35,199 nt of DNA from a virus, in IMG/VR virus record IMGVR_UViG_3300034198_020657, positions 1 to 35,199 of that record; one strand, 5' to 3'. A model generated the notes under the pieces. The model did not search any database. It was not told where the DNA came from and worked only from the letters and a program-made list of their open reading frames with translations. Below are positions 1-35,199 of this stretch, one piece after another (within the stretch, counting starts at the first letter, position 1; every line of letters starts with the position of its first letter). The position numbers and the translations under genes are program-made.

Positions 1-1
1 C

Positions 2-310
2 TCCGGTGATCTCTACGCCGAATCATCCGAGGGGGTGGCCATCGCCGTGCGGGAGTGGTGCGCCACTGCGCCGGCTGATCTGCGGATTATCCTTTGCGGC
101 TACGACAGCGAACACGATGCCCTCCTGCGGCGCGGCTGGTCCGTGGCTGAGGGCAAGGCAGGTGGAGGGGCGGGCTATAGCACCAACGGCCTGAACGGTC
201 GCCGCGAGCGGCTGTGGCTGTCGCCGGCCTGCATTGGAGTTGCCCAGCTCGGCCTCAGCCTCGAAATCCCAACCCCTACCCCAACCCCTGTCCCGATCCG
301 CACCGATTAG
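2..310 (+). CDS. DNA adenine methyltransferase (D12 class), C-terminal part, 5' end outside window
   Basis: The reading frame is open from the left edge to a TAG at 308-310, giving about 102 residues. The segment contains LRIILCGYDSEH, a GW further on, a Gly-rich stretch and RRERLWLSPAC. In phage D12-class adenine methyltransferases a conserved C-terminal block looks just like this (leucine-rich strand, CGY.geH, RERlWfSP.C), so the identification rests on family memory plus those motifs. The catalytic DPPY motif and SAM-binding N-terminus must lie outside the window. The last 20 residues are a Pro-Thr-rich tail (repeated PTP). Such enzymes methylate adenine in the phage DNA, typically for protection from host restriction. 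The target site cannot be read from this fragment. Confidence 0.72.
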   Translation, partial: SGDLYAESSEGVAIAVREWCATAPADLRIILCGYDSEHDALLRRGWSVAEGKAGGGAGYSTNGLNGRRERLWLSPACIGVAQLGLSLEIPTPTPTPVPIRTD

Positions 311-319
311 CTATGCTCT

Positions 320-493
320 ATGCGGATACCAACCAGCGACCCCGTGCCCACCTCATCCCCGGCCCCGCCGGTGCCCGCCTCCCTGGCTGATCCGGGGGCC
401 CGCGCCGCCGCCGTCCGCCAGCTCAGCCACCTGCCCTGGGGCCACCCGCACGCTGTCGAGCTGCGGCGGTTGTTCCGTGGGGAGGGGGCGTGA
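320..493 (+). CDS. Small Pro/Ala-rich protein of unknown function
   Basis: An ATG at 320 opens a 57-codon frame ending in TGA at 491-493. The stop overlaps the next ATG at 493 (TGATG), so the two are probably translationally coupled. The first half is rich in Pro, Ser and Ala; the second half (AAAVRQLSHLPWGHPHAVEL) looks like a short helical segment followed by LRRLFRGEGA. There is no recognisable family. It is supported mainly by its place in a chain of genes that all overlap by 1-4 bases. A competing 118-residue frame over the same bases is low-complexity Pro/Arg sequence and was not chosen. Confidence 0.5.
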   Translation: MRIPTSDPVPTSSPAPPVPASLADPGARAAAVRQLSHLPWGHPHAVELRRLFRGEGA

Positions 494-621
494 TGAAGCT
501 GATCGAACGCATCTCCTTTGCCGCCCTGGTCCTGGCCCTGTTCATCACCTCAGCCCGCCTGATCGGCGGCAAGCAGCAGGGGCACCGTGAGCCCCCTTCC
601 TGTGCGCAGTTGGAGTTGTGA
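493..621 (+). CDS. Small single-span membrane protein
   Basis: This 42-residue frame starts at ATG 493, inside the stop of the upstream gene, and ends at TGA 619-621, which overlaps the next ATG at 621. Residues 1-5 (MKLIE) are followed by a hydrophobic run, ISFAALVLALFITSA, then a basic segment (RLIGGKQQ) and a Cys-containing tail. It therefore looks like a one-pass inner-membrane peptide or a short signal-anchor. No family is recognised. A lysis-accessory (spanin-like) role is conceivable but not supported by position, because the endolysin lies far away on the other strand. Confidence 0.5.
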   Translation: MKLIERISFAALVLALFITSARLIGGKQQGHREPPSCAQLEL

Positions 622-959
622 TGCTCAGCTCCACTCCGGCCCCCAACCCCTCCACCCTCCTCCCCCACCGCCGCGGCATCGGCGACCAGGCCATCTGCGA
701 CTGGCTCGATGTGCTGCGGCTGGCTCAGCCGATGGACCTCGGCCGGCCCGGTCATTGCGTGAGCACCCGGCAGCTGATGGCCGCCTGGGGTGTTGCTCAA
801 TGCTCCGTGTCTCGCCGCCTCGCCGCGATCAACCGCGCCAGCCTGGTGCTCTCTGCTCTGGGCGATCACGCAGACGGCGCCCAGATCGGGCGGATCGTCC
901 GCGTGCATCGTGCGCCGGGGTGGTGGCGGGTTGTTGGTTCTGCTGCGGGGAGGCCATGA
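621..959 (+). CDS. Putative helix-turn-helix DNA-binding protein
   Basis: This protein has 112 residues. The start at ATG 621 is chosen over a GTG at 618 because ATG 621 overlaps the preceding stop. The centre (about residues 48-70: STRQLMAAWGVAQCSVSRRL) has the spacing of a helix-turn-helix, with a small residue at the turn and a Ser-Arg-Arg recognition helix, followed by a short basic C-terminal domain ending in WWRVVGSAAG. It probably binds DNA as a phage regulator. It could also be a small terminase-like HTH protein, but its distance of 3.7 kb from the large terminase argues against that. The end overlaps the next gene by ATGA at 956-959. Confidence 0.55.
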   Translation: MLSSTPAPNPSTLLPHRRGIGDQAICDWLDVLRLAQPMDLGRPGHCVSTRQLMAAWGVAQCSVSRRLAAINRASLVLSALGDHADGAQIGRIVRVHRAPGWWRVVGSAAGRP

Positions 960-1684
960 CCTCTCCTCCAGGCACCATCCACGCCACCGCCCTAGCCCAG
1001 CCGGTGGCGGAGGGGCCTACGGATGAGGCCCTGGACAAGGTAATTTTTCAAGCTCTCAGGGAATACCGGGAGCAAGAAAGTCCATTCGGTGGTCCTACCG
1101 ATGAGCGGCAACTTGACCGCGTAAAGGCCCGCGCCATCCTCGCCCGCTGGGGCCACCCCACCCCGCCAGCGCCGGAGCCGGGGGAGGCGCCAGCAGCGTG
1201 GCTCTACAAAGGTGAACCTGACTTTGATGGCGCCACATGGCGGGAGAACTGGCGCGCAACCACAGACGAGCAAGTGGCACGGTTCAAAGCTGAGCCTGGC
1301 TGCCCTGTCCCATTGTTCCGCCGCTCCGTCGCCCTGGTGGCCGCCCCGGTGGTGGCGCCGGTGGCGGTGAGCGAGAGGCTACGCCAGTGCCCAACCCACG
1401 ACCAGCAACCTCCCAACGCATGGGGGTGCCCCGAGTGCGTCCGTGAACTGCGTGAATCATTGGAAAATCTGCGACATATTGCAGCTAGGCATGTAGACGA
1501 GCTGGACGATTTAAGGGGCAGATCCGAAGGCGTATATGGCCTGCATCACAACGGCGATGAGGCGCCATGGATTGATGTATTCCCCGGCGGATATTACGAG
1601 CAGTTGTCGGCTCTTGGAGAGTTGCGCGATGCGATTGTTTCACACGAGATTGCCACCTTGACCGCCGAGGAGGTGCAGCCGTGA
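956..1684 (+). CDS. Hypothetical phage protein with Cys/His cluster and coiled coil
   Basis: The frame is open much further upstream, but ATG 956 overlaps the preceding TGA (ATGA) and matches the chain of coupled starts. It gives 242 residues. Residues 1-20 are flexible. Residues 24-66 look helical, followed by a Pro-rich linker near 68-80 and a charged Trp-rich segment (WLYKGEPDFDGATWRENW) around 82-99. A possible metal site lies at C145, H148, C158 and C161 (CPTH then GCPEC), and residues 162-190 form a charged amphipathic helix. The tail from 1460 on is richer in A/T than the first half. No family is recognised; the patchwork suggests fused modules as in other phage accessory proteins. Confidence 0.6.
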   Translation: MTSPPGTIHATALAQPVAEGPTDEALDKVIFQALREYREQESPFGGPTDERQLDRVKARAILARWGHPTPPAPEPGEAPAAWLYKGEPDFDGATWRENWRATTDEQVARFKAEPGCPVPLFRRSVALVAAPVVAPVAVSERLRQCPTHDQQPPNAWGCPECVRELRESLENLRHIAARHVDELDDLRGRSEGVYGLHHNGDEAPWIDVFPGGYYEQLSALGELRDAIVSHEIATLTAEEVQP

Positions 1685-1932
1685 GCACCGGCAGCTACTG
1701 GCGCGACCGTGCCGCTCCGATCATCGCGGAAGTAATCGCCCGCGTCGGCCGCGACGATGAGCGGGCCTTACGAAAGGCGCTGCACGATGCCTACCCCTTC
1801 GGAGAGCGGCGCATGCACCCCTACAGGATCTGGTGCGATGAAGTCCGCCGCCAGCTGGAGGGCAGGCAGCATCGCCGGCCGGCTTCACCTGATCCCGTCT
1901 CCCCGGGCCAGCTCGGGTTGTTTCAGCCATGA
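1681..1932 (+). CDS. Conserved small phage protein (YWRDRAAPII type)
   Basis: This protein has 83 residues. GTG 1681 overlaps the upstream stop (GTGA) and has a good Shine-Dalgarno sequence, GGAGGTG, about 8 bases upstream. The sequence begins YWRDRAAPIIAEVIARVG, then RALRKALHDAYPFGERRMHP and IWCDEVRRQL, and ends with a short tail, GQLGLFQP. From memory, similar short proteins of this pattern occur in phages and prophages near recombination or endonuclease genes; the function is unknown. The LGLF end recalls clamp-binding peptides but is not a clear match. It overlaps the nuclease gene by four bases. Confidence 0.62.
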   Translation: MSTGSYWRDRAAPIIAEVIARVGRDDERALRKALHDAYPFGERRMHPYRIWCDEVRRQLEGRQHRRPASPDPVSPGQLGLFQP

Positions 1933-2459
1933 CCACCCCTCCCCTCCTGGCATCAGGAGCGGCCTTCCTGGCTGGCGCTGCGGTGCTGGCCGGTGGCAGG
2001 CCGCCGACGCTGGCCGTGCCGCTGCCACCGCCGGCCTTCGCTGCCACGGTGCTTTCCGTGGGTGACGGCGACACCTTGCGCGTGGCTGATGCTAGTGGCC
2101 AGCGGGTCACGATCCGCCTGGCCTGCATCGACGCCCCCGAGCGCCGCCAAGCCCCCCATGGCGCCATTGCCGCCGCCGCCCTGCGCGTGCTGGCCCCGGT
2201 TGGCGCGAGTGTCCGGGTCAGGCCCCACGCCACCGACCGATACGGGCGGACCGTGGCGGAGGTGTTCTATCAGCGCAGATCGACCGGGCTGGCGATGGTG
2301 GCCACCGGCCAGGCCTTCGCCTATCGGAAGTATCTGAGCGGCTGCAGCAGCAGCTACCTGCGGGCCGAGGGCATCGCCAAGCGCGAGCGCCTGGGGGTGT
2401 GGATCGTGCCCGGTGGCATCACCAGGCCCTGGGATTGGCGTGCGGCGCAGAGGCGCTGA
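1929..2459 (+). CDS. Thermonuclease (SNase-like) family protein, probably exported
   Basis: This 176-residue protein starts at ATG 1929 (ATGA overlap). Residues 1-38 are an Ala/Leu/Pro-rich hydrophobic leader compatible with a signal peptide or anchor. The rest is a staphylococcal-nuclease OB fold: VGDGDT at 44-49, RLACIDAPE at 63-71 and DRYGR at 103-107. By family comparison R63, E71 and R107 match the catalytic Arg-Glu-Arg triad, and D46 and D48 the calcium-binding acidic residues. It ends in a WR-containing tail with LGVWIVPGG at about 155-163. It should cleave DNA or RNA, acting in the periplasm or outside if exported. In a phage this could help host genome scavenging or entry. Confidence 0.85.
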   Translation: MTTPPLLASGAAFLAGAAVLAGGRPPTLAVPLPPPAFAATVLSVGDGDTLRVADASGQRVTIRLACIDAPERRQAPHGAIAAAALRVLAPVGASVRVRPHATDRYGRTVAEVFYQRRSTGLAMVATGQAFAYRKYLSGCSSSYLRAEGIAKRERLGVWIVPGGITRPWDWRAAQRR

Positions 2460-2461
2460 GG

Positions 2462-2812
2462 ATGCCCGCAAGCCGCCGCACACCCGAGCAGGTCCGCAAG
2501 ATCCTCACCAGCCGGGAGACGATCACCACCCTGGCGAAGCGCTATGGCTGCAGCAAGCAGGCCATCAGCCTGATTCGCACCGGCAGGGCCTACGCCAATC
2601 TCTGGCCCGAGATCCCACGCCGCGGCGCCCCCGCACCCGTCACCCCCGTCACCCCCACCACCCCCGGCGCCCTCAGCTGCCTCGACTGCCTCCACTGGCG
2701 CGGCGGTGACAGGCCCTGCCGCGAGGGGCTGCCTGATGCCAGCGAAAGCGATCTGGGGTTCGCCAATTACTGCGACTTTTACGCTTGCGGTGGACAATCC
2801 CTGTCAGAATAG
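2462..2812 (+). CDS. HTH protein with C-terminal Cys cluster
   Basis: ATG 2462 is preferred over upstream in-frame starts that would run inside the nuclease gene; GCTGAGG just before it may serve as a ribosome binding site. The 116 residues contain an HTH at about 8-40 (EQVRKILTSRET then LAKRYGCSKQAISLI), a Thr-Pro linker (VTPVTPTTP, 60-68) and a Cys module with C73, C76, C86 and C104 ending in YCDFY. HTH plus C-x2-C suggests DNA binding with a metal-stabilised tail. The same architecture recurs in the minus-strand gene at 17407-17781. The exact role is unknown. Confidence 0.6.
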   Translation: MPASRRTPEQVRKILTSRETITTLAKRYGCSKQAISLIRTGRAYANLWPEIPRRGAPAPVTPVTPTTPGALSCLDCLHWRGGDRPCREGLPDASESDLGFANYCDFYACGGQSLSE

Positions 2813-2831
2813 GCACAGCCTATCTGGAGCC

Positions 2832-3104
2832 ATGGCGATCACGCGAGCAGGTGAAACCTTCGACGGCTACAACCAGCCGAAGGCCACACCGAAGCATCCG
2901 ACCAAGAGCCATGCCGTCCTGGCCAAGGAAGGGGATCAGGTGCGACTGATTCGCTTCGGCCAGCAGGGTGTGAAAGGTGCGGGGAAGAACCCCAAAACCG
3001 AAGCCCAGAAGGAACGCCGCGCCAGCTTTAAGGCTCGCCATGCCTCCAACATCGCCAAAGGGAGGCTCAGCGCGGCTTACTGGGCGGATCGCGTGAAGTG
3101 GTGA
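2832..3104 (+). CDS. Conserved small basic phage protein (ASFKARH...AYWADRVKW)
   Basis: This 90-residue protein is read from ATG 2832, the first ATG after a 19-base gap. It is Lys/Arg-rich, with HPTKSHAVLAKEGDQVRLIR at about 21-42, a Gly/Lys-rich loop, then SFKARHASNIAKGRLSAAYW and the terminal WADRVKW. From memory, this C-terminal signature is widespread in tailed-phage small proteins annotated only as hypothetical (I believe a DUF of this pattern exists, possibly DUF6321, but cannot confirm it). The HP, K and aromatic pattern suggests nucleic-acid contact. Its stop overlaps the next start (TGATG at 3102-3106). Confidence 0.7.
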   Translation: MAITRAGETFDGYNQPKATPKHPTKSHAVLAKEGDQVRLIRFGQQGVKGAGKNPKTEAQKERRASFKARHASNIAKGRLSAAYWADRVKW

Positions 3105-3295
3105 TGAATCCAAGTAGCAAATCAACCAGCGAAAATCTCATGCAGGCAACCGCTCCACCTCGCATCATTCGCAGGCCTGCAGCCGATGGTCAGCCCGCCC
3201 GCTTTGAGGCCGCCTGGGCGCCCGACGCCCCCGCAACCCCCCGCCAGCGCCTGATGGCTGCTCAGCAGAAGCGCCGCCAGCGGGGTGGGAGATGA
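3104..3295 (+). CDS. Small basic protein of unknown function
   Basis: This 63-residue frame begins at ATG 3104, overlapping the stop of the previous gene; two in-frame GTG codons just upstream lie inside that gene and are less likely. The sequence has a Ser/Thr-rich start, a segment PPRIIRRPAADGQPARFEAA and a basic helix, PRQRLMAAQQKRRQR, at the end. There is no recognisable domain. It overlaps the dCTP-deaminase-like gene by ATGA and probably shares its transcript. The assignment rests on position and continuous overlap rather than homology. Confidence 0.5.
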   Translation: MNPSSKSTSENLMQATAPPRIIRRPAADGQPARFEAAWAPDAPATPRQRLMAAQQKRRQRGGR

Positions 3296-3924
3296 GCGGC
3301 GACGACATTAGAAGCCCCGGCTCCCAGTTCGGCGGCCCCATCCCCGACTGGCGCATCCGTCAGCTCGCCGAGGCTGGGATGATCAGCCCGTTTGAGCCGA
3401 GGAAGGTGCGGCAAGTGGATCTTCCCGGCAGCTTCCGGCGCCCCGTTATCAGCTACGGCTGTTCCTCCTATGGCTACGACCTCACCCTGTCACCAAACGA
3501 CTTCCGCGTGTTCCGCCACGTGCCGGGCCTGATCGTTAACCCGAAGGCCTTCGATGATCGCTGCCTGGCACCGGCAGAGCTGCAACGGGACCAGTGGGGG
3601 CAGTTCTTCATCCTCCCGGCCCACACCTACGCTCTCGGCGTGGTGATCGAGCGCCTGAAGCTCCCCGCCAACATCACCGCCCAGTTCATCGGCAAGAGCA
3701 CCTACGCCCGCTGCGGGATCATCGTGAACCTCACCCCCGGCGAAGCCGGCTGGGAAGGTCACCTGACCCTGGAGATCAGCAACAGCAGCGGCGCCGACTG
3801 CCGCATCTACGCCAACGAAGGCATCTGCCAAGCCCTCTTCTACGAGGGGGCGCCCTGTGACCAGCCCTACGGGGATGGGAAGTATCAGGGGCAAGCGGAT
3901 GGTGTCACTTTGGCGAGGGTTTGA
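3292..3924 (+). CDS. dcd: dCTP deaminase / dUTPase-family enzyme
   Basis: This 210-residue protein, with ATG 3292 overlapping the previous stop, is a member of the trimeric dUTPase/dCTP deaminase superfamily. Visible motifs are SSYGYDLTLS near 58-67, the phosphate-binding GKSTYAR at 134-140 (K135, S136, R140) and GWEGHLTLE at 153-161, where E161 corresponds to the catalytic glutamate that activates water in Dcd. An aromatic/Gln C-terminal stretch (YGDGKYQGQADG) resembles the nucleotide-capping tail. The family converts dCTP to dUTP (and in bifunctional forms to dUMP), feeding dTMP synthesis. Here it most likely supports phage DNA replication. Mono- versus bifunctional activity cannot be decided from the sequence. 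Confidence 0.88.
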   Translation: MSGDDIRSPGSQFGGPIPDWRIRQLAEAGMISPFEPRKVRQVDLPGSFRRPVISYGCSSYGYDLTLSPNDFRVFRHVPGLIVNPKAFDDRCLAPAELQRDQWGQFFILPAHTYALGVVIERLKLPANITAQFIGKSTYARCGIIVNLTPGEAGWEGHLTLEISNSSGADCRIYANEGICQALFYEGAPCDQPYGDGKYQGQADGVTLARV

Positions 3925-3926
3925 TC

Positions 3927-4331
3927 ATGGGAGAAGCGAAACGGCGTAAAGCGGTCCTCGGTGATGTTTATGGCACGCCGGAGGGTAGCAAAGGCAAGGC
4001 GGAAGTCGAGCTGGGCTTCCGGTATATGACTACGGAAGAAGTTGATAGCGCGGATTTCCGCCTTCCGCCTGACTATTCCTACTCCTTTCTTGTTTGCTCA
4101 TTTTGGGGCTTTGAGTTTCCAGTGGCGGTTAGGTGTGTTCGAGATGCAGTCGGTCAGTTCAATTCTTATGTTTACGGGAAAATCGATCTCAGGCAGATAC
4201 CTGGCCTTCCGTTTCAGGGCACAAGGAAAAACAGGGATCACCGCAGCCTGAACAGGTTTCTCTTGGAAGCCTCTGACGTGATCCTTGTAAGAGAGTCCGA
4301 CCAAGAAAAGGCGTACACAAGGAGCACTTGA
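3927..4331 (+). CDS. Hypothetical protein with MGEAKRRK start
   Basis: This 134-residue protein is read from ATG 3927, two bases after the preceding stop. The N-terminus MGEAKRRK is a short motif seen at the start of many unrelated bacterial and phage small proteins. The rest has strands rich in aromatic residues (YSYSFLVCSFWGFEFPVAVR) and a C-terminal NRFLLEASDVILVRE segment. Codon use is visibly richer in A/T than in flanking genes (for example 4020-4260), suggesting recent acquisition. No function is recognised. Confidence 0.6.
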   Translation: MGEAKRRKAVLGDVYGTPEGSKGKAEVELGFRYMTTEEVDSADFRLPPDYSYSFLVCSFWGFEFPVAVRCVRDAVGQFNSYVYGKIDLRQIPGLPFQGTRKNRDHRSLNRFLLEASDVILVRESDQEKAYTRST

Positions 4332-4334
4332 CCG

Positions 4335-4640
4335 ATGCCAATGATCTCCGCCGCTGACCCCACCTTCCGCGAGCAATACCCCAACGGCTGCATGGTCTAC
4401 GACCGCCTGGGGCGCCAACTCCACAACGTGGTGGCCTGCAACCTGGAAACCGGTGAGGTGGTCCGCCAGGGCGAGAGCCGAATCGTGGGCGCAGTCTTGC
4501 GAATGGCCAGGGGCCGCGAGCGGAACTGGGATCTTCCGGCCGAGTTTCGCCGCCACGGCTTCTGGCCTGCCCCTCTCAAGATCGTGCCGTGGCCGGTGGC
4601 GCATATCAGCTTTGAGGCCGAGGAGGAACCTGCCGCCTGA
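4335..4640 (+). CDS. Hypothetical small protein upstream of the terminase
   Basis: This protein has 101 residues, with ATG 4335 three bases after the previous stop, and it ends overlapping the terminase start (TGATG at 4638-4642). It contains the pattern FREQYPNGCMVYDRLGRQLHN and then VVACNLETGEVVRQG, resembling a small beta domain with a conserved turn, followed by MARGRERNWDLPAEFRRHGF and a tail EEEPAA. It has no HTH, so it is not obviously the small terminase even though it sits where that gene is often found. The function is unknown. Confidence 0.6.
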   Translation: MPMISAADPTFREQYPNGCMVYDRLGRQLHNVVACNLETGEVVRQGESRIVGAVLRMARGRERNWDLPAEFRRHGFWPAPLKIVPWPVAHISFEAEEEPAA

Positions 4641-6214
4641 TGCCACCCCTCAACCTCCTCCACCACGCTGCCGCCCGCGCCTACGACGGGTTCCCGGTGC
4701 TGGCAGCGATCGAGGAGGCCAGGGCGGCTGAGCTGGCGGAGCCGGTGGAGGCCTACAAGGCCAGTTTTGGCGACTACGTGGCAGCAATCGCACCGGCTGA
4801 TTTTAAGTTCACCAGGCATACCGAAAGGCTGATTGAGATCGGTCAACGGATCGTGGATGGCAAACTGCCGCGGGTGATGATCGAGCTGCCGCCGCGGCAT
4901 TACAAGAGCACGATCTTCAGCCGGTTCCTGCCGGGCTGGTTTCTGCGGCGGTTTCCAGAGCGCACCTTTGGCTTGGGGGCCCACACCCAAACACTGGCCG
5001 CTGAGTTCGGCGAGGCCGCCCGCGGCTACTTTGAGGCTTCCGGTGGTGCCCTGTGCCCCAGCAGCAGCGGCAAGGATCGATGGAAGACCAGCGGCGGCCT
5101 CGGTGGGATGTGGGTTGCAGGCGTCGGCAAGGGCACCGGCCTGCCAGCTCATTTTTTGGGGGTGGATGATCCCATTAAGGGCAGGGAGGAGGCCGAAAGC
5201 GTCGCCTACAGGCGCCGGCTGTGCAACTGGTATTCGACGGTCCTCAACACCAGGGAAGAACCCGGCTGCCTCAAGCTGATCACCCACACCCGATGGCTTC
5301 ATGACGCGGACCTGATCGGCTGGCTGCTTGCCAAGGTTGATGAGCTGGACAGGGAGGGGCACGGGGCCATGGCGGAGCGGTGGCACGTGATCTCTATGCC
5401 GCTGATCGCTGAGCCGATCGTGAAGCCGCTGCCAGCCCTGTGCACCAGGGAGCCAGATCACCGCAAGCCAGGCGAGGCGCTCGATCCCACCCGATATGAC
5501 GAGGAGTGGGCGGAGGCCAAAAAACGCAACACCCCTACCCGCGACTGGGAGGCGCTGTATCAGCAGAACCCCTCCGCCGGGGAAGGAACCGTGTTCTTCC
5601 TGGATCGGATGCGGTTCTACGGCAAGCCCGCATGGCCAGGCCTACCTGATGATCCCCAACTGCCGGATCGGTTCATCCGCACGATCCTCTCGGTGGACTG
5701 CACCTTTGACGACACCGCCGGCAGCGACATGGTGGCCATGACCCTGTGGGGTCAGAACCCTCAGGGCGCCTGGCTGCTGGACCTGGTGAATGAGCGCCTG
5801 GACTTCCCTGCCACCGTGGCGATGATCCGCTCAATGCACACCCGCCACCGCTTCGGGGAGCTGCTGATCGAGAAGAAGGCCAATGGCGCCGCTGTGATCA
5901 AGACCCTCACGCAGGGTGCCCATGGCTACCATGTGGTTGCTGCCGGAGTTGGCGATATGGGCGGCAAGGAAAGCCGCGCCAATGCCGCCTCTGTCGAGTT
6001 CAACAACGGCCGCGTGTTCCTGCCGCGCAATGCCCCGTGGAGCAACGTGGTTCGTGATCAGTTGCTGCAGTTCCCTGCTGCAACCTTCGATGACATCGTG
6101 GACAGCACCAGCCAGTTGTTGATCTACATCGCCGGCACCGGCCCGATCAGCTTCAGCACCGTCAGCTATGGCCACGCCGCGCCAGGAGCGATAGCCCCCA
6201 CGGTGCAGTGGTAA
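4640..6214 (+). CDS. terL: Terminase large subunit (DNA-packaging ATPase/nuclease)
   Basis: This 524-residue protein is the motor that pumps phage DNA into proheads and cuts concatemers. In the N-terminal ATPase there is a variant Walker A, LPPRHYKST (83-91), the form typical of many TerL proteins, and a Walker B-like HFLGVDDPIK (171-180) with acidic D176 and D177. ITHTRW (215-219) fits the coupling motif. The C-terminal RNase H-type nuclease shows SVDCTFDD (351-358, D353), LLIEKKANG (408-416, E411) and FDDIVDST (483-490), the three acidic positions that bind metals. The length is typical. Its start overlaps the upstream stop. No small terminase subunit was recognised. Confidence 0.93.
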   Translation: MPPLNLLHHAAARAYDGFPVLAAIEEARAAELAEPVEAYKASFGDYVAAIAPADFKFTRHTERLIEIGQRIVDGKLPRVMIELPPRHYKSTIFSRFLPGWFLRRFPERTFGLGAHTQTLAAEFGEAARGYFEASGGALCPSSSGKDRWKTSGGLGGMWVAGVGKGTGLPAHFLGVDDPIKGREEAESVAYRRRLCNWYSTVLNTREEPGCLKLITHTRWLHDADLIGWLLAKVDELDREGHGAMAERWHVISMPLIAEPIVKPLPALCTREPDHRKPGEALDPTRYDEEWAEAKKRNTPTRDWEALYQQNPSAGEGTVFFLDRMRFYGKPAWPGLPDDPQLPDRFIRTILSVDCTFDDTAGSDMVAMTLWGQNPQGAWLLDLVNERLDFPATVAMIRSMHTRHRFGELLIEKKANGAAVIKTLTQGAHGYHVVAAGVGDMGGKESRANAASVEFNNGRVFLPRNAPWSNVVRDQLLQFPAATFDDIVDSTSQLLIYIAGTGPISFSTVSYGHAAPGAIAPTVQW

Positions 6215-6240
6215 CAAGATTGAAAGAGAATACAATAATG
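6208..6240 (+). promoter_or_regulatory. AT-rich candidate promoter of the sigma-like gene
   Basis: In the 49-base gap between terL and the sigma-like gene, the composition drops sharply to an A/T-rich stretch containing TACAAT (6231-6236), a good -10-like hexamer. The position 17 bases upstream holds no clear -35 element. A 9-codon frame (ATG 6238 to TGA 6265-6267) overlaps the ATG of the sigma-like gene at 6264. This is inferred only from composition and a single hexamer. Confidence 0.35.
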
Positions 6241-6263
6241 GAACTACAGAATGGGTTGATCCA

Positions 6264-7370
6264 ATGAGCACCCGGAGCCTCAGGGCTGCCCGCAGCACCA
6301 GGCCCCGGCCGCCCGTCGATCCCTGTCCCGATCAGGGCCAGCCCATCCGCCGCTTTCCGGCCCCGACCGAGCACTCTGAGGAGCTGGCGGTGGCCAACCT
6401 GCAGCTGGCCCGGGACATGGCGCAGCGGATGGCCTCGGCGACTCGGATGCCTTGGGATGATCTGTTCCTGGTGGCCTCAATGGGCCTCCTGAAGGCGTGT
6501 CGCCTCTACGACCCCAGCCGGATTTGCCCCAGCACCGGCCGGCCCTACGCCATCTCAACCCTGTGCGTGCCATTCATCCGGGGCGCGATGGCTCAGTACC
6601 TGCGCGATCGGGGGCACACCTCTGGCGTGCGCTTCCCTGATCGCTGGCGAGACAAGGCGCCCACGGTGCGGCGCCTTGCGGCCGATGGGCTCACCCCTGC
6701 GGCCATCGCGCAGGCCACCGGGCTGGGCCTTGAGGACGTGGAAGGGATCCTGACGGGTCAGAGCGCCCCGCAGGCCCTAGACCCTGACGCAATGGGGTTC
6801 GCCAGCTGGGACCCTGATCCCTGGGATGAAGCCGAAGCCTGCGGGGAGCTTCAGGCCGTGCTGGCGGTGGCTGATGCGGCCCATGCGGCGCTGGGGTGGG
6901 CAGATCGCGCCATGATCGAGGCCGCCTGGAACCAGGAGCCGACCCGGTTCCGCCGCCGCCTGGCCCGGCTCCCTCATGGCCAGTTCATGCGGCAGGCGGG
7001 CGGGATCATCCGCAAGGGCAAGGTGATGCCGCTGGAGGGGCAACAGGATCTGGCCGTCGAGGTGCCGATCCACCTGGGCTCCACCGCACCGCGTCGGCGC
7101 ATCAGCAAGCCTGCCGAAATCCTGCAAGCAGCCGAGCAGCTGGGCCTTTTCGGCCCCTGTCTGGATCTGGAAGGCGGGAAAACTGCGACAGCAGGTATGA
7201 ACGTGGCAGGTGAGGCAGTCGATCAGCCATCCAACGGGCGACGGCAAGCTGCCGAGCTTCCAGCACCCAAAGCTCGCCGAGGTGATCGGGGATCTGGATC
7301 TGGTTGCGGACTGCTGGGATCTGTTGCCCGGGGAGGCGAAGCGCAGGCACCTGCCGAAGGAATCGGGTGA
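6264..7370 (+). CDS. Phage-encoded sigma-70-like protein
   Basis: This 368-residue protein has a recognisable sigma region 2: ELAVANLQLARDMAQR (40-55), WDDLFLVASMGLLKACRLYD (64-83) and the PYAISTLCVPFIRGAMAQYL / RDRG block (94-117). This matches the pattern DL.qvG.iGLikA..rfDp...fstyavP.I.G.i..ylRD of group 3 sigma factors. A region-3-like helix-turn-helix follows (VRRLAADGLTPAAIAQATGL, 135-154). A canonical region 4 (-35 binding) is not obvious; the C-terminal half is divergent. The last 54 codons overlap the portal gene in another frame and look like low-complexity read-through. It probably redirects host RNA polymerase to phage late promoters; the repeated element described below is a natural candidate target (inference). 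Confidence 0.72.
   Translation: MSTRSLRAARSTRPRPPVDPCPDQGQPIRRFPAPTEHSEELAVANLQLARDMAQRMASATRMPWDDLFLVASMGLLKACRLYDPSRICPSTGRPYAISTLCVPFIRGAMAQYLRDRGHTSGVRFPDRWRDKAPTVRRLAADGLTPAAIAQATGLGLEDVEGILTGQSAPQALDPDAMGFASWDPDPWDEAEACGELQAVLAVADAAHAALGWADRAMIEAAWNQEPTRFRRRLARLPHGQFMRQAGGIIRKGKVMPLEGQQDLAVEVPIHLGSTAPRRRISKPAEILQAAEQLGLFGPCLDLEGGKTATAGMNVAGEAVDQPSNGRRQAAELPAPKARRGDRGSGSGCGLLGSVARGGEAQAPAEGIG
7175..7186 (+). promoter_or_regulatory. CGGGAAAACTGC element, copy 1 (before portal)
   Basis: An exact 12-base match, followed by GACAGCAG. It lies within the C-terminal coding region of the sigma-like gene and 35 bases (first base to first base) before the GTG of the portal gene. Because it is retained inside another reading frame, it is unlikely to be mere intergenic filler. 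Confidence 0.75.
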
Positions 7371-8748
7371 GCCCAAGCCCGCCTACGAAAACCGCCTTCG
7401 CCGCTCCTCCTACCCCAGCTTCTACCGCGACGGCATCGCGGCCTTCGCAGGGGTTCTGAGCCGCTACGAACTGCGTGGGGCCCCTCAGGGGCTGGTGCAG
7501 GCCGCGCAGGACATCGACGGGGAGGGCAACAGCCTGAAGAAGTGGGGCCTGTCGGCTGACGCCCTGGTGCTGCGTGATGGCGGCTGCCTGCTGATGGCGG
7601 ACATGCCCGCCGATCAGGTATCCGACCGAGCTGTTGAGCGGGCCCAGGGCCGGCGGCCCACCTTCTCGGTGGCGGAGCGCCGCAACCTCCTGAACTGGCG
7701 GGTGCAGCGGGTCGGGCGGCGGATGGTGCCTACGGCGCTGACGGTCCTGGAGTGGCACGAGGAGGAAGACGACGACTACGGGATGAAGCTGGTCCCCCGC
7801 TATCGGGTGATGAAGGGCGGGCAGTGGCGCCTATTGAAGATCGAAGGCGACGGCGGCCGGGGCAAGACCGCCAGTTATCAGGCGGAGGTGGTGCTTGGTG
7901 AAGACGGCAAGCCGATGGAGGGCACCTTCACCGGCGCCAATGGCCAGCCTCTGGCCTACCCCCCGGTGGTTTGGTATTCGGGCGGCGGTGAGCCCTTCGG
8001 GGAAGGAGCGATCCCCCTGCTCAGCCTCGCCAACCTCACCCTGGACTGGTTCCGCGAATATTCCGACCTGAAGGAACTCCTGCACCGCTGCGCCCTGCCG
8101 GTGGCCGTGGTGAAGGGGCGCCGGATGACCGGGCCCAATGGTGAGGTCCTGCCGCTGACCCTGGGCCCCAACAGCCTCCTGGAGTTCCCAGACGGCAATG
8201 GTGATCTGGCCTTCGCTGAGCCCTCCGGCAGCAGCCTCGACAAGCATTTGAGCCACCTGGAGGGCATCGAGAAGCTGATCGATCGCAGCACGCTTTCTTT
8301 CCTGTTCAGCGGCAACGGCAGCGGCCAGCGCACCGCCACCCAAGCGGAGCTGGAAGGCGCCCAGCTGCAGGCCACGATCACCTCAATGGCCGAGGCCAAA
8401 AGCTCCTGCTGGGAGAGCCTGTTTCAGCTCTGGGGCCAGTTCACCGGTGATCTGCCCGAGCCCGGCGCCGGCCTGGATCTACTGCCTGGTGTGACTGACA
8501 AGCCCGTGGACGATGCGCTGATCACCCTCGCCGGCACGCTCTACGACAAGGGTCTGCTGATGCGCGAGACCGTGACCCACCTGGCGCAGAAGCGGGGGAT
8601 GCTCCGGCCTGGGGTGGATGCCGCCAAGGAAGCCAAGGATCTGGCCGCCGAGGATGCCCGCCAGCAGGAGCTGATGAACCCGCCACCGCCAGGGCCGAAC
8701 GACCTGGCCGGGGATGGGCTGGATGCGCAGGGGTTGCCGTTGAGCTGA
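7210..8748 (+). CDS. Portal protein (DUF4055-like)
   Basis: This 512-residue protein starts at GTG 7210, placed 35 bases after copy 1 of the repeated element. The N-terminus (FQHPKLAEVIGDLDLVADCW, then HLPKE and YENRLRRSSYPSFYRDGIAA) matches from memory the DUF4055 portal family, in which HP, W, YLP and Y.nRl.rs.y.n..r motifs open the protein. The middle has AYPPVVWYSGG and the turret-like HLEGIEKLIDRSTLSFLFSG. The C-terminus ends in a Pro-rich tail. Portals form the dodecameric ring through which TerL packages DNA. The position between terL and the gpF-like gene supports the call. The 161-base overlap with the sigma-like frame is unusually long. Confidence 0.8.
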   Translation: MRQSISHPTGDGKLPSFQHPKLAEVIGDLDLVADCWDLLPGEAKRRHLPKESGEPKPAYENRLRRSSYPSFYRDGIAAFAGVLSRYELRGAPQGLVQAAQDIDGEGNSLKKWGLSADALVLRDGGCLLMADMPADQVSDRAVERAQGRRPTFSVAERRNLLNWRVQRVGRRMVPTALTVLEWHEEEDDDYGMKLVPRYRVMKGGQWRLLKIEGDGGRGKTASYQAEVVLGEDGKPMEGTFTGANGQPLAYPPVVWYSGGGEPFGEGAIPLLSLANLTLDWFREYSDLKELLHRCALPVAVVKGRRMTGPNGEVLPLTLGPNSLLEFPDGNGDLAFAEPSGSSLDKHLSHLEGIEKLIDRSTLSFLFSGNGSGQRTATQAELEGAQLQATITSMAEAKSSCWESLFQLWGQFTGDLPEPGAGLDLLPGVTDKPVDDALITLAGTLYDKGLLMRETVTHLAQKRGMLRPGVDAAKEAKDLAAEDARQQELMNPPPPGPNDLAGDGLDAQGLPLS

Positions 8749-8749
8749 G

Positions 8750-9826
8750 ATGGCCCGCACCACCACCATCGGCGACCAACAGCTGCAGCTTGCCGACGAC
8801 TACGCCGCCGCCCTTGACACCCTGGGCAACCGCGCCACCGTCAACACCCAGGCCTCCCTCCGCCGCGCCCTGGTGCGCACCCTGCGTGATCTGCGCCGGT
8901 ACTACGGGCAGTTCGTAGACCCCAGCCTCCCCGATCAGCAGAGCGCCGATGGGGTGGCCCGCCGGCCGGGCTCCTACTCGATCGCTGATGGCTCCGCCAA
9001 GCTCCGCAAGCTGATCGAACTGGCCCAGGGCTTCCTCAGCGATCGGGAGCTTCAGTGGCTGCAGAACCGCTACCGGGAGGACTTCGCCGAGGCGGTGAAC
9101 CTCGGCGGTGAGCTGGGCCAGCAGCTGGCGCAGACGGCCAACCCTGACGCCCCCGCCCAGGGCGCTTTTGTCGGCGCCTCTCGGGCTGCCGTGGAAGCCG
9201 CCGTGAACACCGCCAGCGCCTACATCCGCGGCGAGGTGGAAAGCTTCAGGGACAGCATCGCCCGCATCGTCACCGATGGCGTGGGCAGGGGCAAGGGGCC
9301 CCGGGTGCTGGAGCGGGAGATAAGGACCGCCCTCGAAGGCGCCCGCGACCCGCAGGGCCTGAACAACCGCATGGGCCTGGCGCAACGCGCCGAGCTGATC
9401 GCCCGCTCCGAGCTGGCCAATGCCTACGTGGGGGCGCAGAAGGCGGCAGCGGCCCGCAATGGCTACGGCTACGTTCGCTGGATCGCCACCAAGGATGAGC
9501 GGACCTGTCCGGTGTGCGCCAGCCGCCATGGCCGGGTCTACCGAATCGGTGAGGTGGTGGCCCCGGGGCATCCTCGTTGCAGGTGCAGCCTGTCTCCCGT
9601 GGCTACAGAAGCCATCGAAGAAAAAGACCCCGAACTGAGGGCCACCCTGCTGCGCGAAGGCTTCTGGCAGCGCGAGCGCGAGGGGATCGCCGCCGAGTTT
9701 GGCGAGGCGAAGAAATGGCCTCCGGAGCGGGCCGGGAAGGTGCTGGAGGATGCCGTGCTCAAGCCGTCCCCCAGTGAGCGCAGGCAGTATCCGGGCATTG
9801 AGCGGGCTCCGGAGCCGGTGGCATGA
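8750..9826 (+). CDS. Head morphogenesis protein (Mu gpF / SPP1 gp7 family)
   Basis: This 358-residue protein starts at ATG 8750, one base after the portal stop. The diagnostic C-terminal domain spans about 212-282: AELIARSELANAYVGAQ, WIATKDERTCPVCASRHG and VAPGHPRCRCSL. C253, C256, H274, C277 and C279 form the conserved Cys/His cluster of the SPP1 gp7/Mu F family. The N-terminal 200 residues are helical. Members bind the portal inside the capsid and influence prohead assembly or DNA entry. The portal-gpF gene pair is the usual arrangement. The tail of the protein is charged and variable. Confidence 0.88.
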   Translation: MARTTTIGDQQLQLADDYAAALDTLGNRATVNTQASLRRALVRTLRDLRRYYGQFVDPSLPDQQSADGVARRPGSYSIADGSAKLRKLIELAQGFLSDRELQWLQNRYREDFAEAVNLGGELGQQLAQTANPDAPAQGAFVGASRAAVEAAVNTASAYIRGEVESFRDSIARIVTDGVGRGKGPRVLEREIRTALEGARDPQGLNNRMGLAQRAELIARSELANAYVGAQKAAAARNGYGYVRWIATKDERTCPVCASRHGRVYRIGEVVAPGHPRCRCSLSPVATEAIEEKDPELRATLLREGFWQREREGIAAEFGEAKKWPPERAGKVLEDAVLKPSPSERRQYPGIERAPEPVA

Positions 9827-9981
9827 GGGAAGCCGAGGTGCGCGAACTGATCCGCCAGGCGATCCGCGAGCACGAGGCCCGGGTCGCTGCGGTGTGGGCG
9901 GTTGCGGCGGCGGTGGTGCTGGTGGGCACCTGGCAGGCGCTGCTGGTGCTGTTGCGGGGGCTGGTGCTGGAGGCGAGGTGA
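9823..9981 (+). CDS. Small single-span membrane protein (holin-like size)
   Basis: ATG 9823 overlaps the previous stop (ATGA) and opens 52 codons to TGA 9979-9981. The first 20 residues form a charged helix (REAEVRELIRQAIREHEARV), followed by a long hydrophobic span, AAVWAVAAAVVLVGTW, and a second hydrophobic piece with LLVLLRGLVL. The protein therefore looks like a membrane-anchored helix. It might be a holin or another membrane accessory protein, but it is not next to the endolysin, so the assignment stays open. It lies 12 bases before copy 2 of the repeated element. Confidence 0.55.
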   Translation: MREAEVRELIRQAIREHEARVAAVWAVAAAVVLVGTWQALLVLLRGLVLEAR

Positions 9982-9992
9982 GGTGGCCGGGG

Positions 9993-10004
9993 CGGGAAAA
10001 CTGC
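9993..10004 (+). promoter_or_regulatory. CGGGAAAACTGC element, copy 2
   Basis: An exact 12-base copy in the 42-base gap after the small membrane-protein gene, 31 bases before GTG 10024 of a basic-protein gene. It is followed by TGTAGTAGCAG, matching the GNAG trend of other copies. Confidence 0.75.
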
Positions 10005-10023
10005 TGTAGTAGCAGGGGTTCCC

Positions 10024-10641
10024 GTGGCTGGCGGTGGTAGAGGCAGGCGTACCTACACGAGGGACGGCCGAGGCCGCTTCGCCTCGACTGGAACCACCAC
10101 GGCAAAGGCCAAGCCCGCCGCCCGGCGAGCGCAGCGCGGCACCAACCGCCTCACCAGGGACAACAGCGGCAGGATCACAGGTGCCGGGAAGAACGGAGCA
10201 ACCGCCAGGGGCGGCCGGCTGCGGACTGCTGCAGGGAATCAGCGGGGGGCGGTGCTGGATCGGATGAAGCGGGCGCCGATGGCGGGGACTGTGGGCAAGA
10301 AAAGAGGTAAGCTATCGACGAGTAAAATGAAAAAAATGAGTTCTTACAGCAGGGTTGCAGCGTCGGGGCAGGATCTGGCCCGGAGGTGGGCAAGAGCAGG
10401 CGGGGCCGCACGTAGACGCGGAATAGAGAGCTATGCGGGCCCGCCGAGTCGAAAGAAGGCGGAGCGGGCCGCAGTGGTTGACGCGGCTGCGCGTGGATTC
10501 AGGGGAGCCATGGCGGGCGCCCCGGGGCTGAGGTATGCAAACGCAATGAAGCAGCAGGATACTCAGCAAAAAGCAGAGGCTTCTTTCAGGGCGCGGCCAG
10601 TATTTAGTACGAAGCAGAAAACAAGGAAGAACTGGATTTAA
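10024..10641 (+). CDS. Basic Arg/Ala/Lys-rich protein, YxRDxxGRF family (A)
   Basis: This 205-residue protein starts at GTG 10024, 31 bases after element copy 2. It is very basic. Residues 8-22 read RRTYTRDGRGRFAST, nearly identical to the start of the protein at 19327-20607; both continue TGTTTAKA and share Arg/Gly-rich text to about residue 75. After about base 10300 the composition turns A/T-richer (KLSTSKMKKMSSYSRVAA), and the C-terminal 115 residues have no counterpart in the other copy, so the gene looks like a shared head joined to a foreign tail. The charge suggests binding of nucleic acid or packaged DNA; no enzymatic motif is seen. Confidence 0.65.
   Translation: MAGGGRGRRTYTRDGRGRFASTGTTTAKAKPAARRAQRGTNRLTRDNSGRITGAGKNGATARGGRLRTAAGNQRGAVLDRMKRAPMAGTVGKKRGKLSTSKMKKMSSYSRVAASGQDLARRWARAGGAARRRGIESYAGPPSRKKAERAAVVDAAARGFRGAMAGAPGLRYANAMKQQDTQQKAEASFRARPVFSTKQKTRKNWI
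10072..10100 (+). repeat. Direct repeat, 29 bases identical to 19372-19400
   Basis: Inside the conserved N-terminal coding part of the basic-protein gene, 29 consecutive bases are identical to 19372-19400, flanked by a longer zone of partial identity (about 10045-10250 versus 19342-19554). This points to duplication or recombination of the 5' gene module rather than convergent codon use. Confidence 0.85.
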
Positions 10642-10644
10642 CCC

Positions 10645-10872
10645 ATGACCACCACCCCCACCCGCCCCCCAAGCCTCCGCCTGATCCAGGGCATCGCTGT
10701 CGCCTGCCTTCAGCGCAACGCCATCGCCGCCCAGCAGGGCCTGCGGGTGATGACCGAAGCCTTGGAGCCCGAGGAGGCGCAGCAGGCGTTGCACCTGTTG
10801 GTGGGCGCCCTGGACCCTGCCCAGCGCTATTGGCTCGGAACACTTGATGGGCCGCGAGTGGGGCGGCCGTGA
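10645..10872 (+). CDS. Small helical protein, unknown function
   Basis: This 75-residue protein starts at ATG 10645, three bases after the previous stop. It is almost fully helical: SLRLIQGIAVACLQRNAIAA, then LRVMTEALEPEEAQQALHLL and LVGALDPAQRYWLG. The Thr/Pro-rich first nine residues look flexible. There is no known domain. It lies between two basic-protein genes, and its stop at 10870-10872 is followed after 11 bases by element copy 3, so it may close a transcription unit begun at copy 2. Confidence 0.6.
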   Translation: MTTTPTRPPSLRLIQGIAVACLQRNAIAAQQGLRVMTEALEPEEAQQALHLLVGALDPAQRYWLGTLDGPRVGRP

Positions 10873-10883
10873 TGAGGAAACAG

Positions 10884-10895
10884 CGGGAAAACTGC
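10884..10895 (+). promoter_or_regulatory. CGGGAAAACTGC element, copy 3
   Basis: An exact 12-base copy in the gap after 10872, 39 bases before ATG 10923. It is followed by GGCTGTCACC, the least typical downstream block of the set. Its position argues for ATG 10923 rather than an upstream GTG at 10869 as start of the next gene. Confidence 0.72.
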
Positions 10896-10922
10896 GGCTG
10901 TCACCATCAACCAGCGAGCACC

Positions 10923-11231
10923 ATGGCCGGCAATCCCGGGGCAGGAAAGCAGCAGCGCAAGCAGGCGCAGCCGCAGCAGAAGAAACCCGCCGGCCCCAGG
11001 CCGGAACCCGGCCGCCCCGGCTGCTACCGCGATCCCAGTACCGGCAAGTTCGTCTGCCCCCCAGGCGCCAAGCCAGGCGCTCGCCCAGCCGCCAAGCCTT
11101 CCCGCAAGCCTGCTGCCGCCCCAGCGCCAACCCGCAAGCCGCCAAAGGGCTGGTTCCCGATGCCCGACCAACGCGAGCTGCTGAACCGCTCGAACATTGC
11201 CCGCCGGGGCCGCTCCCCTCGCACCGCCTGA
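10923..11231 (+). CDS. Basic Pro/Lys/Ala-rich protein with CYRDPSTGKF motif
   Basis: This 102-residue protein is read from ATG 10923; the frame extends upstream to 10869, but that part would translate the repeated element and looks non-coding. The first 30 residues are Gln/Lys/Pro-rich. PGCYRDPSTGKFVCPPGAK follows, with two Cys flanking a YRDxxTGKF core that resembles the YxRDxxGRF tag of the other basic proteins. The rest is Pro-Ala-Lys repeats ending in MPDQRELLNRSNIARRGRSP. It appears intrinsically disordered and positively charged. A role in binding DNA or in stabilising virion components is possible but unproven. Confidence 0.6.
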   Translation: MAGNPGAGKQQRKQAQPQQKKPAGPRPEPGRPGCYRDPSTGKFVCPPGAKPGARPAAKPSRKPAAAPAPTRKPPKGWFPMPDQRELLNRSNIARRGRSPRTA

Positions 11232-11235
11232 GCCG

Positions 11236-11751
11236 ATGGCCATCCTTCCCACGCTCGATCCCCTCTGGCGGCCTACGGGCACCGACACCACCAACGACCT
11301 GGTGCTGATCCGCACCTGGATCGGCTGGCCTGCCACCGATGCAAGCCTGACCGAGCTGATCCAGCAGATGAACGCCCTGGCCGGCCTCTCAACGGCTGAT
11401 GTGGCCCAGGTTCAGACCTGGATCGATGAAGTGATCACCCTGGAGGCCACCCAAGCCGGCGCTGTCGCCGATGGCACCGCCCACCTGGGCAACGCCACCG
11501 AATACGAAGGCCCGATCCCCGGTACCACGCCAACCCGTGAGCAGCAGCTTTCCCAAGCTGACGTGCTGCAGTGGGATACCAGCCTGCTCAAGGCCCGCTA
11601 CGGCTTCTCTGGCGGCGGCCCCGGCGCCACAGCCCAGGGGCAGCGCGAGCAGCGGATGCAGACGCTGATCACCCGCATCGCGCAAACCCTGAACGTGGCC
11701 CGGCTGGCCCCGCAAGGCGCGAGCGGCGGCGGGATGCTGCTGCGGAGCTGA
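11236..11751 (+). CDS. Hypothetical virion-region protein, possible head-tail connector
   Basis: This 171-residue protein starts at ATG 11236, four bases after the previous stop; an in-frame GTG at 11197 would overlap more and is less likely. The sequence is acidic/helical with repeated Trp and Thr (LDPLWRPTGTDTTNDLVLI, LSTADVAQVQTWIDEVITL) and ends in an LITRIAQTLNVARLAP helix and a Gly/Ser tail. Position (after portal and gpF-like genes, before tail genes) and size are compatible with a connector or completion protein, but no family is recognised. Confidence 0.55.
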   Translation: MAILPTLDPLWRPTGTDTTNDLVLIRTWIGWPATDASLTELIQQMNALAGLSTADVAQVQTWIDEVITLEATQAGAVADGTAHLGNATEYEGPIPGTTPTREQQLSQADVLQWDTSLLKARYGFSGGGPGATAQGQREQRMQTLITRIAQTLNVARLAPQGASGGGMLLRS

Positions 11752-11760
11752 GGGCGAAGG

Positions 11761-11772
11761 CGGGAAAACTGC
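11761..11772 (+). promoter_or_regulatory. CGGGAAAACTGC element, copy 4
   Basis: An exact 12-base copy in the 39-base gap after 11751, 30 bases before ATG 11791. It is followed by GGCAGAGGATCC, where AGAGGA may double as ribosome-binding sequence. It precedes the J-domain basic-protein gene. Confidence 0.77.
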
Positions 11773-11790
11773 GGCAGAGGATCCGCCCTG

Positions 11791-13065
11791 ATGGCCCGCC
11801 GCAGCAGCTACGTCCGAGACAGCTCGGGCCGCTTTAGCTCCACCCCCGGTGGAGGCCCAGCCCGCAGCTCCCCGGGCACTCGCCGCGCCAAAGCCAAGGC
11901 GAAGGCAACCGGTGGCACCCTCGCCGCCAGGAGCCAGCTGCGGGCCGCTCGCGCCAAGCTCACGCCAGGCGCCAGCCGTCAGCAGCGGGGTGCCGTGACC
12001 CGCGCCAGCAACCGCCTGAAGGCAACCGGTGCCGCCGGCCGGATGAAGCGGCCCGGGGCGGCCGTGGCTGGCCGGATCGCCAAGCCGAAGGGCCTGCAGC
12101 GTGACCCGCAGGCTGCCGCCAAGCTCGCCGCCGGCCGGAAGGGGCCTGCAGCAGCAGGGGCCACCACCAGGGGCCGCCAGCCCAACCTCAAGGCCCAGCG
12201 GGCCAAGGAAATGGCCAATCGCACCAGGGTGGTGCCGGGGCGAATGTTCAACGATGGGCAGGACGTTCGCACACTGTCGCTCGCGCAGATGAGAGCCGCC
12301 GTGCGCCAGCGGCTGCGCTCGGGCGGCATCGAAACCCGAAAGCAGTATCAGGTTTTCTACGGCAAGCCGCCCACCACCCGCAGCGGCTGGGAGGAGATGT
12401 ACCGACAGGTTGTGACCTCCCCCCAGTCCGATCGGAACCTGAAGCCCCGGCGCGGGGTCGTAAACGGGATGGACGTTCAAAAGAGCTTCAGGCCCTGGCA
12501 GGTGTTTGGCCTCAACCCCAAGACCGCCACCCGGGCGGACGTGGAGCAGGCTTACCGGCGCGTGGCCAAGCAGGTTCACCCGGACGCCGGGGGGCGCCGG
12601 AGGGATTTCGAGCGGGTGAAGACGATGCGAGATTCGGTGCTGGCACTGATGCCGCAACCCAAGGCCCCCAAGGGTCGCGGGAAGGGAGCCGCAAAGGCGA
12701 AGGCCAGCGCCCCGGCCGCCCCGGCCGCTCCCCAGGGGCCGAAGCTGCTGCCGCCGGCACGGGGGACGGGGGCGAGGAACGCCGTCACCGCCTCCCCTCG
12801 CCGGCTGAACAGCCAGGAGCGAGCCGTGGCCAGCGTGATGGCAAACAGCAAGTTCAAATCCGATGCAGCCAAGCGAAGGGAGCTGACGCGGCTTGGCTTC
12901 TCGATGAACCAGGAGCAGCTGCTGCAGGCCAGCAATCAGGTGCGCCGCAAGATCAGCCTGTCCCCGATGGCTGATCGCAACACCGCCCGCCAGGCGCTGG
13001 ACCGGGCCACGGGCGCAACCCCTCCAGCCCGCAAACCCCGCCGCAAGCCGAAGCCGAAGCCCTGA
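11791..13065 (+). CDS. Basic protein with J-domain (DnaJ-like), YxRDxxGRF family (B)
   Basis: This 424-residue protein starts at ATG 11791, 30 bases after copy 4. It opens with SSYVRDSSGRFSST, the family tag, then about 130 residues of Arg/Ala/Lys-rich sequence. Residues 235-287 read as a J-domain: PWQVFGLNPKTATRADVEQA, YRRVAKQVHPDAGG, then RDFERVKTMRDSVLAL. The invariant HPD is at 263-265. J-domains stimulate Hsp70 ATPase activity, so the protein could recruit host DnaK to assembling virions or to DNA. The rest is an Ala/Pro/Lys linker and a helical end (LTRLGFSMNQEQLLQASNQV, 365-384). No G/F region or zinc-finger of true DnaJ is present. Confidence 0.75.
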   Translation: MARRSSYVRDSSGRFSSTPGGGPARSSPGTRRAKAKAKATGGTLAARSQLRAARAKLTPGASRQQRGAVTRASNRLKATGAAGRMKRPGAAVAGRIAKPKGLQRDPQAAAKLAAGRKGPAAAGATTRGRQPNLKAQRAKEMANRTRVVPGRMFNDGQDVRTLSLAQMRAAVRQRLRSGGIETRKQYQVFYGKPPTTRSGWEEMYRQVVTSPQSDRNLKPRRGVVNGMDVQKSFRPWQVFGLNPKTATRADVEQAYRRVAKQVHPDAGGRRRDFERVKTMRDSVLALMPQPKAPKGRGKGAAKAKASAPAAPAAPQGPKLLPPARGTGARNAVTASPRRLNSQERAVASVMANSKFKSDAAKRRELTRLGFSMNQEQLLQASNQVRRKISLSPMADRNTARQALDRATGATPPARKPRRKPKPKP

Positions 13066-13068
13066 GCC

Positions 13069-13539
13069 ATGGCCAGCCCCTTCGCCCCGTACACCAACAC
13101 CCGCATGCTCTGGCACCGCCCTGGGGCGCCTCAGCTCAGCCTGCGCGAAGGGATCCGGCCTGCTGCTGATCAGGTGGTGCTGGAGGGCTTCGCCAAGCTC
13201 CAGGGGCCCAGCGGTGAGCAGCCTTCCGGCGGGCGCAACATCGGCGCCGCCAGCGCCACCGTCTACGTGACCCGCTGGGCTGTGGTCAACACCGGCGCCA
13301 GCTGGCTTGATGCCGGCGAGGGATGGGAATGGGTGGCCACCGGCCTGCGGCCCACGGGCCTGCCCCGGGGGGAGAAGCTGGAAGCCTTCATCGGTGGCCT
13401 CTCGGCCCTGCCGGTGCTGGGCGATGGCGAGCGGGGCTGGCTGACGATCGCCACCATGACCGGCGAAGGCGGCATCGATGCCTTGGTGCGGTCTGCTGCA
13501 GGCGACAAGCTCACCGGCACCTTTGCGGCGGGGCGGTGA
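13069..13539 (+). CDS. Hypothetical connector-region protein
   Basis: This 156-residue protein starts at ATG 13069, three bases after the previous stop. It begins with TNTRMLWHRPGAPQLSLREG, contains beta-rich text (ATVYVTRWAVVNTGASWLDA, WEWVATGLRPTGLPRGEKL) and ends TGTFAAGR. The beta-strand pattern and position just before a gp10-like gene fit a head-tail joining or neck protein. I cannot match a named family. The final GTGA overlap couples it to the next gene. Confidence 0.6.
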   Translation: MASPFAPYTNTRMLWHRPGAPQLSLREGIRPAADQVVLEGFAKLQGPSGEQPSGGRNIGAASATVYVTRWAVVNTGASWLDAGEGWEWVATGLRPTGLPRGEKLEAFIGGLSALPVLGDGERGWLTIATMTGEGGIDALVRSAAGDKLTGTFAAGR

Positions 13540-14033
13540 AGGTCACGGTCAAGGCCTCGGCCAGGCTGAACCTGAACATCGCCGCCAAGGCGACCCGAGC
13601 GGCTGAGGCGGCCACCCGCGTGGTGGGGCCGGAGCTGAACAGCGCCTTCCAGGCGGCGATCGGGGCGAAGGTGTGGAGCTGGCCGCGGGTGACGTATCGG
13701 GGCTCCACCTACCGCAAGGACGGCAGCCGCACCAAGGGCTACCAGGTGGGCAGCCCTCGAAACATCGTCGATAAGGGCATCCTGAAGGCCAGCAACAGCC
13801 TCACGATCAGCGGCAACCTGGTCACCTTCCGCTGGGCTGTGGGCTATGCCACCGCCGTGCACGATGGCGCGAGGATCTACCCCTTTGGGGATCGCACGAA
13901 AAAGCAGGTTCTGTTGCCCGCGAGGCCCTGGACTTCAGCGGTACTCGGTAGACTGATCATCCCTGGAATCGAGCCGTTTGATTACGGCTCGGCGTACAAG
14001 GCAGCCTTTATCAGTGCATACAGGAACCTATGA
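13536..14033 (+). CDS. HK97 gp10-like neck/minor tail protein
   Basis: The start GTG 13536 overlaps the upstream stop (GTGA), giving 165 residues; a longer open frame to 13323 lies within the neighbour and is rejected. The pattern matches HK97 gp10-type proteins: a basic N-terminal helix, VDKGILKASNSLTISGNLVT, WAVGYATAVHDGARIYPFGD and LLPARPWTSAVL (the usual A..VH.G and pARPf motifs). These proteins act at the head-tail joint or tail completion. It overlaps the chaperone gene by ATGA. Confidence 0.7.
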   Translation: MKVTVKASARLNLNIAAKATRAAEAATRVVGPELNSAFQAAIGAKVWSWPRVTYRGSTYRKDGSRTKGYQVGSPRNIVDKGILKASNSLTISGNLVTFRWAVGYATAVHDGARIYPFGDRTKKQVLLPARPWTSAVLGRLIIPGIEPFDYGSAYKAAFISAYRNL

Positions 14034-14785
14034 CCCTCGCCGCCCTCCCTTGGAAAACGCTGCCGCGGCAGGAGCAGCGGGTGCAGGAGGTGAGCTTCCA
14101 AGGCGGGACGCTCGAAATCCCCCTGCTGGGCCACGTGACCGTCGATGAGCTGGCCCTGGCGGGGGAGATCGACCCGCAGAACCAGGTCTACCGGCTGACC
14201 AGTGACGCGGCGGTGAAGATCGCGGCGGCCGACGCGGACGGCATGCCCGCCCATGTGGTGTTTGGCATCCTGTCGAGGATTCAGGCGGCCGGCACCGGTA
14301 TCGGCGTGGCGTTCGACAAGGCGGAGGATGAGCTGTGCGCCCGCCATGCCGCGATCCTGGCCCCGTACCTGAAAGCTTGCGCAGCGATCAACCGCGAGCT
14401 GCAGAACCGCCAGGCCCTGGTGATGCTGCAGCGGCTGGAGGCCTGCGCGAGTTGGGGGGACGAGGAGGTGCGGGCCCTCCCGGGTGCCCTGGTGGCCCAG
14501 TTGGCGGCCCTGTTCGCAAGCGAGCAGTGGGCGATGGGTGGCGGGCCGTCGCCTGAAGAGGCCCTGCGGAACCTGGAGGCCGATCTGGGAAAGTTGCGGC
14601 CGGACGTGAGCTGGCCTGCGATCGACCCGACTGGGGAGCCTGCTACTGGGAGCTACGCCGCCTCTTCCCCGGCGCTGCCGAGTTCACCCCCGAGCGGTTC
14701 GGTTCGCTCCCGGGCCGCTATGCGCTCGAAGCCCTCGAAGCGGGCCACCGCCAAGAACGCCGAGGGCTTCACCAGCGAGAGCTGA
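14030..14785 (+). CDS. Tail assembly chaperone, short form (gpG-like)
   Basis: This zero-frame product of 251 residues starts at ATG 14030. It begins with PWKTLPRQEQRVQEVSFQGG and LGHVTVDELALAGEID, followed by a largely helical body (about 60-180) of the type found in tail chaperones that coat the tape measure protein. The last ~60 residues after codon 188 (PATGSYAASSPALPSSPPSG and a basic tail) are low complexity, whereas the -1 frame over the same bases reads as a convincing protein. This supports programmed frameshifting at 14587-14593. It lies upstream of the tail tube gene, an order differing from lambda (V then G/T). Confidence 0.7.
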   Translation: MTLAALPWKTLPRQEQRVQEVSFQGGTLEIPLLGHVTVDELALAGEIDPQNQVYRLTSDAAVKIAAADADGMPAHVVFGILSRIQAAGTGIGVAFDKAEDELCARHAAILAPYLKACAAINRELQNRQALVMLQRLEACASWGDEEVRALPGALVAQLAALFASEQWAMGGGPSPEEALRNLEADLGKLRPDVSWPAIDPTGEPATGSYAASSPALPSSPPSGSVRSRAAMRSKPSKRATAKNAEGFTSES

Positions 14786-15279
14786 ACCTGGCGCGGCTGG
14801 CGCAGCTGCAGGCCGAGGCCAACCGCATTGCCCTGATGGCCGCCGGGGGCACACCAGAGGGCGATCCGCCCAGCCTGTTGGACTTCTGCTTCTGGGCAGA
14901 GGTGACTGAGAAGCCAAGGCCCCCCGAGCAGGCCGGCGCAGCGATGCTGGCCCTGCTGGAACGCGATCTGCTGCCGTCGTTCGTGCTTGATGGCCCGTGG
15001 CTGGCAGAACTGGAGGCCCAGGGGCGCGGGGTCACCCCACCGCGGCGCCTGTGCTGGGCGGCCGAGGATGCGATCCTGCTGGCCCCCTACCGGGCCGACG
15101 GTGAGCACTGGGGCGGGTTCCTGGTGACCCGGGCCAGCGCCGCGGGTCAGGTGCGGCTGTTCGCCTCAGAGGAGGGCGAGGAGGTGACCCTGAGGGTGCC
15201 GGCTGACGTGGTGCCGCCCAAGGCGTTCTCGGGCTGCCGCGCCAATGCTCTGGTGCCTATCTGGACCCGGGAAAACTGA
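14030..15279 (+). CDS. Tail assembly chaperone, frameshifted long form (gpG-T-like)
   Basis: Reading 188 codons in frame zero and then slipping -1 at GGGAAAG gives a product of about 416 residues ending at TGA 15277-15279. The -1 frame is fully open from the slip site to that stop. It reads DWGACYWELRRLFPGAAEF, YALEALEAGHRQERRGL and LNLARLAQLQAEANRIALMA before the only in-frame ATG candidates at 14830 and 14836, so the part upstream of the ATGs is coding. The C-terminal region (APYRADGEHWGGFLVTRASA etc.) may be a separate domain. In lambda the long form links the chaperone to the tail tube. Alternatively an ATG near 14836 could start a separate 147-residue protein. Confidence 0.75.
14587..14593 (+). 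other. Programmed -1 frameshift slippery site GGGAAAG
   Basis: The heptamer is in the exact X_XXY_YYZ register of the zero frame (G GGA AAG, codons 14588-14590 and 14591-14593). It is the same heptamer used in the lambda G-T frameshift (established knowledge). A possible stem (GCGGCC 14596-14601 with GGCC-T-GC 14613-14619) follows, although closer to the slip site than usual. Confidence 0.82.
15268..15279 (+). promoter_or_regulatory. CGGGAAAACTGA element, copy 5
   Basis: The 11-base core is exact; the twelfth base is A instead of C. It overlaps the last codons and the TGA of the frameshifted chaperone (TGA 15277-15279) and lies 31 bases before ATG 15299 of the tail tube gene. It is followed by GGGCAGAG. 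The variant twelfth base coincides with the need for a stop codon. Confidence 0.74.
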
Positions 15280-15298
15280 GGGCAGAGAACCCCCTGCC

Positions 15299-16165
15299 AT
15301 GACCACCAACGTCGGATACACGGCCGCTCTCAACATCCAGCACTACATCGTGCTGATGCTGATGACCGCGGTGAACCTGGAAGACGCCGCCACCGCCGCC
15401 GAAAACAACGGCGCCAGCCTCTCGACCTGGCTCAACACCGCCAACGCCCTCTCGGGTCAGCTGCCGGTGAGCACCAGCGGCGAGGGCTCCACCTTCCGGC
15501 TGCTGGTGGGCGGGGCGGTTCGCACCGTGACCAATGCCGCCCTGGCTACCAACGTGGCCACCTTGACCCTGAGCGCTGCAGCCGGCGCCCTGGTGGGTGA
15601 GTCGATCGTGGTAGCGGGCCTGCCGGCACCCTTCGCCAGCCTGAACGGAACCCGGACGATCACCGCGGTCACCACCGCCAGCCCCTTCACCGTGAGTTTT
15701 GCGCTCACCGGCACGAACATCACCTCGGCCAGTGTTGCCGCCGGCACTGTGACCACGGGCGTTTACCCCCTCGATGGCACCGGCAAGCCGATCCAGCTGA
15801 GCAACGTGACCGGGGCGCCGCTGAGCACCAGCACCAACGATGAGAGCGTGATCACTCACGACCAAATCACCCGCGGCTCGGCAATCGCCATCGGCATCTC
15901 GGACACGCACAGCTTCGCCTTTAAGGGCATGACGGTCCACAAGGGCGTGGATCACAAGGTGATGGAGGTGATGCGCCAGTTCTCGGTATCGGAAGGCCTG
16001 GCCGTGAAGTACCTGCGCGTAGGCCCCGGTGGCACCACTGAAAAAAAGCTCTGCTACGGGCAGATCAAGAGCAAGCAGGAGGAGGGCGATGCCGGCGCTC
16101 TGGTGAAGTACGGGGCCACCCTGTCGGCACTGGGCCAGGTGTTCACGATCTTTGATAACACCTGA
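15299..16165 (+). CDS. Probable major tail (tube) protein
   Basis: This 288-residue protein starts at ATG 15299, 31 bases after copy 5; the frame extends upstream to 15245 inside the chaperone gene and is rejected. The N-terminus has IQHYIVLMLMTAVNLEDAAT. Residues 70-155 are a Thr/Ala/Val-rich beta segment (TNAALATNVATLTLSAAAGA, GTRTITAVTTASPFTVSFAL) like an inserted Ig-type or surface domain. The C-terminal third (HSFAFKGMTVHKGVDHKVME, VKYGATLSALGQVFTI) is beta-rich. Position beside the chaperone, size and a strong upstream element suggest the abundant tail tube subunit. No decisive motif is seen. Confidence 0.55.
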   Translation: MTTNVGYTAALNIQHYIVLMLMTAVNLEDAATAAENNGASLSTWLNTANALSGQLPVSTSGEGSTFRLLVGGAVRTVTNAALATNVATLTLSAAAGALVGESIVVAGLPAPFASLNGTRTITAVTTASPFTVSFALTGTNITSASVAAGTVTTGVYPLDGTGKPIQLSNVTGAPLSTSTNDESVITHDQITRGSAIAIGISDTHSFAFKGMTVHKGVDHKVMEVMRQFSVSEGLAVKYLRVGPGGTTEKKLCYGQIKSKQEEGDAGALVKYGATLSALGQVFTIFDNT

Positions 16166-16169
16166 TCTT

Positions 16170-16340
16170 GTGACAGTTGACGGGCAGGTTCATGTAGTCG
16201 AGTGCGACGAAAGACCGGGGCAGAAGCTATGGCGCATCTGCTCCGGTGGCTCCTGCCTGGTGAATCGCAACCTGGTGGTGCTGATCGAGGCCTACCGCGA
16301 CCTGCTGATCAGTCAGGGGCGGATGGTTGGGGATGAGTAG
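16170..16340 (+). CDS. Small hypothetical protein
   Basis: This protein has 56 residues from GTG 16170, five bases after the tail tube stop; a TTG at 16152 would overlap that gene. The sequence VDGQVHVVECDERPGQKLWR, CSGGSCLVNRNLVVLIEAYR and the ending GRMVGDE suggest a small beta-alpha protein with two Cys in CSGGSC. There is no family. Its 3' end overlaps the convergent minus-strand gene by 32 bases. It may be the last gene of the + unit started at copy 5. Confidence 0.5.
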   Translation: MTVDGQVHVVECDERPGQKLWRICSGGSCLVNRNLVVLIEAYRDLLISQGRMVGDE

Positions 16341-16968
16341 GCGAGGCCTGCGCTAGCTGGCGCAGGCGCCTTGCTTCCGCCTGTTCGCTATTCAGGATCT
16401 TGTCAATCCAATCAGGGCGGATAGAGGCATCTTTTGCCCAGTTCCTAAAATCCTTGGCCGAGTTGAATCGCGTACGCTCCATCAAGGCGTCTACCTGATC
16501 CTTGCCTAGGATCTCTATAAGCTTGCGCATCATGGCCTTTCTCTTGAAATACTCGCGCTTGCCCTGGACGAAGTCGAAGTCAACAGGTCCCGTGCGTTGC
16601 TTGACCGGAGGGCTTAACTGGTTGAGTGCTCGGCGGGCATCCTTGATAAAGCGCTTGGTCTTCTGAATCGACATATTTAACGACGCCATTGCTTTTACGC
16701 TTCTTTTAGACTCAAGCAGAGAGTTGCCGTCGCACAGGTTTAGCCTTGCCTGCTCAACCTCTAGCGCCCTTTGCAGGCCTTCCCGCCTGACTTCCATGTC
16801 ATCAATCAGTGCATAGAGTTGATCTGGCTGAAGGCTTGGCACTTCACTGATGAATAGCATCCTTCCTTCACGATCCCAGTCCACATAGGGCTCATTGCGC
16901 TTGCGGGCTTCATTGTGTTCAAGGCTGCTAGAGCGAACGTCATTACGCCGCCAGATCGAAACTGCCAT
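16309..16968 (-). CDS. AT-richer unknown protein, inverted relative to neighbours
   Basis: This protein has 219 residues from ATG at 16968 (reading left); an in-frame TTG at 16995 would add nine residues. It is highly charged with helical stretches: LQRALEVEQARLNLCDGNSL, VKAMASLNMSIQKTKRFIKD and a C-terminal FRNWAKDASIRPDWIDKILN. A coiled-coil or DNA-associated role is possible, but no family is recognised. GC content and codon choice clearly differ from flanking genes (many AT-rich codons), and it is transcribed against the surrounding tail genes. This is typical of a recently acquired moron-type gene. Confidence 0.65.
   Translation of the reverse strand: MAVSIWRRNDVRSSSLEHNEARKRNEPYVDWDREGRMLFISEVPSLQPDQLYALIDDMEVRREGLQRALEVEQARLNLCDGNSLLESKRSVKAMASLNMSIQKTKRFIKDARRALNQLSPPVKQRTGPVDFDFVQGKREYFKRKAMMRKLIEILGKDQVDALMERTRFNSAKDFRNWAKDASIRPDWIDKILNSEQAEARRLRQLAQASPTHPQPSAPD
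16346..16367. terminator. GC-rich perfect hairpin at the convergent gene ends
   Basis: GCCTGCGC (16346-16353) and GCGCAGGC (16360-16367) form a perfect 8-bp stem with a 6-base loop, five bases after the TAG of the + gene at 16338-16340. There is no T-tract, so rho-independent activity is doubtful. It also lies inside the coding end of the minus-strand gene. It could block + transcription before the inverted block. Confidence 0.35.
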
Positions 16969-16979
16969 GTAAGTGTTGA

Positions 16980-17189
16980 TTGGAGCCGCTTGCAACGGCT
17001 TACCTATGCAATATAGATCCAGACAAGGGCGCAGGCGACCCCGAGGCCAACGGGCTGATTCGGGGCGTCGCTCAGCACCTGCTGCTCTCCTGCGATCCCC
17101 TGCCGGCAGTGGCCGCCCTGGAAGGCGAGGTGCGCGACTGGATCAGAGCGCTCGATTGCCGCACCGGGCAACCCCTGCTCGGCCGCTGA
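16980..17189 (+). CDS. Short + frame between inverted genes, possibly a truncated remnant
   Basis: The frame is open from a TTG at 16980 to TGA 17187-17189 (69 codons). The convincing part is from about 17010 on: DPDKGAGDPEANGLIRGVAQ, HLLLSCDPLPAVAALEGEVR and DWIRALDCRTGQPLLGR, with codon use like the phage genes. No good ATG/GTG or ribosome site precedes it, and it begins right where the AT-richer inverted gene begins. It may be the 3' part of a gene interrupted by that insertion, or a small gene with a TTG start. The function is unknown. Confidence 0.35.
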   Translation: MEPLATAYLCNIDPDKGAGDPEANGLIRGVAQHLLLSCDPLPAVAALEGEVRDWIRALDCRTGQPLLGR

Positions 17190-17207
17190 GGCGATGGAGG
17201 GGCGCCC

Positions 17208-17414
17208 TCAGGCCTGCCCCCTCTGAAACCCCCGCACCGCCTGCTCGCTCACCAGGTCATGGCGGCCGGAGCGCACCGCCACAAGGAACACGTGGCCAGG
17301 CACCGGGGCCGGCTTGACCACGTAGAGGAGCCCATCAGGCCCGCGCCAGAACTCGCCAGCACGGAACCGATCGGCCCGCAGGGCGACTGGGGCACCGGTG
17401 AACGGATCAGCCAT
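17208..17414 (-). CDS. Small hypothetical protein, last gene of the lysis-type operon
   Basis: This protein has 68 residues read leftward from ATG at 17414 to the stop at 17208. The open frame extends further upstream, but that part lies inside the preceding gene and is low complexity. The sequence PVALRADRFRAGEFWRGPDG then LLYVVKPAPVPGHVFLVAVR looks like a small SH3/beta-barrel-type domain, followed by HDLVSEQAVRGFQ. Its start overlaps the stop of the upstream HTH-Cys gene by 8 bases, so it is the fifth and last gene of the minus-strand operon. No family is known. Confidence 0.6.
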   Translation of the reverse strand: MADPFTGAPVALRADRFRAGEFWRGPDGLLYVVKPAPVPGHVFLVAVRSGRHDLVSEQAVRGFQRGQA

Positions 17415-17781
17415 CAGCCTGGCCCTCCGTCGCCAGCGGGTCGCGGGCGTAGGCCTCGCAGGAACGGGCCCAGTTGATGTTTTGCTCCGCCTCGGGGTAG
17501 CCGAGGGAGCAGGCCCCGTAGCAGCGCTGCCCCCCGTCGAAGCGGCTGGGATCGTGGTCAAACAGGCGGCAGGTGCGGCAGGTGCGGGTGACCCGCTCGG
17601 TATCAAGCCGCGGTAGGTCCGTGGCTACCCCGGCCCACATCAGGCCCACCCGAACCCGGCGGACGGCTTCGGGGCTCAGGCCCAGCTGCCGGCTCAGGGC
17701 GACATGGGGCACGCCAGGCGACGCGGCGAGCAGGACGCGGGTGAGGGTTTCCCGCTGTGCGGGGCTGTAGTGCCGGCTCAT
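17407..17781 (-). CDS. HTH protein with C-terminal Cys cluster (second copy of architecture)
   Basis: This protein has 124 residues from ATG 17781 leftward. Residues 6-50 hold a helix-turn-helix-like pattern (LTRVLLAASPGVPHVALSRQ, LGLSPEAVRRVRVGL). A Cys module follows: C68 and C71 (CRTC), C87, C91 and C108, with YPEAEQNINWARSCEAY. The layout (HTH first, then C-x2-C, two spaced Cys and a final aromatic) is the same as in the protein at 2462-2812 though the sequences differ. It overlaps the endolysin gene by four bases and probably is cotranscribed with it. A regulatory or DNA-binding role is inferred. Confidence 0.6.
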   Translation of the reverse strand: MSRHYSPAQRETLTRVLLAASPGVPHVALSRQLGLSPEAVRRVRVGLMWAGVATDLPRLDTERVTRTCRTCRLFDHDPSRFDGGQRCYGACSLGYPEAEQNINWARSCEAYARDPLATEGQADG

Positions 17782-18839
17782 GCCGCCTCCTGCAGCACCG
17801 AGATCCAGACCGTCCCCAGATCGAGCAGGGGCAGGATCCGATCGCGCAGATCCTGGTTGTGGAGCCGGATGCACCCAAGGGTCGAGTGCAGCTCCTGCCG
17901 CGGCGCCCAGGCCCCGGGCCAACCACAGGCACTGCCGCCACCGTGAAGCATGATCCCATCGCGGTATGGCTTGCTGGTGGGCCCCTCCTGCCCTTCCAGC
18001 CCCTCCAGATCGAAGGAATACCAGCCGTAAGCGCGGCGGTCGGGGGTGAAGTTGGCGGCCGGGTCGTTCTCGTAGTCGCGGTAGACCCCCTTCGGGTTGA
18101 TCCGGTAGAGCCCCGGCGGGGTGTCGGTGCCGGTGCGGTTCCATTCCGCCTCTCTGCCCTGCCCGCGGCACAGGCAGGGGATGCGCCACAGCCGGCGCCC
18201 ATCGTGGGTCCAGGCCGTCAGGGTCTCGTCCACATCGTTGGCGATCAGGTGGTGATCACCGGGCTTGAGCGGGGGCCGCATCTTCGGGCCCACCATCCCC
18301 TCAGGCCACTTGGGCGGGCCGTCAGCAGGGCCCCCAGGCGGGCGCGGCGGCGTGGCTGTCGAGACAGGGGCCACGCCTGGCGTGCGGAACAGGGCCACCT
18401 CGGCGGCGCGGCGGCGCACCAGGCCCTCCATCACGCCACTGCCGCCCTTGTTCCAGCGGGGGAGATCCTGGGGGATCACCAGTGATGGAGGCTCGCCGGC
18501 CAGCAACCGCCGCCGCAGGGTGCTCCCCTCCAGGGCCCCGCGGCCCACGTTGAAAACGAAGCTGATCAGCGCGGCCTGTTGGTTGGGCCCCCAGCCGGCG
18601 CTCATCGGCAACAGGTCCTGAACCGCATCGGCGGCCCGCTCCAGATCGACCTGTAGGAACCCTTCGGCGGTGGCCCGGTTGATCACCATCCCCGGCGTCA
18701 CGCCCGGCCCGGTGTGCCCGTAGCCGATGGTCCAGGGATCGCCGCCGGTGCCGGGGTCTGGGTAGGCGACAAGCTCGCATCCCTCGAAACGGGACACGAT
18801 CTGGCGGGCAGGGGCCAGCCAGGCGGGATCGGGGCTCAT
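17778..18839 (-). CDS. Endolysin: GH24 muramidase fused to an L,D-transpeptidase (YkuD) domain
   Basis: This protein has 353 residues from ATG 18839, which overlaps the upstream stop; a start at 18848 would add three residues. The N-terminal domain (about 10-153) is a lambdoid/T4-type lysozyme: FEGCELVAYPDPGTGGDPWT then IGYGHTGPGV gives the Glu-Asp-Thr triad E19, D28 and T37, and QQAALISFVFNVGRGAL follows. A Pro/Gly-rich linker spans 154-187. The C-terminal domain (about 197-350) ends with IMLHGGGSACGW and LHSTLGCIRLHNQDL, the HG..S.GC.R signature of YkuD (H299, S319, C323, R325). It should cleave glycan and act on stem peptides. No SAR or signal sequence is evident, so a holin would be needed. 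Confidence 0.85.
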   Translation of the reverse strand: MSPDPAWLAPARQIVSRFEGCELVAYPDPGTGGDPWTIGYGHTGPGVTPGMVINRATAEGFLQVDLERAADAVQDLLPMSAGWGPNQQAALISFVFNVGRGALEGSTLRRRLLAGEPPSLVIPQDLPRWNKGGSGVMEGLVRRRAAEVALFRTPGVAPVSTATPPRPPGGPADGPPKWPEGMVGPKMRPPLKPGDHHLIANDVDETLTAWTHDGRRLWRIPCLCRGQGREAEWNRTGTDTPPGLYRINPKGVYRDYENDPAANFTPDRRAYGWYSFDLEGLEGQEGPTSKPYRDGIMLHGGGSACGWPGAWAPRQELHSTLGCIRLHNQDLRDRILPLLDLGTVWISVLQEAA

Positions 18840-19000
18840 AGGGGCCATTCAGAAACGACACGCCAGCCCTCGGCCTGCAGCCGGGCCACCTCAGCGACCA
18901 CCTGATGGGGCTCCACATCGACCACCAGGGGCTTGCCGTCCTGGCCGGCGGGGGGAGCGGAAGGCTCCTCGCAGATCAGGCGGATCAGCCCGCAGCTCAT
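18836..19000 (-). CDS. Small hypothetical protein upstream of the endolysin
   Basis: This is a 54-codon frame from ATG 19000 leftward to TGA at 18838-18836, overlapping both neighbours by four bases (ATGA). The sequence MSCGLIRLICEEPSAPPAGQ, then LVVDVEPHQVVAEVARLQ and EGWRVVSEWPL, has no transmembrane stretch, so it is not the holin. The compact overlaps support a real gene. The function is unknown. Confidence 0.6.
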   Translation of the reverse strand: MSCGLIRLICEEPSAPPAGQDGKPLVVDVEPHQVVAEVARLQAEGWRVVSEWPL

Positions 19001-19164
19001 CGCCGCATCCCCTGCCGCATCACCCAGGCGGTGGCGGCCTTCTGGGCAAACCAGGACTGCAGGAGCAGCTTGGCCAGGTTGCGAAGGGTTGGTGCATCCT
19101 CGATTTCGTCGAGGAGTCGGCTGTGGCGCTCCAGCTCAAACTGCTGCGCGGTGGACAACTCCAT
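18997..19164 (-). CDS. Short helical protein, weakly NblA-like; first gene of the minus operon
   Basis: This protein has 55 residues from ATG 19164 (or 70 from ATG 19209, which would add a Pro-rich leader). MELSTAQQFELERHSRLLDE is followed by PTLRNLAKLLLQSWFAQKAA and WVMRQGMRR: two amphipathic helices. The length and the LSxxQQFELE start recall NblA, the small cyanobacterial protein that promotes phycobilisome degradation and is carried by some freshwater cyanophages. The second helix does not match the usual NblA pattern well, so this is a suggestion only. It overlaps the next gene by ATGA. Confidence 0.6.
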   Translation of the reverse strand: MELSTAQQFELERHSRLLDEIEDAPTLRNLAKLLLQSWFAQKAATAWVMRQGMRR

Positions 19165-19281
19165 GCCCAAAGGGGTAGGGGCGTCGGCTGCAGGGCGAGG
19201 GTCTGGCATGCAGGAAGGTTAGCTATGCCTATCCCGATCAGCACAGCTTCAGCGCCGCCAATCTGAACCCGGGCGGTCTCG

Positions 19282-19293
19282 CGGGAAAACTGC
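19282..19293 (+). promoter_or_regulatory. CGGGAAAACTGC element, copy 6
   Basis: An exact 12-base copy in the divergent gap (19210-19326) between the minus lysis-type operon and the + basic-protein gene, 45 bases before ATG 19327, the largest spacing of the set. It is followed by AGGCAGAA. It is the first + signal after the inverted block. Confidence 0.77.
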
Positions 19294-19326
19294 AGGCAGA
19301 ACCCCCGCCTGCCCCCCCGTATCGCC

Positions 19327-20607
19327 ATGGCCCGAGGATCCGGTCGCCGCACCTACACCCGCGACAGTAACGGCCGCTTCGCCTCGACTGGAACCACCAC
19401 CGCCAAGGCCAGGCCGGCAGCGCGGCGGGCGGCCACCAGGGCAGGCAACCGGCTGAACCGCGACAACACGGGCCGGATCAGCGGGATCGGCCGCAATGGG
19501 GCCACGATCCGCGGCGGGAGACTGAAGACCGCCAAGGGCAATGCCAGGGCCACGCAGACCGCCTCGATGCGCGGGGCAGGGTTCAGGGCTAGCACGATCG
19601 CCAAGGGCGGGCGGGGTGTCAGCGGGAAGGTGGCGCGGAGCATGGCGGCGGTGCGCAAGGAGAGGGCTGGGGCGCAGACGGCTCAGGCCACCCCGATGCC
19701 GCGTCGCGTTCCTGCTGCGCAGCGGCCGGGGTCGCTCACCTCCACCCTGCGGGGCACACTGCGGGCCCTGGCCAAGGCTGATGCCGCCCGCATCCGCGAG
19801 CTAGAGGCGATCACCGGGCAGAAGGTGCGGCCCACCCCTGCAGGCGCCAGGGCCGGCGCCGAGGCCGGGGCCAGGGTGCGAGGCACCGCCAAGGGCGGGA
19901 AGGTGGCGGGCACCCTGCGGGCAGGCCTGCGGGAGTTGGCGCAGAGCGATGCCAGAACCGCTCGGGAGATGGCCGCGATCGTGCGCGATGCCACGCCGAA
20001 GGTGGCCGGCGGGAAGGGTGGGAAGGCGATGAAGGGGGCGGTGGCGGCGGGGGCTAAGCCTGCGGCTGCCAAGCAGCAACCGCAGCGGCCATCCAAGAAG
20101 CCCGCGAACAAAGCTCAGCAGGCCTACCTCAACGCCAGGAGCAACGCACGCGACCGCAACCGGGATCTCCGAGGGGCTGATGCAGGTTCAAGGCGCATGG
20201 CCAACTCGGCAGCAGCCGTGCTCAGAAACATGGAGCGCAGGCGCTCCGCCGCAGTTCCTAAGGCGCCGGCTGATTCGCCTCGCGCCAAGCAGCAGCAGAG
20301 GCAGCTTGCAAGAAGCCAGCGAGCAATCCGCAATGAACGGGCCGCGTGGGCTCGGATAGCGGATGGCCCCGGCAGCAAGGCCAGCCGCAGTGCAACGGTC
20401 GCCAGGCGTGCCCAGCAGATTTACGACGGGAAGGTTGATCCCAAGGTCAAGACGAAATCGAGGCTGACCAGGACCAACGACCCTGAGGTACTTCGCAAAC
20501 GGATCGCCAAGATCAAGGACAACACGGCGAGGGCCGCCGCCAAGCCCACCCCCCGCAAACCCGCCCCTCAAGGCCCCGGCCCCCGCACCAAAGCCCCCCG
20601 CCGCTGA
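19327..20607 (+). CDS. Basic Arg/Ala/Lys-rich protein, YxRDxxGRF family (C)
   Basis: This 426-residue protein starts at ATG 19327, 45 bases after copy 6. Residues 6-21 read GRRTYTRDSNGRFAST, sharing the tag and about the first 75 residues with the protein at 10024-10641, including 29 identical bases. It is extremely basic throughout (Arg, Lys, Ala, Gly). Two similar internal segments can be seen: SLTSTLRGTLRALAKADAAR and KVAGTLRAGLRELAQSDART, each followed by an Arg-Glu-x-x-Ala-Ile helix. The C-terminal half contains PRAKQQQRQLARSQRAIRNE and ends GPGPRTKAPRR. No enzymatic motif is seen; histone-like or virion DNA-binding roles are possible. Confidence 0.65.
   Translation: MARGSGRRTYTRDSNGRFASTGTTTAKARPAARRAATRAGNRLNRDNTGRISGIGRNGATIRGGRLKTAKGNARATQTASMRGAGFRASTIAKGGRGVSGKVARSMAAVRKERAGAQTAQATPMPRRVPAAQRPGSLTSTLRGTLRALAKADAARIRELEAITGQKVRPTPAGARAGAEAGARVRGTAKGGKVAGTLRAGLRELAQSDARTAREMAAIVRDATPKVAGGKGGKAMKGAVAAGAKPAAAKQQPQRPSKKPANKAQQAYLNARSNARDRNRDLRGADAGSRRMANSAAAVLRNMERRRSAAVPKAPADSPRAKQQQRQLARSQRAIRNERAAWARIADGPGSKASRSATVARRAQQIYDGKVDPKVKTKSRLTRTNDPEVLRKRIAKIKDNTARAAAKPTPRKPAPQGPGPRTKAPRR
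19372..19400 (+). repeat. Direct repeat, 29 bases identical to 10072-10100
   Basis: This is the second copy of the repeat in the coding start of the basic-protein genes; partial identity extends on both sides (about 19342-19554). See the entry at 10072-10100. Confidence 0.85.
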
Positions 20608-21050
20608 TGCCCCTCCCCGCCACCACCCTCGCCCTCTACGACCTGTTGGAGGCCGATACCGTCCTGCAGGACCTGTTGGGCGTTCACGTGCTGGCCACTG
20701 GCGGCTCTCGCCCCGCCCTGGCTCACTTCTGGCCCCGGGAGGCGATTGAGCCCAGCACCAGGCCCTTGGGGGTCGAGGTGGTGGTCTGGCGCGGGCCGCA
20801 GGGCACCGCAGCAGCCCCGGCGCAGACCGGTGAGGTGGACACCCGGCCCACCTTCCGGCTCTCGGTGACGCAGTGGGAGCCCAAGCCGGGGCCAACTCGG
20901 GAGTACCACCAGCAGGCGGTGATCGAGCGGCTGCAACAGCTGTTGCCGGGGGCGAACGCCTCAGATGTGACCATCGACGGATTGACCAGCGGCCTGCAGC
21001 AGCACACGGTTACGTGGGTGTGCCCGGTGGCCGTGTTGCAGCCGATCTGA
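20607..21050 (+). CDS. Tail terminator / tail completion-like protein
   Basis: This 147-residue protein has its ATG 20607 overlapping the previous stop (TGATG). The sequence starts ALYDLLEADTVLQDLLGVHV, then EAIEPSTRPLGVEVVVWRG, FRLSVTQWEPKPGP and VIERLQQLLPGANASDV. The size and alternating helix (LxxLxxDxxLxxLLG), central strands and final WVCPVAVLQP strand fit small tail-terminator or minor tail proteins that cap the tube. The position immediately before the tape measure gene supports a tail role. No specific family match is certain. Confidence 0.5.
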   Translation: MPLPATTLALYDLLEADTVLQDLLGVHVLATGGSRPALAHFWPREAIEPSTRPLGVEVVVWRGPQGTAAAPAQTGEVDTRPTFRLSVTQWEPKPGPTREYHQQAVIERLQQLLPGANASDVTIDGLTSGLQQHTVTWVCPVAVLQPI

Positions 21051-21062
21051 CGGGAAAACTGC
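21051..21062 (+). promoter_or_regulatory. CGGGAAAACTGC element, copy 7
   Basis: An exact 12-base copy beginning directly after the TGA at 21048-21050, 35 bases before GTG 21086 of the tape measure gene. It is followed by AGCAGTAG. Confidence 0.77.
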
Positions 21063-21085
21063 AGCAGTAGAACGACGCGGGCAGG

Positions 21086-24000
21086 GTGGCAGACCTTCAG
21101 GTATCGCTGGCCTTTCTGCTGGAGAACGAGGCCGAGGTGGCCCGTGCTCTGGAGGCGGCTGGGGGGAAGGCGGGGAAGGATTTCGGCGACCGGCTGAGCG
21201 AGCAGGCGCGGAAGGCGTTCAATGACATTTCGGCCGCTGCAGAGGGCGCCGCCAAGAAGGTTGGCGTCATCTTCAACCGGGAAACCCTTCAGTTTCAGAC
21301 CGTCAAAGGCGACCTGATCCCGCCTCAGACGCTCGATCAACTCGCCAAGGCCGATAAGGGGTTCGCCCAGGCCCGCCAGGCAGTGGATGCGTTCCGCAGC
21401 TCGGTCACCACGATGAGCCGCGAGGCGGTGCCCAGCGTGAGCCTGCTGGAGGCCGCTGTCTCTGGCCTCGCCTTCTCGCTGGCCAACAGCCTCACCAACG
21501 CCGCCGGCTCTGCCCTGGGCTCCGTAAAAGGCCTGGTGAATGGCTTCCTGGAGCTTGACGGTGAGCTGCGCCTGGCATCGGCAGCAGCGGGCGAGCAGGG
21601 CGGTTACGAGCGCCTGGCGGGGATCGTGAACAAGGTCGGCGTGGAGGCCGCCGGCACCACCAAACAGGTGGCCGAGCTGAGCACCTCCCTGATCAGGGCG
21701 GGCTTCTCGGTTTCCGAGGTGGAGGGGGCCCTGCCCGGGGTGGTGAGAGGCGCTGAGGCCACGGGGACCAGCTTCGAGGCGTTCGGCAACATCGTCGGCA
21801 ACACCCTGCGCGGCTTCGGCCTGGAGGTGGCTGAGACCAGCCGGGTGGTGGATGTGTTGACCAACACGGCGAACAGCTCAAACGCCAGCGTCGAGGGCCT
21901 GGGCTACACCTTCGAGTACACGGCGCCGATCGCCAAGGCCCTGGGCGTGAGCCTGGAAGACGTGGCTGCCGCGGCGGGCCTGATGGCCAACGCAGGCATC
22001 CAAGGCAGCGTGGCCGGCACCGGCCTGCGCACCGGCCTGCAGAAGCTGCAGCAGGCGGCCGGGGGCGCCTCGCCCGAGGTGCTGGGGCTGGCCCGGGGGC
22101 AGGAGCGATTGCAGAAGGCCATGGCTCAGCTGGGGGCCACCGTGAGCGATGCCAGCGGCAAGCTCCTGCCGATGGAGGAGGTGTTCCTGCGCCTCAAGGC
22201 CGCCATGGAGAAGCTGAGCCAGGCCGATCAGGTGCAGCTGGCCAGCGTGCTGTTTGGCGATGAAGCCGGCTCGAAGTTCCTGGCGATCATCAACCAGTCG
22301 AGCGCCGCGATCTCGAAGATGTTCGGCGACATTCGCAACTCCACCGGCGCCACCGACACCGCCCGCAACGCGATGCAGGGCATGGGGATGGACCTCAAGC
22401 GGTTGGAGGGCACGGTGGACTCCCTCGCCAATCAGCTCGGTGGCCTGATCGCTGCCGGCCTGAAGCCCATGCTCGATGCCGCCAATGCCGTGGCGGATCT
22501 GGTATCAGGCCTGCCGGCACCGGTGCGCAATTCCGCCGGGGCCCTGATCGCCCTGGCTGGTGCGGCCACGGCCGCCAGCGTGGGCATGGCGGCGCTGAAT
22601 CTGGCGGTGGCGCAGCTCGGGGGGTGGGCGGCGCTCAAGAGTGCCGTGACCGTTGCCGCGGCGACCATCACCGGCCCCTTCGGCGCTGGCGTGGTGATCA
22701 TCGCGGGCATGGCAGCAGCAGCCGGGGCCCTGGCCGGCAGTTTCAAGGGGGCCAGCTCCGAGGCGCGAACCCTGGTGCAGACCGCTGCAGGCCTCGGGGC
22801 GATGGTCGGCACCATGACCCTAGTGGCCACAGCGACCACGGCCGGCGCGGGCGCCATGACCCTGTTCGGCAATGCCACCAAGGCCGCTGCCGCTGCTGCT
22901 GCCGTCCTGCAGGGCGTGACCAAGGGGGGCGTGATCGGCCTGGTGGCGGGACTGGCGGCCGGCGCTGCCACCTATGTGGCCATCGGCAAGGCGATGGAGG
23001 GCGCTGCCGACCAGAGCCAGAAGCTCAGCGAGCGCCAGCGCGAACTGAAGGATGAAATCTCACAGGTTCAGGAGCGAATTGCCAAGCAGAAAGAACTGAA
23101 GATTGATACCACCATCAGTCAGGCCAAGCTGGCAAAGCTGACGCTTGAGCTGCAGGCTATAGAGGAGCCGCTGGAGATTCAGTTAGACATAAAGAAAGCC
23201 GAGGCTGAGATCAAGGCCCTGGAAGAAAGGCTGAACAAGCTCCAGTCCAGCGACAAGAAAAAATCTACCGCCGGAGTGGTGGCGCAGCTTGATGCCGCCA
23301 AGGCGTACAAGGAGTTCCTGGAGCAGATGGACTCTGGCGGGTCGATGGATGCCTTTGCCGGGCCGATCAAGCAAGCCGGCGTAGAGCTGACTTTCCTGCG
23401 CTCGCGTCTGACTGAGTTGGCCGAGAGGAAGGTTGCGCTGCCGTTTGATGCCAAGGCCGATCGGGAGCAGATCGACCGAGAGATTGCCGTCACGCAGCAG
23501 AGCGTCGAAGGCCGCCAGCTGCTGATCAAACTCGGCTTTGACGAGGCGAGCACTCAAGAGCAGTTGCTCCGACTGCGAACGGCAATCGCTGCCGGCTTTG
23601 TCAATGGGCCCAAGCTCCAGTTCCTGCGTGACGAAGAGGAGGTCTTATTCATCCGCTTGCTTGAGATTCAGAAGCAAGCTCGCACCGTGGCCGAGGGCAT
23701 GAACAGCGCTGCCAGTGTGCGGGTAGACCTCGCCAAGCAAGCCGTTGACAGCCAGATCACGCAGCTCAATGCCGCCCAGGGCCAGATAGAACTGGAGCAG
23801 CAGGCGCTGGGGCTCACGCAGCAAGGGCTGGAGCGCGATCGCCAGCGGCTGCAGCTAGTGCAATCAACCGCTGATGCCCTGCTGAACCTGGCCAACTCAC
23901 AGGCCGCATATCAGCAATCTGGGTATGACGTAGAGCGCAGTCGCAACAGCCTTGCCTTGTCATCGGCTGAGAAGTGGTTGCAGATCATGCGAGATCGGGG

Positions 24001-25213
24001 GGCTAATGCCGAGGAAATCGCTGTCCAAGAGCGCTACATAGCAGGCATCAAAAAAGAACAAGAGGGAATTGAGTACAGGGCTATGCAGGCCAACATCGAT
24101 GCCACCACGCAACGGATCGCCATGGAGCGGCAGATCCTGGGCATCAAGCAGGCCGGCCAGTTGGTGGAAGCCCAGGCTGCAGAAGCCCAGGCTCGAAGCG
24201 ACGTGCTGTCGCAGGAGATGAAGTTAAAAGAACTTCAAATTAAATACATGGATCCCGATCTTAAACCGGAGAAAAAAGCGCAAGTGCAGCAGCTGATTGA
24301 TCTTCAGGGACAGGCTATTGAACAGGAAAGAAAGAAACTGCAGTTTGCGCAGGGACGCTACGCGCAGCTAGGCCTCCTGTTTGGCCTGGAGCAGCAAAGC
24401 CTTCAAACCCAAGGGCAGACCACAGCCAATCAACTGCGGGCAAGCGCTGCGGCCAAGGGGTGGGAAGGGAGCCTGTCTAAGGCACTGGAGAAATTGGATC
24501 AGATGGCTTTCGGGTATGAGCGGGTCGAATCCGAGTCCAAGAAACTGACCGGCTCCATCAGCACGGGTCGCGGACAAACGGAGCTGATCTACGAGTACAT
24601 TCGCAAGCTTCCTGCGGTCACCAATGACGCAGGGTCAGCCGCAGAGAAGCTGGCTGGCGCCCTTAATTCAGCCAGAATCAATGCCAGCGATTTGCTGCTC
24701 AAGCTTCAGGGGATAGCCAGGTTCCAAGCCACTGGCAAGATCCCCGGCGGCGATGGCATCACCCAGGGACAGGCCCTACCGGCCATCCCCGCCGCTCGCT
24801 GGGCCGGCGGCCCCGTCACCCCTGGGGCCAAGTACCAGGTGAACGAGATGGGCACCGAGAGCTTCCTTTCCGCCGGTGGCGCCCTCTCCCTGATCACTGC
24901 GCCGGCCTACGGCACCTGGAGCCCGCCTGTGCGCGGCACGGTCCTGCCGGCTGGCGTGACCGCTCGCCTGCAGGATGCCGGGGCCCTGCCGGGTGGCTCG
25001 GGTCGTGCGATGGCGGGCATGCGGGGCGCTGCTGGCGCTCCTGGTTCCCCCGGTGCTCCCGGTGCGGTAGTGGCGACCGATGGCTTGGCCCTGACCAAGC
25101 TGCAGGGCTCGATCGATCGGCTGCAGAGCACGATCGCCGCCTACGACCCCTCGCTGCAGGTTCACCTCCCCGGAAACGCCGGGCTCCTCGCCACCCTTCA
25201 GGCCTTCCGATGA
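21086..25213 (+). CDS. Tail tape measure protein (TP901-type core)
   Basis: This 1375-residue protein starts at GTG 21086. The N-terminal 110 residues are a charged helix. Residues about 130-430 carry the TP901 tape-measure core (ERLAGIVNKVGVEAAGTTKQ, FGNIVGNTLRGFGLEVAETS, LEDVAAAAGLMANAGIQGS). Ala/Gly-rich hydrophobic segments lie around 485-560 and 590-650 (ALIALAGAATAASVGMAALN, VVIIAGMAAAAGALAGSF), followed by long charged coiled coil to about 1200. Near the end a collagen-like run GAAGAPGSPGAPGAV occurs (25023-25067). It sets tail length and is extruded into the host envelope on infection. At about 1.5 angstrom per residue the tail would be near 200 nm (family rule of thumb). Codons from about 22990 to 24760 are A/T-richer, suggesting mosaicism. 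Confidence 0.9.
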   Translation: MADLQVSLAFLLENEAEVARALEAAGGKAGKDFGDRLSEQARKAFNDISAAAEGAAKKVGVIFNRETLQFQTVKGDLIPPQTLDQLAKADKGFAQARQAVDAFRSSVTTMSREAVPSVSLLEAAVSGLAFSLANSLTNAAGSALGSVKGLVNGFLELDGELRLASAAAGEQGGYERLAGIVNKVGVEAAGTTKQVAELSTSLIRAGFSVSEVEGALPGVVRGAEATGTSFEAFGNIVGNTLRGFGLEVAETSRVVDVLTNTANSSNASVEGLGYTFEYTAPIAKALGVSLEDVAAAAGLMANAGIQGSVAGTGLRTGLQKLQQAAGGASPEVLGLARGQERLQKAMAQLGATVSDASGKLLPMEEVFLRLKAAMEKLSQADQVQLASVLFGDEAGSKFLAIINQSSAAISKMFGDIRNSTGATDTARNAMQGMGMDLKRLEGTVDSLANQLGGLIAAGLKPMLDAANAVADLVSGLPAPVRNSAGALIALAGAATAASVGMAALNLAVAQLGGWAALKSAVTVAAATITGPFGAGVVIIAGMAAAAGALAGSFKGASSEARTLVQTAAGLGAMVGTMTLVATATTAGAGAMTLFGNATKAAAAAAAVLQGVTKGGVIGLVAGLAAGAATYVAIGKAMEGAADQSQKLSERQRELKDEISQVQERIAKQKELKIDTTISQAKLAKLTLELQAIEEPLEIQLDIKKAEAEIKALEERLNKLQSSDKKKSTAGVVAQLDAAKAYKEFLEQMDSGGSMDAFAGPIKQAGVELTFLRSRLTELAERKVALPFDAKADREQIDREIAVTQQSVEGRQLLIKLGFDEASTQEQLLRLRTAIAAGFVNGPKLQFLRDEEEVLFIRLLEIQKQARTVAEGMNSAASVRVDLAKQAVDSQITQLNAAQGQIELEQQALGLTQQGLERDRQRLQLVQSTADALLNLANSQAAYQQSGYDVERSRNSLALSSAEKWLQIMRDRGANAEEIAVQERYIAGIKKEQEGIEYRAMQANIDATTQRIAMERQILGIKQAGQLVEAQAAEAQARSDVLSQEMKLKELQIKYMDPDLKPEKKAQVQQLIDLQGQAIEQERKKLQFAQGRYAQLGLLFGLEQQSLQTQGQTTANQLRASAAAKGWEGSLSKALEKLDQMAFGYERVESESKKLTGSISTGRGQTELIYEYIRKLPAVTNDAGSAAEKLAGALNSARINASDLLLKLQGIARFQATGKIPGGDGITQGQALPAIPAARWAGGPVTPGAKYQVNEMGTESFLSAGGALSLITAPAYGTWSPPVRGTVLPAGVTARLQDAGALPGGSGRAMAGMRGAAGAPGSPGAPGAVVATDGLALTKLQGSIDRLQSTIAAYDPSLQVHLPGNAGLLATLQAFR

Positions 25214-25965
25214 TCACTCTTTCTCGCGGCGCCGCCGCCTACACCTTCGCCAACCTCACCGAGCACCCCTACGGCTACGACGAGTCGGACGTGCGCCGGG
25301 GCCGCAGCGCCCGCCGCTGGGCGATCACGGGCATCGTGTCCCGGGGGGATGCCCCGGTGATCACTGGCCTTTATGACGCCTGGCAGGCGGCCCGGATCCT
25401 TGAGGACGATCCAGCCCGCACGGGCGTGGTGGGCGCCACGGTCAGCTTCACCGGCGAGGCCCCGGGATACAACTGGGCCACGGCCGTGCCCTGCTGGTTC
25501 ACCGGAGCGCCGCAGATCGCCATGGCGGGGGCGTTCTGCCGAGTGAGCCTGACGCTCACCGATGCAGCCCAGGCGCTGGCGGTGATCCTGCGGCAGGGGG
25601 AGGAGGAGGCCGAGCAGGCCGCACAGCTCAACCTGGGCACCCTGACCTTTGGATCGGCCACGGTGAACCTGACGGCCCGGCCCACCGCCTACGCCGATCT
25701 GCCGCAGCTCACCCTGAACCCCGCCGGCCGGCACGTGATCACCGGGCCCCTCCAGGCCACCGAGCAGCGGCAGGTGCAGGGCTGGGTCGATGCCACCAAC
25801 CTGGCCGCCCTGGAAACCTGGCTCACCACCACCGTGGCCACCACGCCCGCCAGCGGGGCATGGTTCCCCACCAGTTGGAGCCCCCCGGTGGCCCGGCGCC
25901 GCGCTGATGGCAACACCATCGGCACCTACTTCGACGTGTCCTTCACCGTGGCCCGCATCCGATGA
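25210..25965 (+). CDS. Distal tail / minor tail protein
   Basis: This 251-residue protein has its ATG 25210 overlapping the tape measure stop (ATGA). It opens with a beta-rich segment (AAAYTFANLTEHPYGYDESD, VRRGRSARRWAITGIVSRGD) and has a second beta region (LNLGTLTFGSATVNLTARPT, FDVSFTVARIR). The position directly after the tape measure is where distal tail proteins are encoded in siphoviruses, and the RGR/W.i.G pattern fits tail-tip adaptors. No firm family is assigned. Confidence 0.6.
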   Translation: MITLSRGAAAYTFANLTEHPYGYDESDVRRGRSARRWAITGIVSRGDAPVITGLYDAWQAARILEDDPARTGVVGATVSFTGEAPGYNWATAVPCWFTGAPQIAMAGAFCRVSLTLTDAAQALAVILRQGEEEAEQAAQLNLGTLTFGSATVNLTARPTAYADLPQLTLNPAGRHVITGPLQATEQRQVQGWVDATNLAALETWLTTTVATTPASGAWFPTSWSPPVARRRADGNTIGTYFDVSFTVARIR

Positions 25966-28943
25966 CCACCGACACTCGCGCTTACGGCTGGTGCAACCTG
26001 GGCCCCCTCGCCCCGGGGGAGAGTTCCATTGGCGATGACCACGTGCAAGGCACCGGCCTGGCGCAGACGAAAGGGACCCTCCGGCTACTGGGGGTGGTGC
26101 GGCCTGCTGCTGGCACCGTGGTCGAGCTGGCGTACTCCGATGGCCAGAACTGGCTGGCCCGGGTGCCGCGGCGGCTGCGGGTGCTTAGCAGCTTCACTAA
26201 CCCCCTGGGAACCCCGATCACCACGGTTTCGGTGGGCTGCGACCTGGCCTACGCCGAATCGCGCAAGCCGGTGGCGGCCAACCCCACCAACACCGATGCC
26301 AACCCTTCGGTGCCGGAGGCGGCCAGGCGTGCCGCATCACCGCCGATCCCTGCCGCCTGGCTGGTGGGCAACATCCTCCAGTCCATCGGCATCACCGCTG
26401 CCGGCGCCTGCCCGCTGACCAATCGCTACAACCTCGATGAGTTCAATATGAGCGAGGGGTATGTGCAGGAGCTGGGGAAGTTATTGGCAAGCGAGGGATA
26501 CTTTGCCCGCATGAATGAAGCGGGGTTGCTGGAGTACATCAGCAAGGATCAGGGATTGCAGCCCAGTATCGTGCTGCTGGAGGACAACCTGATCGAGATC
26601 AACCCGATCAACTCCGGCGAGCTGCCTGGTGATGGGGTGTTTGCGCGGTACACCACCACCAGGCTTAAGCCGCCCGGCAACCTGAGCGATGAGGAGCGGT
26701 CAAAGCGGAACTGGGAAGGGGAGGAGACTATCAGCGGACTCCAGCTGCACATCCAACGATGGACAAGCTACGCAAGGGTGCCGGTGCTCGATGCGAACGG
26801 CAGCCCAACCTTTAAGCAAAAAAGAGACAGGGACGGGAATCCACTTGTCAGCGTGGTTAGCGAGAGCTGGGCGAACGCTGATGGCAGCACTACAACCAAG
26901 ACCACCGAGACTCCAATTATGGAGCAGGTCTACGAAACAAAAGCAAGTGAAAACGAGGAGCGAATCAAGTACATAACCATCACCCGATCAAGAACGGAAT
27001 ATGACTCATGGGATCGGGTAAGAACGCGAACGACCCAGACAACCGGGCTATGGGGCACAGAGACAAGTCAAACCAGTTACATATACAAGCAACCGGTTAT
27101 GGGCTCCGAAAAGCCAAGCGACTACAGCGATATTGAGGTTGAGCGAACGGTTGCCTACACCCCCGAAGGCGGGATGCTGATGCAGCTTGGCGCCAATGAC
27201 CACTTTTTTTCAGTCCAGGGCCCGCGTCTCTATGTGTCGTCAATCAGGGAAACCCGGTTTTACAAAAACCAGATTGAGGGCATCAGCAGGACCGTAAACA
27301 TCAACTGGGTTCCGTATGTCAGTACAACGGACGGCGGGGAAACAATCAGCCGGATGCGTGATGCCGGGGTGTCCTTGGAGGGGCTTTACCAGCAAGCCGT
27401 CCGCCTTGTCGAAGGCGGCTCTGGTGAAACGATCCGCACCGAGCGCGAGTACGGGCTGCAGCGCCGCCCCCCAGAGGCCGCCCGCCTGGCCGATGCGAAC
27501 CGCAAAACGCCCGAGCTGGAGGAGGTGGCCAGCATGACCTGGCAGATGGGTTCCCCGGCCTCGCTTACGGCCGTGGAGCTGTCGCCGCCTTACGTGCCAG
27601 ACGATCGCCTCGACTGGACCGGCAACATGTGGGTGCTCACTGCCAGTGATGCCCCGCAGAAGGCCTTGGCCTACGCCCGCATCGAGAACCGCCTGCGACT
27701 GGGGCACCGCAACGGCCTCAGCCTGCAGCTCCTGCCCGAACAGGTGCCGCCGGCTCCCTTTGGGCTGGTGTTCATCCGCCTGGGCGGTTGCACCGGGGCT
27801 TATCGCCTGAACGGCACCACCTACACCATCGGCCCTGATGGCTGCGTGGCCACCACCGATGCCCTGTTCTGGGGGGCGATCGATGCCACCGCTGGCGCCT
27901 CCCCCTGGTTCCCCCTGCCGCCCGACAGCAGTGCCTTGCCCGCCCCTGTCGCGATCACCACGGACCCGAACCCCCGCCCAGCAAACGCCATCGGCATCCC
28001 TCAGGGCTTCAACCCACAGGCGCCGAACCTGACCAGCCTGTTCGCCTCGCTGCCGACCGGTCAGGCGCCGACCTGGGGCCGCAGCATCAACCCTTCGGTG
28101 CTGGTGCGCCCCTACCGGGAGGCGGTGGATCTGGATCTGGGCCTCGGGGCCGGCATCGAGATCGAGCAGCAGCCATGGGTGGCGGCCGATCCGGTGGATC
28201 TGCTGGTGGGCATCGGCGCAGGCGTGGACATGGCGATCGATCTGGCGGTGGGCATCGGCGCGGGGATCCTGATCGAGGTGGAGGGCCAGTCGGTGAACAT
28301 GACCCCGCTGCTCACCGCGATCCCCTCCGGGGCGAACATCCTCGACAGCAGCAACCTGGATCCGGCGCCGGGGAGCGGGCTGCCCTACTCCTGGGCCACC
28401 AACCCCGTGGCCGAGCCCATGGTGATCTTCACCCGCTTCACCCTGGCGCAGGTGATCACGATCGTGGGCGTGGGGATTTACGACCACGGGCAGAACGGAC
28501 TGAGCCAAGCGCACGGCTTCTCTCTGTGGGTCGAGGCCACCGGCCAGGCGGTCTCGCTCAACTACGGCAACGGCGTGCAGCAGGTGACCATCCCATCAGG
28601 AACTGCCGCCACCCTGGTGGGCCCCTATCGCGTTGTGGCGCTGGCCTCACCGCAGACCCTGCAGGCCGGCACCTACTGGATGGGCACCACGATGCCCACC
28701 ACCGGGGCCGATGCGATTGCGGCCATCCCCGAGGGCAGCGGCACCTGGAACGCAGCGGTCAACAACACCAGCAACAGCCCCACAACCAGCTCCCTTGTAT
28801 TCCAGTACGCCCCGCAGTCAAATCCTCAGGTGAGCTTCGATATCATCAATGACCCAGACGCGCACACCGATGATTGGCGCTTTGCCATCAGCGGAAACAA
28901 CAAGCGAGTGCCGATCGGGCCGATGCTGTTTGTAGCTGCCTGA
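25962..28943 (+). CDS. Large tail-tip/hub protein with internal repeats
   Basis: This 993-residue protein has its ATG 25962 overlapping the upstream stop. It starts GWCNLGPLAPGESSIGDDHV with a beta barrel-like region to about 110. SEGYVQELGKLLASEGYFAR (about 165-184) and LEDNLIEINPINSGELP follow, typical of hub-like receptor proteins. A/T-richer codons occupy about 26700-27330. A repeat block (28124-28281) has three similar segments DLGLGAGIEIE, LVGIGAGVDMAID and AVGIGAGILIEVE. The last ~200 residues are a beta-sandwich-like segment (VITIVGVGIYDHGQNGLSQA, GTYWMGTTMPT), possibly receptor binding. It likely forms the tail tip with the neighbouring genes. Confidence 0.65.
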   Translation: MTTDTRAYGWCNLGPLAPGESSIGDDHVQGTGLAQTKGTLRLLGVVRPAAGTVVELAYSDGQNWLARVPRRLRVLSSFTNPLGTPITTVSVGCDLAYAESRKPVAANPTNTDANPSVPEAARRAASPPIPAAWLVGNILQSIGITAAGACPLTNRYNLDEFNMSEGYVQELGKLLASEGYFARMNEAGLLEYISKDQGLQPSIVLLEDNLIEINPINSGELPGDGVFARYTTTRLKPPGNLSDEERSKRNWEGEETISGLQLHIQRWTSYARVPVLDANGSPTFKQKRDRDGNPLVSVVSESWANADGSTTTKTTETPIMEQVYETKASENEERIKYITITRSRTEYDSWDRVRTRTTQTTGLWGTETSQTSYIYKQPVMGSEKPSDYSDIEVERTVAYTPEGGMLMQLGANDHFFSVQGPRLYVSSIRETRFYKNQIEGISRTVNINWVPYVSTTDGGETISRMRDAGVSLEGLYQQAVRLVEGGSGETIRTEREYGLQRRPPEAARLADANRKTPELEEVASMTWQMGSPASLTAVELSPPYVPDDRLDWTGNMWVLTASDAPQKALAYARIENRLRLGHRNGLSLQLLPEQVPPAPFGLVFIRLGGCTGAYRLNGTTYTIGPDGCVATTDALFWGAIDATAGASPWFPLPPDSSALPAPVAITTDPNPRPANAIGIPQGFNPQAPNLTSLFASLPTGQAPTWGRSINPSVLVRPYREAVDLDLGLGAGIEIEQQPWVAADPVDLLVGIGAGVDMAIDLAVGIGAGILIEVEGQSVNMTPLLTAIPSGANILDSSNLDPAPGSGLPYSWATNPVAEPMVIFTRFTLAQVITIVGVGIYDHGQNGLSQAHGFSLWVEATGQAVSLNYGNGVQQVTIPSGTAATLVGPYRVVALASPQTLQAGTYWMGTTMPTTGADAIAAIPEGSGTWNAAVNNTSNSPTTSSLVFQYAPQSNPQVSFDIINDPDAHTDDWRFAISGNNKRVPIGPMLFVAA
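28124..28281 (+). repeat. Coding repeat: three GIGAG-type segments
   Basis: Within the tail-tip gene the protein reads LGLGAGIEIE, VGIGAGVDMAID and VGIGAGILIEVE in close succession, with matching DNA (ATCTGG, GGCATCGGCGC). This looks like a short tandem coding repeat of about 13-25 residues, probably a beta-solenoid-like or flexible linker. Confidence 0.55.
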
Positions 28944-28948
28944 CCCCC

Positions 28949-28960
28949 CGGGAAAACTGC
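28949..28960 (+). promoter_or_regulatory. CGGGAAAACTGC element, copy 8
   Basis: An exact 12-base copy six bases after the TGA of the tail-tip gene, 31 bases before ATG 28980. It is followed by CGCAGAG, close to the consensus downstream block. Confidence 0.77.
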
Positions 28961-28979
28961 CGCAGAGACTGGCTGCGGT

Positions 28980-29426
28980 ATGGCTGCTTCGATGATCGTC
29001 ACCCCCTATGCGCAGGGGGCGATGTGGGCGGCCTGGGCCCAAGGCAAGGCGGCGCGGTTGTGTTTGGCGCAGAACGCCGGCAGCCTCACGCAGGCCAGCA
29101 CCACCGCGCAATGGGATGCGGCCGAGATCAGCGGGAACGGCTACAGCCGCTTTACCTGGACCCTGCCGGCAGGGAGCTACGACGGCACCGCAGGCCGCTT
29201 CCAGGCGCCCGTGCAGCAGGCGACCTTCACGGCATCAAGCGCAGGGGTTGGCCTGAGCTTCAACGCCCTGTACCTGGTGCTGGGCAGCGGCACCGGCCAA
29301 AACATCACCTGGGATACGGGCATCACGGCGATTTTCGCCGAAAGCCCCTCGGTGGCCCTGGCCCCGGGTGAGCCCCGGGCCTACAACGTGCGCCTGTTCA
29401 CTGACAACATCATCGCCACCAGCTGA
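28980..29426 (+). CDS. Tail-region hypothetical protein
   Basis: This 148-residue protein starts at ATG 28980, 31 bases after copy 8; ATG 28992 is a second option. The sequence is beta-rich: VTPYAQGAMWAAWAQGKAAR, FTWTLPAGSYDGTAGRFQAP, NITWDTGITAIFAESPSVAL. It resembles a small adhesin or tail-tip accessory domain. No family is recognised. The stop overlaps the next ATG (TGATG at 29424-29428), so it is coupled to the following gene. Confidence 0.6.
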   Translation: MAASMIVTPYAQGAMWAAWAQGKAARLCLAQNAGSLTQASTTAQWDAAEISGNGYSRFTWTLPAGSYDGTAGRFQAPVQQATFTASSAGVGLSFNALYLVLGSGTGQNITWDTGITAIFAESPSVALAPGEPRAYNVRLFTDNIIATS

Positions 29427-30613
29427 TGCCAACCCGCGTCGGGCTGGTTCTGCCGCCGCAGCTGCTCGAATCGGCACGGGCGGCGCAGCTGGCCAACCGG
29501 CAGCGGCTGCTTGCGCGTGAGGCGAGGGAGCGCCTGCGGGATCGAGCGCAGCTGCAGGCCGAGAAGGCGAGGGCGGCCACGGGGCTGCCGCTGTGGCCCG
29601 GGGCTGTGCCCGAGGTGCGGACGGAACAGCGCGGCCGGCTCTGGACGCGGCGCCAGCGACTGATGCGGGGGGTGATCACCCATGGCTTTTATCAGGTGTA
29701 TGGCCAGGACATAAACAGCTTCACCGTAAACAGGATTATTCGGATCTATAGCCTCAGCGGCAGCAGTTACAGCGAATACGGCTATACCTATCAGAACCTT
29801 GGCGCCCTGCTCGGCGCCTTGCGCCATCCCGCTTCTGTGGGCAGCGCAATCACCGACAGCGATGCCAAGCTGGCAACTTATCCAGTATCTGAATCATCCT
29901 TTGTGATGGTTGAGATAAACGCCAAAACCACTACACCAATTATCAATACTGGGGTGGAGACCATCGTGGGCGGGATTGGCCCGGCTGCGGCTGCAATCAT
30001 TGACGCCAACCCATACCGTAATTTTCTGCTTTACACTCGCACAGAGCAGAATTGGGCCATATTCGCCGTTTACCTACTTGGACAAGATGCCTACGAACTG
30101 GGCTATCGCGCTTGGCTGGTGCATCAATCTGGGGTCAAGGAGATCACCGTGCCGCAGCAGTTCATCCAGCAGGCGACAGCTGCCACAATGCAAACCACTC
30201 AGGGCGACTACTACACCGGGCCGGTCATTCCAGGCTCCGGCACTTCGGGCAGGCCGGATGAGCCGCCGAGGGCCGTGCTGCGCACCACTGGCAACAGGCT
30301 GGCCTTCACCAAAGCGGCGCAGCGCTTCACGGCAGGCACCTATGGGCTCGTGCAGGTGCCGCCAATCGTGAGCGTTACACCGCCGACCGATCCGATCTTC
30401 AGTTACGCCACCGATGGCGCCTTGTTCAACGACTACGAGGAGCCGATCATTCCGCAGGACTTGGCTGGCATCCTGGCCAATCCGCCGTTTGGAACCTCCC
30501 TGGCGTTCCCGTACCGCTTCTCAACCACGATGCCCAACAGTCAGGCCCTGCCGCGGGCGCCGATCGCTTACCTGCAGGATTTGGGCTTCTCCACCGCTGA
30601 CCTCACCCCATGA
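29426..30613 (+). CDS. Tail-region protein with N-terminal ANRQRLL module
   Basis: This 395-residue protein has its ATG 29426 overlapping the previous stop. The first 50 residues form a charged helix, LPPQLLESARAAQLANRQRL then LAREARERLRDRAQ, that is similar to the start of the 45-residue product of the next gene. The middle (SFTVNRIIRIYSLSGSSYSE, FLLYTRTEQNWAIFAVYLL, 29700-30130) is A/T-richer and aromatic. The end is Pro-rich (FPYRFSTTMPNSQALP). A tail fibre or tip role is inferred from position only. The stop overlaps the next ATG. Confidence 0.6.
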   Translation: MPTRVGLVLPPQLLESARAAQLANRQRLLAREARERLRDRAQLQAEKARAATGLPLWPGAVPEVRTEQRGRLWTRRQRLMRGVITHGFYQVYGQDINSFTVNRIIRIYSLSGSSYSEYGYTYQNLGALLGALRHPASVGSAITDSDAKLATYPVSESSFVMVEINAKTTTPIINTGVETIVGGIGPAAAAIIDANPYRNFLLYTRTEQNWAIFAVYLLGQDAYELGYRAWLVHQSGVKEITVPQQFIQQATAATMQTTQGDYYTGPVIPGSGTSGRPDEPPRAVLRTTGNRLAFTKAAQRFTAGTYGLVQVPPIVSVTPPTDPIFSYATDGALFNDYEEPIIPQDLAGILANPPFGTSLAFPYRFSTTMPNSQALPRAPIAYLQDLGFSTADLTP

Positions 30614-30747
30614 CCCCTCCGCCCCTGCCGCTGAGCCTGCTGGAGACCTCCCGCCTGGTGGCCATCGCCAACCGCCAGCGGCTGCTCAATGAGGAAGCTG
30701 ATCGGCGGGTGATCGCTGCAGCGGTCGCGCAAGCCCTGAAGGGATAG
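30610..30747 (+). CDS. Small protein duplicating the ANRQRLL helix
   Basis: This is a 45-codon frame from ATG 30610 (ATGA overlap) to TAG 30745-30747. The sequence PLPLSLLETSRLVAIANRQR then LLNEEADRRVIAAAVAQAL parallels the first 30 residues of the protein from 29426 (LLExxRxxxxANRQRLL). The match suggests a partial duplication in which the helix module stands alone. It may bind the same partner as its larger relative. Confidence 0.55.
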   Translation: MTPPPLPLSLLETSRLVAIANRQRLLNEEADRRVIAAAVAQALKG

Positions 30748-30759
30748 CGCTAATCGGGC

Positions 30760-30771
30760 CGGGAAAACTGC
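30760..30771 (+). promoter_or_regulatory. CGGGAAAACTGC element, copy 9
   Basis: An exact 12-base copy in the 48-base gap after 30747, 36 bases before ATG 30796 of the scaffold-like gene. It is followed by TGGGCAAC. Confidence 0.76.
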
Positions 30772-30795
30772 TGGGCAACTTGCACCGGCGGCGCG

Positions 30796-31623
30796 ATGCC
30801 CCGGCAACGCATGAACATCTCTCAGTTTGATCGGCTCACCGGAATGGCCGATGAATGGCTGCGGCCGTGGGCTATGACCGTGGACACCAGCCCCGAGGGT
30901 GAGGGCGAAGGTGGTGGCGGTGGCGATGAGATGGATGCCGATGATCCCTCCCTCGGTGAGGCCGGCCAGAAGGCACTGAAGTCGGAGCGCGAGGCACGCA
31001 AGGCCCTGGAGCGGCAGATGGCGCAGCTGCAGCAGCAGCTGGCCGCCGTCAAGGATCTCAACCCCGAGGCGTACCGGGCCGCCCAGGAGAAGGCCAACGA
31101 GCTTGAGCGCCGGCTGGCGGAGCGGGAACAGCTCACCGCAGCGGAGCGCCAGCGGCTGGAGGCCAAATCACAGCAGCAGGTGGCTGCCGCCAAGAAGGAG
31201 GCCGACACCGAGCGGGCCAAGCGAATCGACCTGCAGACCCGCACCCTGGCCCGCGGGGTGTTTTCCGCCGCCGAAGGCCGCGATGGCGCCGACTCGGGCG
31301 GGCTGACGTTCTTCGATGCCTACTTCGAGTTCCAGGGCCGGCGCCACTTCCGGGTCGATGAGGCCACCGGGAAGCTGTTTGTGGTCGATGCCGATGGCGA
31401 TCGGATCAAGACCGCAGACGGACAGGACGTGGATCCTGTGACCTGGTTGAACCAGCAGGCCGACACCAGCGCCGTGATCGGCAGCTTCTTCAAGCCCAAG
31501 GGCGGCGTGGGCTCTGGTGGTCTGAGCGGTGCCCGCGGGGTGCGGGGGGTGCAGGGTCGCTCGGTGGAGGACGCCCGGCGACAGAGCGCCAGCAGCCTCC
31601 TCGAGGAGCACTACGCCGGCTGA
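30796..31623 (+). CDS. Probable scaffold protein
   Basis: This 275-residue protein starts at ATG 30796, 36 bases after copy 9. The first 35 residues are followed by an acidic Gly-rich stretch (EGEGEGGGGGDEMDADD) and a long charged coiled coil (about 55-150: EREARKALERQMAQLQQQLA and ANELERRLAEREQLTAAERQ). The C-terminal 120 residues contain DAYFEFQGRRHFRVDEATG and WLNQQADTSAVIGSFFKP, then a Gly-rich and helical tail. Helical, charged proteins immediately before the capsid gene are typically internal scaffolds guiding capsid assembly. There is no clear protease motif. Confidence 0.65.
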   Translation: MPRQRMNISQFDRLTGMADEWLRPWAMTVDTSPEGEGEGGGGGDEMDADDPSLGEAGQKALKSEREARKALERQMAQLQQQLAAVKDLNPEAYRAAQEKANELERRLAEREQLTAAERQRLEAKSQQQVAAAKKEADTERAKRIDLQTRTLARGVFSAAEGRDGADSGGLTFFDAYFEFQGRRHFRVDEATGKLFVVDADGDRIKTADGQDVDPVTWLNQQADTSAVIGSFFKPKGGVGSGGLSGARGVRGVQGRSVEDARRQSASSLLEEHYAG

Positions 31624-31642
31624 TCCGGCAGTAACGGCGAGC

Positions 31643-31654
31643 CGGGAAAACTGC
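31643..31654 (+). promoter_or_regulatory. CGGGAAAACTGC element, copy 10 (before capsid leader)
   Basis: An exact 12-base copy 20 bases after the scaffold stop. The nearest ATG is 31672 (29 bases away), but that opens a 77-codon frame overlapping the capsid gene. The preferred capsid start (GTG 31818) is 175 bases away, which would give this copy by far the longest leader. Confidence 0.72.
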
Positions 31655-31666
31655 GGGTGATCCAGA

Positions 31667-31759
31667 GCGCGATGCCGCGGGTCACCCGCACCGGGCGCGA
31701 TGCCGGGGGCGCCACAACCAATGACCACTGCCGACACGGGCACCAGGCGGCGCGATGCC
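31667..31759 (+). repeat. Leader with three GCGCGATGCC copies before the capsid gene
   Basis: The decamer GCGCGATGCC occurs at 31667-31676, 31695-31704 and 31750-31759, and once at the scaffold gene start (30791-30800). Each contains an ATG (31672, 31700, 31755) in a different frame; only the third is in frame with the capsid. Confidence 0.55.
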
Positions 31760-31817
31760 GCACAACGGCCGCCCTTGTCGAGATCCCCACTGCTATCCCT
31801 CATCCCCTTTTTCACCC

Positions 31818-32792
31818 GTGGCATCCACAACCCTTTGGGAGCATTTCGCGACCCGCACCACCGCCCAAGCCCCCGCCCTGGAGCTGGCCGTTCTGCAGGT
31901 GCTGAACACCGGCGAACTGGCTCCCGTGATCCCCTGGGTCACCGCCAACTCCGGCGCCGCTCACGTCTACTCGATGGACGATGAGCTCCCTTCCGCTGAC
32001 CCCCGCCTTTTTGATGAGGCGAACGACGACAGCCAGGGATCCGTCAAGACCGAAACCGAGATCCTGAAGATTTACGGGAAGGACGTGAAGACCGACAGCT
32101 CCAAGGTGGCGCTGCTCGGCATCAGTGCCCACGCCCGCCAGATCGAAGCCAGCTCCCGTGCGCTGCGCATGAACATCGAGCGCGATTTCGTCAGGGGCCA
32201 GGGCGGGCAGAGCAATGGCCGCCAGATGGATGGTCTTCGCACGAAGATCAACATCGGCTCCTCCCAGGCCATCGCCAACCACGCCACCGGCGCAGGCCTT
32301 TCCTTCGCTGCCCTCGACAACCTGATCGATGCGGTCGATGGCCCCAACGATCAGAAGCGTCTGGTCATGCCAAAGACCATTGCGGTTCGGTTCGCTGCTG
32401 CCGCTCGCGCTGTCGGCATCGCTGGCACCGTGAACTTCGACATGAACGGCATCGGCCGGCGGGCGATGTTCTACGGCGACGTGGAGATCCTGCGCACTGA
32501 TGTGGACGCTCGCAACGCCCCCATCCAGGGCTTCGATGATCCCGGCGCCGGCAGCAACACCGCCAGCATCTATTGCGTGGCGATGGGCGAAGGCCTGACC
32601 TCCGGCATCCAGGGCCCGTCCCTCGATGCTGACGGGGGCCTGAATAACGGCCTGACGGTGTACGACGTGGGCGAGGGCTTCCAGACCCCTCACCGCCTGA
32701 CCCGTATCTCCTGGCACGCCGCCATGGTGATCGAGAACAAGCGCTCGGCCGCTCGCCTCTACAACATCAACAACGCCGCGATCACCGCCTGA
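31818..32792 (+). CDS. Major capsid protein
   Basis: From GTG 31818 the product is 324 residues; the frame is open to ATG 31755 (345 residues), but the extra N-terminus (many Pro, Cys, His) does not look like a capsid start, so GTG is preferred. The sequence opens ASTTLWEHFATRTTAQAPAL, followed by IPWVTANSGAAHVYSMDDEL, GYGKDVKTDS-like text (KIYGKDVKTDSSKVALLGIS), LRMNIERDFVRGQGGQSNGR and the C-terminal RISWHAAMVIENKRSAARLY. Position after a scaffold-like gene, size and an alternating helix/beta pattern fit an HK97-fold capsid. It forms the icosahedral shell. It lies far from the portal gene, which is unusual. Confidence 0.78.
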   Translation: MASTTLWEHFATRTTAQAPALELAVLQVLNTGELAPVIPWVTANSGAAHVYSMDDELPSADPRLFDEANDDSQGSVKTETEILKIYGKDVKTDSSKVALLGISAHARQIEASSRALRMNIERDFVRGQGGQSNGRQMDGLRTKINIGSSQAIANHATGAGLSFAALDNLIDAVDGPNDQKRLVMPKTIAVRFAAAARAVGIAGTVNFDMNGIGRRAMFYGDVEILRTDVDARNAPIQGFDDPGAGSNTASIYCVAMGEGLTSGIQGPSLDADGGLNNGLTVYDVGEGFQTPHRLTRISWHAAMVIENKRSAARLYNINNAAITA

Positions 32793-32833
32793 TCCTGATC
32801 CAGATCCACACGTCCTTCATTCCCCTCTAAGCC

Positions 32834-33310
32834 ATGCCCCAAGCAACAGGACTGGCGCCCCGGCGCTCCTACCTCATCGATCGTGAATCCGTCCTTCTGG
32901 GCGCGGTTCGCGCCGGTGATGGCGCCGCCGCCGAAACCCGCACCGGTGCCGCCCGCATCGTGCCTTTTACCCTCAACTCCTGCGAAACCTTCCGGGTGAT
33001 CGCGGTTGGTGGCCAGGCCGCCTCGGCCGGCGGCTACAGGGTCCAGGTGGCGCACGTGCCCATCGGCGGCGCTGTCGGCGATGCCAACCCCTCCGCCTAC
33101 GTGGAGATCGGCACCATCAGTTTCAACGGCCTCAACCAGGTGGAGATTGGCCGCTCTGGCGCTGAGATCGAGGCCGCCATCCGGGCAGCCGCAAGCCCCG
33201 CCATCGTCGGCGACGTGCGAGCTGTGGCCGTGCGCCTGGTCGCCGGCACCGGCACCGGCGGCCTGAACGCTCCCGCCGGCACCGGCAACACCATCCACGT
33301 CCAGCGCTGA
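32834..33310 (+). CDS. Head decoration-like / capsid accessory protein
   Basis: This 158-residue protein starts at ATG 32834, 41 bases after the capsid stop, in a gap without the repeated element. The Gly/Ala/Val-rich beta pattern (ARIVPFTLNSCETFRVIAVG, GGYRVQVAHVPIGGAVGD, DVRAVAVRLVAGTGTGG) fits a small decoration or stabilising protein next to the capsid gene. No family is certain. It is the last gene before the strong terminator at 33335. Confidence 0.6.
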   Translation: MPQATGLAPRRSYLIDRESVLLGAVRAGDGAAAETRTGAARIVPFTLNSCETFRVIAVGGQAASAGGYRVQVAHVPIGGAVGDANPSAYVEIGTISFNGLNQVEIGRSGAEIEAAIRAAASPAIVGDVRAVAVRLVAGTGTGGLNAPAGTGNTIHVQR

Positions 33311-33334
33311 TCGCCCAGCGACCAGAGAACAGCA

Positions 33335-33360
33335 GGGGAGGCTTCGGCCTCCCCCTTTTT
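33335..33360 (+). terminator. Intrinsic (rho-independent) terminator
   Basis: GGGGAGGC (33335-33342), loop TTCG, GCCTCCCC (33347-33354), one C, then five T (33356-33360). A perfect 8-bp GC-rich stem with a tetraloop and T-tract is a textbook terminator, here closing the capsid unit. Confidence 0.92.
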
Positions 33361-33378
33361 GTGGCTGCCGATCTGAGC

Positions 33379-33390
33379 CGGGAAAACTGC
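33379..33390 (+). promoter_or_regulatory. CGGGAAAACTGC element, copy 11
   Basis: An exact 12-base copy 18 bases after the terminator and 31 bases before ATG 33410. It is followed by CAGCAGGAGGC, which contains an AGGAGG ribosome-binding sequence. A new transcript must start between the terminator and the gene, so this copy argues most directly for a promoter role. Confidence 0.8.
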
Positions 33391-33409
33391 CAGCAGGAGG
33401 CACTACCGC

Positions 33410-33772
33410 ATGGCCTGGATTGAGGACTACGCCTGGACCCTGGAGCAGGGTATCGCCGCCCGGCTGGAACTGCGGATGTTTGCCGATACCCTGAAAACTG
33501 AGCCATGGGTATTCACTAACTGGATCATTTACGGGTTCGTCAGTAATAAGAACCGCTCAGAGATTTACCAGCTGGACATGAGCCAGTCCAATCCGGCCAC
33601 CGGCTCCCTGGTGGCGATCCTGCCCGAGGCCTCGGTGAATGTCCTGGTGGTGGGCCGGGAGTATTTCTTCGACCTGCTCGGCATCGCCCCCGGCACCGAA
33701 CCGGCCGACGATCATCACATCGCCTTTGGGCAGGCCGTGCCCGTGTTCCGCCCCGCCAGGAGGCCCGTATGA
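33410..33772 (+). CDS. Small tail-fibre-region protein
   Basis: This 120-residue protein starts at ATG 33410, 31 bases after copy 11, with AGGAGG 13 bases upstream. The sequence MAWIEDYAWTLEQGIAARLE, then VFTNWIIYGFVSNKNRSEIY and YFFDLLGIAPGTEPADDHHI, is beta-rich and ends FGQAVPVFRPARRPV. Its placement directly before a long fibre gene suggests a fibre-attachment or chaperone-like role. No family is recognised. The stop overlaps the next ATG (ATGA). Confidence 0.6.
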   Translation: MAWIEDYAWTLEQGIAARLELRMFADTLKTEPWVFTNWIIYGFVSNKNRSEIYQLDMSQSNPATGSLVAILPEASVNVLVVGREYFFDLLGIAPGTEPADDHHIAFGQAVPVFRPARRPV

Positions 33773-35199
33773 GCTGCCCTGCGGTCATTCACGTTTACGC
33801 CAACCTGGGCCTACCCAAGGCCGTGGTGGTCACCACACCGGGACCGGTCGGCCCGATCGGCTCGCGCTGGCTGGGTGGCACCGCAGCGCCCGCAGCAAAC
33901 CTCGGCGTGGTGGGCGATTGGTACCTTCGCTCGACTGGCGCCGTCTATGGCCCCAAGACCGAGGCCGGCTGGGGCTCGGTGGTGTTCACCCTTCAGGTGC
34001 CGCTGAGCACTGCATCAGCGCAGCCCCTGGCCGCCCAGGCCGCAGCAGGCTCCACGGGCCTGGCTGCTGACGCTGGCCACCAGCACCCATTCCCCACGGC
34101 TTCCCAGGTGGGCGCCGATCCACAGGGCACCGCATCGTCTGCCGTGACGGGGCACCTCCAGGCCGTCGATCCCCACCCTCAGTACCTGACAGCCGCCGAG
34201 GGCGATGCGGCCTACGCCACGGCCGCTCAGGGTGCTCTGGCCGCCTCGGCGGTGCAATCGACTGACTCCCGCCTTTCCGACTCCCGCGAGTGGTCGGCGG
34301 CGACCGTTGATCAGGTTGAGGCCGAGGCTGGCACCGCAACGACCCGCCGGGCTTGGACCGCGCAGCGAGTGCATCAGGCTGCGGCAGCGTGGTGGGCGGC
34401 GACCGGCTCGGTGTTTGGCCGCAACTGGTTTGCGCTGACTGATGCGGCTGCCGGGCGAGCAGCGCTGGGAATTGCAAACGCCTCCTCCTCAGTCCCCGGC
34501 CTTGTGTCGCTGCCGGGATCATCGAGTCCCACAATATCCGCAGCCGGAAACACCAACATTTCTCTGGGCGCGGTGCAGCCAGACACGGTTGCCGCGCTGA
34601 CCGTAAACGCAGGCTCCGGCCCGTACACGGCGACAGTCACGCTGACGAATACAAACGCTTATACGGGAGCATTTCTTACCCTTATCCTTGATCTCCCAGC
34701 ATCTCGCAACCCCAGAATTGAGATACGCAACCTAACCTCATCGGGCACCGTGCTCGATGAGCAGGTCTGCAATGGAACTGCGTTCAAATCGGTAGTGCGC
34801 TGCGTGTTCAACGCAGCCGGGAACTGGGAAGTCGTAACTCGGACACCGGAAGTTCAAGTTTTCGATTTCACCCGAACTACCGCCCCTGCGGGAGCAACGG
34901 GTGGATCTGGTGCCTGGGCGTTCTCCCTGCCGAGACAGGCGAGATACGTGGAACTGGTTGCCGTGGCCGGTGGAGGAGGGGGCGGCAGCGGAAGACGCGG
35001 AGCAGCGGGAACGAACCGATCCGGCGGCGCGGGAGGTGGCCCTGGCGGCACGACAATTATCACCAGGCCAGTTGCGGGTGGCGAACTGTTGTCTATTGCT
35101 GTTGGGGCCGGCGGCCTAGGCGGTGCAGGTCAAACGACAAATGACACAAACGGGAATGCGGGGAGCACGGGCGGGAACAGTAGCTGCTCATCTTCGGGC
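33769..35199 (+). CDS. Tail fibre protein, 3' end outside window
   Basis: The frame starts at ATG 33769 (AGGAGG six bases upstream) and stays open through the last base: 477 codons without a stop. The N-terminal 60 residues are Gly/Pro-rich (VVVTTPGPVGPIGSRWLGGT). A collar-like block with GAYVDPHPQY-type text (VDPHPQYLTAAEGDAAYATA, about 140-159) and RAWTAQRVHQAAAAWW (about 205-220) is characteristic of phage tail fibres. The following ~130 residues are beta-rich, then VELVAVAGGGGGGSGRRGAA and further Gly-rich repeats, as in glycine-rich fibre tips. It probably binds the host surface. The DNA turns A/T-richer from about 34500, suggesting mosaic exchange of the distal end. Confidence 0.8.
   Translation, partial: MSCPAVIHVYANLGLPKAVVVTTPGPVGPIGSRWLGGTAAPAANLGVVGDWYLRSTGAVYGPKTEAGWGSVVFTLQVPLSTASAQPLAAQAAAGSTGLAADAGHQHPFPTASQVGADPQGTASSAVTGHLQAVDPHPQYLTAAEGDAAYATAAQGALAASAVQSTDSRLSDSREWSAATVDQVEAEAGTATTRRAWTAQRVHQAAAAWWAATGSVFGRNWFALTDAAAGRAALGIANASSSVPGLVSLPGSSSPTISAAGNTNISLGAVQPDTVAALTVNAGSGPYTATVTLTNTNAYTGAFLTLILDLPASRNPRIEIRNLTSSGTVLDEQVCNGTAFKSVVRCVFNAAGNWEVVTRTPEVQVFDFTRTTAPAGATGGSGAWAFSLPRQARYVELVAVAGGGGGGSGRRGAAGTNRSGGAGGGPGGTTIITRPVAGGELLSIAVGAGGLGGAGQTTNDTNGNAGSTGGNSSCSSSG

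Follow-up and report, generated by a model that had tools for sequence, protein, structure and literature searches.

Does a sigma factor encoded between terL and the portal gene of a phage direct transcription from an element repeated through the structural genes around it? The DNA analysed here (the window) is a single 35,199-base IMG/VR record (IMGVR_UViG_3300034198_020657) of a phage that infects freshwater cyanobacteria. A sequence-only reading had proposed that the gene at this site encodes a protein with a sigma-70 region 2, a region-3-like part and no clear region 4, linked to an element before all late units in the manner of T4 gp55.

Identity and domains of the sigma factor

The product of ORF 6264-7370 (368 aa) is close to certain to be a sigma factor. 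PHROG sigma factors, in matches that name three generic sigma families, align with residues 39-162 (best 5.5e-17), and a profile made from six relatives retrieved sigma factors from the PDB, with sigma-F (1l0o, 7.4e-14) at the top. Both sequence and the fold of region 2 place the protein in the sigma-70 superfamily: in an AlphaFold model built from a 33-sequence alignment, region 2 superimposes on SigE domain 2 (Z 12.8, 2.1 Å over 77 residues) and on sigma70 (1.4 Å over 74 residues). The model is also confident over region 3, and alignments to PDB sigma domain 3 extend to residue 167-176.

The nearest NCBIfam family is SigF (NF005644, 7.5e-14), matched at residues 40-131 only and with 52 bits, below the cut-off of 261; a host homologue (L248) scores 403 across its whole length. 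Our sigma is related to the group 3 sigmas SigB/SigF/SigG, with cyanobacterial SigF and Bacillus sigma-F, -B and -G as its closest likeness, and is not a member by the NCBIfam cut-off. It differs from that group in scoring far under the family cut-offs, in carrying an extra tail peptide and in having no recognisable region 4. No Pfam match to region 4 was found in the phage sigmas by a search that gives a clear one in host SigF homologues, and the cyanobacterial homologues examined finish in the region 4 helix-turn-helix. Residues 186-251 form helices of low model confidence whose fold gave no structural match. Separate modelling of residues 184-298, at low confidence (pLDDT 60), gave no PDB match and no sign of a cryptic region 4; the tail helices may include a degenerate one.

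The position of the gene is conserved. Among relatives found by searching IMG/VR with the sigma alignment (172 detected, 80 of them retrieved, as contigs that may be incomplete and homologous loci that are not independent of each other), terL ends just 5′ of the sigma gene in 61 of 63 loci with enough sequence to judge, and the portal gene directly follows it in 41 of 42. As annotated, the window ORF runs past the portal start; homologues end near the first copy of the repeated element, and the true end of the protein is probably near residue 295-320. That copy had been described as lying after the sigma gene and is in fact inside the 3′ end of the annotated ORF. Just 5′ of the sigma start, positions 6216-6262 are A+T-rich and contain TACAAT in a genome of 66% G+C, possibly a host-sigma promoter driving the late sigma gene.

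Table 1. Features of the window, numbered from its first base
Feature	Position	Strand	Remarks
terL (terminase large subunit)	4640..6214	+	PHROG terL 4e-74; upstream neighbour, conserved
Late sigma factor gene	6264..7370	+	SigF type with regions 2 and 3; region 4 not recognisable; predicted clamp-binding peptide
Sigma region 2	6369..6617	+	residues ~36-118; core-RNAP and -10 binding; model confident over ~35-118, pLDDT >90
Sigma region 3	6639..6764	+	residues ~126-167; model helices 126-165, confident
QLGLF, predicted sliding-clamp binding pentapeptide	7137..7151	+	residues 292-296; resembles the consensus QL(S/D)LF
Element 1, CGGGAAAACTG	7175..7185	+	5′ of portal (GTG 7210)
Portal	7210..8748	+	PHROG 8e-68; GTG start 7210; downstream neighbour, conserved
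Element 2	9993..10003	+	5′ of ORF 10024-10641
Element 3	10884..10894	+	5′ of ORF 10923-11231
Element 4	11761..11771	+	5′ of ORF 11791-13065
Element 5	15268..15278	+	5′ of tail protein ORF (ATG 15299)
Element 6	19282..19292	+	5′ of ORF 19327-20607
Element 7	21051..21061	+	5′ of tape measure gene (GTG 21086)
Element 8	28949..28959	+	5′ of ORF 28980-29426
Element 9	30760..30770	+	5′ of head scaffolding gene (30796)
Element 10	31643..31653	+	5′ of major head protein gene (31755); long leader, inverted repeat
Element 11	33379..33389	+	5′ of ORF 33410-33772

A one-stranded element and its probable reader

Exact matching in the window returned 11 copies of CGGGAAAACTG on the + strand and 0 on the - strand, independently of the list in the sequence-only reading. 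CG precedes the 9-mer GGAAAACTG in every copy; the 9-mer itself is expected 0.06 times per strand. Measured to inferred start codons, all copies but one are 28-43 nt 5′ of a long ORF that begins with ATG or GTG, including the portal, tail protein, tape measure and head scaffolding genes; copy 10 is exceptional, with a leader of ~100 nt to the major head protein gene. Of the claim that the element stands before all late units, its placement mostly 5′ of structural genes holds, but the copies serve gene clusters and not each late gene.

The same one-sided distribution recurs in relatives. One record (G001) spans the full window and a further ~19 kb upstream, with 12 elements; two others whose sigmas are 56-58% identical (G003 and G005) have 14 and 12 on a single strand, and copies per related record, one strand each, number 14, 12, 12, 10 and 7. 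Across 37 window-type loci, GGAAAACT[G/C] occurs 137 times forward and 0 times in reverse, and an element lies 5′ of the portal gene in 46 of 49 window-like loci. Three loci with a sigma 36% identical carry GGAA[C/T]CCTG instead (7 forward, 0 reverse), and 31 S-CBS2-type loci carry GGnAnnCTA (131 forward, 16 reverse). The case named beforehand as refuting the link, relatives that retain the elements and have lost the sigma-like gene, did not turn up: element-bearing contigs without a sigma match (G004, G006-G008) are fragments without terL and so say nothing on it.

The element is not a mere part of the sigma gene: G004 keeps it at the portal with a DNA methyltransferase-like gene directly upstream, between the expected sigma site and the portal (L150:1-1090). 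The pattern in G009 is chance, a repeat of different sequence. In the window group, whether an element has G or C as its ninth base does not follow the sigma clades.

More divergent cyanophages share the arrangement. S-CBS2 (gp077), S-CRES1 (gp20) and P-SS2 (ORF003, a 'type III' sigma) encode homologous sigmas, ~30% identical, directly after terL. GGAAAACTG is absent from S-CBS2 and S-CRES1. An unbiased search of the 60-70 nt 5′ of all annotated genes, by k-mer enrichment and ZOOPS expectation-maximisation, returned GG.AtcCTA, GGtA..CTa and GGaAg.cTa in these three phages, the common motif being GGnAnnCTA, largely one-stranded and about 30 nt 5′ of many genes. At -34 to -26 from annotated starts, GGnAnnCTR precedes 21 of 102, 19 of 111 and 16 of 131 genes in these phages, where random positions give an expectation of 0.5-0.7 and the opposite strand 0-1; in four cyanosiphoviruses without a late-type sigma, such sites number 0/62, 3/63, 2/46 and 0/43. 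Strand bias, placement at the portal, a shared skeleton in divergent phages and low control counts together support the proposed association of sigma and element.

All element variants have in common the skeleton GG-n-A-n-n-C-T. The most important bases of sigma70-type -10 elements are A-11 and T-7, and setting the T of the skeleton at -7 puts its invariant A at -11. In this register GG falls at -14/-13, the extended -10 positions read by sigma region 3, and one S-CBS2/S-CRES1 variant, GGTATACT, reads TATACT, a normal -10; the -10 elements of sigma-F also start with GG. No conserved -35 column was found across element copies in any of six genomes, as expected of a sigma that lacks region 4. 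Many copies in the window are followed after 4-6 nt by CAG, and +1 would lie near it. On these sequence grounds we consider it likely that the sigma encoded at 6264-7370 reads the elements, although the agreement could partly reflect shared descent because both are inherited together.

The sigma tail and a predicted link to the sliding clamp

A feature unforeseen in the sequence-only reading is the tail of the sigma. Q-x-x-L-F is present there in 62 of 78 sigma-family proteins, against 1.4 expected from shuffled tails, as QLGLF in the window, as QLDLF, QLALF or QCDLF in relatives and, in S-CBS2-type sigmas, as QGSLF forming the final five residues. C-termini are almost wholly different between sigma subfamilies, yet nearly all keep the motif. 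Clamp-binding peptides of bacteria have the consensus QL(S/D)LF (PMC9690074), which the QLDLF of many members fits exactly; by sequence pattern, the window sigma and its relatives thus share with beta-clamp binding proteins a pentapeptide of this kind near the C-terminus. Sigmas of P-SS2 and of three loci (L197, L230 and L233) are without Q..LF, and some members have divergent tails (QLGFF, QLALL, QAALL).

A search that detects the DnaN of Synechococcus elongatus found none in the phage genomes, so the clamp partner would be the host's. From the peptide we judge it likely that the sigma tail binds host DnaN. Coupling to replication follows only if this binding is true; as the peptide is missing from P-SS2 and a few other sigmas, the coupling may have been lost in those or be non-essential. 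In the open-access literature searched, no phage sigma outside T4 was found to carry a clamp motif.

An alternative, which we hold to be unlikely, keeps the sigma as the reader of -10-only promoters and gives QxxLF another partner, either RNA polymerase or one of phage origin, or treats it as a leftover. It gains from P-SS2 and the other members that keep the promoter motif without the peptide. It leaves unaccounted for the conservation of the peptide in tails that otherwise cannot be aligned (Q292 at least 90%, A2), the exact clamp consensus in many members and the rarity of the motif elsewhere: Q..LF lies within the last 40 residues of 3 of 301 annotated proteins from three phages, one of them the S-CRES1 sigma, and in the window the sigma is the one ORF of 29 with such a tail. 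A role as C-terminal degron is unlikely because proteins of the window group have further residues after the motif.

Two observations concern S-CBS2 itself. The deposited sigma gene (NC_015463.1, 56832-57452) stops before the motif and the QGSLF tail lies in another frame, so the gene is frameshifted as deposited or the sequence contains an error. A RusA-like Holliday junction resolvase (52103) ends in QEPLF, possibly a second clamp-binding tail.

T4 late promoters consist of a -10 element only. Our preferred reading, to which we assign a good probability, joins a late sigma, -10-only promoters and coupling to replication through the tail peptide and the host clamp. Late in infection, the sigma would take over host core RNA polymerase and open promoters made of an extended -10 alone, CGGGAAAACT(G/C), with G-14 G-13, A-12 to A-9, C-8 and T-7. 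The tail peptide (QLGLF; QLDLF or QGSLF in relatives) would bind host DnaN on replicating phage DNA and so supply the promoter recruitment otherwise given by region 4 and a -35, and late transcription would follow replication as with T4 gp55/gp45. We lean slightly towards the further view that late transcription activated by the replication clamp has a second origin, separate from the T4 group, on a SigF-type sigma of cyanobacterial siphoviruses that would have dropped its -35-reading domain and gained a DnaN-binding peptide, with the host clamp as activator.

T4 gp55, homologous to sigma region 2, carries its clamp-binding motif on a linker; loss of that motif impairs but does not abolish activation, and the motif of gp33 is essential (PMC7892883). 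In layout, the window sigma resembles T4 gp55 (with gp33 and the clamp gp45) in having sigma region 2, no recognisable region 4 and a predicted clamp motif in its tail (PMC7892883, PMC2988020). The gp55-type features of the family, recorded at the sequence level, are the clamp motif frequency and the missing -35 conservation given above. Unlike gp55, the window sigma is of SigF type with region 3, and its motif follows the pattern for bacterial DnaN; the phages gave no match to a clamp gene, no counterpart of gp33 is proposed, and the predicted promoter reads GGGAAAACT as against TATAAATA in T4. The predicted clamp-binding peptide makes the earlier comparison with gp55 better than first thought.

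PMC2988020 describes clamp-activated late transcription as particular to T4-related phages. If our reading is true, a second case with another sigma and probably a host clamp would make clamp activation a recurrent solution, here as a simple two-part system, a sigma plus a short promoter. Promoters would also be assigned to a gene that has been known since P-SS2 (2009) and is without matched targets in the literature examined, and late expression in a widespread group of cyanophages would become directly testable. The accessible text of the P-SS2 paper reports BPROM sigma70 promoters only, suggests that the sigma likely reads a particular regulon, and does not describe GGnAnnCTA (PMC2784084). 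Promoters of the 7-11 phage sigma were predicted by bioinformatics (PMC4331800); phiEco32 and 7-11 likewise pair a phage sigma with short phage-specific promoters, and differ in being other phages with other sigma sequences.

Other readings of the element

That the elements are promoters or operators of another factor (a second sigma, host SigF or an activator), with the late sigma serving something else, seems to us improbable. A complete RpoD-type sigma (318 aa, regions 2-4) is encoded outside the window in the early region of G001 (L141:7592-8548, - strand), as it is in S-CBS2 and P-SS2. S-CRES1 too encodes a second sigma, and SigF homologues are present in cyanobacterial hosts, all of which suits such a factor. 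Against it, G003 and G005 have elements and no Sigma70_r2 match for a second sigma, in records that may be fragments; 0 and 2 sites were counted in the cyanosiphoviruses S-CBS1 and S-CBS3, whose sole sigma is annotated rpsD4, and 3 in KBS2A, whose sigma is annotated RpoD; and the -35 that a full sigma normally uses is absent. The two sigmas possibly form an early/late cascade.

An action of the element in RNA, on translation, processing or mRNA stability, is highly improbable: nearness to start codons and a conserved inverted repeat in the major head protein leader favour it, but the 28-43 nt spacing of most copies is too far for ribosome binding, the leader folds no more stably than its shuffles (z 0.38), no Rfam match was found, and an A and a T four bases apart suit a -10 element.

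That inverted repeat (31653-31720; 9-10 bp, three compensated pairs) is kept in six relatives, as are two GCGCGATGC copies after element 10 in the same leader. It begins 3-4 nt 5′ of the predicted +1 of element 10, which counts against the late-sigma reading.

One element of G001 precedes a small membrane-protein ORF that could encode a holin. At the start of the two ORFs behind elements 2 and 6, a stretch of 84 nt is 81% identical between them (10048-10131 and 19348-19431), possibly a duplicated N-terminal domain of two structural proteins.
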